Source of the DNA: Elusimicrobia bacterium GWA2_61_42
GTDB taxonomy: Bacteria > Elusimicrobiota > Elusimicrobia > Elusimicrobiales > UBA9959
DNA: 64,000 nt
Assembly (NCBI GenBank): GCA_001799615.1
Contig: MGTU01000031.1
Span: forward strand, 1-64,000
Reading direction: 5' to 3'
The notes under the pieces were generated by a model. That model worked only from the letters and a program-made list of their open reading frames with translations, had not been told where the DNA came from and ran no database searches. This document shows, piece by piece, positions 1 through 64,000 of this stretch. Each line of letters begins with the position of its first letter. Positions within the stretch are counted from its first letter, which is position 1. A program made the translations under genes and the position numbers.

Positions 1-1134
1 CAGGAGTACGAGAAGGCCGCCAAGCTGCGCGACCGCGAGAAGGAGCTGAAGAAAGCCCTCGAGGACGCCCGCAAGAAATGGCGCGAAGGCCGCGACAAGG
101 TGTTCCCGGAAGTGACGGAAGAGGACATAGCGGGCATAGCCTCCAAGTGGACCGGCATCCCCGTCACCCGCATGACCGAGACCGAGACCGACAAGCTCAA
201 GCACATGGAAGGCGAGATCCACAAGCGCCTCATCGGCCAGGACGAAGCCGTCACCATCGTGTCCCAGGCCATCAAGCGCTCCCGCACCGGCATGAAGGAC
301 CCCAAGCGGCCCATCGGTAATTTCATCTTCCTCGGCCCCACCGGCGTGGGCAAGACGGAACTGGCCCGCGTGCTGGCGGACTTCCTGTTCGGCAACGAAG
401 AGGCCATGGTCCGTATCGACATGAGCGAGTACATGGAGAAGTTCTCCGTAAGCCGCCTCATCGGCGCGCCTCCCGGCTACGTCGGCTACGAGGAAGGCGG
501 CAAGCTCACCGAGCTGGTGCGCCGCAAGCCCTATTCCGTGGTCGTGCTCGACGAGATCGAGAAGGCCCACCCCGACGTGTTCAACATCCTCCTCCAGATC
601 ATGGACGAGGGCGTGCTGTCCGACAGCCTGGGCCACAAGGTCAGCTTCAAGAACACCATTCTCATCATGACCTCCAACGTGGGCGCGCGCCTGATCTCCA
701 AAGGCAAGACGTTGGGCTTCATGCCCGCCGACGACAAGGAAAAAGATTACAAGGAGATGAAGGACACCGTGATGGACGAAGTAAAACGCGTCTTCAATCC
801 GGAATTCATCAACCGCATCGACGAAGTGATCGTGTTCCGCCCCCTCACCGAGGCGGATACCGAGAAGATCCTCGAGCTCAGCCTGACCAAGGTGACCAGG
901 AAGCTGGACGCCAAGGGCGTCAAGTTCAGCATCACCCAGGCGGCCAAGACCTTCCTCGTCAAGAAAGGCTTCGATCCAAACTACGGCGCCCGCCCGCTGA
1001 TCCGCACGGTGCAGAAATACCTGGAGGACCCGATGGCGGAATTCCTCCTCAACAGCACCATGAAGGCCGGCGACGTGCTGAAAGTGGACTACAAAGGCGA
1101 GGGCGACGCCCTGGACCTGAAAGTAGCCGCCTAG
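1..1134 (+). CDS. clpC: ATP-dependent Clp protease ATPase subunit ClpC, C-terminal part
   Basis: This is the C-terminal 377 residues of a Hsp100 AAA+ unfoldase; the reading frame is open from base 1, so the gene begins outside the window. The first residues (QEYEKAAKLRDREKEL) match a UVR motif of the middle domain, which is typical of ClpC rather than ClpB. The second nucleotide-binding domain follows, with Walker A GPTGVGKTE, Walker B VVLDEIEKAHPDV and the sensor region NPEFINRIDE, then the C-terminal small domain (NYGARPLIRTVQKYLEDP). The protein unfolds substrates for ClpP or acts as a disaggregating chaperone in the cytoplasm. The product is confident; ClpC versus ClpB rests on the UVR motif only. 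Confidence 0.93.
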   Translation, partial: QEYEKAAKLRDREKELKKALEDARKKWREGRDKVFPEVTEEDIAGIASKWTGIPVTRMTETETDKLKHMEGEIHKRLIGQDEAVTIVSQAIKRSRTGMKDPKRPIGNFIFLGPTGVGKTELARVLADFLFGNEEAMVRIDMSEYMEKFSVSRLIGAPPGYVGYEEGGKLTELVRRKPYSVVVLDEIEKAHPDVFNILLQIMDEGVLSDSLGHKVSFKNTILIMTSNVGARLISKGKTLGFMPADDKEKDYKEMKDTVMDEVKRVFNPEFINRIDEVIVFRPLTEADTEKILELSLTKVTRKLDAKGVKFSITQAAKTFLVKKGFDPNYGARPLIRTVQKYLEDPMAEFLLNSTMKAGDVLKVDYKGEGDALDLKVAA

Positions 1135-1225
1135 GCCCGCAGTTTTTTCCCGGCGCACCCGTACGAAGGCCGCAGGCCCCGGTACGGCATAGCCCTTGGC
1201 CAGCGAAGCCACCCGGAGTAACAGC
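1135..1225 (+). other. clpC 3' spacer with nested hairpin
   Basis: The spacer holds a nested inverted repeat at 1159-1187: CCGTAC pairs with GTACGG, and inside it GGCC-GCA-GGCC. No T-run follows, so it is not a standard intrinsic terminator. It may protect the 3' end of clpC mRNA. A GGAG ribosome-binding site at 1215-1218 belongs to the next gene. Confidence 0.4.
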
Positions 1226-2278
1226 TTGCACCAGCACCACGAGCCCCACCGCCATGCCGCCCCGGCGCCGGTTAAAAAACCGGCAGCCGGCGTTTTTCCC
1301 GGCCTAGCGGGCAAGTTTTTGCTGGCTTTGCTGCTGGTGGGCGCGGGCTTCGCGCTTTACTACGGAGGGTCCTGGCTCAGGTTCGCTTTCGCCCCGCCGC
1401 TGGAACAGCGCAAGATCGTGGAGTCGCCCATAAGGGACGACGAATGGGCGGACCTGACCGCGGGGCTGGAAAAGACCTCGGGCGCCTACCGCGGGCGGGT
1501 AGGCATCTACCTGAAGGACCTGCATACCGGCAAGGTCTGGGAATATAACTCCGACAGGCTTTTCCCTTCCGCCAGCCTGATAAAAGTGCCTATCATGGCG
1601 TCGGTCTTTGAAAAAATAAAGTTGGGGGCTATCACCCTGGACACGCAGATAAGGCTGACGCGGCGCGGCCGCGTGGGCGGGTCCGGCTCCCTTAAATGGG
1701 TGCGCGACGGCACCTCCCTCAGCGTGATGGAGATCATCTACAAAATGATCACCGAGAGCGACAACACCGCCACCAAGATGCTCATCGATTACGTGGGCAT
1801 GGACTACCTGGACGAGTCGTTCAAGAAGCTCGGCCTGACCTACACCAACATAACGCCGGAGGGCATGAGCCTCTCTTCGGGCCGGGTGAAGAAGGAGAAT
1901 TACACCACCGCGCGCGAGATGGCCGGCCTGATGGAGCGGATCTACGCCGGGGAACTGGTGAACCGCGAGGCCAGCGAGTTCATGCTGGACGTCCTCAAGC
2001 ACACCAAGAGCCGCAGCCGCCTGCGCCGCGGCCTGCCGCTGGGCTGGGAGATAGGCCACAAGACGGGCCTGCTGCGCCGCTCCTGCCACGACGTGGGCAT
2101 AGTGTTCTCCCCGCGCGGGGATTTCCTGCTGGCCGTGCTCACCTCCGAGGTGCCGGACTATACCAGCGCCAAGAATTTCATCGCCAGGGTGGCCAAGCTC
2201 ACCTACGCTTATTACAAAATAGACGCGGGTTTCGCCGAGAGCCCGCGCGCCGCCGGCAGCGGCCCGAAGGCCCCGTGA
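1226..2278 (+). CDS. membrane-anchored class A beta-lactamase-fold serine hydrolase
   Basis: A 350-residue protein with a His/Pro-rich cytoplasmic N-terminus, one transmembrane segment at about residues 30-47, and a periplasmic domain of the Beta-lactamase2 type. The three catalytic boxes of the penicillin-recognising fold are present: S117-L-I-K120, S178-D-N180 and K279-T-G281. The usual omega-loop ExxLN (Glu166) motif of true class A beta-lactamases is not evident before the NYTTAREMAGL segment, so a D,D-peptidase-like or unknown amidase role is as likely as drug hydrolysis. I chose the TTG at 1226 because GGAG lies 7 bases upstream; a TTG at 1196 in the same frame has no such site. The next gene starts one base after the stop. 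Confidence 0.75.
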   Translation: MHQHHEPHRHAAPAPVKKPAAGVFPGLAGKFLLALLLVGAGFALYYGGSWLRFAFAPPLEQRKIVESPIRDDEWADLTAGLEKTSGAYRGRVGIYLKDLHTGKVWEYNSDRLFPSASLIKVPIMASVFEKIKLGAITLDTQIRLTRRGRVGGSGSLKWVRDGTSLSVMEIIYKMITESDNTATKMLIDYVGMDYLDESFKKLGLTYTNITPEGMSLSSGRVKKENYTTAREMAGLMERIYAGELVNREASEFMLDVLKHTKSRSRLRRGLPLGWEIGHKTGLLRRSCHDVGIVFSPRGDFLLAVLTSEVPDYTSAKNFIARVAKLTYAYYKIDAGFAESPRAAGSGPKAP

Positions 2279-2279
2279 C

Positions 2280-2960
2280 ATGAGGCAGCGCCCGGCCCGT
2301 AAAATGGTGCGGCTGGTGCTGATGCTGCGCGGCGCCTGGCTGGTGCCGGTCAGCCTGATGGCGCTGGCTTACGCGGGCTACACGCTTTATACGCTGGGGC
2401 ACCTGATGCGCTACCCGGCCGGTTCGGCGGTGCCGGAATTCCTGGAGGCGCTGCTGGGCGCCGGGCTGGGCGCGGCCTTCCTGTTCTTTACTTGGCGCAT
2501 GTGGAAGAAAACCTGGGACTTGATGCTGGACCGCATTTACCCGGAACCTTCGGCGGTGCTCTGGCAGGCCGCCTGGATCGTACTGGCGGTGATCCTGCCG
2601 GGCCTGGTGATCTGGCCCAAAGTGCAGCACCTGCTCCTGTACGCCGGCGAGGGCGCCAACAAGGGCGGCCTGTCGCAGCTGAAGGCCGCCGTAGCGGATT
2701 ACAGGGCGGCCAAAGGCGCGTACCCCGCCGCGCTGGAAGAGCTGGAAAGGTCGGGCGTCATAAAGAAGCTGCCCGCCTTGTGGGACAAGCGCGGCGCCGG
2801 CTTCCCGCATAAGCCTTCCTCCGCGGCCGCGGTCTACAAGACGGCGGCGCCGCGCGATTCCGGCGACTGGGCCTACGTAGCGGCCAAGGACAAAGCGCCG
2901 CTGGTTTTTATAGACTGCACCCATAAGGACTCGAGGGGCAACCCCTGGTCAGCGTACTAA
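2280..2960 (+). CDS. polytopic membrane protein with pilin-like C-terminal domain
   Basis: Function unknown. The 226-residue protein has about three hydrophobic helices (near residues 15-40, 52-78 and 92-118) followed by a soluble domain. That domain starts with QLKAAVADYRAAKGAYPAAL, which is like the start of the globular part of type IV pilins and pseudopilins, and ends FIDCTHKDSRGNPWSAY, similar to pilin tails. The N-terminus has no prepilin peptidase site, so it is not itself a pilin. It begins one base after the beta-lactamase-fold gene and is probably co-transcribed with it. Domain homology is inferred by eye. Confidence 0.6.
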   Translation: MRQRPARKMVRLVLMLRGAWLVPVSLMALAYAGYTLYTLGHLMRYPAGSAVPEFLEALLGAGLGAAFLFFTWRMWKKTWDLMLDRIYPEPSAVLWQAAWIVLAVILPGLVIWPKVQHLLLYAGEGANKGGLSQLKAAVADYRAAKGAYPAALEELERSGVIKKLPALWDKRGAGFPHKPSSAAAVYKTAAPRDSGDWAYVAAKDKAPLVFIDCTHKDSRGNPWSAY

Positions 2961-2977
2961 GACAATCAGGTTTCATT

Positions 2978-4792
2978 ATGAACAAAAAAACACTAGAACT
3001 TCTCGCGCCCGCCAAGGACCTCGTCACCGGCATCGACGCGCTCAACTGCGGCGCCGACGCCGTTTACATAGGCGCCGAGCATTTCGGCGCGCGCGTGGCC
3101 GCCGGCAATTCCGTGGCCGACATCGAGAAACTGGCCGCCCGCGCCCACAAGTACCGCGCCAAGGTCTACGCCGCGGTCAACACTATACTGACCGACGAGG
3201 AAATGCCCCGCGCGCAGAAGCTCATCGGCCAGCTCTGGGACGCCGGCGTGGACGGCGTGATCATACAGGACATGGGCCTGCTGGAGGCCGGCCTGCCGCC
3301 CGTGCCGCTGATAGCCAGCACGCAGGGGCATAACACCACCCCTGAGAAGGTTTTGTTCCTGGAGAAGGCCGGCTTCAAGCGGGTCATCCTCGCGCGCGAG
3401 CTTACGCTGGAGGAGATCAAGGCGATAAGGGCCAAAACCTCCGTGGAGCTGGAGTTCTTCGTGCACGGTTCGCTGTGCGTCTGCTACAGCGGCCAGTGCT
3501 ACCTCAGCTTCGCCCTGGGCGGGCGCAGCGGCAACCGCGGCGAATGCGCCCAGCCCTGCCGCAAGCTTTACACCCTCAAGGACGCCGCCGGCGAGGTCAT
3601 AGCCGGCAACAAGCACCTGCTGTCGCTGAAGGACATGAACCTGGGCAAGCGCCTGGGGAACCTGACGGACGCCGGCATCACCTCCTTCAAGATAGAAGGC
3701 CGCCTGAAGGACCGGGACTACGTGCGCAACATCGTCGCCTATTACCGCAAGGAACTGGACAAGGTGATGGCTAAAAAGGGTTTCGACCGGCCGTCGGCCG
3801 GCAAAAGCCTTACCGGCTTCAACCCCGATCCGAACAAGACCTTTAACCGCGGCTACACCGACTATTTCCTGGACGGCAACCCCGCGGATATCGCTTCGCC
3901 CGACACGCCCAAGTTCGTCGGCGAGATGATGGGCCGCGTGTCCGACCTTAAACCCGGGTCGTTCCGGATCCACGGGGCGGAGAAATTCCACCCCGGCGAC
4001 GGCATCACCTACTTCGACAAGGACGGCGTCCTGGCCGGCTCGCTGGTGAACGGCGTTAACGACGGCCGCGTGCGCGCCGATAACCTCAGGGGCATGGACA
4101 ACGGCACCACCATCTACCGCAACCTGGATAAAGAATTCCTCCGCGCCCTGGACCGGGAGGGGGCGCAGCGCCGGTTCGGGCTGAAACTGGAGTTCTCCGA
4201 CTACGAGGGCGGCTTCTCGCTGAAGGCCGGCGACGAGCGCGGCATTTCGGCCGAGGTGAAGTTCCGCGGCGTCAAGGCCGTGGCGCAAAAGCCGGAGGCG
4301 GCCCTGGAGACCATAAAAAAGCAGCTTTCCAAACTGGGAGAGAGCGAGTATTACCTGGAAGCCCTGGAGATAAAGCTGTCGAAGCCGTATTTCGTGCCGG
4401 TCTCCACGCTGAACGACCTGCGGCGCGACGCCCTGGCGGCCCTGGAAAAGGCCGGCGGCGCGCTCCCCGAACGCGAGGAGCTGGCCCTGGTCCCCAACGA
4501 ATACCCTTACCCGGAGACCGTGCTGGATTTTACGGCCAACGTATTCAACTCCAAAGCCGCCCGGTTCTACAAGCGCCACGGGGTTACGGAAATAGCCGTG
4601 GCCGCCGAAGGCGGGGCCGACCTGGCCGGCAAGCCGCTGATGACCACGCGCTTCTGCATCCGGCGCCGCCTGGGCCTCTGCAAAAAAGGCAAGCCGGTGG
4701 AGCCGCTGCACATGGAGGACGCGGAAGGGCGCCGTTTCCGCCTGGAGTTCGACTGCGAAGCCTGCCGCATGAGGCTTTACCTGGAAAAATAA
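2978..4792 (+). CDS. peptidase U32 family protein (YegQ/RlhA-like)
   Basis: A 604-residue cytoplasmic U32 family protein. The family signature is visible: VHGSLCVCYSGQCYLS, then GNRGECAQPCR, and KIEGRLKDRDYV. The C-terminal part carries a second cysteine set (CIRRRLGLC and DCEACRM). U32 members are annotated as collagenase-like proteases, but several (RlhA, TrhP, UbiU/V) work in RNA hydroxylation or ubiquinone hydroxylation with an Fe-S cluster bound by four cysteines, so protease activity should not be assumed. It leads a three-gene unit with the genes at 4799 and 5791 that ends at the terminator at 6336. Confidence 0.88.
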   Translation: MNKKTLELLAPAKDLVTGIDALNCGADAVYIGAEHFGARVAAGNSVADIEKLAARAHKYRAKVYAAVNTILTDEEMPRAQKLIGQLWDAGVDGVIIQDMGLLEAGLPPVPLIASTQGHNTTPEKVLFLEKAGFKRVILARELTLEEIKAIRAKTSVELEFFVHGSLCVCYSGQCYLSFALGGRSGNRGECAQPCRKLYTLKDAAGEVIAGNKHLLSLKDMNLGKRLGNLTDAGITSFKIEGRLKDRDYVRNIVAYYRKELDKVMAKKGFDRPSAGKSLTGFNPDPNKTFNRGYTDYFLDGNPADIASPDTPKFVGEMMGRVSDLKPGSFRIHGAEKFHPGDGITYFDKDGVLAGSLVNGVNDGRVRADNLRGMDNGTTIYRNLDKEFLRALDREGAQRRFGLKLEFSDYEGGFSLKAGDERGISAEVKFRGVKAVAQKPEAALETIKKQLSKLGESEYYLEALEIKLSKPYFVPVSTLNDLRRDALAALEKAGGALPEREELALVPNEYPYPETVLDFTANVFNSKAARFYKRHGVTEIAVAAEGGADLAGKPLMTTRFCIRRRLGLCKKGKPVEPLHMEDAEGRRFRLEFDCEACRMRLYLEK

Positions 4793-4798
4793 AGGGTT

Positions 4799-5794
4799 AT
4801 GAAAAAGAGATCGCTGCTGCTGCTGGCCCTGCCCGTTCTGCTGTGCGGCCACCTCGCCTGCGCTAAAAAGAAAGCCCAGGCCGAACTGCCCGAGATGGGC
4901 CGGATAGCCCTTTACGGGCATACCCCCGGCTCCCCCCTGGAAGACCGCATTAAACTTATGCCGGCCCGGCTGCTGGAACTTTACCGGCAGATGGACTCCC
5001 GGCCCGACTACCGGGCTTACGCGCCCGCGCCGGCCGACAAGGCGCTGGTGCTGGAGTACCTGCGGCTTATGCCGCCGGCGGTAGAGCGGGTGTTCAAAGA
5101 AAAATGCGTGGGGCTGTATTTCGTCGAAGGTTTTACCGGCAACGGCATGACCAGCTGGGTGCTGGATGAAAAAGGCGCGCTCTATTTCCACATGACGCTT
5201 AACCCGGCCGCGTTCGGCCAGTCCCTGTCGGAAACCCTGACCGAAAGGGAAAAGAGCTGCTTCAGCCCGGCCGAAGGCGCGAAGCTGGAGGTGAACGCGG
5301 GGCAAAAATACCGCGGCCTGGCCTACGCTATCTTCCATGAGGCCGCGCACGCCGCGGATTATATAGAGGGGCTCACCCCGGCCGTGGACCCTGACCTCCC
5401 GCCGGCCTACCGGCCCGCGCCGCGCCCCGACGGCGGGCTTTTTACCGCGGAATGGGAGGCTTACGGCGCGCCCAAGCCCGCCAACGACTATGCCGGCAGG
5501 GACCGGCTTACCTTTTACGGCCTGGGCGGCGGCCCCAAAATAAATATTTCAGAAGCGCCCGGAGTTTATAAAGGCCTGGCCGGCAGTCCTTTCGTGTCCC
5601 TTTACGGTTCCAAGTCCTGGGCCGAGGATTTCGCCGAGCTGGTCGCTTACAGCCTGATAACCCGCAAGCTGGGGCAGCCTTATGAAATAAAATTATCGCT
5701 GCCGGGTGCGGCGAAGACAAGCATGAAGCCGATGGCAGGCAAAGCCGGGCCAAGGGCCGAAGCCGCGGTACGGCTGCTGGAGAAACTTGAATGA
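4799..5794 (+). CDS. putative exported HExxH metallopeptidase, possible lipoprotein
   Basis: A 331-residue exported protein of unknown family. The N-terminus is a signal peptide (KKRSLLLLALPVLLC) ending near LACAKKK; a lipobox-like Cys at residue 21 makes a lipoprotein possible, though His at -3 is not canonical. A zinc-protease motif H180-E-A-A-H184 sits in YAIFHEAAHAADYIEG, and a downstream WAEDFAEL could supply the third ligand (Glu), as in gluzincins. The gene starts 6 bases after the U32 gene and its stop overlaps the next start (ATGA), so translation is probably coupled. Substrate is unknown. Confidence 0.65.
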   Translation: MKKRSLLLLALPVLLCGHLACAKKKAQAELPEMGRIALYGHTPGSPLEDRIKLMPARLLELYRQMDSRPDYRAYAPAPADKALVLEYLRLMPPAVERVFKEKCVGLYFVEGFTGNGMTSWVLDEKGALYFHMTLNPAAFGQSLSETLTEREKSCFSPAEGAKLEVNAGQKYRGLAYAIFHEAAHAADYIEGLTPAVDPDLPPAYRPAPRPDGGLFTAEWEAYGAPKPANDYAGRDRLTFYGLGGGPKINISEAPGVYKGLAGSPFVSLYGSKSWAEDFAELVAYSLITRKLGQPYEIKLSLPGAAKTSMKPMAGKAGPRAEAAVRLLEKLE

Positions 5795-6315
5795 CGGTAC
5801 GCTGCGATCTTAACGTTAACGGCAAGAGCAGGCGCGTCCTGGTGGTGGCCAAGGAAGAAGAGACCCTGGACCACGTGGCGCTGCGGCTTTGCGCCGCCAT
5901 ACTTTTTTTCGACGCGGAGCCCGCGCTGGACGTCAGCCCCTCCGATCCCATGCTCGAAGATGTCGGTTTTTTCCCGGACCTGCTGGTGCCCGACGGCGTA
6001 GGCGGCATAGCGGTATGGATCGAGTGCGGCAACGTGGCCGAGAACAAGATGACCAAGGTGGCGCGCCGCATAAAGCAGGGCCGGCTGGTGATACTGAAAG
6101 AAAGCGTGGAGGGGGGCAAGCGCCTGCGCGAGGTGATAAAAAAAGAGGTCCGCAACGGCGAGTTTATCGAGGTCTGGGCCTGGCCCAGGGCGGAGTTCTC
6201 CAAATGGACCGCGGCTATCAAGGAATCCACCTACGTTTACGGCGAGGCGTCGGGGCAGACGCTGAACCTGGTCCTCAACGAAGCCGCTTTCGACGTGCAG
6301 CTGGTTTCCTGCTGA
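5791..6315 (+). CDS. YaeQ family protein
   Basis: A 174-residue homologue of YaeQ, a family with a PD-(D/E)xK nuclease-like fold and no firmly known function. The conserved centre is visible: FFPDLLVPDGVGGIAVWIECGNVAENKMTK, where D, E and K positions correspond to the nuclease-like core, followed by a short beta/alpha stretch (GRLVILKESVEGGKRL). The start overlaps the previous stop by four bases (ATGA). The gene is followed by an intrinsic terminator, closing the U32 operon. Confidence 0.72.
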   Translation: MTVRCDLNVNGKSRRVLVVAKEEETLDHVALRLCAAILFFDAEPALDVSPSDPMLEDVGFFPDLLVPDGVGGIAVWIECGNVAENKMTKVARRIKQGRLVILKESVEGGKRLREVIKKEVRNGEFIEVWAWPRAEFSKWTAAIKESTYVYGEASGQTLNLVLNEAAFDVQLVSC

Positions 6316-6335
6316 GCGGCCGTTGCCGGCCCGTG

Positions 6336-6366
6336 AAAAAAGCCGTCCTTTCGGACGGCTTTTTCT
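6336..6366 (+). terminator. bidirectional intrinsic terminator
   Basis: An 8-bp stem (AGCCGTCC/GGACGGCT, 6341-6348 with 6353-6360) with loop TTTC, flanked by A6 on the left and T5 on the right. It can end transcription of the U32-yaeQ operon and of the convergent gene at 6395. Confidence 0.9.
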
Positions 6367-6394
6367 ATTCCCGGGAGCGGGACCCGGCCCGCGG

Positions 6395-6952
6395 TCAGTA
6401 TTTGGGGCGGAAAGACTTTACCACGGCGTCGAACTGGGGCAGCAGGGCCTTGGCATTATTGAACGGGACGGAGAACATGAGCAGGTAGAACCCGCCGCCG
6501 GCCGGCACCACCAGGTGCCGCTCGAACATGGCGGTCTTTTCCGCCGGGACCGTGCGGGGCTTGCTGAATTCGAAATACTTCCTTTCGAAGCTGTGGGCCT
6601 TTTTGCCCGCCACCCTGGCGGCCGTAACGTCGCTGTAGCGCTCGCCTTCCGCCGCATCGCCTATGGGCCGCGAGTTAAGCTGGACGTAAATGTCCGGCGT
6701 TTTGAACAGCGTGTTGCCCTTGGCGAAGAACTTCACCGTGATCGACGGCGCCGGGCTCTTTCCCTGCGCGGCGGCCAGCAGGTCCACCCCGTAGATCTTC
6801 TTGGCGGAGGCCGGCTGGCCCCCCGGGGGGGTCTGGGTCCAGCCCGCGGGGATGGCGATGCTGAAATAGCCGCCCTCGCAGGTGTAGGGGGCGCCGGCGG
6901 CGCTGGCGGACAGGGCGCAGAAAAAGAGGGACATCAGGGTTAGTTTTATCAT
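6395..6952 (-). CDS. secreted protein of unknown function
   Basis: A 185-residue exported protein. I place the start at MIKLTLMSLFF because this gives a signal peptide (to about SASAAGA) and makes a four-base ATGA overlap with the upstream gene at 6949, a translational-coupling arrangement; the longer frame upstream lies within that gene. The mature part (YTCEGGYFSIAIPAGW ... VVKSFRPKY) resembles the small PsbP/DUF1795-like proteins that begin with a GFSIxxPxGW motif and end KSF; the resemblance is by eye. No catalytic motif seen. Confidence 0.6.
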   Translation of the reverse strand: MIKLTLMSLFFCALSASAAGAPYTCEGGYFSIAIPAGWTQTPPGGQPASAKKIYGVDLLAAAQGKSPAPSITVKFFAKGNTLFKTPDIYVQLNSRPIGDAAEGERYSDVTAARVAGKKAHSFERKYFEFSKPRTVPAEKTAMFERHLVVPAGGGFYLLMFSVPFNNAKALLPQFDAVVKSFRPKY

Positions 6953-8814
6953 GGCGATAACAGGGTGGGGACCGGTTTCTCCTTTATGGATCTGTTCTTG
7001 GAAAGTTTCAGGCGCGTTTCCTCGCGCCACTCGTTTATTTTCTTCTCCGCTTCCACGGAATCGCTCATGGTGACGCTGTACCACTTGAACTTGGAGTTCA
7101 TCTCCGTCTTGAGCTTCTCCAGGTCGGCTTTTTCGGCGGCGGTCAGGGAGGAGGGGTTCTCCGCCTTTTTAGCCTGCAGCGCCTGCAGGCGCATGGAGGT
7201 GCTCTTGGCCATGACGAATTGCTTGGCGGCTTCCCCGTCCAGGGAGTCCTTGGTGTCGTACGCCTTGTGGTTGGAAAGCCTGATGCCGTCGACGCCCTGC
7301 TTCAGGAAGACGTCCATGTTCGACTTGTCGAAAGAGTCCAGCCGCTCGGCGTAGGCTTTGCCGCGCTTGGCGTATTTCTCCGCGGTAAAACTGGCGTCCA
7401 TGGAGAAAGCTTCCGTTTCTTTCTCCATCTGGTAATAGGAGTTGGATTTGCTGCCGTACTTGAAGAGGTCTATGCCTTCGCGCTTGTCCTTGGCCGTCTG
7501 GCGCTGGTGGGTGGACTCGTGCACCAGGGTGGGGGCCAGGTATTCCGAAAGGCCGGCCAGGTGCTTGTTCTTGTCGGGGTCCCCGGTAAAAAGCATGTCC
7601 GGGGTGACCTTGTTCTTCTTCATCCAGTCGTTGACCAGCTCGCTGTTGAGCTTGATGTCCTCTCGCGCCCAGTTCCAGCCGCCGAACAGGCCCTTGCTCA
7701 TGGGCTCGAAGCCGAAAGCCAGGGTGTTCGTCCCGGAACCCTTGAAGCCCTTGTCTTTGTAGAACGCCAGGATCTCGTCGCCGGATTTGGTGCCTTTGAT
7801 CTCTTGCGCCAGGGGGCCGGACAGCGAACCGTCCGCTTTCTGCGTGAGCAGCCGCGGCCCGAGGTTTGAGATGTCGGCCGGCGACAGCGGCGTGTACGCG
7901 TATTTCTTGGGAGCCGCCTTGGCGCCGGTTTTAGCGTCCAGCCCGTCCGCGGGGCGGTGGCCGGTGCCGTTAAAGAAATCCTCCAGCTTGCCGGCCTGGT
8001 CGTCCGTGCTCATGCCCTTGAGGGCGGCGGCGGCGGCGGCCGTTTTGGCTACTTTCTCCTTGGAGGCCTTGGCGGCGGCCGAAGGGCCCGTTTTTACCGG
8101 TTTCACCCCGGAGGCCTTGATGTACTCGTCCAGTTTCGTCTTTATGGTCTGGTCGAAAACGTCGTCCTGCAGGACCGGGATTATCCGCGCTAAAGCCGTT
8201 TTATCCGGGTAATCCTTGGCGGGGATGGCCATGATCTGGGCGGCCATGCTCCGGGACCAGGTGGCCAGGGCCCTGTAGCGTTCCAGTATTTCCTGCCCGT
8301 TCCATTCCGCCTGCGACCGCCCCGCGGCCGTCAGCGCCGGGGTGCGTACCGGGCCCAGGGCTTCCCAGGACCTTACCGAAAATTTGAAATCCGCGGTTTT
8401 GTCGGCCGGCAGGTACTTGCCCGCCCAGTCGAAGGACCGCTCCGGCTTGGGGCCCAGCTCCAGGTCGCAGAGCGGGCAGGTGCCGCCGTCCATTATCCGG
8501 GTGTACTGCTGGAACAGGTCGAAATCCTTATAGGAGATAATAAGTTTCTTATAGTCTTTCAGGGCCGAATTGTAGGCCAGGATGCCGGCGGCGTCCTGGT
8601 CGGGGTCCTCTTTGAGCCTTTCGAGGATGGCCGGGTTGTCGTGGAAGGTCTTGATGCATTCCTCGGCTTTCTTGGGGGAGAGCTGGTCCGTGCTGATGTT
8701 GGCGCGGCAGCCTTCCACTATTTCGGCGTAATTCGCGTCCAGCGCCAGCGCGGGGGCGGACAGCGCCGCCGCCGCCAGCGGCAGCAATAAAAAGAGTTTC
8801 AGGTATCTGGTCAT
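6949..8814 (-). CDS. large secreted HExxH protein, putative metallopeptidase
   Basis: A 621-residue protein with a clear signal peptide (MTRYLKLFLLLPLAAAAL, cleavage near ALA-L). Domain family not recognised. A CPLC pair is at residues 113-116, an Ala/Lys-rich linker spans about 240-300, and the motif H432-E-S-T-H436 lies in LAPTLVHESTHQRQ, suggesting a zinc site. The remainder is helical and charged. The promoter at 8821-8849 puts the predicted transcription start at the ATG. The 3' end overlaps the next gene by four bases. It shares the general idea of a secreted HExxH protein with the gene at 4799 but I see no clear sequence relation. Confidence 0.62.
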   Translation of the reverse strand: MTRYLKLFLLLPLAAAALSAPALALDANYAEIVEGCRANISTDQLSPKKAEECIKTFHDNPAILERLKEDPDQDAAGILAYNSALKDYKKLIISYKDFDLFQQYTRIMDGGTCPLCDLELGPKPERSFDWAGKYLPADKTADFKFSVRSWEALGPVRTPALTAAGRSQAEWNGQEILERYRALATWSRSMAAQIMAIPAKDYPDKTALARIIPVLQDDVFDQTIKTKLDEYIKASGVKPVKTGPSAAAKASKEKVAKTAAAAAALKGMSTDDQAGKLEDFFNGTGHRPADGLDAKTGAKAAPKKYAYTPLSPADISNLGPRLLTQKADGSLSGPLAQEIKGTKSGDEILAFYKDKGFKGSGTNTLAFGFEPMSKGLFGGWNWAREDIKLNSELVNDWMKKNKVTPDMLFTGDPDKNKHLAGLSEYLAPTLVHESTHQRQTAKDKREGIDLFKYGSKSNSYYQMEKETEAFSMDASFTAEKYAKRGKAYAERLDSFDKSNMDVFLKQGVDGIRLSNHKAYDTKDSLDGEAAKQFVMAKSTSMRLQALQAKKAENPSSLTAAEKADLEKLKTEMNSKFKWYSVTMSDSVEAEKKINEWREETRLKLSKNRSIKEKPVPTLLSP

Positions 8815-8849
8815 ACCTCTAGTTTAACAGGGGGATTGACGGTTGTCAA
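8815..8849 (-). promoter_or_regulatory. sigma70-type promoter, leaderless arrangement
   Basis: On the minus strand TTGACA (8849-8844), a 17-base spacer and TAAACT (8826-8821) are followed by six bases and the ATG at 8814. The predicted start of transcription falls on or within one base of the start codon. The six bases AGAGGT are too close to the ATG to serve as a ribosome-binding site. Confidence 0.7.
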
Positions 8850-8892
8850 TACTGGCGCGCGGCGGCGTGGCTGAAGCGGGTCGGCGGCCGGA

Positions 8893-9897
8893 TCATTTGC
8901 CGGGCAAGGCGCCTTGCAGGGCGGCGGTGCTGGCGGCCGCGGCCGGTTCGGTTTTAGTCGGGTGGTTTATGTACCAGACGTAATTAGCCAGGTTCTGGTG
9001 GTCCTTGTTCATTTTTGCGGGGCAGGGGCCGTCTTCGGTGTAAAAGGAGGCCTGGCGGACGCCGGGCACGCGCGCTTTGACCGAGGCCGGTATGGCGGCG
9101 TTATAGATGACATGGCCGTTGCCGGCTATTACCAGCACCGCGTAGCCGGGGTTGGCGTTCAGGAACTGCGCTATCCTGTCTCCCATGCCCTCGTTCCAGG
9201 CGGCCATGGAGGCCAGGTAGTTGTCCAGCGTGAACATTTTGGCCATGGGGGAATCCTTGTGGCCGGCGAAAGAGGCTTTCAGGTAGTCGTTGTATTTCTT
9301 GTGCCGGGTCAGCTCCACTTTCCCGGGCAGGTACTGCTTCTCGTCCGCCGTCAGGCCTTCCAGGCCGTTGCGGGCGATGCTGGCCACCACTTTTTTGGGC
9401 ACGTTCAGCGCCAAACCGCGCAGCTTGTTGGCGGCCATAAAGTCGAACAGCGGCTTGTACATGTCAAAATCGTAGCCCCATTCTTTTTTCCAGTCCGCCT
9501 TGTCCAGGAATTCCTCCTGGGTTATCTTCCCGGAGGCGTAGTCGTCCAGCAGCGGCTGCAGCGCGGCGTTGAGCATCTCAAAGCCTACGGCGATCCTGGA
9601 GCCGCGGGCTATCTTCATGGCTTTGAGGGTTTCGAACTGCGCCTCGTGGTCGAGCGGCTGGTCGTGCGTTTCTCCCACGTAGACCACGTCGCTTTTCCAG
9701 ACCACGGCCTTGAAAGCGGCTTCGGTATTGAACGGTTTGCCCGACTGGGCGCCGAAAATACAGAACCTGGGGTCCGGCTGCGCCAGCGCCGCGACTTCGG
9801 GGGTGACAGCTCTTTTCTCAACGTTCGCCAGCGGTTTTTTTACCGATTTGGCGGATAAAGGGGCGGCTAAAATAAGGAAAATCATTAAGGTTCTCAT
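8893..9897 (-). CDS. ChaN-like (Tiki-superfamily) secreted protein
   Basis: A 334-residue protein similar to the ChaN haem-binding/erythromycin-esterase-like fold (DUF399). Family hallmarks: DVVYVGETHDQPLDH near the N-terminus, IAVGFEMLN, WGYDFDMYKPLFDF and VLVIAGNGHVIYN. The GETH and GNGH histidines match conserved positions of the family. I take the ATG at 9897 (MRTLMIFLILAAPLSA), which gives a signal peptide and directly follows a -10 box; a longer frame upstream crosses the divergent promoter. Iron/haem or a hydrolase role are both suggested for the family. Confidence 0.72.
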   Translation of the reverse strand: MRTLMIFLILAAPLSAKSVKKPLANVEKRAVTPEVAALAQPDPRFCIFGAQSGKPFNTEAAFKAVVWKSDVVYVGETHDQPLDHEAQFETLKAMKIARGSRIAVGFEMLNAALQPLLDDYASGKITQEEFLDKADWKKEWGYDFDMYKPLFDFMAANKLRGLALNVPKKVVASIARNGLEGLTADEKQYLPGKVELTRHKKYNDYLKASFAGHKDSPMAKMFTLDNYLASMAAWNEGMGDRIAQFLNANPGYAVLVIAGNGHVIYNAAIPASVKARVPGVRQASFYTEDGPCPAKMNKDHQNLANYVWYINHPTKTEPAAAASTAALQGALPGK

Positions 9898-9910
9898 AGG
9901 ACTGATTATA
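9898..9910 (-). promoter_or_regulatory. -10 element seven bases before ATG
   Basis: Minus-strand TATAAT (9910-9905) is followed by seven bases and the ATG of the ChaN-like gene, implying a leaderless or nearly leaderless mRNA. No convincing -35 hexamer is seen. It lies back-to-back with the plus-strand promoter at 9938. Confidence 0.5.
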
Positions 9911-9937
9911 GTAAAAAGCCGGCCGCTCGCTTTTAAG

Positions 9938-9943
9938 TATAAT
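9938..9943 (+). promoter_or_regulatory. -10 element of the alpha-2-macroglobulin operon
   Basis: TATAAT at 9938-9943 lies 33 bases before the ATG at 9977, with an AGGGGC ribosome-binding site in between. The -35 region is poor. This gene therefore has an ordinary short leader, unlike the divergent one. Confidence 0.5.
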
Positions 9944-9976
9944 GGACCTATCCAATATCTTAACAGGGGCGGCTTT

Positions 9977-12900
9977 ATGATGAAAAACATCTCGTTTTTA
10001 ATATCCGGGCTTATGCTTTGCGCTCTGCGCGCGGCGGCTCAGGTGGAGGTGGTCTCTAAAACCCCGCTGGGCCCTGTCGCCGACAAGAACGCCGCCCGCG
10101 CGATCGCGGCCACCTTTAACCAGCCGATGGCCGCGCTGACCTCGGCGGAGAAGATGGGGGAGGCCTGTCCTCTTGAAGTCCTGGAAGTGCGGGATGCGCT
10201 GACTGCGGAAAACTATACCGACTATGCCGCGGCCGCGCTTGAGAGCTTCAAGGACCTGAAGCCGGTGGCAGGACGCTGCCGCTGGCAGGGCACGCAGACC
10301 GTGACCTTCGAGCCCGCAGAACCGCTGAAGGCTTCCACGCTTTACGCCGCCCGCGTGCAGAAAGGTTTCAAGTCTGGGAACAGCGGCCAGGCGCTTGAGG
10401 AAGACGCCGTCTGGTTCTTTGAGACCTTGCGCCCGGCCATCCGGCAGAGCGCGCCTTACGACGAGCAGCGCTGGCTGCCGCTGGACACCGTGGCTTTCGC
10501 CGCTTTCAATATGCCGGTGGCCTCCGCCCGCGCGCGCGACTTTATAACTCTCGAAGAGACCGCTCCGGACGGCTCCAGAACCGAGGTGCCGGCCGGGGTG
10601 CGCCTGGCCAGGGCCGAAGAAATAAAGAAGATCTGGCCGTATTACTGGGACCCCGTTTCCACGGGCACGGTGCTGGCCGTCAGGCCGGGCTCCAGGCTTA
10701 AGCCGGACCACGCCTACACGCTCACGTTCAAGGCGGGCCTGCTGGCGGAAGAGGGCAACCTGGGGCTGACCTCGGAGAGGATCATAAACTTCGAGCCCTA
10801 CTACACGTTCAAGCTCAAAGAATTCCCGTCCGGCGGCTGCCTGCCGCACGATTTCGTCCTGGGTTTTTCCAACCCGCTGAAATATTCGGAGCTTTATTCC
10901 AAAACCTCGGTCAACGCCTCGACCTCGCTGCCTTCCCCCGGCCTGGAGGAAGGCCGGCGCGAAGGGTCCATGGACCAGCGGGCGCGCGTGGTCCGCTATT
11001 CCCTGCCTTACTCGCTTTTTGAGCCGGCGTCCGATTACGCGTTCAAAGTCTCGGGGCGCCTCACCGATATCTTCGGCAACAAACTGGGCGAGGAGGCCTC
11101 TTTCGGCCTGCGCACGGAAGATTACTGCCCCTACCTCACCATGCCGGCCGGTTTCGGCGTGCTGGAGGGCTACCTGCCCGCGCGGCACCCGGTCAGCGCA
11201 GTGAATGCCGGCCCCCTGGCGATCCGCAAGGGCCGCGTCAGCGAGAATAATTTGATCCCGTTCTACCTGGGCTCGATGAATAACGAGGGCCTGGTGGACG
11301 GCGGGGAACTGAAGAACTGGGACCCCTCGGAGGGGCGGAAAAACGTCAGGATCCGCACCTTCCTGGATTACTCGGGCATATTCGGCCCCGAGGACGGCGG
11401 CTTCGGCTACCTGCGCGTGCCAGGCGCCGGGGGCGGCGCCTACCGCGCGCTGGACAACGTCACCCGCGTGGGACTGACGCTGAAGAGTTCCCAGGATTCC
11501 ACGCTTATCTGGACCAGTTTCCTGAGGACCGGCCGCTCAGCCGCCAATATCCCGGTTGAAATACGCGACGACGCCAACAAGGTTTTATGGACGGGCACGA
11601 CCGATAAGAACGGTTTTGCGGACGCCCCCGGCTGGATAAAGCTGGGCGTGACCGACTGGGCCCGCTGGCAGCGCCCCGCGCTCTGGGTGTTCGCGCGCCA
11701 CAAGAACGGGACAGCGGTGCTGAACACCGCCTGGACCGGCGGCGTGGAGCCGTGGAGGTTCTCCGTCAACTTCGACAAGTTTCCCAGGCCGCGCCGCTAC
11801 AGCGCGGCGCTGTTCACCGAGCGCGGCGTATACCGCCCCGGCGAGACGGTGGACGTGAAGGGACTGGGCAGGAAACTGGTTGCCGGCGATTGGTCACCGC
11901 TGGATATCCCCGTAGTTCAGTTATCCGTAAGGGACTCGCGCGGCAACCGCGTGTTCAAGACCACCGTGGCCGTAGACGCCGCTTACTCTTCTTTCGACTG
12001 CGCGTACGCGCTGACCGAAGGCGCCCCTACCGGCGTTTGGACCATTGAGGCGGGCGAACCGTACGAGGACGACGCTTCCACCGTGCGGGCGGTGGAGGGG
12101 GACGAAGAGGACGAATACCGTAATTACCAGGGCAAGGAACGGCCGTTCCTCTTTACCGAAAGTTTCCGGGTGGAAGAATTCAAGCCGGCCGCTTTCGAGG
12201 TGAAAGCCCGCGCGCTGGCCGGTTCTTTCCTGGCGGGGGATAAATTCCGGGCCGCCATCGAAGGCTGGTACCTGTTCGGGGCGCCCATGTCCGAAAGCAA
12301 GGCGGACTGGACCCTGCGCCTGCAGGGCGCTTCTTACGCGCCCCCGGGCAAAGACGGCTACAGCTTCGGCCGGGACAGCTACGGCGGCGGCTTCGACCGC
12401 CTGGCCGGTTCCGGCAGCCTGGAGCTGGATTCGAAAGGCAAGGCCACGGTAGAGGTGGAGCTGGAAAAGAACGTAAACCCGGGCGGCAACGCCCTCAGGG
12501 CCTCTTTCGAGGCCGGCATAACCGACCCGGAACGCCAGCGGCTGTTCGGGCGGGCAGGTGTTTATGTGCATAAGGCGGACCTGTATTTCGGCGTAAAGGC
12601 CTCGGGCGGTTTTGTGGAGGCCGGAAAACCCTGGAGCGCGGACATCATAACCGTGCGGCCCGACGGCGCTCCCGTCACCGGGCTCAAAGGCCAGGGAAAA
12701 ATGGTGAAGCGGCAGTGGCTGAGCACCCGGCGCGCTGGGCTGGGCGGCCGGCTGGAGTGGGTGAGCGAGACCAAAGATACGGTGGTTTCAAGCTTCACTT
12801 TCACCGCCGCGGCTTCCACGGTAACCTGGGCTTTCACGCCCGCGGAGGGCGGCTATTATATTTTCAGCGTGACCGGCGCCGACGAGGAGGGACGCAAGAC

Positions 12901-15706
12901 CGAGACCTCCTTCAGCTTCTATGTGTTCGGCCAGGGAGACGCCTGGTGGGCGAGGGAGGATTCCGACATCATCGAACTGGTGGCTGAGAAATACAATTAC
13001 AAGCCCGGCGAAACGGCGAAGATCATGGTCAAGTCGCCCTATGCCGAAGCGACCGCGCTGGTAACGGTGGAGCGCGAGGGCGTGCTGGACCGCTGGGTCA
13101 CCACCACCAAGGGCGGGGCGGATTTTATAACCGTGCCCATAAAGGAAAAATACCTGCCCAACGTTTACGTCAGCGTGATCCTGCTGAAAGGGCGCGCCGC
13201 CGGGCAGAGCTTCTCCGAGGATGGCGAGAACGACCTGTCCAAACCGCAGGCCAAGTTCGGCTACGCGGCTTTCAGCGTAAACCCGGAGGGACGCAAACTT
13301 TCCTTAAGCCTGAAGAGCGACAAGGCGGATTACCGGCCGGGCAAGGAAGTAAGGCTGGATATAAAGGTTCTGGACGAGGCCGGCAAGCCGGCGGTTTCCG
13401 AATTGACGGTCTTCGCCGTGGACGAGGGGGTGCTGAGCCTTACCGGCTATCCCACGCCCGACGCGTTCGCGGCCTTCTACGGGCCGCGGCCGCTCAACGT
13501 CCTGACCGCGGATTCCCGCCTGCATGTTATAGGCCAGCGCAGTTACGGCGAAAAGGGCGAAGCGCGCGGCGGCGGCGGCGGGGCGGCGCTGGCCGGCCTG
13601 GACCTGCGCGCCGATTTCAAGCCCACCGCTTACTGGAACCCGTCCGTGCGCACCGGCCTGGACGGCCTGGCCAGGGTTTCCTTTAAACTGCCGGACAGCC
13701 TTACGCGGTTCCGGCTGATGGCGGTGGCCAGCTCCGGGCGCATGTTCGGCTCCGGGGAAACCTCCGTTACCGTGTCCAAGCCCCTTATGCTGCGGCCCAG
13801 CATGCCGCGGCTGGCGCGCGTGGGAGATACTTTTAAGTGCGGCGCGGTGCTGCACAACTACACCAGCGGCGTGTCCACCGCGGCGCTTTCCATAGAGACC
13901 AGCGGCTACGCCGTGCTGGTCAAGGGCGAGGACTACCGTACGGTGTCGGTGGAAAGCGGGAAGGCCGTTGAGGTGACCTGGGACTGCGCGGCCGACAAGC
14001 CGGGGGAGACGGTGTTCCGCTTCCGGGCCAAAGCCGGCGAGGAAACGGACGGGCTGGAATGGAAATTGCCGGTGAAGACCTGGGAGCCCCGTGAGTACGC
14101 GGCCACCAGCGGCGTCTCGTCCGCGCTGAGCGAAGAAACGCTGCTGCGGCCATACCCGGGCGCGCAAGGGGACCTGGCGGTAGGCGTTTCCGCCACGGCC
14201 CTGAACGGTCTCACCGAAGGCGCCCGTTATCTGCTGGAATATCCTTATGGCTGTCTTGAACAGAAGCTTTCCCGGTCCATTCCCGTCATAACCGGGGCCG
14301 AACTTGTGGAAACTTTCGGCCTGGGCGGCCTTGGCACGCTGAAAGCTGAAACACAGAAAGTGTTCGACAAACTGTCGGACTATCAGCATCCGTCCGGCGG
14401 TTTCTGCTACTGGCCCGGCGGCTGCCTGTGGCCTGACCCGTACCTGAGCGCGTACGCGCTGGAAGCTTCAGCCCTGGCGCTGAAGGAAGGCTACAGGGTG
14501 GACCCGGAAGTGCTGAAGCGGGACGCCGACTGGCTTACGCAGTATTTGGGGTCCGAGCGCAGCGACTGGGCCTACCCGTACAGCGCCAGCGAGGATTACG
14601 CCGCGCGCGCCTACGCGGTTTATGCGCTGGCCGCGAACGGCCGGAATATGAGCGCCTACTTCAACCAGCTGTACGCCAAGCGGGACCAGGTGCCGTACCT
14701 GGCCAAGGCTTATATGGTGAAAGCGGCCAAGCTGCTCGGCGTCGACCCGGCTTCGGCCAGGAAGTTGTCGGCCGAGATCATGACGCAGGCGCGGTATTCG
14801 CCCACGCAGCTGCATTTTGAGGACGAGCAGGCGATGCCGTGGATACACAATACCGCCGTCAAGACCACGGCCGTGATGCTGGACGCCATGCTGGAGGCGC
14901 AAGGCGGCTTTCCCGGAGACGAGAAGGCCGTGAAGTGGCTTACCACGGAGAGAAAAGCCAGGGGGCGCTGGCGCACTACGCAGGAAAATTCCTGGTCGCT
15001 GAGGGCTTTCGGCGCTTTCTACAGCCGCTATGAAAAGGAAGACCCTGACTTCAGGGCCGTAGTATCCGTGGAGAACGAGACCGTTAGCGAGCTGATGGAA
15101 GAGCAGTTCCTGGGCAGGACGCTGTCTTCCGTGGACCAAAGCTTCGGTTTCCCGGCGGTGTTCGGCGAAAAAGAAAAAGCCAAAATATTGTTCTCCAAGG
15201 TCGGGACGGGGCGGCTGTACTATACGCTGCGCATGGGCTTTATTCCCGAGAAGCGCGACAAACCCGCCTCGGAGGGTTTCGAGATCAGCCGCGAGATCAA
15301 ACCGATGGGCGGGGGCTCGGGGTTCAAGGCGGGTTCGCGGGCGGTGGTGACGATCAGCGTTAAAACGCCGCAGGACCGGACTTTTGTGGCGGTGAACGAC
15401 CCTGTGCCGGCGGGCTTCGAGGTCGTAAATACAGAGTTCGCCGTGGAGAGTTCCGAGGACGCGCGGGCGCTGGCCAAGAAGGGCGGGCGGGGCGGCGGCT
15501 GGGGCGAGTTCGAGCGGGCCGAGCGCTACGACGACAGGATGCTGATCTTCGCGGACTACCTGACCGCGGGTGAGCACAAGTATTCCTACATCGTGCAGGC
15601 CACGGTGCCGGGCGTGTATTACGGCCCGGCGTCCCTGGTAGAGGGCATGTACGAGCCTGAAGTTTTCGGCCGGACAGCCGGCAGCACCGTGGAGATAGTA
15701 AAGTAA
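9977..15706 (+). CDS. bacterial alpha-2-macroglobulin with thioester motif
   Basis: A 1909-residue periplasmic protease trap. The start MMKNISFLISGLMLC with AGGGGC upstream gives a signal peptide cleaved near AAA-Q; there is no lipobox, so unlike many bacterial homologues it is probably not a lipoprotein. MG-type beta domains fill the first two thirds (for example FTERGVYRPGETVDVKGLGR at about 613). The macroglobulin complement region carries the intact thioester motif C1426-L-E-Q in EYPYGCLEQ, then the alpha/alpha thioester domain (HPSGGFCYWPGG) and a C-terminal receptor-like domain. The family traps invading proteases covalently. It is followed 10 bases later by PBP1C, the classical partner, which suggests envelope repair after breach. 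Confidence 0.95.
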   Translation: MMKNISFLISGLMLCALRAAAQVEVVSKTPLGPVADKNAARAIAATFNQPMAALTSAEKMGEACPLEVLEVRDALTAENYTDYAAAALESFKDLKPVAGRCRWQGTQTVTFEPAEPLKASTLYAARVQKGFKSGNSGQALEEDAVWFFETLRPAIRQSAPYDEQRWLPLDTVAFAAFNMPVASARARDFITLEETAPDGSRTEVPAGVRLARAEEIKKIWPYYWDPVSTGTVLAVRPGSRLKPDHAYTLTFKAGLLAEEGNLGLTSERIINFEPYYTFKLKEFPSGGCLPHDFVLGFSNPLKYSELYSKTSVNASTSLPSPGLEEGRREGSMDQRARVVRYSLPYSLFEPASDYAFKVSGRLTDIFGNKLGEEASFGLRTEDYCPYLTMPAGFGVLEGYLPARHPVSAVNAGPLAIRKGRVSENNLIPFYLGSMNNEGLVDGGELKNWDPSEGRKNVRIRTFLDYSGIFGPEDGGFGYLRVPGAGGGAYRALDNVTRVGLTLKSSQDSTLIWTSFLRTGRSAANIPVEIRDDANKVLWTGTTDKNGFADAPGWIKLGVTDWARWQRPALWVFARHKNGTAVLNTAWTGGVEPWRFSVNFDKFPRPRRYSAALFTERGVYRPGETVDVKGLGRKLVAGDWSPLDIPVVQLSVRDSRGNRVFKTTVAVDAAYSSFDCAYALTEGAPTGVWTIEAGEPYEDDASTVRAVEGDEEDEYRNYQGKERPFLFTESFRVEEFKPAAFEVKARALAGSFLAGDKFRAAIEGWYLFGAPMSESKADWTLRLQGASYAPPGKDGYSFGRDSYGGGFDRLAGSGSLELDSKGKATVEVELEKNVNPGGNALRASFEAGITDPERQRLFGRAGVYVHKADLYFGVKASGGFVEAGKPWSADIITVRPDGAPVTGLKGQGKMVKRQWLSTRRAGLGGRLEWVSETKDTVVSSFTFTAAASTVTWAFTPAEGGYYIFSVTGADEEGRKTETSFSFYVFGQGDAWWAREDSDIIELVAEKYNYKPGETAKIMVKSPYAEATALVTVEREGVLDRWVTTTKGGADFITVPIKEKYLPNVYVSVILLKGRAAGQSFSEDGENDLSKPQAKFGYAAFSVNPEGRKLSLSLKSDKADYRPGKEVRLDIKVLDEAGKPAVSELTVFAVDEGVLSLTGYPTPDAFAAFYGPRPLNVLTADSRLHVIGQRSYGEKGEARGGGGGAALAGLDLRADFKPTAYWNPSVRTGLDGLARVSFKLPDSLTRFRLMAVASSGRMFGSGETSVTVSKPLMLRPSMPRLARVGDTFKCGAVLHNYTSGVSTAALSIETSGYAVLVKGEDYRTVSVESGKAVEVTWDCAADKPGETVFRFRAKAGEETDGLEWKLPVKTWEPREYAATSGVSSALSEETLLRPYPGAQGDLAVGVSATALNGLTEGARYLLEYPYGCLEQKLSRSIPVITGAELVETFGLGGLGTLKAETQKVFDKLSDYQHPSGGFCYWPGGCLWPDPYLSAYALEASALALKEGYRVDPEVLKRDADWLTQYLGSERSDWAYPYSASEDYAARAYAVYALAANGRNMSAYFNQLYAKRDQVPYLAKAYMVKAAKLLGVDPASARKLSAEIMTQARYSPTQLHFEDEQAMPWIHNTAVKTTAVMLDAMLEAQGGFPGDEKAVKWLTTERKARGRWRTTQENSWSLRAFGAFYSRYEKEDPDFRAVVSVENETVSELMEEQFLGRTLSSVDQSFGFPAVFGEKEKAKILFSKVGTGRLYYTLRMGFIPEKRDKPASEGFEISREIKPMGGGSGFKAGSRAVVTISVKTPQDRTFVAVNDPVPAGFEVVNTEFAVESSEDARALAKKGGRGGGWGEFERAERYDDRMLIFADYLTAGEHKYSYIVQATVPGVYYGPASLVEGMYEPEVFGRTAGSTVEIVK

Positions 15707-15716
15707 AACCGGAGCT

Positions 15717-17858
15717 ATGAAGATCAGTATAAAATTGTGCGCGGCGGCCGCCGTACTGGCGCTGCCGCTCTGCGCGGGGGCCGGGCTGCAGCCGCGGGCC
15801 TCCACGCAGATAACCGACAGGTACGGGCGGCCGCTGCGCGCTTATTTGAACGGCGCGGCGGCCTCGTCCTGCGCGCCGGTAAAGCTGCAGGACGTTTCTC
15901 CGTGGCTGGTGCTTTCCACGGTGGCCGTGGAGGACAAGCGTTTCTTCTCGCACGCGGGGGTGGACTTCCGCTCCGTGGCGCGGGCCTTCCTGCAGAATTC
16001 GCGCAAAGGCCGGGCCGTGTCCGGCGCCTCCACCATCACTCAGCAGCTGGCCCGCGCGCTGGAGCCGCGACCCCGCACATTAATAGGCAAGTTCACGGAA
16101 ATGGTTTCCGCCTTCCGCCTGGAATCCGGCCACAGCAAGGAGGAGATACTTGAGGCGTATTTCAACAGCGTCTCCTACGGGGCGCTGCTTACGGGCGCGG
16201 AGGCCGCGTCGCGGGCATACTTCGGGCTGCCGGTCCGGGACATCAGCCTGGCGCAGGCGGCCCTGCTCGCCGGCATCCCCAAGTCCCCGGTGAATTACGA
16301 CCCGTACCGCCGGCCGCGCGAGGCCTTTGAACGCCAGCGGCTGGTGCTGCGGCGCATGCTGGACCTGGGCCTGGTGGACGAGGAGAACTACCGCCTGGCC
16401 CTTGGCGAAAAAATCCTGATAAAGGAAAAAGATAAATATTTTGACGCGCCGCATTTCTCCGATCATGTGCTGCAGCGGTCCCCGCCCGGCCCGGTAAGGA
16501 CCACGCTGGACCTGCGCGTGCAGGAAGCGGCCGCGGACGCGCTGAAGAACCACCTGGCGGGGCTGAGCGCCCGCAACCACGTCACCAATGGCGCGGTGCT
16601 GGCGCTGGACAACGCCACGGGCGGGATAATAGCCTGGGTCGGGTCGGCCGACTTCTTTAACGCGGCCGACTCCGGGCAGGTGGACGGCGTTACGTCCCTG
16701 CGGCAGCCGGGCTCCGCGCTTAAGCCCTTTCTCTACGCCCTTGCCTTGTCCCGGGGCTCGAAGGCCTCGGATATAATAGAGGACGAACCGTTATACTCTG
16801 CCGGGGGCCACGCGCCGTTGAACTACGACAAGACCTATCACGGCAAGGTGCGCCTGCGCGAGGCCCTGGCCTGCTCCTATAACGTGCCGGCCGTGCGCCT
16901 GGCGGAAAAGGCGGGTTTGCAGGCGTTCCTTTCCATACTAAGGGATTTCGGTTTTGGTTCACTGGATAAGACGGCCGAATACTACGGTTCCGGCCTGGCC
17001 CTGGGCAACGGCGAAGTAACGCTGCTGGAACTGGTCAACGCGTATGCCGCGCTGGCCCGCGGGGGGATCTGGCTGCCGGCCCGTTTCTCGGCGAATGGCG
17101 CCGGAGCGCCGGCCAGGCGCGTCATGGGCGCCCGGGAGGCGTATATAATTTCCAGCATTCTTTCCGATAACTCCGCCAGGGCGCCGGCCTTCGGCGTGAA
17201 TTCCGCTTTCAGCCTGCCGTTCGAGCTGGCGGGCAAAACAGGCACCACCAAGGACTACCGCGATAATTGGGCCGTGGGTTACACGCCGGAATGGACCGTG
17301 GGGGTCTGGGTAGGCAACTTCGACGGAGCGCCCATGCGCAAGGTGTCCGGCATCACCGGCGCCGCCCCGATACTTAAGGACGTGGCCCTGCTGCTCAATA
17401 AACTCTATCCATCCACGCGGTTCAAGCGGCCGCTGGGGATCAAGACCGTCGGGGTCTGCCCGGTGTCAGGCAGCCTGCCTTCCTCATTCTGCCCGGCTTC
17501 GATGGAAGAGATCTTTACGGCTTCCAACCTGCCCTCGCTTCATTGCCGCGAGCACCTGGCGCCGTCAGCCCCGGCTCAAGCGGTCCAGCCCGCAGACCAG
17601 CCGGCCGTGAAATTCCCCAGGGACGGCGATATTTTCCGCATAGATCCCCAGACGCCAAGGGCGGCGCAGGCGCTTTTCTTTAAAGCGGAAGCGGCCGGCG
17701 AAGAGCTGGTCTGGCGGGTGGATTCGCGCGACCTGGCCGGATCCGGTGAAAGCACGGCCTGGCCGCTGGAAGCCGGCGCCCATAGTGTCTCCTTCAGCTT
17801 TATGCGGGAGGGCAGGGTCTTAAGGTCCCGACCTGTGAAATTCATGGTTATAAAATGA
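15717..17858 (+). CDS. pbpC: penicillin-binding protein 1C
   Basis: A 713-residue bifunctional murein synthase. A signal/anchor segment (residues 5-22) precedes the GT51 transglycosylase domain (VEDKRFFSHAGVD at 71-83, STITQQLAR at 105-113). The transpeptidase domain has S333-A-L-K336, S387-Y-N389 and K507-T-G509. The C-terminal tail from about 625 fits the BiPBP_C beta domain found in PBP1C. It polymerises and cross-links peptidoglycan in the periplasm. The pairing with the thioester alpha-2-macroglobulin gene is a known conserved arrangement. It shares an ATGA overlap with the next gene. Confidence 0.95.
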   Translation: MKISIKLCAAAAVLALPLCAGAGLQPRASTQITDRYGRPLRAYLNGAAASSCAPVKLQDVSPWLVLSTVAVEDKRFFSHAGVDFRSVARAFLQNSRKGRAVSGASTITQQLARALEPRPRTLIGKFTEMVSAFRLESGHSKEEILEAYFNSVSYGALLTGAEAASRAYFGLPVRDISLAQAALLAGIPKSPVNYDPYRRPREAFERQRLVLRRMLDLGLVDEENYRLALGEKILIKEKDKYFDAPHFSDHVLQRSPPGPVRTTLDLRVQEAAADALKNHLAGLSARNHVTNGAVLALDNATGGIIAWVGSADFFNAADSGQVDGVTSLRQPGSALKPFLYALALSRGSKASDIIEDEPLYSAGGHAPLNYDKTYHGKVRLREALACSYNVPAVRLAEKAGLQAFLSILRDFGFGSLDKTAEYYGSGLALGNGEVTLLELVNAYAALARGGIWLPARFSANGAGAPARRVMGAREAYIISSILSDNSARAPAFGVNSAFSLPFELAGKTGTTKDYRDNWAVGYTPEWTVGVWVGNFDGAPMRKVSGITGAAPILKDVALLLNKLYPSTRFKRPLGIKTVGVCPVSGSLPSSFCPASMEEIFTASNLPSLHCREHLAPSAPAQAVQPADQPAVKFPRDGDIFRIDPQTPRAAQALFFKAEAAGEELVWRVDSRDLAGSGESTAWPLEAGAHSVSFSFMREGRVLRSRPVKFMVIK

Positions 17859-18484
17859 GAATATTGATATTGCTGCTGGTCTTCCCGGTCCTGGCGGCCG
17901 CTCAGGAGTCCCGCCCCGCGACCTGTTCCTACGAAGTTTATAACTGGAACACGCACAAGAAACAAGCGGTGAACTTCGCCAAAGTGGAGCGCCCATATTC
18001 AGAACTGAAACCGGAAGAAATAGACCCGGCTACCGGCTGCACCGTCTGCCTGGAGGACCAGGAGCTGTTAAAAGCGGGCGCGATAGAGCCTTTTTATGTC
18101 TGCCGCAAGATAGCGGCTTCGGTGCGGGTTGCGCTGGAGAAGCTTACTGCGGCCGGCGAGCCTGTGCTGGAAGTAACGGGCTACAGGCCGGGAAAGACCA
18201 GGAACCCCACGGACAAGGAAGGCAACCGCACCGGCTTCAGCAACCACGCCTACGGCGCGGCCATAGATATCAACCGCTCTGCGAACGGCCTTTACGACAA
18301 ATGCTTCAAGTTCGGCCCCGGCTGCCGGCTTGTCCAAGGCGGTCCCTGGAAGCCCGGAAATAAAGGCGCGCTGTCCGCGGAGTCCCGGATAGTCAAAGCC
18401 ATGAAAGCGGCCGGCTTCCGCTGGGGCGGGGAAATAGAAGGCGCCCAGAAAGACTTCATGCACTTCTCCTTCAGCGGCTACTAG
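17855..18484 (+). CDS. secreted M15-family peptidase (D-Ala-D-Ala carboxypeptidase/L,D-endopeptidase type)
   Basis: A 209-residue exported zinc peptidase; signal peptide MRILILLLVFPVLAAA. The M15/VanY-like zinc site is visible as H131 and D138 in SNHAYGAAIDIN and H203 in DFMHFSF. It likely cuts peptidoglycan stem peptides. Four cysteines near the N-terminus (C24, C62, C65, C83) could form disulphides. The four-base overlap with pbpC makes it the third gene of an alpha-2-macroglobulin / PBP1C / peptidase unit, so a role in wall remodelling together with PBP1C is plausible. Confidence 0.82.
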   Translation: MRILILLLVFPVLAAAQESRPATCSYEVYNWNTHKKQAVNFAKVERPYSELKPEEIDPATGCTVCLEDQELLKAGAIEPFYVCRKIAASVRVALEKLTAAGEPVLEVTGYRPGKTRNPTDKEGNRTGFSNHAYGAAIDINRSANGLYDKCFKFGPGCRLVQGGPWKPGNKGALSAESRIVKAMKAAGFRWGGEIEGAQKDFMHFSFSGY

Positions 18485-18503
18485 GAAAGTTCCCTGTGTA
18501 AAT

Positions 18504-18538
18504 AAAAACCCCCGGAGAACCGGGGGTTTTATTTTTTT
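18504..18538 (+). terminator. bidirectional intrinsic terminator
   Basis: An 11-bp stem (AAAACCCCCGG/CCGGGGGTTTT) with loop AGAA and a T7 tract. It separates the convergent M15 peptidase gene and lexA. Confidence 0.92.
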
Positions 18539-18548
18539 GGCGGCTGGG

Positions 18549-19205
18549 TTATCGTTTGATAACGGCCACGGCTTTGCCGCTGATCAGGAAGTCGTCGTCG
18601 GGGTGCAGGTAGATGGGGTCGTAATCGTAGGAGGAGTCCGCCTTCAGGATCACCTGGCCGTTCTTGCGGTCGTCGATGAAGCGCTTGATGGTGGCCTTGT
18701 TGTCGATGATGGCGAGGACGATGTCGTTGTTCCGCACGTCCTTCTTGTTGCTGTCGATGATCACGTAGTCGCCGTCCTCTATCTTCCTGCCGGCGATCTC
18801 GGCGCGGTTCATGGAGGTGCCGTTGGTCTTGAGGCCGTAAAGGCCCTTGGGGCTGGAGCGGCCCAGCAGCTTCCCCGAAACCCGCAGGAAGCCCTGGAAA
18901 TTTTCCTCGGCGAAAATGGTGGCGGGCCCGCAGCTGGCGGTGCCTACTATAGGTATAGAGAATAAAGAGGCAGCGGTTGTCAGCAGGCCGTTGGCCCAGC
19001 CGGGGATCAGGGAGGTCTTCTCCATCAGGCCTTTGTCGCGGTCGATGGTGAAGAAACCTTTCTTCTCGAGCTGCTGGAGATGGTGCTTTATCTTCTGCGG
19101 CGATTCGCCGGGCAGGCCTATGGCGCTGGCCATTTCGCGCAGGCTGACCTGGGCCAGGTTCTGCTCTTTGGAAAGATGCAGGAGCTTCTCTTGAATAGGG
19201 TGCAT
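18549..19205 (-). CDS. lexA: LexA-type SOS repressor
   Basis: A 218-residue repressor with an N-terminal winged helix-turn-helix (VSLREMASAIGLPGESPQKIKHHLQQLEKKGFF is the recognition region, residues 20-52) and a C-terminal S24 peptidase domain. The Ser/Lys dyad is S131 (NGTSMN) and K174 (ATIKRF). The self-cleavage bond, usually Ala-Gly, appears to be C92-G93 in VGTASCGPATIF, as in UmuD. It lies divergent to recA, 174 bases away, as expected for a repressor that controls both. Its promoter places transcription start on the ATG. Confidence 0.9.
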   Translation of the reverse strand: MHPIQEKLLHLSKEQNLAQVSLREMASAIGLPGESPQKIKHHLQQLEKKGFFTIDRDKGLMEKTSLIPGWANGLLTTAASLFSIPIVGTASCGPATIFAEENFQGFLRVSGKLLGRSSPKGLYGLKTNGTSMNRAEIAGRKIEDGDYVIIDSNKKDVRNNDIVLAIIDNKATIKRFIDDRKNGQVILKADSSYDYDPIYLHPDDDFLISGKAVAVIKR

Positions 19206-19240
19206 GGTCTAATCATAGCATACAATCCCGGTAAAGGCAA
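19206..19240 (-). promoter_or_regulatory. lexA promoter, leaderless
   Basis: On the minus strand TTGCCT (19240-19235), 17 bases, TATGAT (19217-19212), six bases, ATG at 19205. The seventh base after the -10 box is the A of the start codon. No ribosome-binding site fits. Confidence 0.72.
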
Positions 19241-19254
19241 TAACTCCTTAATAC

Positions 19255-19283
19255 TTGACACCTGGCCGGAAATCATCTATACT
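19255..19283 (+). promoter_or_regulatory. recA promoter
   Basis: A near-consensus sigma70 promoter: TTGACA (19255-19260), 17-base spacer, TATACT (19278-19283). Start of transcription is expected near 19290, leaving a leader of about 90 bases. The AACGGAGG ribosome-binding site is 11 bases from the ATG. Confidence 0.85.
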
Positions 19284-19305
19284 AATCGGGAACCGGAGCG
19301 TGCCG

Positions 19306-19331
19306 CAACACGACACTACGCTGTCGGGTTG
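19306..19331 (+). promoter_or_regulatory. inverted repeat in recA leader (operator or RNA hairpin)
   Basis: CAAC-A-CGACA-CTACGC-TGTCG-G-GTTG forms a nine-pair imperfect inverted repeat with a six-base centre, about 15-40 bases after the predicted start of transcription. It could be a LexA operator or a leader hairpin. I do not see the same arms in the lexA promoter, which argues against a shared operator. Confidence 0.4.
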
Positions 19332-19379
19332 GTGATGTAGACTATTACGGTAAGAAAATTTAACGGAGGTTTTAAAACT

Positions 19380-20480
19380 ATGGCTACCGAAGAAAAAAAC
19401 AGGGCGCTCGAGGCTGCCCTCTCACAGATAGAGAAGAGCTACGGCAAAGAAGCGATCATGAAGCTGGGCGAGCGCTCGGGCCGCATGAAGATAGAGACCA
19501 TTCCCACCGGCGCGCTGTCGCTGGACCTGGCGCTGGGCGTAGGGGGACTGCCCCGCGGCCGCGTGATCGAGATCTACGGGCCGGAATCCTCCGGCAAAAC
19601 TACGCTGACGCTGCACGTTATAGCGGAAGCGCAGAAAAAAGGCGGCATGGCGGCTTTCATAGACGCCGAGCATGCGCTGGACCCCGTGTACGCGCAGCGG
19701 CTGGGCGTGGACGTGGATAACCTCCTTATCTCCCAGCCCGACAGCGGCGAGCAGGCCCTGGAGATCTGCGAGAAACTGGTGCGCTCCGGCGCGCTGGACA
19801 TTATCGTCATAGACTCCGTGGCCGCGCTGGTGCCTAAGGCCGAGATAGAAGGCGAGATGGGCGACATGCACGTGGGCCTGCAGGCCAGGCTGATGAGCCA
19901 GGCGCTCAGGAAGCTCACCTCCATCGTGGCTTCCACCAAGACCTCGGTGATGTTCATCAACCAGCTGCGCCACAAGATCGGCGTGATGTTCGGCAACCCC
20001 GAAACTACGCCCGGCGGCCTGGCGCTGAAGTTCTACTCCTCCGTCCGCCTGGATATAAGGAAGATAGAGACCATCAAGCAGGCCGACGTGGTGACCGGCG
20101 CGCGCATCCGCGTGAAGGTGGTGAAGAACAAAGTCGCGCCCCCTTACCGCCAGGCCGAGTTCGAAATGGTCAACGGCGAGGGCATCTCCACCGAGGGCTG
20201 CCTGCTGGACATGGGCGTGGAGACCGGCCTGCTGGAGAAATCCGGCACCTGGTATATTTATAATGGCGACCGCATGGGCCAGGGCCGCGAGAACGCGAAG
20301 CTCTACCTGAAGGCCAACAAGGATAAAGCCGCGGAGATAGAGAAGGAGCTGCGCAGCCGGTTCCTTATGCCGGGCATGAAGCCCACCGCGGGCTCCGAGA
20401 AGGTCGCGGCCGAGAAAGCGGCCGAGAAAGCCGCCGATAAGGCTTACGCCGAAAAGAAAGAAAAAGCGGCCAAGAAGTAA
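19380..20480 (+). CDS. recA: recombinase RecA
   Basis: A 366-residue RecA: Walker [10 protein letters not shown] at 67-75, [33 protein letters not shown] (Walker B and loop L1), and [23 protein letters not shown] (loop L2). It forms ATP-dependent filaments on single-stranded DNA for recombination and triggers LexA self-cleavage. The C-terminal 40 residues are Lys/Glu/Ala-rich ([20 protein letters not shown]), an extension of low complexity. The gene has its own strong promoter and faces away from lexA. Confidence 0.98.
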
Positions 20481-20715
20481 CCTGAATCCAGCAGGATTCC
20501 CCGCGAAGCGGGCGGAGGGCCCAGCGCTATGCGCGCCCGGCCCGACGAGGTGTATGCCTCCCGAAGGGCGCCCGCTGTGCGGGCGGAAAGTTGCAGCAGC
20601 AACTTTCAGGCTAAGCGGCACCGCGGAAAGGCGCAACAGGCAAAAGTCCTCTTTTTGCCGTTGCGCCTTTCGCGCGTCTATGCGGCCGAACCCCGAAGTG
20701 GTAATATATGGATAA
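20481..20715 (+). repeat. array of back-to-back hairpins between recA and xerC
   Basis: The whole 235-base spacer is a run of inverted repeats: GAATCC-AGCA-GGATTC (20484-20499), CCCGC-GAA-GCGGG (20500-20512), GAGG-TGTATG-CCTC (20547-20560), CGCCCGC-TGT-GCGGGCG (20569-20585), GAAAGTTGC-AGCA-GCAACTTTC (20586-20607) and an 18-pair hairpin at 20626-20671 (GAAAGGCGCAA and GGCAAAA arms). The last may end recA transcription although no T-run follows. No credible gene lies here. Confidence 0.6.
20702..20715 (+). promoter_or_regulatory. -10 element eight bases before xerC-like ATG
   Basis: TAATAT at 20702-20707 is followed by eight bases and the ATG at 20716, with no ribosome-binding site. This fits the leaderless pattern seen elsewhere in the window, but the -35 is not clear. 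Confidence 0.4.
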
Positions 20716-21603
20716 ATGCGTCCATTAGCGGCAGATTTTTCGCGGCACCTGGGCATGGAGCGGGGCCTGGCAAAGAACACCTGCCTGGCTTACGCCGGGG
20801 ACGCCGAGGCTTTTCTAGCCTACTGCGAGGTCCGTAAAACGGACCCCGCGCTGGCCGAGGCCCCCTTTGTGGAAGCTTATCTCTGGTCTTTAAAGTCGGT
20901 CAGGAAGCTGGGGCCCGCGTCCATCTTCCGCAAGACGGAGGCGCTGCGCGCTTTTTACCGCTACCTGCGCCTTGAAGGCAAGGCGGTCAAGGACCCCACC
21001 GCCAATTTCCGCGCGCCCAAGCTGCCGCGCAAGGTGCCGCGGTTCCTGGACAAGCGGGACATGGAAAAACTGCTCGTCTACCCTTCGGGGGAAGCTTTCG
21101 CCAAGGTGCGGGCCGCCGCCGCCATAGAACTGCTTTACGCTTCCGGCATAAGGGTGTCGGAGCTGCTGGGGCTGCGGCTGGAGTCCGTTAATTTTCAGCA
21201 GGGCTGGCTGAGGGTGTTCGGCAAGGGCGCCAAAGAGCGCATGGTGCCGGTGCACGCCGCGGCCCTGGCGCGGCTGAAGGAATACCTGGCGGCCAGGCAG
21301 CAGAAGTTCGGCGGGCAGCCGGCCGCGGAGGAGCTGTTCCTGAACCGCTCCGGCGAAAGGCTCAGCCGGGTGACCATGTGGAAGGATATCGTGGCGTACG
21401 GCCGGGAGGCGGGCGTGGAGATAAAGCCGCACCCTCACCTGTTCCGCCACACCTTCGCCAGCCACCTGGTGCAGGGCGGCGCCGACCTGCGCTCGGTGCA
21501 GGAGATGCTGGGTCACGCCAGCCTGAACACCACCCAGATCTACGCCCACGTGGACAAAGGCGACGTCAAGCGCGCCCACGACAAATACCACCCGGACAAG
21601 TAA
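20716..21603 (+). CDS. tyrosine recombinase XerC/XerD family
   Basis: A 295-residue site-specific recombinase of chromosome-dimer-resolution size. N-terminal SAM-like core-binding domain (residues 3-85) and catalytic domain with all ligands: Arg in SGIRVSELL, Lys in GKGAKERMVP, HxxR in HLFRHTFASHL, His in LGHASLNTTQIY and the nucleophile Tyr in QIYAHV. It resolves chromosome dimers at dif together with FtsK; whether it is XerC or XerD, or the single Xer of this organism, cannot be told from one gene. Housekeeping neighbours (recA) and no attachment repeats argue against a mobile-element integrase. Confidence 0.9.
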   Translation: MRPLAADFSRHLGMERGLAKNTCLAYAGDAEAFLAYCEVRKTDPALAEAPFVEAYLWSLKSVRKLGPASIFRKTEALRAFYRYLRLEGKAVKDPTANFRAPKLPRKVPRFLDKRDMEKLLVYPSGEAFAKVRAAAAIELLYASGIRVSELLGLRLESVNFQQGWLRVFGKGAKERMVPVHAAALARLKEYLAARQQKFGGQPAAEELFLNRSGERLSRVTMWKDIVAYGREAGVEIKPHPHLFRHTFASHLVQGGADLRSVQEMLGHASLNTTQIYAHVDKGDVKRAHDKYHPDK

Positions 21604-21606
21604 ACT

Positions 21607-23160
21607 ATGATCGACGACCAGAACGACATTTTCGACTCACGCATAAAGCTGCACGACAGGCACCGCTTCGAGATAAAGCTGGACATCGACCTGGACGCCG
21701 CGGCCAGGAGTTCCTACGAGGTAGAGACCTACTTCTTCGTGCCGCGGGCGCTCAACGTGGGCCCGCACAATTACAAGAAAGAGAATTTCTACAACTCCAG
21801 CCAGCGCTACATCCGCTTCCGCACGCCCAAGATGAGCCTGGGCAAGGTCTGCGACCCCGCCCTCGGCACCTCGCCGCTCAACCGCATCCGGGAAGACCTG
21901 GGCCGCGTGCTGTCCGGCGCGGGGGACCAGCCCCTCACGGTCAAGATCTGCAACGAGTTCCGCCTGCTGGGCTGCATCATCCGCGGCGAGATCCGCGACT
22001 ACGTCAAAGTCTTTATCGACGAGCTGGCCACTTACGGCGCGGCCGTCCCGGCCGCCCAGCGCAAACTGTTCGTAGGCGAGGGCCTGGAGAATTTCCTGGG
22101 CGACCTCAAACGCCTGGACGCCGCGCTCTCCTCGCTGAAGGCCGAGCTTTCCGACCCCGCCGTGCCGGTGAAGATCCGCGAAACCGCCGCTTTCTTCGAC
22201 GAGTACGTGAGCCTGATCCTGGAGGAGTACCTGACCTCGCTGGTGGACGCGCTCCGGAACAACCCCGGCGCCAGGGCGCGCTTCGAAGACGTGGAAAAGG
22301 GCCTGCTGGCCATAGTGACGGCCCAGAACCGCTACCGCCAGGTCATGAAGTACCCGTCCGTGCTGGTGCCCGGTTCGTCCAACGAGGTCATCATCTACCG
22401 CCGCGGCGTGCTTAAGAAATTTATCTCCAGCGTGCTCTACCTTAAGGCCGAGTTCTCGGAGTGGGAAGGGCTGACGCAGGTGTTCTTCGGCCTGGCCGCC
22501 GGCACGGCCATGCTGTTCGCCGTGATGGTGACGGTGCTGGTGCAGCGGCGCTACGCCATGAACAGCATGCCTTTCGTGCTGGCCGTGGTGATCAGCTATA
22601 TTTTCAAAGACCGCATAAAGGACTGGCTGAAACTGCTGTTTTCCAAGAGCCTTACCCGCTGGATCTCGGACCGCAAGATAGACATCCTGGACTCCGCCGG
22701 CGGGGGCGGGCGCATCGGCCTGCTCAAGGAGGCTTTCACGTTCCTGTCCGACAAAAGCCTGCCGCCGGACATCGCCCGCCTGCGCCGCATCGACAATATC
22801 ACCTCCGTGGACGAGGAAGGCAAGCCGGAGCGCGTCTTCAAGTACAAGAAGGAGATCATCCTTTATCCCGAGGTCATCATAAAAAGCCACGAGCGCCGCC
22901 GCGACCTCAACGACATCATGCGGTTCAACGTCCGCGAACTCATCGCGCAGGCCGACGACGCCGCGGTGGATTATCCTTACGTGGACGCGGCTACCGGCGA
23001 CGTGCGCGTGGCGGCCTGTTCGCGGGTGTACCACCTCAACCTGGTGCTCAAATACAGCTATTTCGACCGGGACGGCCAGGTGACCATCCATTACGAGCGC
23101 ATCCGCATAGTGATCAACAAGGACGGTATAGTACGCCTGGAAGAAGTTAAAGTGGCCTGA
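21607..23160 (+). CDS. conserved-looking membrane protein of unknown function
   Basis: I do not recognise this 517-residue protein. A soluble N-terminal part (about 1-285) begins DSRIKLHDRHRFEIKLDIDL and contains acidic helices. Two transmembrane helices follow (about 295-318 and 322-342, the first with FFGLAAGTAMLFAVMV), then a cytoplasmic-type C-terminal part with a beta-rich end (YHLNLVLKYSYFDRDGQVTIHYERIRIVINKDG). No signal peptide and no catalytic motif. It begins three bases after the recombinase stop and is probably co-transcribed with it. Confidence 0.7.
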   Translation: MIDDQNDIFDSRIKLHDRHRFEIKLDIDLDAAARSSYEVETYFFVPRALNVGPHNYKKENFYNSSQRYIRFRTPKMSLGKVCDPALGTSPLNRIREDLGRVLSGAGDQPLTVKICNEFRLLGCIIRGEIRDYVKVFIDELATYGAAVPAAQRKLFVGEGLENFLGDLKRLDAALSSLKAELSDPAVPVKIRETAAFFDEYVSLILEEYLTSLVDALRNNPGARARFEDVEKGLLAIVTAQNRYRQVMKYPSVLVPGSSNEVIIYRRGVLKKFISSVLYLKAEFSEWEGLTQVFFGLAAGTAMLFAVMVTVLVQRRYAMNSMPFVLAVVISYIFKDRIKDWLKLLFSKSLTRWISDRKIDILDSAGGGGRIGLLKEAFTFLSDKSLPPDIARLRRIDNITSVDEEGKPERVFKYKKEIILYPEVIIKSHERRRDLNDIMRFNVRELIAQADDAAVDYPYVDAATGDVRVAACSRVYHLNLVLKYSYFDRDGQVTIHYERIRIVINKDGIVRLEEVKVA

Positions 23161-23190
23161 TCTTGAATTCAGCTTAAGGGGTTATTGGAC

Positions 23191-24300
23191 ATGGAAATAC
23201 ACGCTGTAGGCATAATGGGCGCCAACACCACCGGCGCGGGCGCGGCCGAGATCTTCCTGAAGCACGGCTACCAGGTGCGGCTTTACGACGATTTCAAGGA
23301 CAGCCTCAATGTGTCGCTGGCCAAGATCAAATGGTCGCTGCGCAAGGAGGGGAAGGAGGACCTGCTGTCGAATATAGAGGGCATCCAGGACATGGCCAAA
23401 TTCAAGGGGGCCGACATAGTGATAGAGGCCGCCAACAAGTCCCCCGAGGAGCGGCGGGTTTATTTCTCGAAGCTCAAGGACCACCTGGAGCCAGGCTGCG
23501 TGGTGGCGGCCCGCTGCGCGGTGCAGCCGCTCAAGGACATAGTCGGCTTTACGGACCTGCCCAAGGACCGCACGCTGGGCTTTCACTTTATAAAGCCGGT
23601 GCGCTCCAACCCGCTGGTGGAGATAGTGCGCACCGACGCGGTCAAGGACGAATATATAGAGGCGGCGGCCGCCCTGCTGCGCAAGATCGGCAAGACGCCC
23701 ATCATAGTGAAGGATAACCCGGGCCAGATAGTGGAGCGGCTTACCCGGCCTTTCAGCCTGGCGGCCATCAGGCTGCTGGACGCGGGCAAGGGCTGTCCGC
23801 ACGAGATCGACGCGGCGTTCAAGGAAATGGCGGAGGCGCCGATGGGCCCCTTCGAGGCGGCCGACTTCGCGGGGGTGGATTCCGATTACCAGGCCTCCGA
23901 GTTCATTTACAACGCGCTGGGCAAACCGGAGCGGCTGGCGCCCTCGGCCACGCAGCTGCGGCTGGTGCAGTACGGCCAGCTGGGACGCAAGGCCACCATA
24001 GGCTTTTATATTTACGAGGACGGGCGCATAGTGGGGGAGAACCCGATACTGCCGAACCTGGTGAAATACCTGGGGCTGAAAAAGGTTTCCAAGGAAGAGA
24101 TCTTCGCCGAGATCATGCGGCCGGTGGTGGAGGAGGCTAAAATACTGGCCGCCGAGATCATGGCGTCGGAATACGACGTGGAGACGGCGATGAAACTGGC
24201 GATGGGCTGGCCCAAAGGCCCCTTCGCCTACAGCCGCGACGCTGGCGCGCTGCTGGAGCGGAAGAAGGTGTCCCAGTTCGACACGCTGGATACTTTTTAA
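23191..24300 (+). CDS. 3-hydroxyacyl-CoA dehydrogenase family protein with altered active site
   Basis: A 369-residue NAD-binding protein with the HADH fold: Rossmann motif VGIMGANTTGAGAAEIF at the N-terminus, the catalytic His context GFHFIKPVRSNPLVEIV, and a C-terminal duplicated all-alpha dimerisation domain. Two usual catalytic positions differ: the SNTS motif reads ARCAVQPL and the GFIVNR motif reads GQIVERL, so the Ser and Asn of classical enzymes are missing. A true beta-oxidation dehydrogenase is therefore uncertain. ATG at 23191 is chosen with AAGGGG ten bases upstream; a TTG six bases earlier is too close to it. Overlaps the next gene by one base. Confidence 0.78.
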   Translation: MEIHAVGIMGANTTGAGAAEIFLKHGYQVRLYDDFKDSLNVSLAKIKWSLRKEGKEDLLSNIEGIQDMAKFKGADIVIEAANKSPEERRVYFSKLKDHLEPGCVVAARCAVQPLKDIVGFTDLPKDRTLGFHFIKPVRSNPLVEIVRTDAVKDEYIEAAAALLRKIGKTPIIVKDNPGQIVERLTRPFSLAAIRLLDAGKGCPHEIDAAFKEMAEAPMGPFEAADFAGVDSDYQASEFIYNALGKPERLAPSATQLRLVQYGQLGRKATIGFYIYEDGRIVGENPILPNLVKYLGLKKVSKEEIFAEIMRPVVEEAKILAAEIMASEYDVETAMKLAMGWPKGPFAYSRDAGALLERKKVSQFDTLDTF

Positions 24301-24605
24301 TGGGCGAAAAGTCTATCGGGCTGAAAATATTGGACGGTTTCCTGGCGCTGTTCGGCGTGGTAGAGAACGTGGACGTGGACGGGGTGGTCCGCAGCGTCTA
24401 CGCGCCCGGCGGCAAGCGCCGGGTGGGCATCTACCACCGCGCCAACAACACCTACATTTACCAGGAAGAAGTTTTCAACGACCTGTTCACCGTGATGCGC
24501 TGGGAGCCTTTCCAGGCCGGCCCCAAGGACGGCTGCTCCACCCCGGAAGAAGCCATGGCCGCCGCCCGCAAAGCCCTCCCCTGGCTCTGGGAAATCCCCG
24601 AATAA
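24300..24605 (+). CDS. small protein of unknown function
   Basis: A 101-residue protein whose ATG overlaps the preceding stop by one base (TAATG), so it is translationally coupled to the dehydrogenase homologue. It has no signal peptide; the sequence GGKRRVGIYHRANNTYIYQEEVFNDLFTVMRWEPF suggests a small alpha/beta fold. No family recognised. Confidence 0.65.
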   Translation: MGEKSIGLKILDGFLALFGVVENVDVDGVVRSVYAPGGKRRVGIYHRANNTYIYQEEVFNDLFTVMRWEPFQAGPKDGCSTPEEAMAAARKALPWLWEIPE

Positions 24606-25003
24606 ACGTGCGCCAATCGGGTGGCGCCGACTGCCAGTTCGGGGTCCTGCCGCCCGAACCGGCTTCCCGGTCCAGCCGCTCCACCCATCCCCTGCTAGGC
24701 TGGCGAGATGCAAACCTGCCGTTCACCTTACGCGGCTGGCCCGAAAAGCCGGTCCGTGCGTCACCCCTCCAACTATCGCCGCCACGCTCCCGCTAACGAG
24801 GCGATCTTTGGGGTCATGAAGAAAATTGGAGGGGGCGGACGGGGGGACCGGGTTAGCAAAACCGGGTTGCGTGGAGCGCAGCTCCACTTTCTTGCCCGCC
24901 GCTTGCATAAGCGCGGCGGGCGAATACCGAGTGAGGCCACGGTGTGGCCGAACGCGTTTTGCGTTCCGGTCCCCCTGGCTGCCCCCTCCAGACCGAGTGT
25001 GGG
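24606..25003. repeat. 398-base non-coding spacer rich in hairpins
   Basis: No supportable gene. Consecutive inverted repeats include GCGCC/GGCGC (24610-24627), GTTCGGG/CCCGAAC (24637-24659), ACCGG-CTTC-CCGGT (24658-24671), CGGCT/AGCCG (24733-24751), GTGGAGC-GCA-GCTCCAC (24871-24887), an 11-pair arm GCCCGCCGCTT with AAGC..GGCGGGC (24894-24921), GGCCAC-GGT-GTGGCC (24935-24949) and GAACGC-GTTTT-GCGTTC (24950-24966). It separates convergent genes and resembles the array at 20481-20715. Confidence 0.55.
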
Positions 25004-26086
25004 TTATTTTATTTCTACGAGGCGGTATTTGCGGGTGCCGAGGCCGATGGCTTCGGAGTATTCAAGGGTGCGCACGCCCGAGACTCCGGTTTCGTGCTTG
25101 AAGGCGTCGGCTATGCCGGCGGCTTTGTTCACCAGGTCGAAGCTGGCCTGGTCCAGGGCCACCGGGTCGTTGGAGGCCAGCAGTCCCACGTTGCCTACAA
25201 AGGGCGGGGGGGCCCCGGCCCGGCAGTCGCAGGCGGCCGAGATGTTCATCAGCAGGTTGATGTAGGTGAAATGCCCGCCGGCGGTCACGCCCCGGGCGTA
25301 CTCCGCCAGCTTTTCCTGGAACGCCACGCCCTTGGTGGCCGCCGGGGCCGAATCTATGGCGTCGTAAGGGCAGATCTCCACGCATTTGCCGCAGCCGATG
25401 CACTTCTTGCGGTCTATCACGTAATCCGGGCCGATCGCGCCCACCGGGCAGTTAGGGATGCAGATGCCGCATTTTACGCATTTCTTGTTTATCGCGGGGA
25501 ACTGGTCCGAGTGCTGCGCCTTCTTGCCGTTCGGCGAGGCGAAGCCCATGGCCAGGTTCTTTATGGCCCCGCCGAAACCCGCGCTGCCGTGGCCTTTAAA
25601 GTGAGAGATCACCAGGAACGAACCGTACCCGGCCATGCCTTTCCCGACGTAGATCTTTGAAAAATATTTACCCTTGTAAGGCAGGGCCGTTTCGCCGGCC
25701 GTATCCAGGATATCGATGGGCGCGTAGCCCCAGCCGTGCTTTTTAGCCGTGGCCACATGGTTTTTGGTGTCGGAGCGCGAGCCCCCGTACAGCGTATTGG
25801 TTTCTACGAAAACACCTTTAAGGCCAATGACCAGGTCCTTTAAAAGGGGCGGCGGTATGTAATTATCATTGCCCGCCTCCCCGAAATGCACTTTAACGCC
25901 CAGCTTGTCCTTGGGCTTGAAGTTGAGCCTGGCGTAAGCCGCTTTGAGCGCGGCGGGGGAGATCTCTTTGGAGAAATAAACCTCGGGCGGAGCGGCGGCC
26001 GGATTCTTGGCCGCGGCAAAAAGGCTGTGAAAGCCGGCCAGGCAGAGAAAGGCCCAGAAAAAAGCGTAAACGGCGTATTTTTTCAT
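25004..26086 (-). CDS. DUF362 domain protein with two 4Fe-4S motifs and a signal peptide
   Basis: A 360-residue protein. The DUF362 domain (for example KVHFGEAGNDNYIPPPLLKDL and SHFKGHGSAGFGGAIKNLAMG) surrounds a bacterial ferredoxin domain with two complete motifs, CVKCGICIPNCPVGAI and CIGCGKCVEICPYDAI. The start MKKYAVYAFFWAFLCLAGFHSLFAAA looks like a Sec signal peptide, which is unusual because Fe-S proteins are normally exported folded through Tat and no twin Arg is present; it might instead be a membrane anchor. Function of DUF362 is not established; an electron-transfer role is implied. A TATAAT lies nine bases before the ATG. Confidence 0.82.
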   Translation of the reverse strand: MKKYAVYAFFWAFLCLAGFHSLFAAAKNPAAAPPEVYFSKEISPAALKAAYARLNFKPKDKLGVKVHFGEAGNDNYIPPPLLKDLVIGLKGVFVETNTLYGGSRSDTKNHVATAKKHGWGYAPIDILDTAGETALPYKGKYFSKIYVGKGMAGYGSFLVISHFKGHGSAGFGGAIKNLAMGFASPNGKKAQHSDQFPAINKKCVKCGICIPNCPVGAIGPDYVIDRKKCIGCGKCVEICPYDAIDSAPAATKGVAFQEKLAEYARGVTAGGHFTYINLLMNISAACDCRAGAPPPFVGNVGLLASNDPVALDQASFDLVNKAAGIADAFKHETGVSGVRTLEYSEAIGLGTRKYRLVEIK

Positions 26087-26095
26087 GACCGGGAT

Positions 26096-26101
26096 ATTAT
26101 A
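26096..26101 (-). promoter_or_regulatory. -10 element nine bases before the DUF362 gene
   Basis: Minus-strand TATAAT with nine bases to the ATG at 26086 predicts a leader of at most two or three bases. The -35 region is weak. Confidence 0.45.
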
Positions 26102-26141
26102 CAAATTGGGAAAAGTCCGGCGCCCGCGGGCCCGGGGGCCG

Positions 26142-27200
26142 TTAGTTCTGCTGGTCGGAGCGTATGGCCCAGCGGAGCTTGGCGCAGGCCGAGCGGGGAT
26201 TGGAATGCCGCTCTTCGGAGGAAGGGCGTATGGGCGAGGCGGCCACGCTGGAGTAAACTCCGGCCGCTTCTCCGCGCAGGAAAGCCTTTTTAACCCTGCG
26301 GTCCTCCCCTGAGTGGAAAGACAGGATGGCGGCCCTGCCGCCCGGCCTCAGGCACCAGGGCAGGATCTCCAGAAAGCGGTCCAGCACGCTCAGTTCCTCG
26401 TTCACCGCTATGCGCAGCGCCATAAAGGTGCGCTGCAGGGATTTCTTTACAACGTCCTCTTCCAGCTTGCCGTCCGCCTTTTTCAGCCCGGAGCGCACCG
26501 CCGCCGCCAGTTCCGCGGTGGTCCTGATGGGCAGCGGGCTGTCCTTGACGGCCAGCGCGATGATCCGCGCGTAAGGTTCGTCCGCGTACTCGAAAAGTAT
26601 TTTTTCCAGCGCCGCGGCGGAAACGGACCTCAGCAGTTCCGCGGCGGGCCGGCCGCGCTCCGGGTTCAGGCGCAGGTCCAGCGGCCCTTCGGCCTTGTAA
26701 GTGAAACCGCGCTCCGGGTTGTCCAGCTGCATCGAGGACACTCCCAGGTCCGCCAGCACGCAGTCGAAGCCGCCGCCGGCTTCGGGCGCCAGGGCCGCTA
26801 TGCCGGCGAAATTCATCTTCCTCACGATCAGAACTTTTTCCCCGTAGCCCAGGGCGCGCAGGCGGGCTTCCGTCTTCGGGAGTTCCAGCGGGTCGACGTC
26901 CACGGCGAAAAGTTTTCCGCCCGGCAGTATCCGCGCCAGCAGTTCTTTGGCGTGGCCCCCGTAGCCCAGCGTGGCGTCCAGGCAGACCGCGCCCGGCGCC
27001 GGGCGCAGGACCTCCAGGATCTCTTTTACGCAGATGGGCCGGTGCGTGCCGGCCGGGGTGAGCCCCTTGGCTATGATATGGGCGACGTCGCCGGCGTATT
27101 TCGCCGGGTCCAGCTCTTTGTATTTCTGGTCGAACCTGCGCGGGTTCTTGCCGAGGTAGCGCACGCGCCGTTTATGGGGTTTGGGGGCTTCTTCCGTCAT
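26142..27200 (-). CDS. rsmH: 16S rRNA m4C1402 N4-methyltransferase RsmH
   Basis: A 352-residue SAM-dependent methyltransferase that modifies C1402 in the ribosomal P site. Motifs: HRPICVKEILEVL, LDATLGYGGHAKELL (SAM-binding), DCVLADLGVSSMQLDNPERGF, and ILSFHSGEDRRVKKAF (usually SFHSLEDRxVK). I start it at MTEEAPKPHKRR (27200) because the upstream extension is not conserved in character. It stands outside any dcw cluster: the neighbours are a DUF362 protein and, divergently, glgB. Confidence 0.95.
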   Translation of the reverse strand: MTEEAPKPHKRRVRYLGKNPRRFDQKYKELDPAKYAGDVAHIIAKGLTPAGTHRPICVKEILEVLRPAPGAVCLDATLGYGGHAKELLARILPGGKLFAVDVDPLELPKTEARLRALGYGEKVLIVRKMNFAGIAALAPEAGGGFDCVLADLGVSSMQLDNPERGFTYKAEGPLDLRLNPERGRPAAELLRSVSAAALEKILFEYADEPYARIIALAVKDSPLPIRTTAELAAAVRSGLKKADGKLEEDVVKKSLQRTFMALRIAVNEELSVLDRFLEILPWCLRPGGRAAILSFHSGEDRRVKKAFLRGEAAGVYSSVAASPIRPSSEERHSNPRSACAKLRWAIRSDQQN

Positions 27201-27294
27201 ATGGTAAATCAATGGTACCCATAATGCCGCGGGCGGGTCAACCTTTGACGGGGCGGCGAGGATTGTATATCCTTTATTGACACCAGAGGACACT

Positions 27295-29205
27295 ATGCCA
27301 GAACTGAACGACGCGCACCTTATCACCGACCAGGACATTTATCTTTTCAACGAGGGCAACCACCTCAGGCTTTATGAAAAGCTCGGGGCGCATCCGGCCT
27401 CGGCCGGGGGCAAAGAGGGCACCCGCTTCGCTGTCTGGGCGCCTAACGCCCGCCAGGTTTTCGTGATGGGCGACTTTAACGCCTGGAGCAAGACCCGGGA
27501 CGCTTTGCGCGAGCGCGGCAGATCCGGCATCTGGGAAGGCTTCATTCCCGGCGTAGTGCCGGGGCAGAATTATAAATATTACATCGTCTCGCGCTATAAC
27601 GGCTTTACCGCCGAAAAGGCGGACCCCGCGGGCTTCACCTCCGAGGTGCCGCCCAAAACCTCCTCCGTGGTCGGAACTTTGGATTACGCCTGGGGCGACG
27701 AAGACTGGATGAAGGCGCGGGGTAAAACGATCAGCCTGAAGAGCCCGGTCTCCATTTACGAGGTGCACCTGGGGTCCTGGCGGCGCGTCCCCGAGGAGGG
27801 CAACCGCTCCCTGACCTACCGCGAGACGGCGGAGCAGCTGCCGGCCTACGCCAGGGAGATGGGGTTTTCCCACGTGGAACTGATGCCGGTCACGGAACAC
27901 CCTTTTTACGGCTCCTGGGGCTACCAGACCACCGGTTATTTCGCCCCGACCAGCCGCTACGGCTCGCCGCAGGATTTCATGTTCCTGGTGGACCGCCTGC
28001 ACCAGGCCGGCATAGGCGTGATCCTGGACTGGGTGCCGGCGCATTTCCCGGCCGACGCGCACGGCCTGGCCTATTTCGACGGCACGCACCTCTACGAACA
28101 CGCCGACCCCAAGCAGGGGTTCCACCCGGACTGGAAAAGCTCCATCTTTAATTTCGGGCGCAACGAGGTAAGGAGTTTCCTGCTCTCCAGCGCCATGTTC
28201 TGGCTGGACAAGTACCACGCCGACGGCCTGCGCGTGGACGCCGTGGCCTCCATGCTCTACCTGGACTATTCCCGCAAGCCGGGCGAGTGGGTGCCCAACC
28301 GCTACGGCGGCAACGAGAACCTGGAAGCTATCGCTTTCCTCAAGCAGTTCAACCAGGTGGTCTACCAGAACTATCCCGACGTGCAGACCTACGCCGAGGA
28401 GTCCACCGCCTGGCCCATGGTCTCGCGCCCCACGCATCTGGGGGGGCTGGGCTTCGGGCTGAAATGGGACATGGGCTGGATGCACGACACCCTGGATTAT
28501 TTCGCCAGGGACCCGGTGTACCGCAAATACCACCACAACAGCCTTACGTTCCGGCTGCTCTACGCCTTCGGCGAGAATTTCACGCTGCCGCTGTCCCACG
28601 ACGAAGTGGTTCACGGCAAGGGGTCCCTGCTGGACAAGATGGCCGGCGACGAGTGGCAGAAGTTCGCCAACCTCAGGCTGCTGTACGGCGGCATGTTCGC
28701 GCAGCCCGGGCAGAAGCTGATGTTCATGGGCGATGAATTCGCCCAGCGCTCCGAGTGGCGCCACGAGGCCAGCCTGGACTGGCACCTGGCAAAGACTTCC
28801 CCTCATGCCGGCGTGCGCGCCTGGGTGCGCGATTTGAACCGGCTATACGCCGCCGAGACCGCGCTGCACGAGCTGAACTGCAGCCCGGCCGGCTTCGAGT
28901 GGGTGGACGCCAATGACTCGCAGCAGAGCGTGCTGGCTTTCCTGCGCAAGGGCGAGCGCCAGGGAGACGTCATCCTGGCGGTCTGTAATTTCACCTCCGT
29001 GCCCCGCCATGACTACCAGGTGGGCGTGCCGCGGGGCGGTTTCTGGAAGGAGCTGCTCAACAGCGACGCCGCCGCCTACTGGGGCAGCGGCGTCGGCAAC
29101 CTGGGCGGGTCGGAAGCGCGGGCGCTGCCCGTCCATGGCCGGCCTTATTCGCTGCGGCTGACCCTGCCGCCGCTGTCGATAGTTTTTCTCAAGTGCTGCG
29201 GCTAA
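27295..29205 (+). CDS. glgB: 1,4-alpha-glucan branching enzyme GlgB
   Basis: A 636-residue GH13/CBM48 enzyme that forms alpha-1,6 branches in glycogen. The N-terminal CBM48 reads [24 protein letters not shown]13 catalytic regions: [20 protein letters not shown] (nucleophile Asp), [10 protein letters not shown] (acid/base Glu) and [16 protein letters not shown]-terminal all-beta domain follows. ATG at 27295 has AGAGGA upstream; the frame also opens with a TTG at 27277. No other glycogen genes are adjacent. An intrinsic terminator follows directly. Confidence 0.96.
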
Positions 29206-29218
29206 GGCCGCGTAAACG

Positions 29219-29258
29219 CAAAAAAGGGCTTCCCGAGTTAACGGGAAGCCCTTTTTTT
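29219..29258 (+). terminator. bidirectional intrinsic terminator
   Basis: Nine-pair stem GGGCTTCCC/GGGAAGCCC (29226-29251) with A5 before and T7 after, between convergent glgB and the SWIB gene. Confidence 0.93.
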
Positions 29259-29278
29259 GCGCCGGTCTTGGGGGACCG

Positions 29279-29524
29279 TTATTTCACGTGCTTGGAAATA
29301 ATGCCGGCCAGCTCGAACATCGTGACCTGGGGCTTTCCGAAAAGCTTGAGCAGCGTTTCGTCGGCGTTGATGTTGCGCTTGTTGACCTTGTCCTGCAGGC
29401 CTTTCGCCTTTATGTAGTCCCACATCTTCTTGATGATCTCGGTCCGGGGAATGGGCGTGCTGCCTACCACCGCCGCCAGGTCCGCGTCCGGCTGCACGGG
29501 TTTCATGAATTTAGGGTTTGCCAT
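29279..29524 (-). CDS. SWIB/MDM2 domain protein
   Basis: An 81-residue protein made almost entirely of one SWIB domain: FMKPVQPDADLAAVVGSTPIPRTEIIKKMWDYIKAKGLQD, then the conserved INADETLLKLFGKPQVTMFELAGIISKH. SWIB domains are known from eukaryotic chromatin remodelling complexes and from some bacteria such as chlamydiae, where they are free-standing or fused to topoisomerase; in bacteria the role is unclear but DNA or chromatin-like association is suspected. AAGGAGA seven bases before the ATG. It is last in the speB unit, 35 bases after agmatinase. Confidence 0.88.
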   Translation of the reverse strand: MANPKFMKPVQPDADLAAVVGSTPIPRTEIIKKMWDYIKAKGLQDKVNKRNINADETLLKLFGKPQVTMFELAGIISKHVK

Positions 29525-29559
29525 TTTAGTGTCTCCTTAGTTTTTGCTTCTCCAAATTT

Positions 29560-30420
29560 TCAGCCGAGGTAGCCCATCAGGCGGTAGATCAGCTTGGCGG
29601 CGGCCAGTTCGGTGGTGTGGGAGCCCTTTACCGGAGCCGCTTCCACCACGTCCACGCCCACCACTTTCTTCTTCCCGCAGACGGCTTTGAACAGCTTCAG
29701 GGCCTCGTGCCACTGGAAGCCCCCGGGCTGCGGGGTGCCGGTGCCGGGCATCACGGAGGGGTCGAAGCCGTCCACGTCTATGGTCAGGTAAACCGTGTCA
29801 CTCAGCTCCCCCAGGATGTCCCTCTCCAGTTTAGCAAAGTTCAGGTTCTCATGCATCAGGTGCGTTTTGACGAGGCCGGCGTTATGGAACTGCCGTTCGT
29901 CCGCGCCTACGCTGCGTATGCCTATCTGCACCAGCCTGGTGCCGCGGGAGGCCGGGTAAACGGCGCAGGCGTGGCTGCGCGCCGAGCCGCCGTAGGAGGG
30001 GCGCAGGTCCGCGTGCGCGTCGAAATGCAGTATGGAAAGGTTTTTATGCCGCTTTATGAAAGGCGGCAGCAGCGCCTGGGTAATGCTGTGCTCCCCGCCT
30101 ATGAAGAAAGGCAGGGCCTTGGAGGAGGAAAGCAGCTCTTCCACCGCGCGCTCGAGCCGCGGGAAGAATCTCGCCTCCGGCAGGGCGCAGTTCACCGGCC
30201 GGGTGGTGAAAATGCCCTTTTTCCAGGTTTCGGTCTTGGTTTCCTCGTCCCAGAGCTCCAGCTGCCAGGACGCGTCTATCACCGCCGCCGGCCCGCGCCT
30301 GGTGCCCTGCCCGTAGGAGGTGGTCTTCTCGTAGGGGATCGGGACTACCACGAAAGCGGCGTCTTTGAGGTCTATGCTTTTGCGAAGGATGAATTGTGTT
30401 TTAGCCGGTTTGAATGGCAT
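29560..30420 (-). CDS. speB: agmatinase (ureohydrolase)
   Basis: A 286-residue Mn-dependent ureohydrolase; agmatine to putrescine and urea. Metal-binding signatures: GGEHS, HFDAHADLR and the long C-terminal signature beginning TIDVDGFDPSVMPGTGTP. It follows the pyruvoyl arginine decarboxylase gene by 97 bases on the same strand, giving a two-step arginine-to-putrescine route. Arginase is excluded mainly by this context; family members differ little by eye. Confidence 0.9.
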   Translation of the reverse strand: MPFKPAKTQFILRKSIDLKDAAFVVVPIPYEKTTSYGQGTRRGPAAVIDASWQLELWDEETKTETWKKGIFTTRPVNCALPEARFFPRLERAVEELLSSSKALPFFIGGEHSITQALLPPFIKRHKNLSILHFDAHADLRPSYGGSARSHACAVYPASRGTRLVQIGIRSVGADERQFHNAGLVKTHLMHENLNFAKLERDILGELSDTVYLTIDVDGFDPSVMPGTGTPQPGGFQWHEALKLFKAVCGKKKVVGVDVVEAAPVKGSHTTELAAAKLIYRLMGYLG

Positions 30421-30517
30421 GATCGCCTTTGTAAGAACAGGTAAAGGTTGGGGTAGAGAAAAAGGGGCGGTAAAAGAAAGGTTCGTTCCTTTGCCCCGCC
30501 TTTGCCTCTGCCCGCGG

Positions 30518-31069
30518 TTAGAACAGGAAGACCGCGGCGGCCACGGTGGTGGTCCACACGCCTTCCGTCCCTATGGCGGACTGGGTGATGTTCGCGGCCC
30601 TTACGATCTTGCCGCTCAGCTTCCAGATCTCTTCTTTCTGGTCCCACGTGGTTTCGCTGCCGAATTCCACGCCCTGGATGGTGGACAACATCAGCGCGGC
30701 CAGGTCTTCGGCGTAGTCGCCGGTCTTTTCGTCGGTCTCGCCGAAAGTGTGGTGCTCGGAGATGTACCCGTAATGCGAGCGGTCCTTGGGCACGGCCAGG
30801 CCTACCGAGGAGGCTATCAGCCGGTGGTTCTCATTGATGGCGTTGCGGCTCAGCACGCAGTGCAGTATCTGGCCGTCGCTGAGCTTGGCGATCCCTTTCT
30901 TGCTGGGGATCACTTTGCAGTGGGGGGGGAAGATGCTGGAGACGTGAACGAGGTTATATTTCGCTATCTTCGCGTCCCGGAGGGCTTCCTCGAAACTCGC
31001 CAGTTTTTCCTTATGGCGGCCGAGGCCCTTGGTCAGGAAGACTTCTTTGGGAACGAGTTGTAGTGACAT
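30518..31069 (-). CDS. pdaD: pyruvoyl-dependent arginine decarboxylase
   Basis: A 183-residue PvlArgDC proenzyme. It self-cleaves within S44-S45 of HVSSIFPPHCKVIP to create the pyruvoyl group, then decarboxylates arginine to agmatine, which the downstream agmatinase converts to putrescine. Other family motifs: IPSKKGIAKLSDGQILHCVLS and the C-terminal GSETTWDQKEEIW. I start it at MSLQLVPKEV, immediately after the leaderless promoter at 31070-31081. Confidence 0.93.
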   Translation of the reverse strand: MSLQLVPKEVFLTKGLGRHKEKLASFEEALRDAKIAKYNLVHVSSIFPPHCKVIPSKKGIAKLSDGQILHCVLSRNAINENHRLIASSVGLAVPKDRSHYGYISEHHTFGETDEKTGDYAEDLAALMLSTIQGVEFGSETTWDQKEEIWKLSGKIVRAANITQSAIGTEGVWTTTVAAAVFLF

Positions 31070-31081
31070 GTGGTAATTATA
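31070..31081 (-). promoter_or_regulatory. pdaD -10 element, leaderless
   Basis: Minus-strand TATAAT (31081-31076), six bases (TACCAC), ATG at 31069. It starts right after the terminator of the upstream decarboxylase gene, which shows it has to serve as a separate promoter. The -35 is T-rich and poor. Confidence 0.65.
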
Positions 31082-31094
31082 ATAAATTAGGCGC

Positions 31095-31130
31095 AAAGAA
31101 AAAGGCCGCGGGCTTGCGCCCGCGGCCTTC
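31095..31130 (-). terminator. intrinsic terminator after the PLP decarboxylase gene
   Basis: Ten-pair stem GGCCGCGGGC/GCCCGCGGCC with loop of four and a minus-strand TTTTTCTTT tract. It splits the polyamine genes into two transcription units. Confidence 0.9.
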
Positions 31131-31147
31131 TTTCAGTCCGTCGCCGG

Positions 31148-32296
31148 TTACCTGTTGATGTGCACCACTTTGGCCGGCGGGAAGCCGTTGAACCAGGTGG
31201 ACGACGCGTGGCTGTACGCGCCCATGTTGGTGCTGTACATCAGCTCGCCCAGCTGCAGGTCGGTCGGCAGCGGCATCGCGCTGGAGATCACGTCCAGGGC
31301 GTCGCAGGTGGGGCCGAACACGGCGCAGTTCTCCGCCTTCTTGCCTTTGCGGAAGGAGAACATGTTGCAGTGCTGGTGGTCGAAGATGATGCCCGAGTAG
31401 CTGTGGTAGGCGCCGTCGTTGACGTAGTAGCAGGTCTTGCCGTCGCGCACGGTCTTGCCGTTGATGCGCACCACCGAGGTGCCGGCGGTCGCTATCATGA
31501 AGCGGCCCGGCTCGGCCAGGATCTCGATCTTCGGGTCCGGGAACAGGCGCTCCAGCTCGGCGTTGATGGTCTTGGCCAGCTGCTGGAACGGCTTTACCGA
31601 GGAGTCGTACGGGGCCGGGAAGCCGCCGCCGATGTCCAGCAGGTTCATCTTGTCGTAGCCGCGCTCTTTGGCTTCCTTGAAGATGTCGGCGGCCAGGTTG
31701 ATGGCCTGCACGTAGTTCTCGAAGTTGGTGGTCTGGCTGCCCACGTGGAAGCTGAGGCCTTCCACGCCGAGGCCCTGTTTCACGGCCTCGAGGATCAGGT
31801 CCACGGCTTCGCCGGGGGAAGCGCCGAACTTGGAGCTGAGCTCCACCACCGCGCCGGTGTTGGGCACCCGGATGCGCAGGCACAGGCCGGCGTGCGGGGC
31901 GTGCTTCTTGATCTTGTGGATCTCTTCCAGGTTGTCGAACGTGACGAGGGGCCGGTACTGGTCCAGCTCCTTCAGCGTTTCGATCGGCTTAATAGGGTTA
32001 GCGTAGATGATCTTGTCCCAGATCCAGGCCAGCCGCTTCTTGTTCGGCATGTTCTTGATATACTCGTGCACGATCATGAACTCGGGCATGGAGGCCACGT
32101 CGAAGCTGGCGCCCGCCTTATAGAGCGTTTTCACTATCTCCGCCATCGGCTCGCACTTCACCGCGTAGTAGGCCTGCACGCGCGGCAGGTATTTCTTGAA
32201 CTGCGCGTAGTTCTTGCGGATCTCATCGTGGTCTACGATGAAAAGGGGCGTCCCGTGCTTCTTGGCGAGGTCCTGCATCTGTTTCTTTGTGATCAT
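31148..32296 (-). CDS. fold-type III PLP decarboxylase, probably ornithine decarboxylase
   Basis: A 382-residue alanine-racemase-fold decarboxylase of the eukaryotic-type ODC group. PLP lysine K47 in YYAVKCEP; LSFHVGSQ; phosphate loop DIGGGFPAPY; EPGRFM; and the active-site cysteine C331 in GPTCDALD, which acts across the dimer. It makes putrescine from ornithine; a lysine/ornithine enzyme is possible, as in the bacterial L/ODC group. It sits 55 bases after homospermidine synthase, which consumes putrescine. The GGAGGA upstream is about 15 bases from the ATG, so the start is a little uncertain. Confidence 0.87.
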   Translation of the reverse strand: MITKKQMQDLAKKHGTPLFIVDHDEIRKNYAQFKKYLPRVQAYYAVKCEPMAEIVKTLYKAGASFDVASMPEFMIVHEYIKNMPNKKRLAWIWDKIIYANPIKPIETLKELDQYRPLVTFDNLEEIHKIKKHAPHAGLCLRIRVPNTGAVVELSSKFGASPGEAVDLILEAVKQGLGVEGLSFHVGSQTTNFENYVQAINLAADIFKEAKERGYDKMNLLDIGGGFPAPYDSSVKPFQQLAKTINAELERLFPDPKIEILAEPGRFMIATAGTSVVRINGKTVRDGKTCYYVNDGAYHSYSGIIFDHQHCNMFSFRKGKKAENCAVFGPTCDALDVISSAMPLPTDLQLGELMYSTNMGAYSHASSTWFNGFPPAKVVHINR

Positions 32297-32351
32297 ACTT
32301 TTGTCTGGTCTTCCTCCGTGGCTCTTTTTTAAGTTTAACCGAATCTTTGGC

Positions 32352-33809
32352 TTAATCGCTGTCCGTGATCAGGAAGTTCTTGAACTGCCAGGGGTCCTTC
32401 CTGTCTATGGACGGGTTGTTGTAGCCCTTAAAGGCGTTGGTGTAATGCTTCAGCGGCGTCCAGTCGGACTTCGCCGAGTGCAGCTTGCCCAGCCAGGGCT
32501 TGGCGATCTTGAGGATATATTCGTGCGGCAGCTCGTCGGGGACCTTGAAGCCCTCGGCCGGGTTGTCCATCATCCACATGGCGGCGGAGAGCACGCCGAT
32601 GGCCACCTGGATGGTGGTGGCGTTCTGGTGGGGGATCAGCTCGCGGGACTCGTGGATGTCCAGGATCGTGCCGGTCCACCAGGCGTTGTAGTCGTGGCCC
32701 ATCAGCAGGGCGCCGAGCGTGTCGTAGCCCTGGATGATCTCGTCGCCCATGATGCGGACCTTGGGCTGGAGCTTGTAGTCGTAGCCGCGCAGCTCGTTCA
32801 AGGAAGCGATGGCCGCGTCGGTGGGGCAATAGGCGTAATGCACGGTGGGGCGGTACACGGCCTTGCCGTTCTTCCACACCGTCAGCTTGTCGGACAGCGT
32901 GAAGGCCTCGCCGTGGCGGACCAGCATGCCGTGGATGCAGTAATCGGGCACCCAGGTGGAGATCCAGGTGTTCATGCCCATGCGGGCCAGGCAGATCTGG
33001 TTCTTGGGGCCGCTCTTGTGCTGGCAGGCCATCGGGGGCAGGGTCTTCTCGTGCGTGCCCCAGCCCAGCTCGGCCGGCGCCACGCCTTCCTCGCGGAAAC
33101 CTTCCACGCTCCAGGTGTTGACGAATTCGTTGACCTGCTTGGGCTTGTCGGAGATCTGCGTGTCTCGCTCGCTGACGTGGATGACTTTCACCCCGATCTC
33201 TTTGGCGAGCTCGTTGAAGGTCTGGTCCTTGATCAGCTGGCAAAGTTTCTCGGCCCGGGCGCCTTTCACCTTTTTGTCGGCGAGGAGCTTGTTGGCGATG
33301 TCGATGATCCCCTTTTTGGCGAAATGGGAGATCAGGCCGGGGTTGGCGCCGTGCTCGATGACCGCGGTGGGGCCCGGGGTCTTCCACTTGGCTATCATCT
33401 TGCGCATGGCCATGTGGCGGACGTAAAGGGTGCGTTCCGTAGGGTGCTTGTCGACGGCGTTCTTATAGGGGTCCCACAGCTCGGTGGAGGTGTTGATGTA
33501 GAGCACGCCGCGGTCGTGGCACCACTGCAGGATCTCGCAGGCGTCGATGTTCCAGGCCAGGTCTATCAGCAGGTCGCCGGCCTTCAGGTATTTGCCGAGC
33601 AGGGCGCCCATGTTCTTCTTTTCGACCTTCGCGCGCACGTACTTGACGCCTTTGGCCAGCATGGGCTTGAGCGCCGCCCGCTTGTCCTCGAAATCCATGA
33701 CGGTGATGTTTTTGGCCGGGACCTTGATCAATTTGAAAAGCATGGGCAGGGCGCACTGCGCCACGGAGCCGTAGCCGACGAACAGTATTTTTTTGTCGAA
33801 TGTTTTCAT
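32352..33809 (-). CDS. hss: homospermidine synthase
   Basis: A 485-residue NAD-binding enzyme related to saccharopine dehydrogenase. The N-terminal Rossmann motif is KILFVGYGSVAQCALPM; family-typical blocks are NIDACEILQWCHDRGVLYINTSTELWDPY, AVIEHGANPGLISHFAKKG and ELGWGTHEKTLP. It condenses two putrescines (or putrescine and spermidine) to sym-homospermidine. I use the ATG at 33809 with AGGCGGTGGA upstream rather than the TTG 45 bases earlier. A TATAAT at 33869-33864 gives a leader of roughly 48 bases. Confidence 0.9.
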   Translation of the reverse strand: MKTFDKKILFVGYGSVAQCALPMLFKLIKVPAKNITVMDFEDKRAALKPMLAKGVKYVRAKVEKKNMGALLGKYLKAGDLLIDLAWNIDACEILQWCHDRGVLYINTSTELWDPYKNAVDKHPTERTLYVRHMAMRKMIAKWKTPGPTAVIEHGANPGLISHFAKKGIIDIANKLLADKKVKGARAEKLCQLIKDQTFNELAKEIGVKVIHVSERDTQISDKPKQVNEFVNTWSVEGFREEGVAPAELGWGTHEKTLPPMACQHKSGPKNQICLARMGMNTWISTWVPDYCIHGMLVRHGEAFTLSDKLTVWKNGKAVYRPTVHYAYCPTDAAIASLNELRGYDYKLQPKVRIMGDEIIQGYDTLGALLMGHDYNAWWTGTILDIHESRELIPHQNATTIQVAIGVLSAAMWMMDNPAEGFKVPDELPHEYILKIAKPWLGKLHSAKSDWTPLKHYTNAFKGYNNPSIDRKDPWQFKNFLITDSD

Positions 33810-33863
33810 TGTAAGTTCCACCGCCTTTTTATAGTCGAACGCCAGCGTATTCAACGCATTAAA

Positions 33864-33869
33864 ATTATA
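33864..33869 (-). promoter_or_regulatory. -10 element of the hss unit
   Basis: Minus-strand TATAAT preceded by TTGTA, in an AT-rich stretch between hss and the coiled-coil operon terminator. Transcription start is expected near 33857. Confidence 0.5.
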
Positions 33870-33888
33870 TACAAATATTCCGGAAAAT

Positions 33889-33925
33889 AAAAAAATTACG
33901 ACGGGCGCTCTACGCGCGCCCGTGT
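33889..33925 (-). terminator. intrinsic terminator of the coiled-coil operon
   Basis: Eight-pair stem ACGGGCGC/GCGCCCGT (33901-33923) followed on the minus strand by CGTAATTTTTTTA. It lies about 60 bases past the stop of the 968-residue coiled-coil gene. Confidence 0.82.
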
Positions 33926-33984
33926 TGCTTTTTGTCCGGGGGTTCCCGCGGCGCGCCCGCGGGGGAGGGGAAAGGCCGCGCGCT

Positions 33985-36891
33985 CTAGTTCCTGCCGAGC
34001 TCTTTCAGCTTGTCCTGATAGTCCTTTTCCAGCCGCTCGCGGGCTTCTTTGAAGCGGCGGGCCAGGTCCGCTTCGCGGGCGGCGTAGCTTTCCTGCAGCG
34101 CGGCTTCGCGCTTCTGCAGGCCGTTGACCAGCTGCTGTTCCTGTTCCAGTACCGCCTTCAGCTTGGCGCGTTCCGCTTCCAGCTGGGACGCCCGCATGCG
34201 CTGGCTGTCCTCGAGCTCTTTCTTGCGGGCCTCGAATTCGCCGCGCTGCTTGGCTTCCAGTTCTTCCAGCCGGGTGTTGTAGGCGGAGATGGTCTCTTTC
34301 AGCTGCCCGTTCTTGCGCTCCAGTTCCTCTTTCAGCCGGTTCACGTTCTCGGCCAGCGAGCGGTCCGTTTCAATGCGCGCCGACTTGTCCGAGAGCATGG
34401 CCTGGTAGCTGCTTTCCAGCTGGGCCTGGCGGGCCTCCATGGCTTTATCCTTGAGCTTGGCCGCTTCGCTCATGGCCGCCGTCACGTTGCGCTCCCGCTC
34501 CAGGAAGGCCGCCTCCATCTCTTTGCCCTGGTTGGCGAGGCGCGCGTCGAAGTCGTCTTTCATGAACTGCAGTTTGCGGAAATATTCGTCCTGGTCGGCC
34601 TTGCGGGCCTCGTCGGAGCGTTTGGAAAGGGCCGTGATCTGGCCAAGGTAGCTCTGCTCTATTTCCTTGAGCTTGTCTAAAAATTCTTTTTCCAGCGTCT
34701 GGCGCAGGTCGCGGGCCTTGGTCAGGTTCTCCTGGATGAGCTTCTGCCTTTCGCTCTCGCTTACGTCCAGCCTGCCGGTCAGCAGCTCGAGTTCACCGCG
34801 GGCGGCGGACAGGTCGCGCGCGGCGCCGGCGCTTTCGGCGGAGTTCTTCCCCAGGCTTTCTTCCAGGGCTTTTACGCGGGCGGCCAGATCCCGCTCCTTC
34901 AGCAGGAAGGCCTCTTCCAGGTGCCTGGCCGCGGCCCCGGCCGACTCTTCGGCGGCGGCGCGCAGCTCCAGCTCCCGGCCTTCGTAGAAATCTTTCAGCT
35001 CGGCTTCGCGGCCGGCGGCTTTTTTCCGCTCTTCTTCGCGAGCCGCGGCTTCCCTGGCCCTGGCCTCGGCCGCGCGCGCGTCGCGCTCTTCTTCCCAGCT
35101 GCGGCGCGCCGCTTCGGCCTGGGCTTTCAGGGTCTCTATATTGCGCTTGAAATTTTCGGTGACTTCCTCTTCCCTGGCCCGCAGGGTCTCCAGGAAGCCT
35201 TTCTCCAGCTCCGCCGCGCGCCCGTTGAGAGCTTCGCGCTCTTTTTCAACGGCCGCTTCCTTTATCTTAAGCTGGGCGGTAAGGCGGTCTTTTTCGGCCT
35301 GCAGGCGTTCGGCGTAGACCGCTTTTAAAGCCTCTTCGCGCTCCAGGGCTTCGGTTTTCAGCCGCGCCGCTTTGGTCTGCAGCTGTTCTTCCAGCCGCGC
35401 GCGCTCTTCCCCGAGGCGCGCCCGCTCCAGTTCAAGGGCCCCGTGCGTCTGCGAGTCGTGCGAGACCAGCGCGTCCTTGAGCCGCTTGTTCTCTTCCAGC
35501 AGGGATTTTTCCCGGGCCATGGCCGCGTCTTTCTGCGCGGTCAGCGTGGACCGCTGGAGGTCCATATCCTCGTATTTCCGGACAAGGCTGTTCTCCCTGA
35601 TCTTGAAGGATTCTTCCAGCGACTGGCGGAACAGGGCGTTGCGCTCTTCTAAAGTTTTTTCCAGTTCCTGCTGCTTCTGGGCCAGCAGCGCGCTGATCTG
35701 CGCGCGCAAAGCGGCCAGCTGCTGGCGCTCGGCGGCGGTCTTCGCTTCCCGTTCCTCTATGGCGCTGAGGCGCCGCTCGGATTCGGCCGCGAAGTCGGCC
35801 AGGTTGGCGGCGAAATGCTGCTCCAGGTCTTTTTCTTTCCTGGCCAGGGCGTCCTTCCTGCGGGCCTCTTCCGCTTTGAGCTCGCGGGCCAGCTGTTCGT
35901 GCTTTTCGGAAAGCTCCCTTTCGTGCGCCAGGTGCCTGGCCTGCAGTTCGCGCGAGGCTTTTTCCAGGGAGTTCTCTTTTTCGACGTAAAATTTTTTCAG
36001 TTCCGCGTATTTTTCTTCCCAGATCTTTTCCCGGTTGGCCAGTTCCTCGCGGGTCTTGGCCAGGGTATCCTCCAGGCGGGCGGTCCTGTCCAGGTACTCG
36101 GCCTGGGACGCGTCCAGCCTGCGGGCGGCCTTATCCTCCAGCAGTTTCTTGTTCTCCTCCAGCCAGGAGGCGTAATGCGCGTAGAGTTCCTTCTCCCGCG
36201 CGGAAAATTCGGAGTTAAGGCGGTCGTTGAGGGCTTTCAGCTCCTCCACCCGTTCACGGCGCATCTGGCTGCGGATCTCTTCCGCGGCCATGGCTTCCCT
36301 GCTCTGGTAGTCCGCCTCCTGCTGGCTGAGCTTCTGGCGCCAGAGTTCTTCCATCTGCCGGGCCCGCTCGCCCGCCTCTTTCTGGGCCGTTGAGCGCCCC
36401 AGTTTCAGCTCTTCTATGAAAGTTTCACGCTCGCTCTTGAAATCCGCTTCGCGCTCCTCTTCCCATTTGCGGAACAGCGTCTCCATTTCCAGGCGGAGGT
36501 TCTTCTTCTGCGCGGCCAGCTCGGCCTCTTTTTTTTCGATATCGGCTTTGAGCAGCGCGCGCTGGGCCTCGAACTCTTCTCGCTGGAGGCTGACCGCGTC
36601 GTCCAGCATCGCCTGGTATTTCTGCCAGAGCGCCGATTCTTTTTCCACCAGCAGGCGGGCCAGGCTCTGCTCGCGCTTGGCGATGCGGTCCTCCTGGGCG
36701 CGCATCAGCGCTTCGAACTCCTCTTCCTTGGCCTTGTTGTTGCGCTGCACTTCGTCGAAGCTGCGGGAACGCGTGGAGGCGAGCTCCAGCTCCTTCTCCC
36801 GGAGCTCCGAGGTCAGGCGCAGGATCATCTTGGCCGAATCCAGTTCGGTCTCTTTCAGGATGTCCTCGAAATCGTGTCCCGCGCCGTGCAT
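33985..36891 (-). CDS. giant coiled-coil protein B
   Basis: A 968-residue protein that is almost entirely charged alpha-helix, with Glu, Ala, Lys, Arg and Leu dominating and almost no Pro, Gly or Trp. Heptad-like phrases recur (REKELYAHYASWLEENKKLLEDKAARRL; EREEALKAVYAERLQAEKDRL). No signal peptide, membrane segment or ATPase head is seen, which excludes SMC/Rad50. Aromatic-spaced units (x-F/Y-x3-R/K-E) recur roughly every 20-25 residues. It starts one base after the stop of protein A (TGATATG), so the two are made together. A cytoskeletal or scaffold role is plausible; nothing proves it. Confidence 0.85.
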   Translation of the reverse strand: MHGAGHDFEDILKETELDSAKMILRLTSELREKELELASTRSRSFDEVQRNNKAKEEEFEALMRAQEDRIAKREQSLARLLVEKESALWQKYQAMLDDAVSLQREEFEAQRALLKADIEKKEAELAAQKKNLRLEMETLFRKWEEEREADFKSERETFIEELKLGRSTAQKEAGERARQMEELWRQKLSQQEADYQSREAMAAEEIRSQMRRERVEELKALNDRLNSEFSAREKELYAHYASWLEENKKLLEDKAARRLDASQAEYLDRTARLEDTLAKTREELANREKIWEEKYAELKKFYVEKENSLEKASRELQARHLAHERELSEKHEQLARELKAEEARRKDALARKEKDLEQHFAANLADFAAESERRLSAIEEREAKTAAERQQLAALRAQISALLAQKQQELEKTLEERNALFRQSLEESFKIRENSLVRKYEDMDLQRSTLTAQKDAAMAREKSLLEENKRLKDALVSHDSQTHGALELERARLGEERARLEEQLQTKAARLKTEALEREEALKAVYAERLQAEKDRLTAQLKIKEAAVEKEREALNGRAAELEKGFLETLRAREEEVTENFKRNIETLKAQAEAARRSWEEERDARAAEARAREAAAREEERKKAAGREAELKDFYEGRELELRAAAEESAGAAARHLEEAFLLKERDLAARVKALEESLGKNSAESAGAARDLSAARGELELLTGRLDVSESERQKLIQENLTKARDLRQTLEKEFLDKLKEIEQSYLGQITALSKRSDEARKADQDEYFRKLQFMKDDFDARLANQGKEMEAAFLERERNVTAAMSEAAKLKDKAMEARQAQLESSYQAMLSDKSARIETDRSLAENVNRLKEELERKNGQLKETISAYNTRLEELEAKQRGEFEARKKELEDSQRMRASQLEAERAKLKAVLEQEQQLVNGLQKREAALQESYAAREADLARRFKEARERLEKDYQDKLKELGRN

Positions 36892-36892
36892 A

Positions 36893-39800
36893 TCAGTCGT
36901 GGCCCCCGTTCTTCGTCCGCTCGGCCGCCAGCCGGCTCTTTTCCTCTTCCAGTTCGCGGAACTTGGCGGCCAGCCCGGCTTCCAGCTCGGCCCGCAGCTT
37001 ATCCAGCGCGGCGCGGCTGCGCTCCAGTTCGGCGTAATAATTCTTTTCCAGCTCGTCCTTCCTGACGGAGAACTCTTCCTCGCGGCGCAGCCTGTCGGCG
37101 CGGTGTTTGGCCAGTTCCTCGTCGAATTTCTGGCCGAGGGCGGCTTCCTTCTTTTCGAAATCCGCCCTGAGCGCCTGGCGTTCGGAGTTCAGGAGGTCCA
37201 GTTTCTTGGATTCCCAGACGCTCCTTTCGGCCTGGTGCTGCGCCTGGAGCTTTTCCGCGAACTCGGCGTACTTGCGGTCGAGCTCCTTCTCCCTGCGCGC
37301 CATGGCGTTCTCCAGTTCCTGGCGGCGCTTCTCCAGGGACTTGTCGGCGGCGGCCATCGCGTTCTTTTCACGGGCCATGAATTCGGCTTCCAGGCGCGCC
37401 TGCCTGTCGGAAACGGAGGAGGCCAGCGCCTGCTCCCTGCTCTTGATCTTGGTTTCGAAAGCGGCTTTGCGGCCCTCGAATTCGAGTTCCAGTTTTTCGA
37501 TCTCGTCCTGCAGGCGCTGCTTCATGGCGGTTTCCGCGGCTTTGAATTTTTCATCGAACCTGGCCTGCAGCTGCAGCTCTTTGTCCCTCAGGCCGGAAAG
37601 GCGCTCCTCGTATTCGCGGTCCAGCACCTCGCGGTGCGCGTTGAGGGCCTTGTACATTTCCTCTTTCGCGGCCGACAGCTTGCCGAACAATTCGTGCTCT
37701 TTGGCCTGCGTTTCGCGCTGCAGCTTCAGCTTCAGTTCGCTGTGGTGCTGCTCCAGGGTGTTCCTGTGCCTGTCCAGATCGGCTTCCCGCTCCGTCAGCC
37801 GCAGTTCGCCTTCGCGGAGGAGCTCCCCGGCGCGGGCCTTCTCCTGGCTGACGCGCCGTTCGGCGGCCAGTTCCAGCTCGCGGACCTTGTCGGCGTGCGC
37901 GGCCTCCTGGGCGGTCATTTCCTCCACCACTTGCAGGCGCGCCCGCTCGGCCTCGGCGGCCCTTTCGGAATATTGGCTTGCCAGGACCGCCCGTTCCGCG
38001 GCGGCCCGGTCGTTGAAGGCCTTCTCGGCTTCTTCCAGCCTGGCCTGGTGCCTTTCCTTAAGTTCCTCTTCGCGTTTCAGGAATTTGGCTTCCAGGGTTT
38101 TGTTGTAAGCCTCGCCATCGGTCCTGAGGGCCGCGGCTTTCGCTTCGAGCTCGCGCTGGCCGGCGGCCGCCTGTTCGCGCAGGCGCGCTTTTTCGGCTTC
38201 CAGCTCTTTCTTCAGCTCCCCGGCTTTGGCGGCCAGGTCCGCTTTCAGGGCCGTTTCGGCCTGCGACTCTTTCTGGGCGTAATTCAGTTTCAGCTCGTCT
38301 TCGAAATGCGACAGCTTCTTGTGGAGGAGGGCGCGGTGCCCCTCGAATTCGGCTTTAAGCTTTTCTTTTTCCTCGTGCAGCGCGGCTTCCTTCTCCAGGC
38401 GCCATTCGTCCTCGCGCTCCAGCCACTCGGCCTTCAGCCTGCGCTGTACCGTGGCCACGCGGGTTTCAAGAGCCTTCTCCTTCATCACGTAGGCTTCTTC
38501 CAGGCCGGCCCGCAGGCTTTCGAGCCGCTCGGCGTGGCTGGCGTCCAGCGCCTTGCGGGCTTCGTCGGAGGCGGCCTGCTGGCGCGCCATCCAGGCGTTC
38601 TGCTCTTCCAGGAGGACGGCGCGCAAAGCTTCCTCGCGGGCGCGCATTTCGCCTTCCACTTTTTCGCGGAAACCTTTAAATTCGGCTTCTTTGGCCGCGG
38701 CGAGTTCTTCCTCGCGCTGCTTGAACCCGGCTTCCAGGCGGGCGGCGGTCTTCAGGGCGTCCGCGTCCGCCTGGGCGCGGCTATCCGACGCCAGGCGTTC
38801 CCAGTGAGCGCGGGCCTCTTCCAGGGCCTTGTCGTACCTGGCGCGGGTTTCTTCCTCGCGCTTTTTGACCAGCTCCACCAGCTGGCCTTCCATTTCCAGG
38901 CGCAGGTCCACGTATTCCTGTTCCCGCTTCTCCACGTAAGCCTTCATGCGCCCGCGCAGGGCCTCCAGCTCGTTCTCGGCGGCGGCCTTGTGGGCGGCTA
39001 GTTCGGCGCGCTTGTCCTCTTCGGAGCGCGCTATGCGTTCTGAAAAATCTTTCTCCAGGGCGGCTTGCCTGGCTTCAAAAGCCGCCTGCCTTTCGGCCAG
39101 GCGGGCTTCGGCGGCGGCGACGGCCGCGGCTTCCCTGCGGGAGGCGGCTTCCTCGATTTCCCTGCGCCGGGCTTCCAGCTCTTTGGCGGCCGCGGCCTGC
39201 CTGGCGGCGCTGGTTTCTTCCAGTTCCTGGCGGCGGGCTTCCAGCCCGCTGTCGGCTTCGGCCTTCAGGGCCTCCAGCTTCTCAAAGCGTTCGTCTTCCA
39301 GCTGTTTGCGGAATTTTTCCAGCTGGGCTTCCTTCTGCTCGTGCAGTTTCGAAAGTTCGGTCACCTTTATCTCGTAGCGTTCGCGCAGCGCCAGTTCTTC
39401 CTGCTCGGCGCGCAGGCGGGAGGTCGCCAGCAGCTCCCGCTCGAGGCGCTCGTATTTCTCGTGCAGCGCGGTTTCCCTGCCGGCCAGGTTGTCCTGGTGC
39501 TTGGTGAGAAGGGTGTTGAGTTCCGCCTCTTTCAGTTCGGAGGCTTTCCTGAGCTCGTCCATCATCGCGAGTTTCACGCGGCCTATTTCCGCTTCGCGGG
39601 AGGCCAGCTCGTTCTTGAGGGCCAGCACTTCCTTTTCCAGCTGGGCGCGGGCGGACCTCCAGTTGGCGGTCTCTTCGTTCAGGATCTGGTCGCGCAGCTT
39701 GGCCTTCAGGTCCAGCTCCATGGCGGTCTGGGTCTTCCAGTTCTCTTCCCAGGTCTTTATGGTGCCCTGCCATTTCTTGAGGACTTCAGTTTTCTGCTCC

Positions 39801-39970
39801 ACCTGCTCGGTGAGGGAGCGGTTGATGCCGGTCTTGCTGCGGTTATCCTCGCGCAGGCGGCCGACCTCTTCCTGCAGGCCGTGGATCTTTTCCACGGCCC
39901 AGCGAAGGGCCAGCTTGGCGGTCTCCACGTCCGTTATGGTGGACGGGTCTAGTTTGGGTTCCTGCTCCAT
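36893..39970 (-). CDS. giant coiled-coil protein A
   Basis: A 1025-residue cytoplasmic coiled-coil protein, first of the pair. The N-terminal 60 residues are less repetitive (STITDVETAKLALRWAVEKI) and may be a small head; the rest is uninterrupted charged helix with phrases such as ALREREEELKERHQARLEEAEKAFNDR and repeated FxxxExALE units. It resembles protein B in composition and repeat style, so an old duplication is likely. Start supported by GGAGG eight bases upstream. No orthologous family recognised; long bacterial filament formers such as Scy, FilP and CfpA are only general analogies. Confidence 0.85.
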   Translation of the reverse strand: MEQEPKLDPSTITDVETAKLALRWAVEKIHGLQEEVGRLREDNRSKTGINRSLTEQVEQKTEVLKKWQGTIKTWEENWKTQTAMELDLKAKLRDQILNEETANWRSARAQLEKEVLALKNELASREAEIGRVKLAMMDELRKASELKEAELNTLLTKHQDNLAGRETALHEKYERLERELLATSRLRAEQEELALRERYEIKVTELSKLHEQKEAQLEKFRKQLEDERFEKLEALKAEADSGLEARRQELEETSAARQAAAAKELEARRREIEEAASRREAAAVAAAEARLAERQAAFEARQAALEKDFSERIARSEEDKRAELAAHKAAAENELEALRGRMKAYVEKREQEYVDLRLEMEGQLVELVKKREEETRARYDKALEEARAHWERLASDSRAQADADALKTAARLEAGFKQREEELAAAKEAEFKGFREKVEGEMRAREEALRAVLLEEQNAWMARQQAASDEARKALDASHAERLESLRAGLEEAYVMKEKALETRVATVQRRLKAEWLEREDEWRLEKEAALHEEKEKLKAEFEGHRALLHKKLSHFEDELKLNYAQKESQAETALKADLAAKAGELKKELEAEKARLREQAAAGQRELEAKAAALRTDGEAYNKTLEAKFLKREEELKERHQARLEEAEKAFNDRAAAERAVLASQYSERAAEAERARLQVVEEMTAQEAAHADKVRELELAAERRVSQEKARAGELLREGELRLTEREADLDRHRNTLEQHHSELKLKLQRETQAKEHELFGKLSAAKEEMYKALNAHREVLDREYEERLSGLRDKELQLQARFDEKFKAAETAMKQRLQDEIEKLELEFEGRKAAFETKIKSREQALASSVSDRQARLEAEFMAREKNAMAAADKSLEKRRQELENAMARREKELDRKYAEFAEKLQAQHQAERSVWESKKLDLLNSERQALRADFEKKEAALGQKFDEELAKHRADRLRREEEFSVRKDELEKNYYAELERSRAALDKLRAELEAGLAAKFRELEEEKSRLAAERTKNGGHD

Positions 39971-40231
39971 CTTAAAGCCTCCGGCTGATTCTGCGAAATC
40001 TCATGACGAGACGAAAATAGAAATAGGGAAATTTATATAAAATCCCTTGTTACATTAAGGAAATTATACAAAAGGCATGTTTATAAAATATTAAATTCTT
40101 GTTGCCGGGTTGGGGCGCGGGGTGAAATCGCGCGCGGGGCCGGGGGGGGGGGAAGGTCCGCGGCTTATACAAATAACTCAGGCCGCCCCGCCTGGGCGGC
40201 CTTGAAAGAAACGAAGAAAGTCCCGTAAGGG
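39971..40231 (-). promoter_or_regulatory. AT-rich promoter region of the coiled-coil operon and rpmB 3' hairpin
   Basis: From 40008 to 40100 the DNA is sharply AT-rich against its surroundings. A minus-strand TATAAT (40068-40063) would give a leader of about 86 bases. Further left-hand TATATAAAT is a second candidate. At 40180-40203 GGCCGCC/GGCGGCC forms a hairpin after rpmB without a good T-run. A run of eleven G lies at 40142-40152. Confidence 0.5.
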
Positions 40232-40426
40232 TTATTTAAGCGCGCGTACTGCTTTGCCGCTCTTTATGCAGATGGTGCAGACGTAGACAGACTGGGTCTT
40301 GCCGTCGAGCGCCACTTTCTGTTTCTGAAGGTTGGGCTTGAAAAGCCGTTTGGTAGCCCTGTTGGAATGGCTGTAGGAGTTACCGGAAACGGGCTTCTTG
40401 CCGCAAAGTTCGCATTTGTAAGACAT
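40232..40426 (-). CDS. rpmB: 50S ribosomal protein L28
   Basis: A 64-residue L28 with a zinc-ribbon style: CELCGKKP at the N-terminus and CTICIKSGK near the C-terminus give four cysteines. The central NSYSHSNRATKRLFKPNLQKQKV is the conserved rRNA-binding region. Start at MSYKCELCG. There is no ribosome-binding site at normal distance; the -10 box is six bases before the ATG. Confidence 0.95.
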   Translation of the reverse strand: MSYKCELCGKKPVSGNSYSHSNRATKRLFKPNLQKQKVALDGKTQSVYVCTICIKSGKAVRALK

Positions 40427-40438
40427 GCCTTTATTATA
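40427..40438 (-). promoter_or_regulatory. rpmB -10 element, leaderless
   Basis: Minus-strand TATAAT (40438-40433), six bases (AAAGGC), ATG at 40426. With a 17-base spacer the -35 is TTTCTA, a weak match. A divergent TAGAAT at 40467-40472 serves the yjbQ-like gene, which has a normal leader with GGGGAAAG. Confidence 0.62.
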
Positions 40439-40511
40439 CCAAATCGCACGTCCCATAGAAAGTTGGTAGAATATCGGTGTCTGGTCAAATCCGGTTTTTT
40501 GGGGGGGAAAG

Positions 40512-40928
40512 ATGAAGTCCCATACTGCGTACCTGTCCTATAACACTCCCGAGCGCTGCGCCATAGTCAATATAACGTCCGCCGTGGAGGCCGAACTGGC
40601 CAAAAGCGGCATAAAAGAGGGGCTTTGCCTGGTGAACTCCATGCACATCACCTCCAGCGTCTTCATAAACGACAATGAACCCGGCCTGCACAAGGATTTC
40701 CTGGCCTGGACTGAGAAACTCGCCCCTTATGCCCCGGAGGGCTACCAGCATAACCTGGCCGGCGAGGATAACGGCGACGCCCACCTGAAGCGCACCCTCA
40801 TGGGCCGCGAGGTGGTGGTGGCCGTCACGGACGGCGAACTGGATTTCGGGCCGTGGGAGCGGATCTTCTACGGGGAATTCGACGGGCGGCGCGACAAGCG
40901 CCTCCTGATAAAAATAATAGGCGAATGA
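40512..40928 (+). CDS. YjbQ/UPF0047 family protein
   Basis: A 138-residue member of the YjbQ family (secondary thiamine-phosphate synthase-like). Motifs: [76 protein letters not shown], with the metal-binding histidines of the family. The E. coli protein has weak thiamine phosphate synthase activity, but the true role is not settled. A GGGGGAAAG ribosome-binding site precedes the ATG. It leads a run of plus-strand genes. Confidence 0.92.
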
Positions 40929-40938
40929 GGCTGAACCT

Positions 40939-41316
40939 ATGAAAAGGCGCATCTACTACTACGACACGGACACCAGCGGCGCGGTTTATCACGCCAACTA
41001 CCTGAAATACCTCGAGGAGGCGCGTTCCGAATACCTGGAAGCGCGCGGCCTGACGGTAAAAGGCCTGCTCGCCGAGGGCGTCGGCTTCGCGGTGCGGCGC
41101 CAGGAAATGGAGTATAAGTTCCCGGCGTTCTACGGCGACACGCTGGAGATCGAGACCTCGGTCAGGGAACATACCCCTTACCGCATAGTTTTCGCCTACA
41201 CGCTGAGCAACCAGGACGGCCGCCTGATCGGCAAGGCGGAGACCGACCTGGTCTGCGTCGGGCGCGACCTGAAACTCATAGAGATCCCGGGCAAGGTGAA
41301 GGAAAAACTGGCCTGA
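40939..41316 (+). CDS. YbgC/FadM-type acyl-CoA thioesterase
   Basis: A 125-residue hot-dog fold thioesterase. The family signature YYDTDTSGAVYHANYLKYLEEAR includes the catalytic Asp and the following His/Asn region. It hydrolyses acyl-CoA thioesters in the cytoplasm. It follows the YjbQ-like gene by 10 bases. A link to the Tol-Pal system, common for YbgC, cannot be shown here because tol genes are absent. Confidence 0.9.
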   Translation: MKRRIYYYDTDTSGAVYHANYLKYLEEARSEYLEARGLTVKGLLAEGVGFAVRRQEMEYKFPAFYGDTLEIETSVREHTPYRIVFAYTLSNQDGRLIGKAETDLVCVGRDLKLIEIPGKVKEKLA

Positions 41317-41347
41317 GGAACGGCCGGCCCGCTCCGGGCAAACTTTG

Positions 41348-41362
41348 TAGAATATGGCTGCG
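41348..41362 (+). promoter_or_regulatory. -10 element before the GT39-type gene
   Basis: TAGAAT (41348-41353) is directly followed by ATGGCTGCG and a second in-frame ATG at 41363. If it is a promoter, the first ATG cannot be in the mRNA and the 41363 ATG would be nearly leaderless. Confidence 0.4.
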
Positions 41363-42631
41363 ATGCTGAAAGCTATACTTAAAAACCGCGTTGTCCTCGC
41401 CGTTTTCCTCCTAGCCCTGGCCGTCAGGCTTTTTTACGTCCTGGGCAACCCGCCCGGGGCGCTGGCCGGAGATGCGGTGGAATACGACGCCATAGGCTGG
41501 AACCTCGCCTCCGGCTCGGGTTTCTCCATGGAGCCCGGGATCCCCACGCCCGTGCGCGCGCCGGGCTACCCGTTCTTCCTCGCCGCCGTTTACCTCGTCT
41601 TCGGGCATTCCCCTTACGCCGCCGTGCTGCTGCAGGCCCTGCTGGGGGCGCTGTGCTGCCTGCTGGTCTTCGACATCGGGGCTGCTTTCCTGGAGCGCCG
41701 GACCGCCGCGCTGGGCGCCGGCCTTTACGCGCTGTACCCCGTGGGCGCCGTTTATTGCGGCCTCCTGCTTTCGGAAACCCTCTTCACCTTTTTCTTTCTT
41801 TGTTCGCTGTCTTTGTTCCTCCGCTCCGGCCGGGGCGCGCGCCCGGCTTTGCTGGCGCTGGCCGCCTTCGCACTGGGCCTGGCCACGCTGACGCGGCCCA
41901 CCACCATGCTTTTCCCGGCGGCTTTCGTCCTGGCGCTGCTGCCGGATTGGAAAAGGACCCTGCGCGGGGCGGTGATAACCGCGGTTTTCTTTTCGGCCGC
42001 GCTGGCCCCGTGGGCCCTGCGCAATTACCGCAGCTTCGGCGTGTTCATGCCGGTGGCTACCGGCGGTTCCATCTGCCTCTACGCCACGGGCGAAGAAGCC
42101 GCCGGGCTGACCCCAAGCTACGACTTTTCCAACGCCCTGGCCCGGCGCGCGGCGCTGACGGCCGGCGGCTGGCGCAGCGGGGAAACGGAGCCGAACATAA
42201 CCGCCGACCGGGAGATCAAGGCGGACGGCCTGAGGATGATAAAGGAAAACCCGGGCGCTTATTTCCGCCTGGTCCTTCGCCGCATGCCCAGGTACTGGTT
42301 CTCCAGCCATTCCTCGGTTTTCGGCGTAGACCTGCCGCTGGGCGAGTACCGGGCGCGCGGGGAGTACCTGCCGGTGCTGTTTCGGCTGGCCCTTATCGGC
42401 CTGCATTTCGGCCTGGCCGCGCTGGCCGTGTGGGGCATGGCGCTGTGCCGCGCCTCCTTCGCCGGCTGGTCGGTGCTGCTGCTGGTCCTGGTCTATTTCA
42501 ACATGCACGCCCTGTTCGACATGTGTCCGAGGTACCTGGTCCCCGTCTATCCTTACCTGCTGGTTTTCTGCGCGGTCCCGCTGGCGCGGCTGTATGACGC
42601 TTTCCGGCCCGGTGCGAAGGCTCAACTATGA
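41363..42631 (+). CDS. GT39/ArnT-like membrane glycosyltransferase
   Basis: A 422-residue polytopic protein of the dolichyl-phosphate-mannose mannosyltransferase superfamily. The catalytic Asp motif is GDAVEYDAIGWNLASGSG just after the first helix; TPVRAPGYPFFLA and ATLTRPTTMLFPAAF follow, with roughly ten hydrophobic helices. It would transfer a sugar from a lipid-phosphate donor outside the inner membrane. ATG at 41354 in the same frame is an alternative start. Its end overlaps the next gene by four bases (ATGA). Confidence 0.85.
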   Translation: MLKAILKNRVVLAVFLLALAVRLFYVLGNPPGALAGDAVEYDAIGWNLASGSGFSMEPGIPTPVRAPGYPFFLAAVYLVFGHSPYAAVLLQALLGALCCLLVFDIGAAFLERRTAALGAGLYALYPVGAVYCGLLLSETLFTFFFLCSLSLFLRSGRGARPALLALAAFALGLATLTRPTTMLFPAAFVLALLPDWKRTLRGAVITAVFFSAALAPWALRNYRSFGVFMPVATGGSICLYATGEEAAGLTPSYDFSNALARRAALTAGGWRSGETEPNITADREIKADGLRMIKENPGAYFRLVLRRMPRYWFSSHSSVFGVDLPLGEYRARGEYLPVLFRLALIGLHFGLAALAVWGMALCRASFAGWSVLLLVLVYFNMHALFDMCPRYLVPVYPYLLVFCAVPLARLYDAFRPGAKAQL

Positions 42632-44064
42632 AAATACTGTTCCAGGAGCCGCTGGTCAGCCGGGACATAACCTACGGCAAGTTCTCCGCCGGGGCGGGCA
42701 ACAACACTTTCCCTTACGGCCTGGCCTGCGTGGCGCGCTACGTGATGGACAGGGGTTTCGAAGTGGAATACCTGGAGCCCAACCTCGAGGGCATGGACCG
42801 GGACGCTTACGCCAAATTCATAACGGACAGGAATTTTTCGGTGATCGGCATCGGCTCCACCACCGTGCAGATCACCAGGACGCTGGAAACCTTCAGCCTG
42901 ATAAAAAAAATAAAGCCGGGCACCGTCACCGTGCTGGGCGGCGTGCATCCCACGCTGATGCCCGAGGAGACCCTGGCCGCCTCGCCCGACGTGGATTACC
43001 TGGTGCTGGGCGAGGGGGAAAAGCCTTTCCACGCCCTGATGTCCTGCCTTAAGGACGGAGACCCCGCCCGGGCGGCCTCCATCCCCGGCCTGGCCTTCAG
43101 GCGGGACGGCAAGACGGTGGTGAACCCGCCGGCGGCGTCCAACACGCTGGAGGCGGCCGAGTTGCCTACCCCGCCGTATGCGCTGTTCCCCATGTCGCGC
43201 TACGTGGCGCAGATCACCTACACCAAGAGGTTCCCGTCCTATTCGGTGGTGGCCTCGCGGGGCTGCCCGTTCAAATGCTCTTTCTGCAACGGCAGCGCCG
43301 TGCTGGGGCCGCGGGTGCGCTACAAGGAGCCGTCGGCGCTGGTGGAGGAGATCATCTCGCTGAAGAACGACTACGGCGCGCGCGGCATTATTTTCCTGGA
43401 CTCCACCTTCACGCTCAACCGGCGCTGGGTGGAGGAATTCTGCCGCAAGTACGTCGAGAAAAAGGCCGGCCTGCCCTGGGCCTGCAACTCCCGGGTGGAC
43501 ACCATCGACGAAAGCATGCTGCGGCTGATGAAAGCGGCGGGCTGCTGGGAGCTGCTCTACGGCATAGAATCGGCCAACCAGAAGTCTTTGGACCTGATAA
43601 ACAAGGGCACCACCGTGGAGCAGAACGCGAAGATGCTGAAGCTCACCATGAGCCTCGGCTTTTACACTTACGCCAGTTATATTCTTTGCCTGCCCGGCGA
43701 GACCGAGGCCGACGCGCTCAACACCGTGCGCTTCGCCCGCGAGCTGGGCACGCCTATCGCCATGTTCTACCTGCCGGTGCCGTACCCGAAAACGCGGCTG
43801 TACGAGGTTTGCAGGGAGCAGGGGATATTGAGGACCGACGCGGCCTGGGAAGATTTCAACGCCTGGGATTTTTCCAACCCGGTCTACGTCAACCCGCTGA
43901 TAGGCAAGGAAGGCATGCAGCGGATCCTGAACCGGGCTTACTCCAGCTATTACACCACGCCCAAGGTTTTGTGGCGGAATTTCAAGGAAGTAGCGCTGCT
44001 GCGCCAGGACCTGAGGAAATTCGTCTACGCGGCGAAAGGCCTGGGCGGCCTGCTGCTGGATTAG
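42628..44064 (+). CDS. B12-binding domain radical SAM protein
   Basis: A 478-residue protein with an N-terminal B12-binding-like domain (VIGIGSTTVQITRTLETFS, LGGVHPTLMPEETLA, DVDYLVLGEGEKPF) and a radical SAM core with the cluster motif C-x3-C-x2-C in SRGCPFKCSFCNG. The substrate is unknown; families of this layout often methylate or rearrange lipids, hopanoids or natural products. It overlaps the glycosyltransferase gene upstream, so surface glycolipid modification is a reasonable guess. Its stop overlaps the stop of the convergent gene by four bases. Confidence 0.88.
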   Translation: MKILFQEPLVSRDITYGKFSAGAGNNTFPYGLACVARYVMDRGFEVEYLEPNLEGMDRDAYAKFITDRNFSVIGIGSTTVQITRTLETFSLIKKIKPGTVTVLGGVHPTLMPEETLAASPDVDYLVLGEGEKPFHALMSCLKDGDPARAASIPGLAFRRDGKTVVNPPAASNTLEAAELPTPPYALFPMSRYVAQITYTKRFPSYSVVASRGCPFKCSFCNGSAVLGPRVRYKEPSALVEEIISLKNDYGARGIIFLDSTFTLNRRWVEEFCRKYVEKKAGLPWACNSRVDTIDESMLRLMKAAGCWELLYGIESANQKSLDLINKGTTVEQNAKMLKLTMSLGFYTYASYILCLPGETEADALNTVRFARELGTPIAMFYLPVPYPKTRLYEVCREQGILRTDAAWEDFNAWDFSNPVYVNPLIGKEGMQRILNRAYSSYYTTPKVLWRNFKEVALLRQDLRKFVYAAKGLGGLLLD

Positions 44065-44918
44065 CGCCCCGAAACCTTTATCTGCAGCAGTATCATCCCT
44101 ATCCCGAAGATCAGCAGCGCCAGGCCGAAGCAGAGCACGGCGGGCGTCAGGTACAGCGCCGCGCCTCCGGCCAGGGAGGCGGCCAGGAAGCCGGCCGACA
44201 GCGCCAGCGGCGCCAGCGCCATGGGCAGCACGATCTTGAGCGGGTTGAAGTGTATGCCTATCTCCAGCAGTATCTGCAGCGCCCTCAGGGTGTCCCTGTA
44301 ATAATTAATTTTAGAATCCCCGCTGCGGTGCCGGTATTCCACCGGCACGAACCGCGCGCTGTAGCCGGCCGCCAGGAACAGCAGCGTGGTGGTGGTGGAG
44401 AAGGAAAAGCCCCGGCACTCGTGGGCCTTGGGCAGCAGGTTATACGCCGATTTGCGGAACACCCGCAGGCCGGAGTTGATGTCCGGGATGGATTCCCCCG
44501 AGATATATTCGGCCAGCCGCCTGAAGGCCACGCGGGCGGGATATTTCAGCAGCCGGCCCCGGTACTGGGCGCCCGTGCGCTGGCCGATCACCATCGCGAA
44601 TTTCTGCGACTCTTCCAGCAGCTTGGGAATATCCTGCGCCGCGTAGGAGCTGTCCGCGTCTATCGTGACGATGACGTCGTGCCTGGCCTCGGCCATGCCG
44701 GTCAGGATGGACTGCCCGTAGCCGCGGTTCACCGCGTGCTCTATCACCCGGGCGCTGGTGCCCCGCGCGGCTTTCAGCGTGGCGTCAGTGGACCCGTCGT
44801 CCACCACCACCACCTCGAAAACGTGCCCGCTCTTCGTCATGACCTCGTTGATCTCCGCGACGACGGCGGCGATGCCCTTCTCTTCGTTGTAGGCAGGGAT
44901 CACTATGGTAGCTTCCAT
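44061..44918 (-). CDS. family 2 glycosyltransferase (DPM1/ArnC-like)
   Basis: A 285-residue inner-membrane glycosyltransferase. GT-A domain: ATIVIPAYNEEKGIAAVV, VVVVDDGSTDATL, NRGYGQSILTGM, DADSSYAAQDIPKL (DxD-like) and HRSGDSKINYYRDTLRAL; two C-terminal transmembrane helices follow (about 225-275). Such enzymes load a sugar onto polyprenyl phosphate, which could be the donor for the GT39 enzyme at 41363. ATG at 44918 has CGGAGA five to six bases upstream. Last gene of the M16 unit. Confidence 0.9.
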   Translation of the reverse strand: MEATIVIPAYNEEKGIAAVVAEINEVMTKSGHVFEVVVVDDGSTDATLKAARGTSARVIEHAVNRGYGQSILTGMAEARHDVIVTIDADSSYAAQDIPKLLEESQKFAMVIGQRTGAQYRGRLLKYPARVAFRRLAEYISGESIPDINSGLRVFRKSAYNLLPKAHECRGFSFSTTTTLLFLAAGYSARFVPVEYRHRSGDSKINYYRDTLRALQILLEIGIHFNPLKIVLPMALAPLALSAGFLAASLAGGAALYLTPAVLCFGLALLIFGIGMILLQIKVSGR

Positions 44919-44935
44919 GATATTCTCCGTGGCGT

Positions 44936-46021
44936 TCAAGCTTTGTAAACGGAATAGCAGCAGCCCAGGCAGCATTTGTCCAGGGTCCGTTTTGAAAGCC
45001 GCGCGCGAAATTTCCTGAATTTTTCCCCGTTCCAGATCTCCTTGAAAGGCGTGTCGGCCGCGTTGCCCATCCTGCAGGCCAGACAGGGAAACACGTCCCC
45101 TTTGGGGGAGACGCAGGCGAAGGACCAGGGGATGCGGCAGGGCTGAAAGTCCGAGGGGGAAAGGGAATCGGCCAGGTGGGCGGAGACGGCGCCCGGCGAG
45201 AGCATGTTGTACGGGTAGAACCGCACTACCGGGCCCGAGGCGGCCGAACTGACGGCCGCCAGCTGCCCGAGCAGCTCCGCCTGCTGTTCCGCGCCGAGGG
45301 CCAGGCAGGTCTTTTCGGGCCCGGAGCGCAAAACTTCCTCGTGGTCGTCGCGGTAAAGGTTGCTGAACTGGAACCGGGAGACCTTCGGCAGGGACAGGCT
45401 CCAGTAGTCCGCGCCCAGTTCTCCGGCCAGGGACTGGATGTCGCGCAGCTGCCCGGCGTTCTCGGGCAGGATCACGGTCTTTATGTCCAGCAAAGGCAGG
45501 CGCGAATTTTTGCGCCGCTTTTCCTCGCGGAGCAGCGCCAGGTTCTCCCTGACGCGTTCAAAAAGGCCGCGCTTGCGGCGGATGGCGTCGTGGGTATCGG
45601 GCAGGCCGTCCAGGGACACGCCGATAAGCGCCAGGCCCCCGGCCACCATGGCCGAGATCTGCTCGCGGGTCATCAGTTCGCCGTTGGTGAGGATATTGCA
45701 GCGGTGGCGCCGCAGCGCGTAGGCGAGGATCTCAGAAAAGTCCGGCCTTACGAAGGGGTCGCCGCCGGTAAGCGTAAGCAGCGACCAGCGGGGCAGGGAA
45801 TCTATCAGGCGCTTCCAGGCGGCGGCGTCCAGTTCCCCGGCCGCGCCGGCGTTCCTGGACTGGTAGCACATGGGGCAATTCAGATTGCAGCGGTGCGTCA
45901 GCTCCAGCTGCACTATGGCCGGCGGCAGCGCCCGCGTACTGCCCGCCAGGGCCGGCAGTAAAGAGTGGGCGCGCAGGAACCTGCTGTGCAGCGCCATGAG
46001 CTTGAGCAGGTTCCTGTTCAT
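44936..46021 (-). CDS. radical SAM/SPASM domain protein
   Basis: A 361-residue protein with the radical SAM cluster motif in ELTHRCNLNCPMCYQ, LTLTGGDPFVRPDF, ILTNGELMT and ISLDGLPDTHD-type strand (VSLDGLPDTHDAIRR). The C-terminal SPASM region has the cysteines of auxiliary clusters (PCRIPWSFACVSPKGDVFPCLACRMGN and DKCCLGCCYSVYK). SPASM proteins mature peptides or modify proteins and small molecules. It starts seven bases after the inactive M16 gene, a context that would suit peptide modification followed by proteolysis, but no precursor gene is visible here. Confidence 0.88.
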   Translation of the reverse strand: MNRNLLKLMALHSRFLRAHSLLPALAGSTRALPPAIVQLELTHRCNLNCPMCYQSRNAGAAGELDAAAWKRLIDSLPRWSLLTLTGGDPFVRPDFSEILAYALRRHRCNILTNGELMTREQISAMVAGGLALIGVSLDGLPDTHDAIRRKRGLFERVRENLALLREEKRRKNSRLPLLDIKTVILPENAGQLRDIQSLAGELGADYWSLSLPKVSRFQFSNLYRDDHEEVLRSGPEKTCLALGAEQQAELLGQLAAVSSAASGPVVRFYPYNMLSPGAVSAHLADSLSPSDFQPCRIPWSFACVSPKGDVFPCLACRMGNAADTPFKEIWNGEKFRKFRARLSKRTLDKCCLGCCYSVYKA

Positions 46022-46028
46022 CTTGCCG

Positions 46029-47444
46029 TCAGTCTTCCTTCAGCTCGGTCACCGGGCCGAACGCCGAAAGCGGCTTGTCGAATTTCTTGGAGTTGCCGAT
46101 GACGAAGATCTGGGCGTTGTCGGGGTCGAACAGCGAACTCGCGGCGGCGAAAGCCGAGTCCTTGGTGACCGCCGCCACATTGGCGACGTAGGTCTCGAGG
46201 TAGTCCGGCTGGTAGCCGAAAATCTCGAACAGGGCCCGCTGGCCGACTATATCGAACGGGGTCTTGAAGGTGAACACGAAAGAGTTGATCTTGGCGTCCT
46301 TGGCTTCCGACAGCTCCTGGTCCGAAAGTTTTTCCGTCGTTACGCGCTTCATCTGCTTGAGGATCTCTTCCAGGGCCTGGGAATAGGTCTCGGGCTTGGT
46401 GCCGCAGTAGGCCATGATGTAGCCGGGCTGCGCGCTGCGCTTCGAAAACCTGGAGTATACCGTGTAGGCCAGGCCCTTCCGGGTCCGGACCGTGTCCACC
46501 AGCCTGGAGGAAAGCCCCGGCGCGCCCAGCACGTCGTTGGTCAGGGCCAGCGGGAACTCTATGGGGTCCAGCCGCTTGAACCCTTTCTGCGTCAGCACGA
46601 TGAAAGTCTGGGGGATATCCTTGTCCACCAGGTAGACTTTCCGGCCCGCGTTCAGCTCAGGCGCTTTTATTTCCGGGAACTTGACCTCGCCTTTCTGCCA
46701 GCTGCCGAACCTGGCGTTAAGTTTCGCCAGGATCTCTTCGTCCGAGCCGTAGTCGCCGCTGACGGCCAGGATGACGTTGTTGGGCCTGTAGTAGGCGGCG
46801 TGGTGGGCCTTCAGGTCGGCTATTGTTATGGCTTCCAGGCCGGCTAGCTCGGTGCGCCTGCCGTAGGGGTGGTCCTTGCCGTAGAAATTACGCAGAGCCT
46901 CCCGTGTGGCCGCCCGGCCGGGGTCGTCGTTCCTGCGCAGTATCATCTCCAGTTCGCCCTTTTTCAGGATCTCGAACTTTTCCTGTTCGAAAGCGGGGTT
47001 CACCAGGATGTCCGCGTAGATATCCAGGACTTTATCCAGGTCTTTCTTCAGCGCGAACATCGAGAAACTCGCGTCCTCGTTGTCTATGGTGTAGCTTATG
47101 GAGGCGCCGAGGTATTCCAGGGTCTTGTCTATCTCGTCGGCCTTGTAGGAGGCGCTGCCGCCGTCCTCGAGCATGCCGGAGGTCAGGGCCGCCAGGCCGA
47201 CCTTGTCGGCCGGGTCGTACACGTTGCCGGTGCGCACCACGGCGTTTATCCGGATCGCGGGCAGCGTGGGGTCCTTCAGCAGGAAGATGGTGAGGCCGTT
47301 GTCCAGCACGCGGCGCTCGCCCTTGGGCGGCGTGAATTCCAGCTTGGGCGCTTTGGGCAGGTGCGGGGGCAGGGCCCAGGCCGAGGTGAGTGTTAGTGCC
47401 ATGATCGCTCCTGAAAGTCCGGTTTTTGAGATTAAATTTTTCAC
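46029..47444 (-). CDS. M16 family protein lacking the zinc motif
   Basis: A 471-residue exported member of the M16B family. The expected HxxEH is absent: the matching stretch reads LAALTSGMLEDGGSASYKADEID. Such subunits pair with an active partner, here the next-upstream gene. I start it at the GTG at 47444, which overlaps the upstream stop (GTGA) and has AAAGGAGA eight bases away; this gives MKNLISKTGLSGAIMALTLTSAWA, a signal peptide. A longer frame upstream lies within the partner gene and is rejected. Confidence 0.88.
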   Translation of the reverse strand: MKNLISKTGLSGAIMALTLTSAWALPPHLPKAPKLEFTPPKGERRVLDNGLTIFLLKDPTLPAIRINAVVRTGNVYDPADKVGLAALTSGMLEDGGSASYKADEIDKTLEYLGASISYTIDNEDASFSMFALKKDLDKVLDIYADILVNPAFEQEKFEILKKGELEMILRRNDDPGRAATREALRNFYGKDHPYGRRTELAGLEAITIADLKAHHAAYYRPNNVILAVSGDYGSDEEILAKLNARFGSWQKGEVKFPEIKAPELNAGRKVYLVDKDIPQTFIVLTQKGFKRLDPIEFPLALTNDVLGAPGLSSRLVDTVRTRKGLAYTVYSRFSKRSAQPGYIMAYCGTKPETYSQALEEILKQMKRVTTEKLSDQELSEAKDAKINSFVFTFKTPFDIVGQRALFEIFGYQPDYLETYVANVAAVTKDSAFAAASSLFDPDNAQIFVIGNSKKFDKPLSAFGPVTELKED

Positions 47445-48985
47445 TTTGCGTCTCCTTTTGCCTGGGCCGCGGCGGGCGGCTGGCGGAGCATGCCGATGGT
47501 GTAGTTGCCGCGCACCAGGTATTTGGCCGCCGCTTTGGATACGTCTTCCGGCTTGACCTTGCGCAGTTCCGCGCCCAGTTTCCAGTCGAACTTCCAATCG
47601 TCGGAGATCTGCTGGGAGAGGGCCAGGTTCTGGGCCAGCTCCAGGCTGGATTCCATGCTCTTGACCATTTCGGCCTCGTGGTTGTTGACTATCTTTTCCA
47701 GCTCCCACGCGGTGGGCGGCTCGGTCTTCAGCTTCTCCAGTTCTTCCCAGATGGCGGTCTCAAGCTCCTCGACGGTGTGCGGGGCTTTGGGCGCGGCCGC
47801 CACCACGAAGAGGGACGGGTACCTGGTGGAGGTGGCGTGGTACGAGCCGGCGTAAAGCGCCAGCTGCTTGCCTTCCACGAGGCTCCGGTAGAAGCGCCCG
47901 GTCTTGCCGTTGGACAGCACCTCGCTGACCATCATCAGCGCGTAAATGTCGGGGCTGTTGTAGCCCGGGTTATGGAAGGCCATCCGGAGGGCGGGTTTGG
48001 CGTTGAAGAAAAGGTTGAAGCGCTTCTCGGACTTCTGGGGGGGCTCCTCGGTGTAGGCCTTGTAGCCAAGGGAGCTGGGCTTCCAGGTGGAAAAATATTT
48101 TTCGGCCAGCCTTATCACCTCGGCCGGCTTCGCGTCGCCCACTATGGCCAGCGTGGCGTTGTTGGGCACGTAAAATTCCCCGTAAAACTTGTCCGCGTCG
48201 GTCCTGGTAAGGGTTTTTATATCGTCCATCCAGCCGCCGATGGGGTTGCGGTAGGGATGGATCATCATGGCCGTCGACATTACCTCGTTCATCAGGGACC
48301 TGTCGGGCTGGGTGGCGTACATGCGCTGCTCTTCCGTTACCACGTCGCGTTCCCTGTAGAATTCCCGCAGCACGGGGTTCTTGAACCTGTCCGACTCCAG
48401 CGCCATCAGGGTTTCCAGCTGGTTGGAAGGCAGGGACACCAGGTAGAAAGTATAATCCTGCGAGGTGGCCGCGTTAAGGCCTGACTGGCCGATGTTCTTG
48501 TAGATCTGGGAAAACTCGTCCTTTACTATGTAGGCGTCCCCTTCTTTTTCCGCGTCGGCAAGCTCCTTCTTCAGCTTTTCGACCAGGGCTTTGTCGGGGG
48601 CGGCTTTCCTCTCCGCGGCTATGAGCGCCTGCGCAGTTTTTTCTATCTTTTCAAGGACCAGCTTCTCTTTTTCGTAGTTATTAGTGTTTATGGTCTTGGT
48701 CCCTTTGAAGGCCACGTGCTCGAAAAGGTGCGCCAGGCCCGTTTTGCCCTGCGGGCTGTCCACGTTGCCCACCCGGAAGGCTATGGAGTAGGAGATGGTG
48801 GGGGCGAAGTGTTTCTCCAGTATCAGGAGTTTCAGCCCGTTCTTAAGGGTGTAGGAGACGACCGGGGGATACTTGGGGTCGGTTTCTATGGCCGCGCCCG
48901 CCGGGAGGTCCTTGCCGGCGGCGTCTTTGGCTATGGCCGGCTGGCAAAACAGCAATAAACAGGGCAGGAAAAGGGAGAGTCTCAT
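47441..48985 (-). CDS. M16 family zinc metallopeptidase, active subunit
   Basis: A 514-residue exported pitrilysin-family peptidase. The zinc motif H-x2-E-H is in GLAHLFEHVAFKGTKT, with the downstream Glu expected about 75 residues on. The insertion between residues 90 and 170 is unusually long and charged compared with short M16B enzymes. Start MRLSLFLPCLLLF at 48985 is supported by GGAGGA and gives a signal peptide. It heads the unit M16 active / M16 inactive / SPASM / GT2, probably forming a periplasmic heterodimer with the next gene. Confidence 0.92.
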   Translation of the reverse strand: MRLSLFLPCLLLFCQPAIAKDAAGKDLPAGAAIETDPKYPPVVSYTLKNGLKLLILEKHFAPTISYSIAFRVGNVDSPQGKTGLAHLFEHVAFKGTKTINTNNYEKEKLVLEKIEKTAQALIAAERKAAPDKALVEKLKKELADAEKEGDAYIVKDEFSQIYKNIGQSGLNAATSQDYTFYLVSLPSNQLETLMALESDRFKNPVLREFYRERDVVTEEQRMYATQPDRSLMNEVMSTAMMIHPYRNPIGGWMDDIKTLTRTDADKFYGEFYVPNNATLAIVGDAKPAEVIRLAEKYFSTWKPSSLGYKAYTEEPPQKSEKRFNLFFNAKPALRMAFHNPGYNSPDIYALMMVSEVLSNGKTGRFYRSLVEGKQLALYAGSYHATSTRYPSLFVVAAAPKAPHTVEELETAIWEELEKLKTEPPTAWELEKIVNNHEAEMVKSMESSLELAQNLALSQQISDDWKFDWKLGAELRKVKPEDVSKAAAKYLVRGNYTIGMLRQPPAAAQAKGDAK

Positions 48986-49020
48986 TATGTCCTCCGGGGA
49001 AAAGGGCTGGGTAGTTAACA

Positions 49021-49152
49021 CCGGAGTATTATACTAAATCGATATCCATATATTGGGCGGGCGGGAGGCCTTGTGGGCAGGCGGCTACAGCGAGCCAAAA
49101 GGCCTATAGGCCGATGGGCCCAAAGCCTCTTACCGCGGCGCGGGCTTTGAGT
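49021..49152 (+). other. non-coding spacer upstream of the leader RNA
   Basis: No gene is seen. A perfect palindrome GGCCTATAGGCC lies at 49101-49112. Minus-strand TATAAT-like sequence near 49028-49035 (AGTATTATACT is itself palindromic) could promote the M16 unit. Confidence 0.35.
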
Positions 49153-49158
49153 TATACT
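49153..49158 (+). promoter_or_regulatory. -10 element for the leader RNA
   Basis: TATACT preceded by GAGT. With a 17-base spacer the -35 is TTACCG, a poor match. Start of transcription is expected near 49165. Confidence 0.45.
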
Positions 49159-49164
49159 ATGAGT

Positions 49165-49270
49165 GCAGCACTTCCTTGTAATTTGGGGGATTGGCCCCGA
49201 AGTACCTACGATCCGACCTCAATCGGATGAATCCAGGGAAAGCAAAAAAAGACTTTGCTTTCTCTTTTTA
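49165..49270 (+). ncRNA. structured leader RNA, candidate riboswitch/attenuator
   Basis: The RNA can form a three-way junction: closing stem P1 UUCCUUG (49172-49178) with CAGGGAA (49234-49240, one G-U), P2 GGGG/CCCC (49185-49198) and P3 AUCCGA/UCGGAU (49211-49228), with a conserved-looking 12-base joiner GAAGUACCUACG. Directly after, GAAAGCAAA/TTTGCTTTC (49238-49262) plus TCTTTTT is an intrinsic terminator. The 3' arm of P1 overlaps the 5' arm of the terminator by three bases, the usual layout of a transcriptional riboswitch. I could not match it to purine, SAM, c-di-GMP, TPP, fluoride or other classes from memory. It might instead be a free small RNA of about 105 bases. Confidence 0.5.
49238..49270 (+). 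terminator. intrinsic terminator in the leader
   Basis: Nine-pair stem GAAAGCAAA/TTTGCTTTC, loop of seven, then TCTTTTT, 44 bases before the first small gene. It would block the downstream operon unless read through, which suggests regulated attenuation. Confidence 0.7.
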
Positions 49271-49313
49271 ATTTAGGGGAAAGCCGCAAACAAGGGTTAA
49301 AAGGGGATCGAAG

Positions 49314-49601
49314 ATGAAAAAAATACTTTTAAACGCGGTCATGGCGCTCTCCGCGGCCGGGCTGCTGGCTTACCTGGTCCTGCCGGTGCTCGCGCCCAAC
49401 GCGTCCGCCAGCGTTCTGCTGGCCTCCTCCAATTCCGATGATACCGAAGATCCTCCCGAAAAGCCCGACCATACCCCGCCCGTTAACACCGGCGGCACGG
49501 AGCCGGTGACCGGCGGCGGCAATGACGGCGCTACCGGCGGCGGCACCTCGGACGTGGTTCCCCCCAAGCCGGACGGCATGAGGATAGCGCTTAACGCCTG
49601 A
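49314..49601 (+). CDS. small secreted Gly/Pro-rich protein, copy 1
   Basis: A 95-residue protein: signal peptide MKKILLNAVMALSAAGLLAY with a probable cleavage after NASA, then a low-complexity mature part with GTEPVTGGG...TGGGTSD and PKPDG. These blocks (signal with S-x2-GLL; GTEP; G-GGGT-x-D; PKP) are shared with the next two genes, so the three are paralogues. Ribosome-binding site AAGGGG. It is the first gene after the structured leader RNA. No known family; a secreted signal peptide precursor or surface protein are the main ideas. Confidence 0.72.
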   Translation: MKKILLNAVMALSAAGLLAYLVLPVLAPNASASVLLASSNSDDTEDPPEKPDHTPPVNTGGTEPVTGGGNDGATGGGTSDVVPPKPDGMRIALNA

Positions 49602-49668
49602 AGGCGGCCCGCAAGCCGTTGTCGCCCCTGGAACAGCGCAAACTTTGAAAAAGCGGGAGCAATTAAAA

Positions 49669-49956
49669 GTGACCGAAAAAAACAAAAGAAAATTCTTAAT
49701 AGCGGTGCTGGCGTTAGCCTCCTCCGGGCTGCTGGCCTGCGCGGTGCCGTCCGTCTCGGCCGGCCTGTTTGCTTCGGCCGATAAGGCCGCGGGCACGGAA
49801 CCCGTCACCGACGCGGATAAGCCTCAGGGCCAGGCCCAGGGCACCGGCGGCGGAACCCAGGACGAACTTATTCCTAAACCCGGCGGGACCACCATTCCGG
49901 CCGAAGAGCCCAAACCGGCCGACGAACCCAAGCCGGCCGGCGCAGGAAAGCGATGA
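49669..49956 (+). CDS. small secreted Gly/Pro-rich protein, copy 2
   Basis: A 95-residue paralogue, same length as copy 1. I choose the GTG at 49669 (MTEKNKRKFLIAVLALASSG) because GGGAG lies about ten bases upstream and this gives a normal signal peptide; a TTG 24 bases earlier is the alternative. SGLLAC may act as a lipobox, or cleavage may occur at VSA. The mature part has GTEPVT, GTGGGTQDE and PKPGG and ends in two lysine-proline repeats (EEPKPADEPKPAG), a tail not found in the other copies. Starts 355 bases after copy 1. Confidence 0.7.
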   Translation: MTEKNKRKFLIAVLALASSGLLACAVPSVSAGLFASADKAAGTEPVTDADKPQGQAQGTGGGTQDELIPKPGGTTIPAEEPKPADEPKPAGAGKR

Positions 49957-50024
49957 TCCGTTCTCGCGGTAAAATTGCGCTAAAGGCGCGAAAATCGTAA
50001 AATAAGGTTTTAAGGGGCAGAAAA

Positions 50025-50264
50025 ATGAAAAAAATATTTTTAGCGGCGTTAATGACGGTTTCCTCGTTCGGGCTGTTGTCCGGCCTGGTCCTGCCGGAGA
50101 CAGCGAACGGCGGGTTCTCCGCCGGAGTGCTGGCGGTGGAAGGTGAGAAACCCGGCGGCGCGAACACGAGCGGCACCGAACCCGGGGAGGGCGGGGGCCA
50201 GGGCCAGGGTACCGGCGGCGGCACCGTGGACGAAGGTCAGCCGAAGCCCTCCGAGCCCAAATAG
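50025..50264 (+). CDS. small secreted Gly/Pro-rich protein, copy 3
   Basis: A 79-residue paralogue: MKKIFLAALMTVSSFGLLSG signal, then GTEPGEGGG, GTGGGTVDE and PKPSEPK. It begins 356 bases after copy 2, so the units repeat with a nearly constant period. Its ATGAAAAAAATA start and TTTTAAGGGGCAG leader resemble those of copy 1 at the DNA level. It ends 13 bases before the peptide-binding protein gene, which ties the triplet to that gene. Confidence 0.7.
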   Translation: MKKIFLAALMTVSSFGLLSGLVLPETANGGFSAGVLAVEGEKPGGANTSGTEPGEGGGQGQGTGGGTVDEGQPKPSEPK

Positions 50265-50277
50265 CGCCTCAAGGCTG

Positions 50278-51792
50278 ATGAAGATAGTAAAGATCTGGCC
50301 GCCCCTCGTGATAGGGGCGGCTTTTTTTGCGGCCTTTAAATTTTCCGGCGCTCCCGCGCAGGCGGAGCTCAAGGTGATGTCCAACGGCATCGCCCCGGTA
50401 ACCGCCTACGATCCCTCCTCCGCGGTTTTCGCGCCGGCCTACTTCCTGCTGGAAAATATCTTCAGCCCCCTGCTGGAATATTCCTCCGGGGACGAACTGG
50501 TTTCCGGCGCGGCCGAAAGGTTCGAATGGGCCGGCAGCGAGGCGCGTTTCACGATGCGCTCGGGCTTTATGACGGCGGACGGGCGCGCTATCGACGCCGC
50601 TGACGCGGAGCAGAGCCTGAAAAGGCTGTTCATCCTGGGCGGCCGCGAGCCCGACCTGCTGCGCGCCCTGTTGTGCGGCGGCGCGCCTTTAAAAAAACTA
50701 AGCGATCCCTGCCCCGGCCTGGAAGTGCGGGAGGGCGGCCGCGTGCTGGCGATGAAATTCAGCGAAAGAAAACCTTTTCTTTTCCACCTGCTGACGAATA
50801 TTTCTTACGCCGTCATCCCCCGGGGTTCCATAGAACCCGCGACGCTGAAGATAAAGGATTACCGCAATACCTCCGGGCCGTATTTCGTCAGCCGGGACGC
50901 CGGCGGCGGCAGCATAGAACTTCAGGCGAATCCGCACCATTACCGCTACTCCAAAGATATTCCGCAAAAGGTGAGGATCATCCCCCTTTTGGAAAATCTT
51001 AAGAACGAAGAAGCTCTGGGCCGGCTTTTGAGCGGCAAAATAGATTATATGCCCATCTTCCTCGTGCGCAACGCTGACGATAAGGCCCGGTTCGTTTCCG
51101 ACAACGGCGGGTATAACGCCCATTTCAGCCAGCCCATCCGCATGGTCTACGCGGTCTTTACCGACCGGGGGCTGAAAACCCTGACCGCGGAAGAACGGTT
51201 CTTCATCGCGAAAAAATTACGAAGTCTTTACAAGGCCAGGCGCGAAAGGTGCGAGGCCCCCGACCAGATCTTCAAGATGGAAGGAGCGCTTTCCCGCCCG
51301 CAGCTGCAGGCTATCCGCGGCAGGCTCGAGGCCCCGGCCGAACGCGTCATAAAAAAGAAGCTGACCGCTCCGGGGCTGTTCAGTTATTTCTGGGGCGACG
51401 CGGAAGACATAAAAAAGTGGCTGCCCAACGCCGCCGAGTCCGTCCCGCCGGGGCCCGGCGCGCCGGCGCGCCCGGCCGAACCGGATTTCCGCCTGGTGGG
51501 CGGCGATATCGGGTTCCAGGACGACGTGGGGCTGGTCTCCTATTACCTGGACATGGATTTCTTCAGGATGAGCGCGCCGGAAAAAAAAGACTGGTTCGAA
51601 AAATACGCGGCTTTTCGCGACAAGAAAGACCGGATGAAAATGCTCCAGACCCTGCATTACCGCACGCTGGCCGCCGCCCACGTACTGCCGGTGGCGCTGC
51701 TGCCTTACGCCTCGGTGGCGCGAAAGCCGTGGGCTTTCGAGGCCCCCGGCATGGTGGCCGGAGACCAGTTGTGGCGGCTGAAAAGGAATTAA
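50278..51792 (+). CDS. extracellular solute-binding protein family 5 (OppA/DppA-like)
   Basis: A 504-residue exported binding protein. Signal peptide from MKIVKIWPPLVIGAAFF to about AQA. Family-5 features: YDPSSAVFAPAYFLLENIFSPLLEY near the N-terminus, FTMRSGFMTADGRAIDAADAEQSLKRL, TSGPYFVSR and NPHHYRYSKDIPQKVRIIPL. The family binds peptides or other small solutes in the periplasm. No permease or ATPase gene is in the window, so it is more likely a sensor partner than a transporter part. It is followed three bases later by the histidine kinase. Confidence 0.88.
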   Translation: MKIVKIWPPLVIGAAFFAAFKFSGAPAQAELKVMSNGIAPVTAYDPSSAVFAPAYFLLENIFSPLLEYSSGDELVSGAAERFEWAGSEARFTMRSGFMTADGRAIDAADAEQSLKRLFILGGREPDLLRALLCGGAPLKKLSDPCPGLEVREGGRVLAMKFSERKPFLFHLLTNISYAVIPRGSIEPATLKIKDYRNTSGPYFVSRDAGGGSIELQANPHHYRYSKDIPQKVRIIPLLENLKNEEALGRLLSGKIDYMPIFLVRNADDKARFVSDNGGYNAHFSQPIRMVYAVFTDRGLKTLTAEERFFIAKKLRSLYKARRERCEAPDQIFKMEGALSRPQLQAIRGRLEAPAERVIKKKLTAPGLFSYFWGDAEDIKKWLPNAAESVPPGPGAPARPAEPDFRLVGGDIGFQDDVGLVSYYLDMDFFRMSAPEKKDWFEKYAAFRDKKDRMKMLQTLHYRTLAAAHVLPVALLPYASVARKPWAFEAPGMVAGDQLWRLKRN

Positions 51793-51795
51793 ACT

Positions 51796-53277
51796 ATGGA
51801 TCCTGAAATTAAAAAATCTATAAGGAAGCTTTTCGTCAAGTTCCTGGTGTTCCAGGCGGTCATCTTCGCGGCGGCCGTGCTGCTGTCGGTGGTGTCCACG
51901 GCGTACTTCAAGCAGCGCCTCGGCGCCCAGCTTTCTTCGGCGTCGCGGGACTCGATACTTTCCGGCGACGCCCGGCAGGCGATCATAAACATGACCTCCT
52001 CCATGTCGCGCGACTTCTCCGGCATGGCCTGGCTGCCCACCGGCGAGGAGCAGGGCTTCAGCGTGCCGGCCGGGGCGGACAAGGTCAGCAGGCTGCTGCG
52101 CGCCGTGTCCCGCGTCCGCGTTTATTTCGACGACGAGCGCCGCTTTCCGGCGGGGGACCTGTTCTTTTACTATTCCCGCTGGGCGCCCGCGGCCTGGGGC
52201 GTCCTCGCCTGGCTGATCCTCGCGCTGCTTTCCCTGCCGGTGGCGTTTTTTGAACGCAACAGGCTGATAAGGGATTATGACCTGCTGCTGGAACTGCGCG
52301 TAAAGGAGTCCCACGCCAATTTAGCGGCGCAGGTCGCGCACGACATCAGGTCGCCGCTGGCGGCGCTGGGCGCCGCGGCCCAGAACCTGCAGCTGCCCGA
52401 AGAGCAGCGCGCGCTTATCGACGGCGCCGTAGACCGCATGCGCGGCATAGCCGACGACCTGCTGGAACGCTACCGCGGTCCCGCCGCCGCTCCTAAAGCC
52501 GCTCCGGGAGCCCGCTCGCTGGCGGGGCTTATCTCCCAGGTAGTGGCCGAAAAGCGGCTGCAGCATAAGGGAAAGCCCGGCGTGGCCATAGAATTCAGCG
52601 GCGCGGGGGAAGAGATCCAGGCGGCGGTAGACCCCAAAGAACTGCAGCGCCTTGTGTCCAACCTGGTAAATAATTCCATCGAGGCCTTCAACGGTCCCGG
52701 CATGGTCGAGGTAAGCCTGTCGGCCGCGGACGGCAAGGCCGTGCTGCAAGTGAAAGACGACGGTAAAGGCATTCCGCCCGAACTGCTTTCCAGGCTGGGG
52801 CAGAAAGGCGTAACGCACGGCAAGCCCGGCGGCAACGGCCTGGGACTTTACCACGCCCGCGCCGCGGCCGAAGGCTGGGGCGGCAGCTTCAGGATCTGGT
52901 CCGAACCCGGCCGGGGGACGGTCATTACCATAGAGCTGCCCCGCGCCGCCGCCCGCGCCGCCGGCCGCGCGGCCGTGCTGCTGGACGACGACCTGCTGGT
53001 ACACCTTAACTGGAAGATGGCCGCCAAAACCGCCGGCGTCGACCTGAAAGCTTATAAAACCCCGGCGGAGCTGGCCGCCGGGCTCGCGGATCTCCCCAAG
53101 GCCACGCCCGTCTACATAGATTCCGACCTGGGCGGCGGTCTGAAAGGCGAGGACGTCGCCGCGCAGCTGCGGGCGGCGGGCTTCACCGACCTGACCATGG
53201 CCACCGGCCATTCCCCGGAAAAATTCGCAAGCTCGCCCTGGCTGAAAGTTATCGGCAAGGAACCGCCCTGGAAATAG
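51796..53277 (+). CDS. hybrid sensor histidine kinase with C-terminal receiver
   Basis: A 493-residue kinase: TM1 (about 13-35), a periplasmic loop of roughly 95 residues, TM2 (131-152), HisKA with H182 in VAHDIRSPLAAL, HATPase with N-box LVSNLVNNSIEAF, G1 DDGKGIP and G2 GNGLGLYHA. The final 105 residues form a receiver-like domain with D398/D399, phospho-acceptor D442 in YIDSDL, T470 in MATGH and K488 in GKEPPW. No separate response regulator or output domain is nearby. Three bases downstream of the binding protein, it could read the state of that protein in the periplasm. Confidence 0.93.
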   Translation: MDPEIKKSIRKLFVKFLVFQAVIFAAAVLLSVVSTAYFKQRLGAQLSSASRDSILSGDARQAIINMTSSMSRDFSGMAWLPTGEEQGFSVPAGADKVSRLLRAVSRVRVYFDDERRFPAGDLFFYYSRWAPAAWGVLAWLILALLSLPVAFFERNRLIRDYDLLLELRVKESHANLAAQVAHDIRSPLAALGAAAQNLQLPEEQRALIDGAVDRMRGIADDLLERYRGPAAAPKAAPGARSLAGLISQVVAEKRLQHKGKPGVAIEFSGAGEEIQAAVDPKELQRLVSNLVNNSIEAFNGPGMVEVSLSAADGKAVLQVKDDGKGIPPELLSRLGQKGVTHGKPGGNGLGLYHARAAAEGWGGSFRIWSEPGRGTVITIELPRAAARAAGRAAVLLDDDLLVHLNWKMAAKTAGVDLKAYKTPAELAAGLADLPKATPVYIDSDLGGGLKGEDVAAQLRAAGFTDLTMATGHSPEKFASSPWLKVIGKEPPWK

Positions 53278-53291
53278 AGGTTCCCGGGGGC

Positions 53292-53337
53292 AAAAAAAGA
53301 ACGGCGCGGGCTTTTGACCCGCGCCGCTCTTTTTTTC
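53292..53337 (+). terminator. bidirectional intrinsic terminator
   Basis: Nine-pair stem CGGCGCGGG/CCCGCGCCG (53302-53326) with loop CTTTTGA, flanked by A7 and T7. It closes the leader-RNA/kinase unit and the convergent M20 gene. Confidence 0.93.
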
Positions 53338-53340
53338 AGG

Positions 53341-54579
53341 TTATTTCTTCTGGCAGAGCAGCAGCGTGGTTATGGCGAAGACCTTGGCGTCGCCCATCAT
53401 GTGGTCGATGTCGCAGTATTCGTTGGGCATGTGCGCGGTCTCGCTGAGGCGCGAGTACACCACCACCGGCAGGTTGAGGCGCCTGAAGAAGGCCGCCACC
53501 GTGCCGCCGCCTATGCCGTAAGCCTTGGGCTCTACGCGCAGCACTTCTTTTATCGCCGTCTTGAGCGCCGTCACGATAGCGGCGTTCGGGTCGGTGGGGG
53601 GCGCGGCCTGCGCTTCCTGCTGCGGCTCGAAGGAGATCTTAACGCCGTGCTTCTTCTCCACCTCGTCGGCCAGGCGGCGCATCTCGGCCTTCACCTCGGT
53701 AAGCAGGTACTTGGGCATCACGCGGCAGTCCATGTAGAACACGTCCTCGCCGGGCAGCGTGTTCACGTTGGGCACGTTGTTCTCTTTCTTGGTGGGCTCG
53801 AAGGTGCTGATGGGCGGCTCGTACAGGTCGTCTTTGTGGGGGAATTTCTCGTAGAGGCCCTGGAACTTGACGATAAGTTCGCTGGCGGCCTTGAAGGCGT
53901 TGATGCCCAGGGAGGGGCGGCTGGCGTGGCACTGCTTGCCGTGGGTGATGACCTTCATCCACATGATGGATTTTTCGGCCACCTCTATCATGGAGCCGTC
54001 CTCGCTGCCGGAGTCGGGCACGAAGAACACGTCGTCCTTGCCGAAGATCTCGGGTTTATTGTCGGAGATATAGTCGGCGCCGTAGCCCGACCCGGTCTCC
54101 TCGTCGGCGCAGAACAGCAGGGCGATGTCGTATTCCGGCCGGTAGTCCAGCTCCATCATGGCCTTGACCACCATGATGCTGGACGCTATGGCCTGCTGGT
54201 TATCCTCTACGCCGCGGCCCACCAGATGGCGGCCCTGGACTTCCATTTTATAGGGATCGGATTTCCACAGTTTGGCTTCGCCGGGGGGGACGATGTCGAG
54301 GTGCGCCATGAACCAGATGGTTTTGGCGGAGCTTTTACCCTTGTAGCGGGCTATTACGTTGGGCCGGATGCCGTTCTTGGCCTCTTTCTGCGGCGCGTTG
54401 ATCCATTCGATGGAGTCGAACTTCAGCTTCTTCAGTTCGCCTTCCAGCCACTTGGCTTTGTCGTATTCGCCGGTGCCGCCGGAGGACGGGGCCAGCGCGG
54501 GGATGGCGGTAAGGCCGCGCTGCAGCTCTACCGCGTAGGTCTCGTAGGATTCTATTTTTTTCAGGATCTTTTCTTTCAT
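53341..54579 (-). CDS. M20 family metallopeptidase
   Basis: A 412-residue cytoplasmic di-zinc peptidase or deacylase of the ArgE/DapE/dipeptidase group. Metal motifs: FMAHLDIVPPG, GRGVEDNQQA and CADEETGSGYGADY; a dimerisation domain lies at about 205-310; IGGGTVAAFFRR and SETAHMPNEYC supply further ligands. Substrate cannot be told; the layout is closest to M20 dipeptidases. AAGGAGCT precedes the ATG and TATACT lies further upstream. Confidence 0.9.
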   Translation of the reverse strand: MKEKILKKIESYETYAVELQRGLTAIPALAPSSGGTGEYDKAKWLEGELKKLKFDSIEWINAPQKEAKNGIRPNVIARYKGKSSAKTIWFMAHLDIVPPGEAKLWKSDPYKMEVQGRHLVGRGVEDNQQAIASSIMVVKAMMELDYRPEYDIALLFCADEETGSGYGADYISDNKPEIFGKDDVFFVPDSGSEDGSMIEVAEKSIMWMKVITHGKQCHASRPSLGINAFKAASELIVKFQGLYEKFPHKDDLYEPPISTFEPTKKENNVPNVNTLPGEDVFYMDCRVMPKYLLTEVKAEMRRLADEVEKKHGVKISFEPQQEAQAAPPTDPNAAIVTALKTAIKEVLRVEPKAYGIGGGTVAAFFRRLNLPVVVYSRLSETAHMPNEYCDIDHMMGDAKVFAITTLLLCQKK

Positions 54580-54641
54580 GTGAAGCTCCTTAAGATTGTG
54601 TAAAAAAAGTATACCTAATTTTAAACAAAGTCCGCGCCGGG

Positions 54642-54971
54642 CTATTTCCAGGGGTTTTTCATGGTGATGTTCCCGCCGAACCCGCCGTTGGTGCCGAACC
54701 CGCCGAACCCGCGCCGCGGCACGCGGCCCAGGGGGCCCATCATCACGCTGAAAACGACGAAAGCCACCACGCCTATGCCGGTGAATATCAGCTGCCCGTG
54801 CGCCCGCAGCAGGCGCGCCAGCGCGTTCTCCCCGGCGTCCTCTTCTATGTCCCAGGCGTTAACGGAGTAGGCGGCCGCCGGCTGCGCCAGCGACGGGGCC
54901 CGGCCGCCGAAGGGGGCCAGGGCCAGCAGCGCGGCGAAGCCCGCCGCTATTAAGTTCGAGCGCGTCCTCAT
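54642..54971 (-). CDS. small membrane protein of unknown function
   Basis: A 109-residue protein with a signal-like N-terminus (LIAAGFAALLALAPFGG), an acidic middle (DIEEDAGENALARLL), a transmembrane helix LIFTGIGVVAFVVFSVMMG and a Gly/Phe/Asn-rich C-terminus (RGFGGFGTNGGFGGN). No family recognised. It starts three bases after the nucleotidyltransferase stop and is co-transcribed with it. Confidence 0.6.
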   Translation of the reverse strand: MRTRSNLIAAGFAALLALAPFGGRAPSLAQPAAAYSVNAWDIEEDAGENALARLLRAHGQLIFTGIGVVAFVVFSVMMGPLGRVPRRGFGGFGTNGGFGGNITMKNPWK

Positions 54972-54974
54972 TCT

Positions 54975-55676
54975 CTAATTCTTCCAGCCGTCTACGGCCG
55001 CGCAGAGGGTTTCTACGGCGGCCAGGTACTTGCCGAACAGCCGCTCGGCGTCTTCGCCGCCGCGGTAGGAGCCGGCGCGCAGCTCGTGCACCGTTTTGAA
55101 GATCTCGGGGTCGAAACCGGCCAGCCGGCCCAGCCCGAAGGCGCAGTCCAGCTTGGAGGCGGGCGCGGAGCCGGTGCGCAGGCGCAGCGCCGCGCGGCAC
55201 AGCACCAGGAACTGGGAGAGGGACCCGGTCATCAGGTCGGGCAGGCCCTTGCCGCTCCCGGCCAGGGACAGGTAGGTTTCGCGCAGCAGCACCAGCTTGC
55301 CTTTAAGTTCCCGTTCCAGGGCCAGCCGCAGATGCTCCGGCGCTATGTGGATGCCGGGTAAAGGGTTTTCGCCGTGCAGCACTTTGTGGAACGCCTGCAT
55401 GTCCGAAAGCTCGATGGGGAAGGTGTCGCCGGAAGAGAGCAGCTGCCCGCGCGTGAAGATCAGCGGCGGGGGGTTGCCTTGTTTCAGCCAGTCCTTCGAG
55501 GCCGCCGCTATGGCTTTAAGCGCGGCCAGGGGCGCCGTCTCAAGCACCAGCATCACGTTGCAGTCCGACTTGCCGGGGATGGCGTCGCCGGCCGCGGCTG
55601 AACCGTAGATAACGAACGACAGCAGGTTCTCACCGCAGGCGGCTTTCATTTTTTTAAGAAGTTCTTCTGGCGTCAT
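54975..55676 (-). CDS. nucleotidyltransferase-domain protein
   Basis: A 233-residue protein with a pol-beta-type nucleotidyltransferase domain: FVIYGSAAAGDAIPGKSDCNVMLVLE. The usual second metal Asp (SDxD) is Asn here (SDCN), which may weaken catalysis. A helical C-terminal part follows (about 105-230). I begin at MTPEELLKK, six bases after GGAGGG; the longer frame lacks support. Role unknown; related proteins include toxin-antitoxin and antibiotic-modifying enzymes. Confidence 0.72.
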   Translation of the reverse strand: MTPEELLKKMKAACGENLLSFVIYGSAAAGDAIPGKSDCNVMLVLETAPLAALKAIAAASKDWLKQGNPPPLIFTRGQLLSSGDTFPIELSDMQAFHKVLHGENPLPGIHIAPEHLRLALERELKGKLVLLRETYLSLAGSGKGLPDLMTGSLSQFLVLCRAALRLRTGSAPASKLDCAFGLGRLAGFDPEIFKTVHELRAGSYRGGEDAERLFGKYLAAVETLCAAVDGWKN

Positions 55677-55735
55677 GCTATTCCCTCCGGAGGCGCAGCA
55701 GTATTTATACAATATTCGCGTCCCCCGGGTTAAGG

Positions 55736-55747
55736 TATAATCTTCTC
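55736..55747 (+). promoter_or_regulatory. -10 element, leaderless, for the EamA gene
   Basis: TATAAT (55736-55741), six bases (CTTCTC), ATG at 55748. No ribosome-binding site is possible in such an mRNA. The -35 is weak. Confidence 0.62.
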
Positions 55748-56647
55748 ATGGACAACCGCTCCGCGCGCGGCAAACTCTGGTCGGATATCGGCCTGTTCTA
55801 CTGCGCCGCCATCTGGGGTTCCACTTTTATCGTGACCAAGGGCGCGCTGGACTTGGTGGACCCGGTGGTGATGGTGGGCATCCGCTTCCTGATCTCGGCG
55901 GCGCTGCTGCTGCCCTGGGTGCTCAGGCGCAGGAACAAGACCGCGCACATGCGCGACGGCTTTATCCTCTCCCTTTTCCTGGCTACCCTCTATTTAACGC
56001 AGACCACCGGGCTGCTCTACACCTCGGCCTCCAATTCAGGCTTCATAACCGGGCTTTTCATAATCTTCATCCCGGTCTTCATGTACCTGCTCCGGCGGGA
56101 GAAGCCGACCCTGCTGCAGGCCGCGTCGGCCGCGCTGGCCATCGCCGGCATGTGGCTGCTCACAGGCGGCGCCAGCGGCTTTAACCTGGGCGACGCGCTC
56201 ACACTGGTCGCCGCCGCCGCCTATTCCGCGCACCTGATCTTCACGGATAAATACGTCAAGGGTAACGCCGACACCGTGCTGCTGGCCTTTCACCAGTTCT
56301 GGATGGTCTCGGCCGTTTCCTTCGGCATAGCGCTCTTCAACGGCTCGTCGCTGGCCGTGGCCGGCGTCAACGGCTGGGGCGTGATCATTTTCCTGGCGGT
56401 CTTTCCCACGCTCACCGCTTTCTTCATCCAGATGCTGGCGCAGAAGCATTCGGAGCCGTTCAAGGTGGGCATAATTTTCACGCTGGAGCCGGTGTTCGCC
56501 GCCGTTTTCGCCTGGACCTGGGGCGGCGAGGAATTCGTGGCGGTCAAGGCCGCCGGCGGCCTGCTGATAGTGTCCGGCATGATAATGGGCGAACTTTCCA
56601 AATTCAATTTCAGGCGGGCGGTAAAGAAAGAAGTGCTGCCGGTATGA
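55748..56647 (+). CDS. EamA/DMT-superfamily transporter
   Basis: A 299-residue inner-membrane protein with ten hydrophobic helices in two EamA repeats. Typical motifs: IWGSTFIVTKGALDLVDPVVMVGIRFLISA in repeat one and FTLEPVFAAVFAWTWGGEEF in repeat two. It would export or import small metabolites such as amino acids or nucleotides; the substrate is unknown. It is followed 16 bases later by the PLD-like gene. Confidence 0.93.
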   Translation: MDNRSARGKLWSDIGLFYCAAIWGSTFIVTKGALDLVDPVVMVGIRFLISAALLLPWVLRRRNKTAHMRDGFILSLFLATLYLTQTTGLLYTSASNSGFITGLFIIFIPVFMYLLRREKPTLLQAASAALAIAGMWLLTGGASGFNLGDALTLVAAAAYSAHLIFTDKYVKGNADTVLLAFHQFWMVSAVSFGIALFNGSSLAVAGVNGWGVIIFLAVFPTLTAFFIQMLAQKHSEPFKVGIIFTLEPVFAAVFAWTWGGEEFVAVKAAGGLLIVSGMIMGELSKFNFRRAVKKEVLPV

Positions 56648-56663
56648 CGGACCAGGAGGAATC

Positions 56664-57863
56664 ATGAAGAAACTGCTTTTAGTTCTGATCTTCGCCGCGG
56701 CGCTGCCGCTCAGGGCGGCCGAGCTGCAGCTCGTAGAGAGCGCGCCGGCGGAAACGGTGTACGGCTCCACGCTTACCGCGCGGCCGGCCGCCGTGTGGCT
56801 GGAGATGATAGGCTCAGCGGCTAAAACCCTGGACCTGGAGCAGTTCTACATAGCCGATCAGGCCGGGGAAGTCCTGGAGCCCGTGCTGGAGGCCGTAAAA
56901 GCCGCCGCCCGCCGCGGCGTCAAGACCCGGTTCCTGGTGGACAAGGTCATGATGAAGGAAAGCGAAAAGACCCTGCCGGCCCTTAAAGAGGCGGGCGTGG
57001 AAACCAGGGTGATAGATTTCAAGAAGGCCGGCGGCGGCGTGCAGCACGCCAAGTTCTTCGTGGTGGACGGGAAAGAGGTTTTCGTGGGCAGCCAGAACTT
57101 CGACTGGCGCTCCCTCAAGCATATCCATGAACTGGGCGCGCGCATCAAGAGCGAAAAAGCCGCCGCGGACCTTTCGATAATCTTCGAGGCCGACTGGGCG
57201 CTGGCCGGCGGGGCCGAGCCCAAAAGAATGTTCGCGAAAAAACTCAAGCCCGCGATCACCGCCGCGAAGCCCGAAAAAGCCCTGCTCGGCGGCGCGGAGG
57301 TGACCTACAGCCTGGCCTACAGTCCAGTTAATTTCGCCCCCAAGGGCGCCGATACCGAGATCAGCGAGCTGCTGAAACTGCTGAAGGCCGCCAGGAAGAC
57401 CATTCGCGGCCAGGTAATGACCTACGCCCTGGCGGAGCACGGCGCCAAGCGCTGGGCCGACCTGGATTCCGCCTTCCGGCTGGCCGCGGCGCGCGGCGTA
57501 AAAGTGGAACTGGTGTTCGCGGACTGGGCCATGGGCGGCGCCGCCGACCGGGACATAAAGGCTTTGTCCAAAACCGAGAACATCCATATCAAGATCTCCT
57601 CGCTTCCCCAGCACAGCTCCGGCTTCACCCCGTTCTCCCGCGTCGAGCACCAGAAATACCTCACTATCGACGGCGAAACCTCCTACCTCACCACCTCCAA
57701 CTGGGGGCCGGGCTACTTCCTCACCTCCCGCGGCGTCGCCCTCTTCATCAAAGGCCATGCCGCCGCGGCCGCGCTGGAAGACGTCTTCGGCAGAGCCTGG
57801 ACCGGCCCCTACGTCCAGCCCGTGGACCCGTTAAAAGAATACAAGCCCGTAAAGAGGTTTTAG
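56664..57863 (+). CDS. secreted phospholipase D-like protein
   Basis: A 399-residue exported PLD-superfamily protein. Signal peptide MKKLLLVLIFAAALPLRA. Both HKD motifs are intact: HAKFFVVDGKEVFVGSQNFDWRS at about residues 130-150, and HQKYLTIDGETSYLTTSNWGPGYF at about 330-350. The layout (SQNFDWRSL and TSNW) is like the PLD3/4 and poxvirus K4-type group, which have phospholipase or nuclease activity. GGAGGAA precedes the ATG. Confidence 0.9.
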   Translation: MKKLLLVLIFAAALPLRAAELQLVESAPAETVYGSTLTARPAAVWLEMIGSAAKTLDLEQFYIADQAGEVLEPVLEAVKAAARRGVKTRFLVDKVMMKESEKTLPALKEAGVETRVIDFKKAGGGVQHAKFFVVDGKEVFVGSQNFDWRSLKHIHELGARIKSEKAAADLSIIFEADWALAGGAEPKRMFAKKLKPAITAAKPEKALLGGAEVTYSLAYSPVNFAPKGADTEISELLKLLKAARKTIRGQVMTYALAEHGAKRWADLDSAFRLAAARGVKVELVFADWAMGGAADRDIKALSKTENIHIKISSLPQHSSGFTPFSRVEHQKYLTIDGETSYLTTSNWGPGYFLTSRGVALFIKGHAAAAALEDVFGRAWTGPYVQPVDPLKEYKPVKRF

Positions 57864-57914
57864 CCCGGGGTTTTGCGCGGCGTCTGATTTTAGAATATTC
57901 CAGGACCCCCGACT

Positions 57915-59852
57915 ATGCGGCTACTTTCCCAAAGATCTGCTTTTCTCCGGTCGACGGGCGCGCTGGCCGTACTGTTGGCGCTCGCCCGGCCGGCGGGCGG
58001 CGGGGAGGTCAGGCGGGAATACTTCTGCGAAGATATAAAAAAACCGTTCTTTACCGCCGCCCGCACGGGCGAGGGGCTGAAGACCGTCCGCAACGCCAGG
58101 CCGCTCAGCATCAGTGCGGAGTTCAGCATGCCCAAGCCGGCGAAGACCGCGCGGGTTTTTATAGTCGGAGAATCCGCGGCGGGGCTGCTCGGCGGCGGCG
58201 ACTCTTTCCTCAACAAGTTCCTCGGGTGGTCCTTCCCGGGTAAAGAAATAGAGATCATCAACTGCGGCATGCCCACCTATGAGAGCAGGAGGATCCTGGC
58301 CGTCTTTAAGGAGGCGCTGGAATATTCCCCCGACCTGCTGATCGTGCTGAGCGGCAACAACGAGGCTGTCTGGGATTTCTGCCCCGGCTTTAACGCCGAG
58401 GCCGGGCGGCGCGTACGCAGGCTGGGAGCCAGGCTGGCGGCCCTGGCGATGCCCCGCGAGGACGCCGAAGCGGAGGTGTCCATCTCCCTGCATGAAGACC
58501 GCCTGCGGGCCATGGCCGCCCTGGCCCGGAAAAAAGGTGTGCCGGTCCTTTTCAGCACGCTGCCCGTCAACCTGCGGGATTTCGCCCCGCGGGGAACCTT
58601 GCCGGAAGGCCTGGCCGCCGGCGTAAGCCTGGTCTACGGCAAAGCCCCGGAGGCCGCCCTCAAATATTTTAGCGGCGCCGGCCCCGGCGCCAGGGACCCC
58701 TTCAGGCTGTTCTACGCCGGGCGCGCGCTGGAGCAGCTGGGCCGCAAAGAGGAAGCCCTGCTCAGCTACGCCGCGGCGGTGAAATACGATCCCGCCTCGG
58801 ACCGGTGCTCGGCGGACCGCAACGCCATGATACGCCGCGTGGCGGCCGAAGAAGGGCAATGCCTGGCCGACCTGGAGAAAGCGTTCCTGGGCATAGCGCT
58901 CGGAGGCATAACCGGCGGGAACGAGATCCCCGACGGGGTGCACTGGTATGAAGCGTTCAACCCGTTCGTCAGCGCCGTCATCGGTCAGGCCGTCCAGACC
59001 TGCCCTTCGGTAAAAGCGAAAGCAGGAATGCCGGCGCCGGAAACCCTGCTGCCGGCGCCCGGCGGCGCGCGCGCAGAGGATTTCCGGGCGGTGTTCTCCT
59101 ATGCCAGCGCCTACGCCCGGGACGCGGCCGCCCTGGCCGGCCGGGAAGCAGCTGTTTTCGAACGCGTGGTCGTCCTGCTCGAAACCCTCTGCCGCATGGA
59201 CTGCGGCAGGCTGGAGCGGCTGCTGTCTGACGAAAAAACCGCCGTAAAAGAATTATTGAAGAGCGACTGGAACAGCTCGCTGGGCGAAGACCCGGGCGCG
59301 TGGCGCCCGGCCCTGCTGCGGAGCGCCGCTGAAATGTTCCGCCGCACCGGGCGCGCCGCCGCCGCCGCGCGCGCGCAGGCCGCCCTGCCGGCGGCCGAAG
59401 CCGCGGGCCGCCTGGTAAAACCGGGGTCGCCGGCGCGGCCTCTCAGGGAAGGAGAGGCGGCCGCCAAAAAGCTGTCGGACGAAGCCGTAAAAGAAATACA
59501 GGCCGGAAACTTCGCCGCGGCCAGGCTGGCGCTGGAACAGGCCGTTCAAAAGGACGGCGACAGCCTGGAGATCCGCTTCAACGCCTGCTTCCTGGCGGCG
59601 CGGCAAAAAGACCCGGAGTTCGGCGAAGAACATTGCCAGGACGCCATTTCCCTGGCTGCCTATCCGCCCAAGCACGCCGAGCAGCCGCCGGACGCGGTCG
59701 CCCGCGCTTTTTACGCCAGGGCCTGTTTTCGTTTCGAGACCGGCAATAAGGCCGCCTGCGAGGATCTGCGCCGCGCGCTTGAAAAAGCTTCGCCCTCCTG
59801 GAACCAGGCCGCCGAGGCCGCCGCTCTCGCGCAGAAACGCTGTCCCGGTTGA
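57915..59852 (+). CDS. SGNH-hydrolase-like protein with TPR region
   Basis: A 645-residue exported protein with a short N-terminal hydrophobic segment. The SGNH-like blocks are RVFIVGESAAGLLGG, IEIINCGMPTYESRRI, LIVLSGNNEAVWD and a C-terminal DGVHWYEAFN (Asp/His), which match large SGNH proteins with TPRs. TPR-like helices occur at about 245-300 (FYAGRALEQLGRKEEALLSYAAAVKYDP) and 520-640. TAGAAT 18 bases upstream gives a very short leader. The nucleophile Ser in GESA is offset from the common GDSL, so activity is uncertain. Confidence 0.72.
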   Translation: MRLLSQRSAFLRSTGALAVLLALARPAGGGEVRREYFCEDIKKPFFTAARTGEGLKTVRNARPLSISAEFSMPKPAKTARVFIVGESAAGLLGGGDSFLNKFLGWSFPGKEIEIINCGMPTYESRRILAVFKEALEYSPDLLIVLSGNNEAVWDFCPGFNAEAGRRVRRLGARLAALAMPREDAEAEVSISLHEDRLRAMAALARKKGVPVLFSTLPVNLRDFAPRGTLPEGLAAGVSLVYGKAPEAALKYFSGAGPGARDPFRLFYAGRALEQLGRKEEALLSYAAAVKYDPASDRCSADRNAMIRRVAAEEGQCLADLEKAFLGIALGGITGGNEIPDGVHWYEAFNPFVSAVIGQAVQTCPSVKAKAGMPAPETLLPAPGGARAEDFRAVFSYASAYARDAAALAGREAAVFERVVVLLETLCRMDCGRLERLLSDEKTAVKELLKSDWNSSLGEDPGAWRPALLRSAAEMFRRTGRAAAAARAQAALPAAEAAGRLVKPGSPARPLREGEAAAKKLSDEAVKEIQAGNFAAARLALEQAVQKDGDSLEIRFNACFLAARQKDPEFGEEHCQDAISLAAYPPKHAEQPPDAVARAFYARACFRFETGNKAACEDLRRALEKASPSWNQAAEAAALAQKRCPG

Positions 59853-59870
59853 AGCCTTCCGTTTTTTAAG

Positions 59871-59905
59871 GCCGGAAGCCCGGGCGTAGGGAGCTCCGGC
59901 TTTTT
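59871..59905 (+). terminator. intrinsic terminator
   Basis: Stem GCCGG-AGC with GCT-CCGGC (one bulged A) and T5, between the SGNH gene and iorA. The region 59906-59969 holds GAGAAGGAG as iorA ribosome-binding site. Confidence 0.75.
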
Positions 59906-59969
59906 GTATCATAGCGGTAGGCGGCAGCGGCCGGACTTGGGTTCGGCGTGACAAGAGAAGGAGCGTTCA

Positions 59970-61835
59970 ATGCTTTCATTAGCGGAACTGATGACGGAGA
60001 AAGAAGGGTTCAGTGCGCTGGTCATGGGCAACCAGGCCCTGGCCCGCGCCATGGCCGAAGCCGGCACCATGGTGATAACCAGTTATCCCGGTTCCCCGAC
60101 CCCGGAAATAGCCGAAGCCCTTCTTTCGATCCCGGAAAAGAACCGGCCCTACAATTTCCAGTTCGCCGTGAACGAAAAAGTCGCCCTCGAAACGGCCGCC
60201 GGCGCCTCTCTGAACGGGCATCCTTCCGCCGTCTTCTTCAAATCCGTGGGGCTCAACGTCGCCGCCGATTCCCTGGTGCAGCTGTCCCTCATGGAGCTCA
60301 TGGGCGGCATGGTGGTGATCCTGGGCGACGACCCCGGCGCCAACTCCTCCCAGAACGAGCAGGATAACCGCTGGTTCGCCCGCATGGCTTACCTGCCGGT
60401 CTTCGAACCCGGCTCGCCAGCCGAAGTTTACGTGATGTACAGGGCCGCCGCCGCGCAGGCCCGCGAGCGGCGCGCCCCCGTGCTGCTGCGCCTGACCACC
60501 CACGTGTGCCACGCCCGGGAAAACGTGAAGTTCGGTTCGCTGCCCTGGACGGCCCCGGACTGGAGCCCGGTCTTCAGCGCCGCCAACGGCCCGTACGTGC
60601 CCATAACCAGCGCCGTTTTCCCCCTGAAGAAGCGCGCCCTGGAAAAACTCGCCGCCTGGTCCGATTACGGCGAGAAAAGCGCCCTCAACGCCGTTTACAA
60701 GTCCCCGGTCACCGCCGGCAGGCGCCTTGGCGCCGTCGCGTCGGGGCTGCCCGCCCTCTGCCTGCTGGAGGCCGTCAGGGCCGCCGGAGCGCCGGTGGAC
60801 GTTTTGAAGCTGGGGGTGTCCTATCCCCTGCCGCAGAAGCTCGTGGCCGAATTTTTGCACGCCCACGACGAGATCTATCTGCTGGAAGAGCTGGACCGCG
60901 TGATGGAGACGGAAATAAAAGCTTTGGCCTACGACCGGGGCATCGGCTGCCGCATCCATTGCCGCCGGAGCGACGAAGAGCTGATGGGCGAAATGAGTCC
61001 CGAGCGCGCGCGCGCCGCGCTGGCCGCCGCCTGGCCCGAACTGCTGCCCGCGCCCGAAAAGCGCGCCCACGCCGCGCCGGCCCCGCGCGCCCCTCAGATG
61101 TGCCCCGGCTGCGGCCACCGCTCGGCTTTCCACGCCATAAAGGGCGCCCTGCCTCCCGGCGCCATCACCGTAGGGGACATCGGCTGCCATTCCCTGGGCT
61201 TCCTTCCGCCGTATAACATGGGAGAGGTGCTGCTCTCGATGGGGCACTCGGTTTCCACCGCCGCCGGTCTGGCCCTGAACAACGGCGGCCGCAAGGTAGT
61301 GGCCTTCGTGGGCGACTCCACTTTCTTCCACGCCGGCATGCCGGGAGTCGTCAACGCGGCCTGGCGCGACAGCGACGTCACCCTGGTGCTGCTGGACAAC
61401 GGCACCACGGCCATGACCGGCCACCAGCCCCGGCCCGGCAACGGCGAGCTCGGCGAGCGGCTCTCCCTGCACGAGCTGCTGGAGAAGCTCGGCGTTAAAT
61501 TCCTGCGGGAGTGCGACGCCTACGACCAGCCCAAACTGGCGGACTTCCTGAAAGAGGCCATGGCGCACCCGGGTTTTGCCGTGATCATAGCGCGGCACCC
61601 GTGCATGCTGAAATTCATGAGGGACAAGCGGCACGCCAGTCCCGGTTTTAAACCGCCGCACGTTACCGTGGCTCAGGGCAGCTGCGCCAGGCATTATGTC
61701 TGCGCGGCGGAATTCGCCTGCCCCTCCTTTATCCGGCACGAGGACGGTTCCGTTACGGTGAACGAAGAGCTTTGCATCGGCGACGGTTCCTGCATGCAGA
61801 CCTGCCCGTCGCAGGCCATCGGGAGGAAAAAATAA
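59970..61835 (+). CDS. iorA: indolepyruvate ferredoxin oxidoreductase, alpha subunit
   Basis: A 621-residue subunit that oxidatively decarboxylates aryl-pyruvates to aryl-acetyl-CoA with ferredoxin. The pyrimidine-binding domain has MVITSYPGSPTPEIAEAL and FAVNEKVALETAAGAS; the TPP-binding domain has MCPGCGHRSAFHAIKG, GDIGCHSLGFLPPYNMGE and GDSTFFHAGMPGVVNA. The C-terminal ferredoxin domain is odd: the two cluster motifs read C572-A-R-H575-Y-V-C578-x5-C584-P and C602-I-G-D605-G-S-C608-x3-C612-P, so the second ligand of each cluster is His and Asp instead of Cys. It is followed directly by iorB. Confidence 0.93.
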   Translation: MLSLAELMTEKEGFSALVMGNQALARAMAEAGTMVITSYPGSPTPEIAEALLSIPEKNRPYNFQFAVNEKVALETAAGASLNGHPSAVFFKSVGLNVAADSLVQLSLMELMGGMVVILGDDPGANSSQNEQDNRWFARMAYLPVFEPGSPAEVYVMYRAAAAQARERRAPVLLRLTTHVCHARENVKFGSLPWTAPDWSPVFSAANGPYVPITSAVFPLKKRALEKLAAWSDYGEKSALNAVYKSPVTAGRRLGAVASGLPALCLLEAVRAAGAPVDVLKLGVSYPLPQKLVAEFLHAHDEIYLLEELDRVMETEIKALAYDRGIGCRIHCRRSDEELMGEMSPERARAALAAAWPELLPAPEKRAHAAPAPRAPQMCPGCGHRSAFHAIKGALPPGAITVGDIGCHSLGFLPPYNMGEVLLSMGHSVSTAAGLALNNGGRKVVAFVGDSTFFHAGMPGVVNAAWRDSDVTLVLLDNGTTAMTGHQPRPGNGELGERLSLHELLEKLGVKFLRECDAYDQPKLADFLKEAMAHPGFAVIIARHPCMLKFMRDKRHASPGFKPPHVTVAQGSCARHYVCAAEFACPSFIRHEDGSVTVNEELCIGDGSCMQTCPSQAIGRKK

Positions 61836-62408
61836 ATGGCTTTCAATATTTATCTCTGCGGCGTAGGCGGCCAGGGCATCGGCCTGCTGGCGGCGGCGCT
61901 GGCCCAGGCGGCCGACAGGGCCGGGCTTAAGGTGCTCGCCTGCGACACCCACGGCCTGGCCCAGCGCGGCGGCGTGGTGTCGTCGCATATCAGGCTGGGC
62001 GAGGACGCTCTGACGCCGCTGGTGCCCGAAGGCGGCGCCGACCTGGTGCTGGCGCTGGAGCGCCTTGAAGCTTTGCGCGGCGCGGCCCAGTACCTGAAAA
62101 AAGGCGGCAAAGTTCTGTATTACGACACCGCCTACCAGCCGGTAAGCGTGCGCATGGGACAGGCGGCCTACCCTTCGGCCGAAGAAGTGGAAAAAGAGAT
62201 CCTGGCGCTGGGCGGCGAAACCTGGCCGGTGGCGCTGCCTGACATACAGGACCCCCGCATGCAGAATTCCGCGCTGCTGGGCCGCCTGGCGGCCATGAAC
62301 GCGGTCCCCGGCCTGGAAGCCGCCGGGATAGAAGAAGTTTTAAAGGAAATAGTGCCCGCCGCCGCGCTCGAGGAGAACCTGAAGATCTTTCGCTCCGCCA
62401 AAAACTGA
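61836..62408 (+). CDS. iorB: indolepyruvate ferredoxin oxidoreductase, beta subunit
   Basis: A 190-residue subunit with the 2-oxoacid:acceptor oxidoreductase gamma-type fold: IYLCGVGGQGIGLLAAALAQAADRAG, then DTHGLAQRGGVVSSHIRLG and ADLVLALERLEALR. It binds CoA/TPP at the interface with IorA. The ATG follows the iorA stop without a gap, so the two subunits are made together. Confidence 0.94.
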   Translation: MAFNIYLCGVGGQGIGLLAAALAQAADRAGLKVLACDTHGLAQRGGVVSSHIRLGEDALTPLVPEGGADLVLALERLEALRGAAQYLKKGGKVLYYDTAYQPVSVRMGQAAYPSAEEVEKEILALGGETWPVALPDIQDPRMQNSALLGRLAAMNAVPGLEAAGIEEVLKEIVPAAALEENLKIFRSAKN

Positions 62409-62433
62409 CCGGAAGCTTTAGCGCTTCGGCTTT

Positions 62434-62465
62434 CAATAACCTCCCGCCGGGAGGTTATTGTTTTA
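62434..62465 (+). terminator. intrinsic terminator between convergent iorB and prfC
   Basis: A perfect 12-pair stem (62434-62445 with 62449-62460), loop GCC, followed on the plus strand by TTTTA. The prfC stop codon lies inside the right arm, so the 3' end of prfC and the terminator share bases. Confidence 0.75.
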
Positions 62466-64000
62466 CGGGGAGCTCGTACAGCGCGATCTTCTTGTTGGTG
62501 TCGCCGAAGTATCTCAGCGCCCACGGGGTGGGGAAAAAAATAACGGCGTTGCCGGCGGGGTCGGAGCCCAGGCGCACATTGTCGCCCAGGTGAACCTGGC
62601 CGCTTTTCAGGGTTTCGGCGCCTTCGGCGTCCAGCCAGCGCACGAACTGCCACGGCGCCGGCTCGAGCCTGGACTTCACGCCGTACTCCGCCTCCAGCCT
62701 GAACTGCACGACCTCGAACTGCAGCGGCCCCACCGCCGCCAGCAGTGGGCTGGAGGAGGGCGCGTCCTTGACCGTGAACTGCTGCACCACGCCTTCCAGC
62801 ATCAGCTGTTCCAGGCCCATGCGGAAAGGCTTGAACATGGACGGCACGGGGTTATAAAGGAAAGTGAAGCATTCCGGGGGGAAGCGCGGGATCTCGTCGA
62901 ACACTATGGCCGGGTTCTCGGTCAGGGTGTCGCCGATCTTGAACTCCTGGTGCCCCACCAGGCCGACGATGTCGCCGGGCCAGGCCTCGTCCACCGTCTC
63001 CCGCTCCTGGCCGAAAAGTTTGTTGGAATTGGAAAGCCTGATCTTCTTGCCGGCGTGGTAGACCGACATGTCGCGCGTGAACTTGCCGGAGCAGACCCGC
63101 ACGAAAGCCACTTTGTCGCGGTGGCGCGGGTTCATGTTGCCCTGGATCTTGAAAATAAAACCGGAGAAATCCTTCAGGTCCGGGCTGATCGAGCCGATGG
63201 AGGCGTCGCGCGGGCCGGGCGCGGCGGAGTGCTCCACAAAACCGTCCAGCATCAGCTGGATGCCGAAATTGTTGACCGCGCTGCCGAAGAACACCGGCGT
63301 GGTTTCGCCCGTCAGCACCTCGTCGACGGAGTACTCCGTGCCGGCCAGGTCCAGCATGCCCACTTCCTCGATAAAATTCCTGTAGCTGACCGCGTCCATC
63401 TTGTCTTTGATGTGGCGGTCGTTGATGTCGGCTACTTCCACCGGGGCCTTGTAGGCGCCGCCGGGGGTGCGCTCGAACATATGCGCCTGTTTGGTGAGCC
63501 GGTCGTAGACGCCGCGAAAATCCGTGCCGTTGCCCATGGGCCAGTTCACGGGGAAAGGCTTAAGGCCCAGCACCTTCTCCAGTTCGTCGATCAGCTCGAG
63601 CGGTTCCCTGGAGGGGCGGTCCATCTTGTTCATGAAAGTGAAGATCGGGATGTGCCGGCGGCGGCAGACTTCGAACAATTTCAGCGTCTGCGCCTCTATG
63701 CCCTTGCCGGCGTCTATGACCATCACGGCCGCGTCCACGGCGGTCAGCACGCGGTAGGTGTCCTCGGAAAAGTCGCGGTGGCCGGGGGTGTCCAGCAGGT
63801 TGATGCGGTAGCCGTCGTAGTCGAACTGCAGCACCGTGGAACTGATCGAGATGCCGCGCTTCTTCTCCAGCTCCATCCAGTCCGAGGCGGTGGCGCGCTG
63901 GTTCTTGCGGGCCGTCACGGTGCCAGCCAGGTGCAGGGCGCCGCCGTAAAGCAGAAGCTTCTCCGTAAGCGTGGTCTTGCCCGCGTCGGGATGGGAAATG
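62455..64000 (-). CDS. prfC: peptide chain release factor 3, N-terminus cut off
   Basis: A GTPase of about 514 visible residues; the gene continues past base 64000. The frame begins within ISHPDAGKTTLTEKLLLYGGAL (Walker A), then ATASDWMELEKKRGISISSTV (switch I), LLDTPGHRDFSEDTY and FMNKMDRPSREPLELIDE (NKxD). The C-terminal part (FKIQGNMNPRHRDKVAFVRVCSG; AVGPLQFEVVQFRLEAEYGV) is specific for RF3 rather than EF-G. It recycles RF1 and RF2 after peptide release. Confidence 0.96.
   Translation of the reverse strand, partial: ISHPDAGKTTLTEKLLLYGGALHLAGTVTARKNQRATASDWMELEKKRGISISSTVLQFDYDGYRINLLDTPGHRDFSEDTYRVLTAVDAAVMVIDAGKGIEAQTLKLFEVCRRRHIPIFTFMNKMDRPSREPLELIDELEKVLGLKPFPVNWPMGNGTDFRGVYDRLTKQAHMFERTPGGAYKAPVEVADINDRHIKDKMDAVSYRNFIEEVGMLDLAGTEYSVDEVLTGETTPVFFGSAVNNFGIQLMLDGFVEHSAAPGPRDASIGSISPDLKDFSGFIFKIQGNMNPRHRDKVAFVRVCSGKFTRDMSVYHAGKKIRLSNSNKLFGQERETVDEAWPGDIVGLVGHQEFKIGDTLTENPAIVFDEIPRFPPECFTFLYNPVPSMFKPFRMGLEQLMLEGVVQQFTVKDAPSSSPLLAAVGPLQFEVVQFRLEAEYGVKSRLEPAPWQFVRWLDAEGAETLKSGQVHLGDNVRLGSDPAGNAVIFFPTPWALRYFGDTNKKIALYELPVKQ

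Follow-up and report, generated by a model that had tools for sequence, protein, structure and literature searches.

A candidate self-sensing peptide–receptor–kinase operon with a purine-riboswitch-family leader in an Elusimicrobia bacterium

The window analyzed here, 64,000 nucleotides of contig MGTU01000031.1 from Elusimicrobia bacterium GWA2_61_42, contains an operon of five same-strand genes (49314–53277, +) that encode three small, putatively secreted proteins followed by a binding protein and a hybrid histidine kinase (Table 1). We propose, with moderate confidence, that this operon is a self-sensing peptide–receptor–kinase cassette belonging to a diversifying family in Elusimicrobiota. 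The operon is an enzyme-less subtype of a wider cassette family with the layout (riboswitch)–secreted peptide–(radical SAM or YcaO)–binding protein–kinase.

Table 1. Features of the operon and its flanks, in window coordinates.
Feature	Coordinates	Strand	Basis
Candidate -10 element TATACT, directly before the aptamer	49153..49158	+	Read from sequence
RF03165 (2dG-II purine riboswitch family) aptamer, U at the position-51 equivalent	49171..49241	+	Covariance score; genus aptamer comparison
Predicted intrinsic terminator, 5' arm overlapping the aptamer P1 3' arm	49235..49270	+	Folding energies
Small secreted protein 1 (putative), 95 aa	49314..49601	+	ORF, coding score, shared blocks
Small secreted protein 2 (putative), 95 aa, GTG start	49669..49956	+	ORF, coding score, shared blocks
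Small secreted protein 3 (putative), 79 aa	50025..50264	+	ORF, shared blocks
Family 5 (OppA-fold) binding protein, 504 aa, N-terminal signal-like helix	50278..51792	+	Profile, model, Foldseek
Hybrid histidine kinase, 493 aa, C-terminal receiver	51796..53277	+	HisKA, HATPase_c; conserved residues
GC-rich hairpin and T-run	~53292-53336	.	Read from sequence

The first-pass annotation had described five codirectional genes, with gaps of 13 and 3 bases flanking the binding protein, and a terminator at the right-hand end. The coordinates bear out the spacing, and at the right-hand end a GC-rich hairpin with a T-run, a candidate terminator, is read from the sequence between the operon and a convergent M20 peptidase gene. 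All five genes were retained by a home-made coding-score caller, with scores of 21, 7, 12, 96 and 144 in gene order; the caller begins small protein 3 at 50052, and an alternative TTG start at 49645 would extend small protein 2 to 103 aa. The blocks said to be common to the three small proteins are also present: for every pair, and in the N-terminal and mature parts alike, the observed similarity was reached by none of 1000 shuffles. Beyond the signal, Gly, Pro, Thr and acidic residues abound, and secretion of the three proteins is predicted from the sequence. The mature parts gave no alignment with those of orthologous cassettes, so that a conserved signal cannot be shown for the window subtype.

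The window binding protein scores 26.2 bits against SBP_bac_5 in Pfam, below the cut-off of 32.4. Its structural model (pLDDT 86.8) matches MppA, OppA and NikA, with MppA as the best Foldseek hit (5.5e-25), and a family profile of the cassette binding proteins finds OppA (2e-35) and PrgZ (5.5e-15). Fold and profile thus point to an OppA-type family 5 solute-binding protein, the Pfam SBP_bac_5 match by itself being sub-threshold. In OppA, an Asp residue holds the α-amine at the peptide N-terminus. This residue was considered as proof of peptide binding and rejected, as the conserved Asp of the cassette binding proteins is offset by two columns from that of OppA when the profiles are aligned.

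No permease or ATPase gene is present within the window operon, as had been noted from the first reading, and the absence extends to the genome, where the importer families OppC_N and oligo_HPY were not found; they are present in 11 of 14 controls. The genome therefore lacks the usual oligopeptide importer. A nutrient uptake operon was rejected on the same grounds, five BPD_transp_1 matches in the genome notwithstanding. Since the genome has no matching importer, the OppA-like protein would serve as a receptor.

In the window kinase, HisKA and HATPase_c are above the Pfam cut-offs. Pfam did not report Response_reg; His182 and the receiver residues D397-D399, D442, T470 and K488 are invariant in an alignment of 13 relatives, consistent with the earlier view that the kinase carries its own receiver. 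The same view included a periplasmic loop, and a kinase model of modest quality (pTM 0.38) shows a long helix, a segment of approximately residues 59-127 and a second long helix; in this model, residues ~59-127 would be periplasmic.

The operon is not a one-off chance cluster, a possibility that was rejected when cassettes were seen to recur in relatives. These are mostly Elusimicrobia MAGs, with many paralogous operons, and one Bacteriovoracaceae MAG in which the order is peptide–SBP–YcaO–kinase. The first-pass annotation did not include this wider family with its radical SAM or YcaO enzymes. Since many genes of the relatives' cassettes escaped the coding-score caller, mechanical ORFs and tblastn were used to read them. 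Among 77 kinase loci, which represent the best 80 matches of the kinase scan, 42 encode a binding protein immediately upstream of the kinase, and a radical SAM or YcaO match is present at 31 of these 42. By this criterion, no adjacent binding protein is seen at the other 35 loci, seven of which have less than 2 kb of upstream sequence; one locus (L121) was scored as unlinked on account of an extra gene between binding protein and kinase. Merging near-identical cassettes left 48, and removing 10 with less than 350 nt upstream left 38. A small ORF with a hydrophobic N-terminus precedes 33 of these 38 distinct cassettes, as against 7 of 113 control genes; at one type A locus (L134), the best ORF in this count differs from the type A peptide, which does exist. 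The five cassettes in which a candidate peptide ORF is absent include four enzyme-less SBP–kinase pairs.

The window binding protein is 55–59% identical to those of four other orthologous cassettes. In three of them (L094, L093 and L095, the last being the same as L077), the orthologous binding protein is immediately preceded by one small secreted ORF; in the fourth (G022, L075), there is no small secreted ORF between the preceding kinase and the binding protein. The check on related genomes that the first-pass annotation had named as able to refute its reading did not do so, either among the orthologous cassettes or overall.

The first-pass annotation further envisaged a self-sensing loop. 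Its linkage holds and the importer is missing, and type A cassettes add a third observation: the ungapped identity of 19 type A peptides falls from 0.58 (residues 1–22) to 0.40 (23–38) and 0.12 (39 to end). In the 18 cassettes for which all three other genes were found, the kinase has the highest aligned identity (0.64), ahead of radical SAM (0.43), the binding protein (0.40) and the peptide C-terminus (0.24), and similarity of the C-terminus correlates with that of the binding protein (0.47) and radical SAM (0.44), with a value of 0.06 for the kinase. In type A cassettes, C-terminal similarity thus tracks the binding protein and not the kinase. After removal of four cassettes with odd kinase spans, the partial correlation in the 14 clean ones, with all others accounted for, is 0.29 for the binding protein (P 0.011) and 0.07 for radical SAM (P 0.27), in a test that covers type A only, is small and unplanned, and uses statistics that ignore phylogeny. 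Radical SAM was rejected as the driver, its signal being gone once the binding protein is accounted for. The hypervariable, co-varying C-termini and the missing importer favor a ligand–receptor reading; that the secreted products are the ligands is the part of the loop that we infer.

An arms race would also fit hypervariable C-termini, and the small proteins, modified in sister cassettes, could be secreted antimicrobials with their own sensor, such that the binding protein captures them in the periplasm for immunity and reports to the kinase, the signal being the weapon. Radical SAM and YcaO enzymes are characteristic of RiPP operons; for the type A enzyme, the best match is the peptide epimerase model YydG, at 57.4 bits against a cut-off of 300. 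We nevertheless consider this explanation unlikely: the cassettes showed neither an exporter nor an immunity-type gene, the window operon has no modifying enzyme beside its precursors, and the composition of the window proteins is unlike that of common antimicrobial peptides.

The leader RNA pointed out in the first-pass annotation is real, and it has an identity that had been missed, namely that of a purine riboswitch: the aptamer scores 73.6 bits in the RF03165 covariance model, for which the gathering score is 60. The terminator hairpin folds at -13.3 kcal/mol, and the leader at -33.6 kcal/mol in the terminated form and -28.0 kcal/mol with P1 forced. With the P1 3' arm being part of the terminator, the leader is predicted to be an ON switch. 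The window aptamer has U51, whereas C51 is present in 81 of the 83 genus aptamers read (riboswitches among the best matches listed, some clipped by contig ends). According to PMC8872408, C51 is the nucleoside-selective base of the 2'-dG-II class. Because of U51, naming 2'-dG as the ligand was rejected; the aptamer is classed as an RF03165 member of uncertain ligand and not as a 2'-dG sensor. U51 occurs in two of the genome's five above-cut-off riboswitches, the window aptamer included, and in the bolder picture given below these two may have shifted from deoxyguanosine to guanine. Among the four orthologous cassettes, which are of type D, the riboswitch is absent in two and degenerate in one (46.3 bits); in the remaining one, the sole riboswitch precedes a type B cassette upstream. 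This uneven riboswitch distribution counts against the self-sensing reading, as do U51, the 35 kinase loci with no binding protein seen next to them and the five cassettes that lack a candidate peptide.

The same riboswitch class precedes other secreted products in these genomes, for example a metallo-β-lactamase-fold protein, and DNA breakdown could be a common theme. It is conceivable that the binding protein and kinase sense an outside peptide or DNA-derived compound, and that the small proteins, instead of being ligands, belong to the regulon as surface or accessory products. Such a role would suit the four cassettes with binding protein and kinase and no peptide gene, and the binding-protein fold is known to accommodate nickel, opines and other ligands. 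The regular presence of a small secreted ORF before the cassettes, the precursor-modifying enzyme at most linked loci and the co-variation of peptide C-terminus and binding protein speak against it, and we rate it as less probable still than the antimicrobial explanation. Finally, it is very improbable that the window small ORFs are the leftovers, decayed or spurious, of a precursor array that has lost its modifying enzyme, with only receptor and kinase at work: the binding protein is related to those of the peptide–SBP–YcaO–kinase cassettes L078 (43% identity) and L087 (38%), the aptamer also departs from the consensus, and the second ORF has a GTG start and a weak coding score, but the blocks shared by the three tandem copies persist in both signal and mature parts, all three have positive coding scores, and one secreted ORF is kept in place in three of the four orthologous cassettes.

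Based on these observations, for the self-sensing cassette we infer the following route. A purine ligand would bind the RF03165-type riboswitch and let transcription pass the terminator, after which short precursors carrying a secretion signal at the N-terminus would be made. The radical SAM or YcaO enzyme encoded beside the precursors in sister cassettes probably modifies them there; the window subtype would proceed without it. The OppA-like protein of the same operon would then capture a mature C-terminal piece, the cell's own or from kin, in the periplasm and, once loaded, act on the hybrid kinase through its periplasmic domain. From the kinase receiver, phosphate may pass to a phosphotransfer-like protein of 57 aa and to a sigma-54 response regulator. 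Contig C6 is the only place in the genome with close copies of the two: nothing else matches the 57-aa protein well, and the next relative of the regulator is 36% identical. A sigma-54 response regulator of this type is present at 15 of 82 loci scanned, and the cassette perhaps feeds one such regulator. The HPt-like label, and likewise the GNAT label, is based on matches below the Pfam cut-off. A sigma-54 pattern with one mismatch occurs 81 times genome-wide in the forward sequence and 172 times in the reversed control; being commoner in the control, single matches mean little.

If the self-sensing reading is true, diderms gain an expressible soluble receptor with a candidate ligand gene next door, and dozens of natural pairs, cognate as well as non-cognate, would allow direct tests of ligand–receptor specificity. 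A riboswitch class whose targets are obscure would at the same time be offered a physiological role, and one genome provides two natural variants of its specificity base. A bolder picture, which we put forward tentatively and regard as doubtful, is that an uncultured diderm phylum maintains private channels, with several cassettes per genome, each with a hypervariable, often enzyme-modified secreted peptide and its own OppA-like receptor, that converge on one sigma-54 regulator and are licensed by a purine-sensing RNA, such that kin are heard only amid DNA breakdown products; these products would then be a sign of lysis or DNA uptake.

Quorum sensing by peptides has been described mainly in Gram-positive bacteria. 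A literature search for the gene combination of the operon returned, by title and abstract, matches on other subjects only. With 2'-dG-II riboswitches, the window leader shares the RNA family, as judged by covariance score, and differs in having U51 where these have C51. Genes for signal receiver domains downstream of this class have already been reported in PMC8872408, in the accessible part of which nothing connects the class with a secreted peptide, a binding protein and a kinase. OppA, MppA and PrgZ-type peptide-binding proteins have fold and profile in common with the window protein, which differs from them in being coupled to a kinase in a genome without importer parts. Streptococcal Rgg/SHP-regulated RaS-RiPPs group the genes for short secreted peptides and radical SAM maturases with peptide sensing in a single locus. 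Their peptide is imported and read by cytoplasmic Rgg, whereas the window operon, in a diderm, encodes an OppA-like protein of the periplasm together with a hybrid kinase, with no radical SAM in its subtype. LuxP–LuxQ, ChvE–VirA and TorT–TorS likewise place a periplasmic binding protein beside a kinase with a periplasmic domain, their ligands being AI-2, sugars and TMAO, respectively; the window operon differs in its family 5 (OppA-type) protein and in the co-encoded small proteins with predicted secretion. Propeptide, receptor and kinase would be encoded together, as in peptide two-component quorum sensing, and the peptide-modifying enzymes of the sister operons hint that double-membraned bacteria may signal with peptides by a route not yet described.

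The operon lies on contig C31 of the 2.95-Mb, 34-contig host genome. The first-pass annotation described its five genes, their arrangement and the gaps of 13 and 3 bases correctly. All three small ORFs have positive coding scores and lack a match in a Pfam search. The further claim that the small proteins share blocks was borne out, with GTEP and GTGGGT as examples: for every pair, in the N-terminal and in the mature parts, the real score was reached by 0 of 1000 shuffles. Features and cassette layouts are collected in the table.

Coordinates of features and gene content of the cassette layouts
Feature	Position	Description
M16 peptidase genes	46029-48985	Flank of the window operon; family confirmed for 47441-48985
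2dG-II riboswitch (RF03165)	49171-49241	Leader of the window operon
Terminator stem	49235-49270	Begins with the P1 3' arm of the aptamer
M20 peptidase gene	53341-54579	Other flank of the window operon; assigned by Pfam
Second U51 aptamer (L034)	G000:C22:138760-138830	Source genome
C6 stretch (L232)	G000:C6:1-16000	Sigma-54-like sites near the C6 cassette
356-residue protein	L232:4662-5732 (-)	Sigma-54 DNA-binding domain only (PF04552, 2.5e-15)
Look-alike of the 356-residue protein	L075:3-923	Upstream of the cassette in the relative G022
Cys-rich proteins	L092:7362-8502	Near a YcaO cassette
Layout A		Peptide, radical SAM, often GNAT-like gene, binding protein, kinase
Layout B		Different radical SAM, other gene order
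Layout C		YcaO before or after binding protein
Layout D		Enzyme-less; type of the window operon

The 504-residue binding protein scores below the Pfam cut-off for SBP_bac_5 and is the sole SBP_bac_5 match in the genome. Its structural model (pLDDT 86.8, pTM 0.83) matches MppA, OppA and NikA in a structure search, and its family profile matches OppA at 2e-35. The cassette on contig C6 encodes a divergent relative that Pfam misses. OppC_N and oligo_HPY, present in 11 of 14 control genomes, were not found in this genome. In the window kinase, the phospho-His and the residues of the receiver are retained.

Related genes recur among relatives: at E 1e-30 or better the kinase search matched 25 of 60, and the binding-protein search matched 9 of 60. 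The best 80 kinase matches gave 77 loci, 67 of them Elusimicrobia-type and the others from Bacteriovoracaceae (3), Bdellovibrionales (1), Obscuribacterium (1) and further bacteria (5). At 42 of these 77 loci a binding protein lies directly upstream of the kinase, and 31 of the 42 also have a radical SAM or YcaO match; the remaining 35 lack a binding protein immediately upstream, 7 of them with less than 2 kb of upstream sequence. YcaO clears the Pfam cut-off at L087 and at L141, the Bacteriovoracaceae locus, and falls below it in L082, and the GNAT match is likewise below cut-off. L141 is arranged as peptide, binding protein, YcaO and kinase, and no Rfam riboswitch was found there. Among the 48 distinct cassettes, 38 had enough upstream sequence, and a small ORF with a hydrophobic N-terminus is present in 33 of these versus 7 of 113 control genes. 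Four loci (L111, L112, L126, L131) have a binding protein and kinase pair with no candidate peptide or enzyme gene, and are possible listeners for others' peptides. A possible separate radical SAM peptide locus stands near one YcaO cassette: it encodes a pair of short Cys-rich proteins that share a leader, and behind them begins an ORF that carries a CxxxCxxC-like motif.

The first-pass annotation had proposed a self-sensing loop in which the small secreted products, or fragments of them, are ligands of the binding protein, read by the kinase. Among 19 type A peptides, ungapped identity is 0.58 and then 0.40 over the conserved leader and drops to 0.12 over the remainder, which is not conserved. 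Across 18 type A cassettes, aligned identity is 0.24 for the peptide C-terminal part, 0.40 for the binding protein, 0.43 for radical SAM and 0.64 for the kinase, and C-terminal similarity correlates with that of the binding protein (0.47) and radical SAM (0.44) and not with that of the kinase (0.06). For the 14 clean cassettes, a correlation with the binding protein of 0.29 (P 0.011) persists once leader, sensor, kinase and radical SAM are accounted for, while the one with radical SAM disappears on correction (0.07, P 0.27). The pattern, from a small, unplanned test confined to type A, is the one expected of a ligand and its receptor.

Among the window operon and four type D relatives, binding proteins and kinases share 55-64% identity; the window's small proteins in their mature form, by contrast, gave no alignment with those of three type D relatives (z at most 2.7). 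A riboswitch at gathering score was not found in two of the four other type D cassettes (L077, L093), and one of the four has an aptamer with an insertion (46.3 bits). In G022 the type D genes come after a type B cassette, and the stretch between the two holds no peptide gene. M16 and M20 genes are recognisable by sequence at the type D cassette L094, an M16 gene adjoins the type A cassette in L079, and in L075 an M20 gene comes after the array of B and D cassettes. The same flanks at other cassette types hint that cassettes may be exchanged at one site.

The RF03165 leader (73.6 bits, gathering score 60) is the sole Rfam match in the whole window at gathering scores. Predicted folding energies are -33.6 kcal/mol for the terminated form versus -28.0 kcal/mol with P1 forced; given these energies and the P1 arm common to aptamer and terminator, the purine ligand should favour read-through. 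Among the matches listed, the riboswitch is present in at least 69 of 199 relatives, at least 67 of them over the cut-off. Of the 83 genus riboswitches among those matches, 21 are followed by a binding protein and kinase; P1 overlaps the terminator in all 21, and in 42 of the 62 others. At the position equivalent to 51, C is present in 81 of these 83 aptamers; U occurs only in the window aptamer and L034, both in the source genome. Because C51 is described as critical to nucleoside selectivity in excerpts of PMC8872408, and U51 is listed with U22 and C74 as a guanine contact in excerpts of PMC9295807, the ligand of the window aptamer may be guanine. The genome's sixth riboswitch, on C2 (45.2 bits, below cut-off), precedes a 248-residue ORF. 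Other 2dG-II riboswitches (L033, L035 and many other genus loci) head either a secreted metallo-beta-lactamase-fold protein (Lactamase_B, 6.1e-16), which we take to resemble ComEC, or a secreted 293-residue protein without a Pfam match and then a 265-residue membrane protein.

At a distance of 2-3 kb from its type A kinase, C6 of this genome encodes a regulator that combines a receiver with a sigma-54 activator domain, and also a 57-residue protein with a sub-threshold HisKA match; such regulators occur at 15 of 82 loci scanned. Since the regulator's next relative in the source genome is 36% identical and the 57-residue protein has no other good match there, the kinases of this genome may share one output. 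Judged against the sigma-54 promoter consensus, consensus-like sites in C6 stretches picked for those sites precede secreted proteins, an ABC transporter and a protein carrying the sigma-54 DNA-binding domain alone. Near the C6 cassette, TGGCAY-N5-TTGC sites stand before a 189-residue Cys-containing secreted protein, a 177-residue protein, the ABC transporter and a 264-residue TPR protein, and the 356-residue protein also lies behind a sigma-54-like site. The one-mismatch pattern is not enriched genome-wide (81 versus 172 in the reversed control), and the same scan found no site beside the window operon or elsewhere on C31.

Literature searches aimed at the combination of riboswitch, secreted peptide, binding protein and kinase found none. 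Receiver-domain genes downstream of 2'-dG-II riboswitches are already in print (PMC8872408), so that part of the arrangement is not new.
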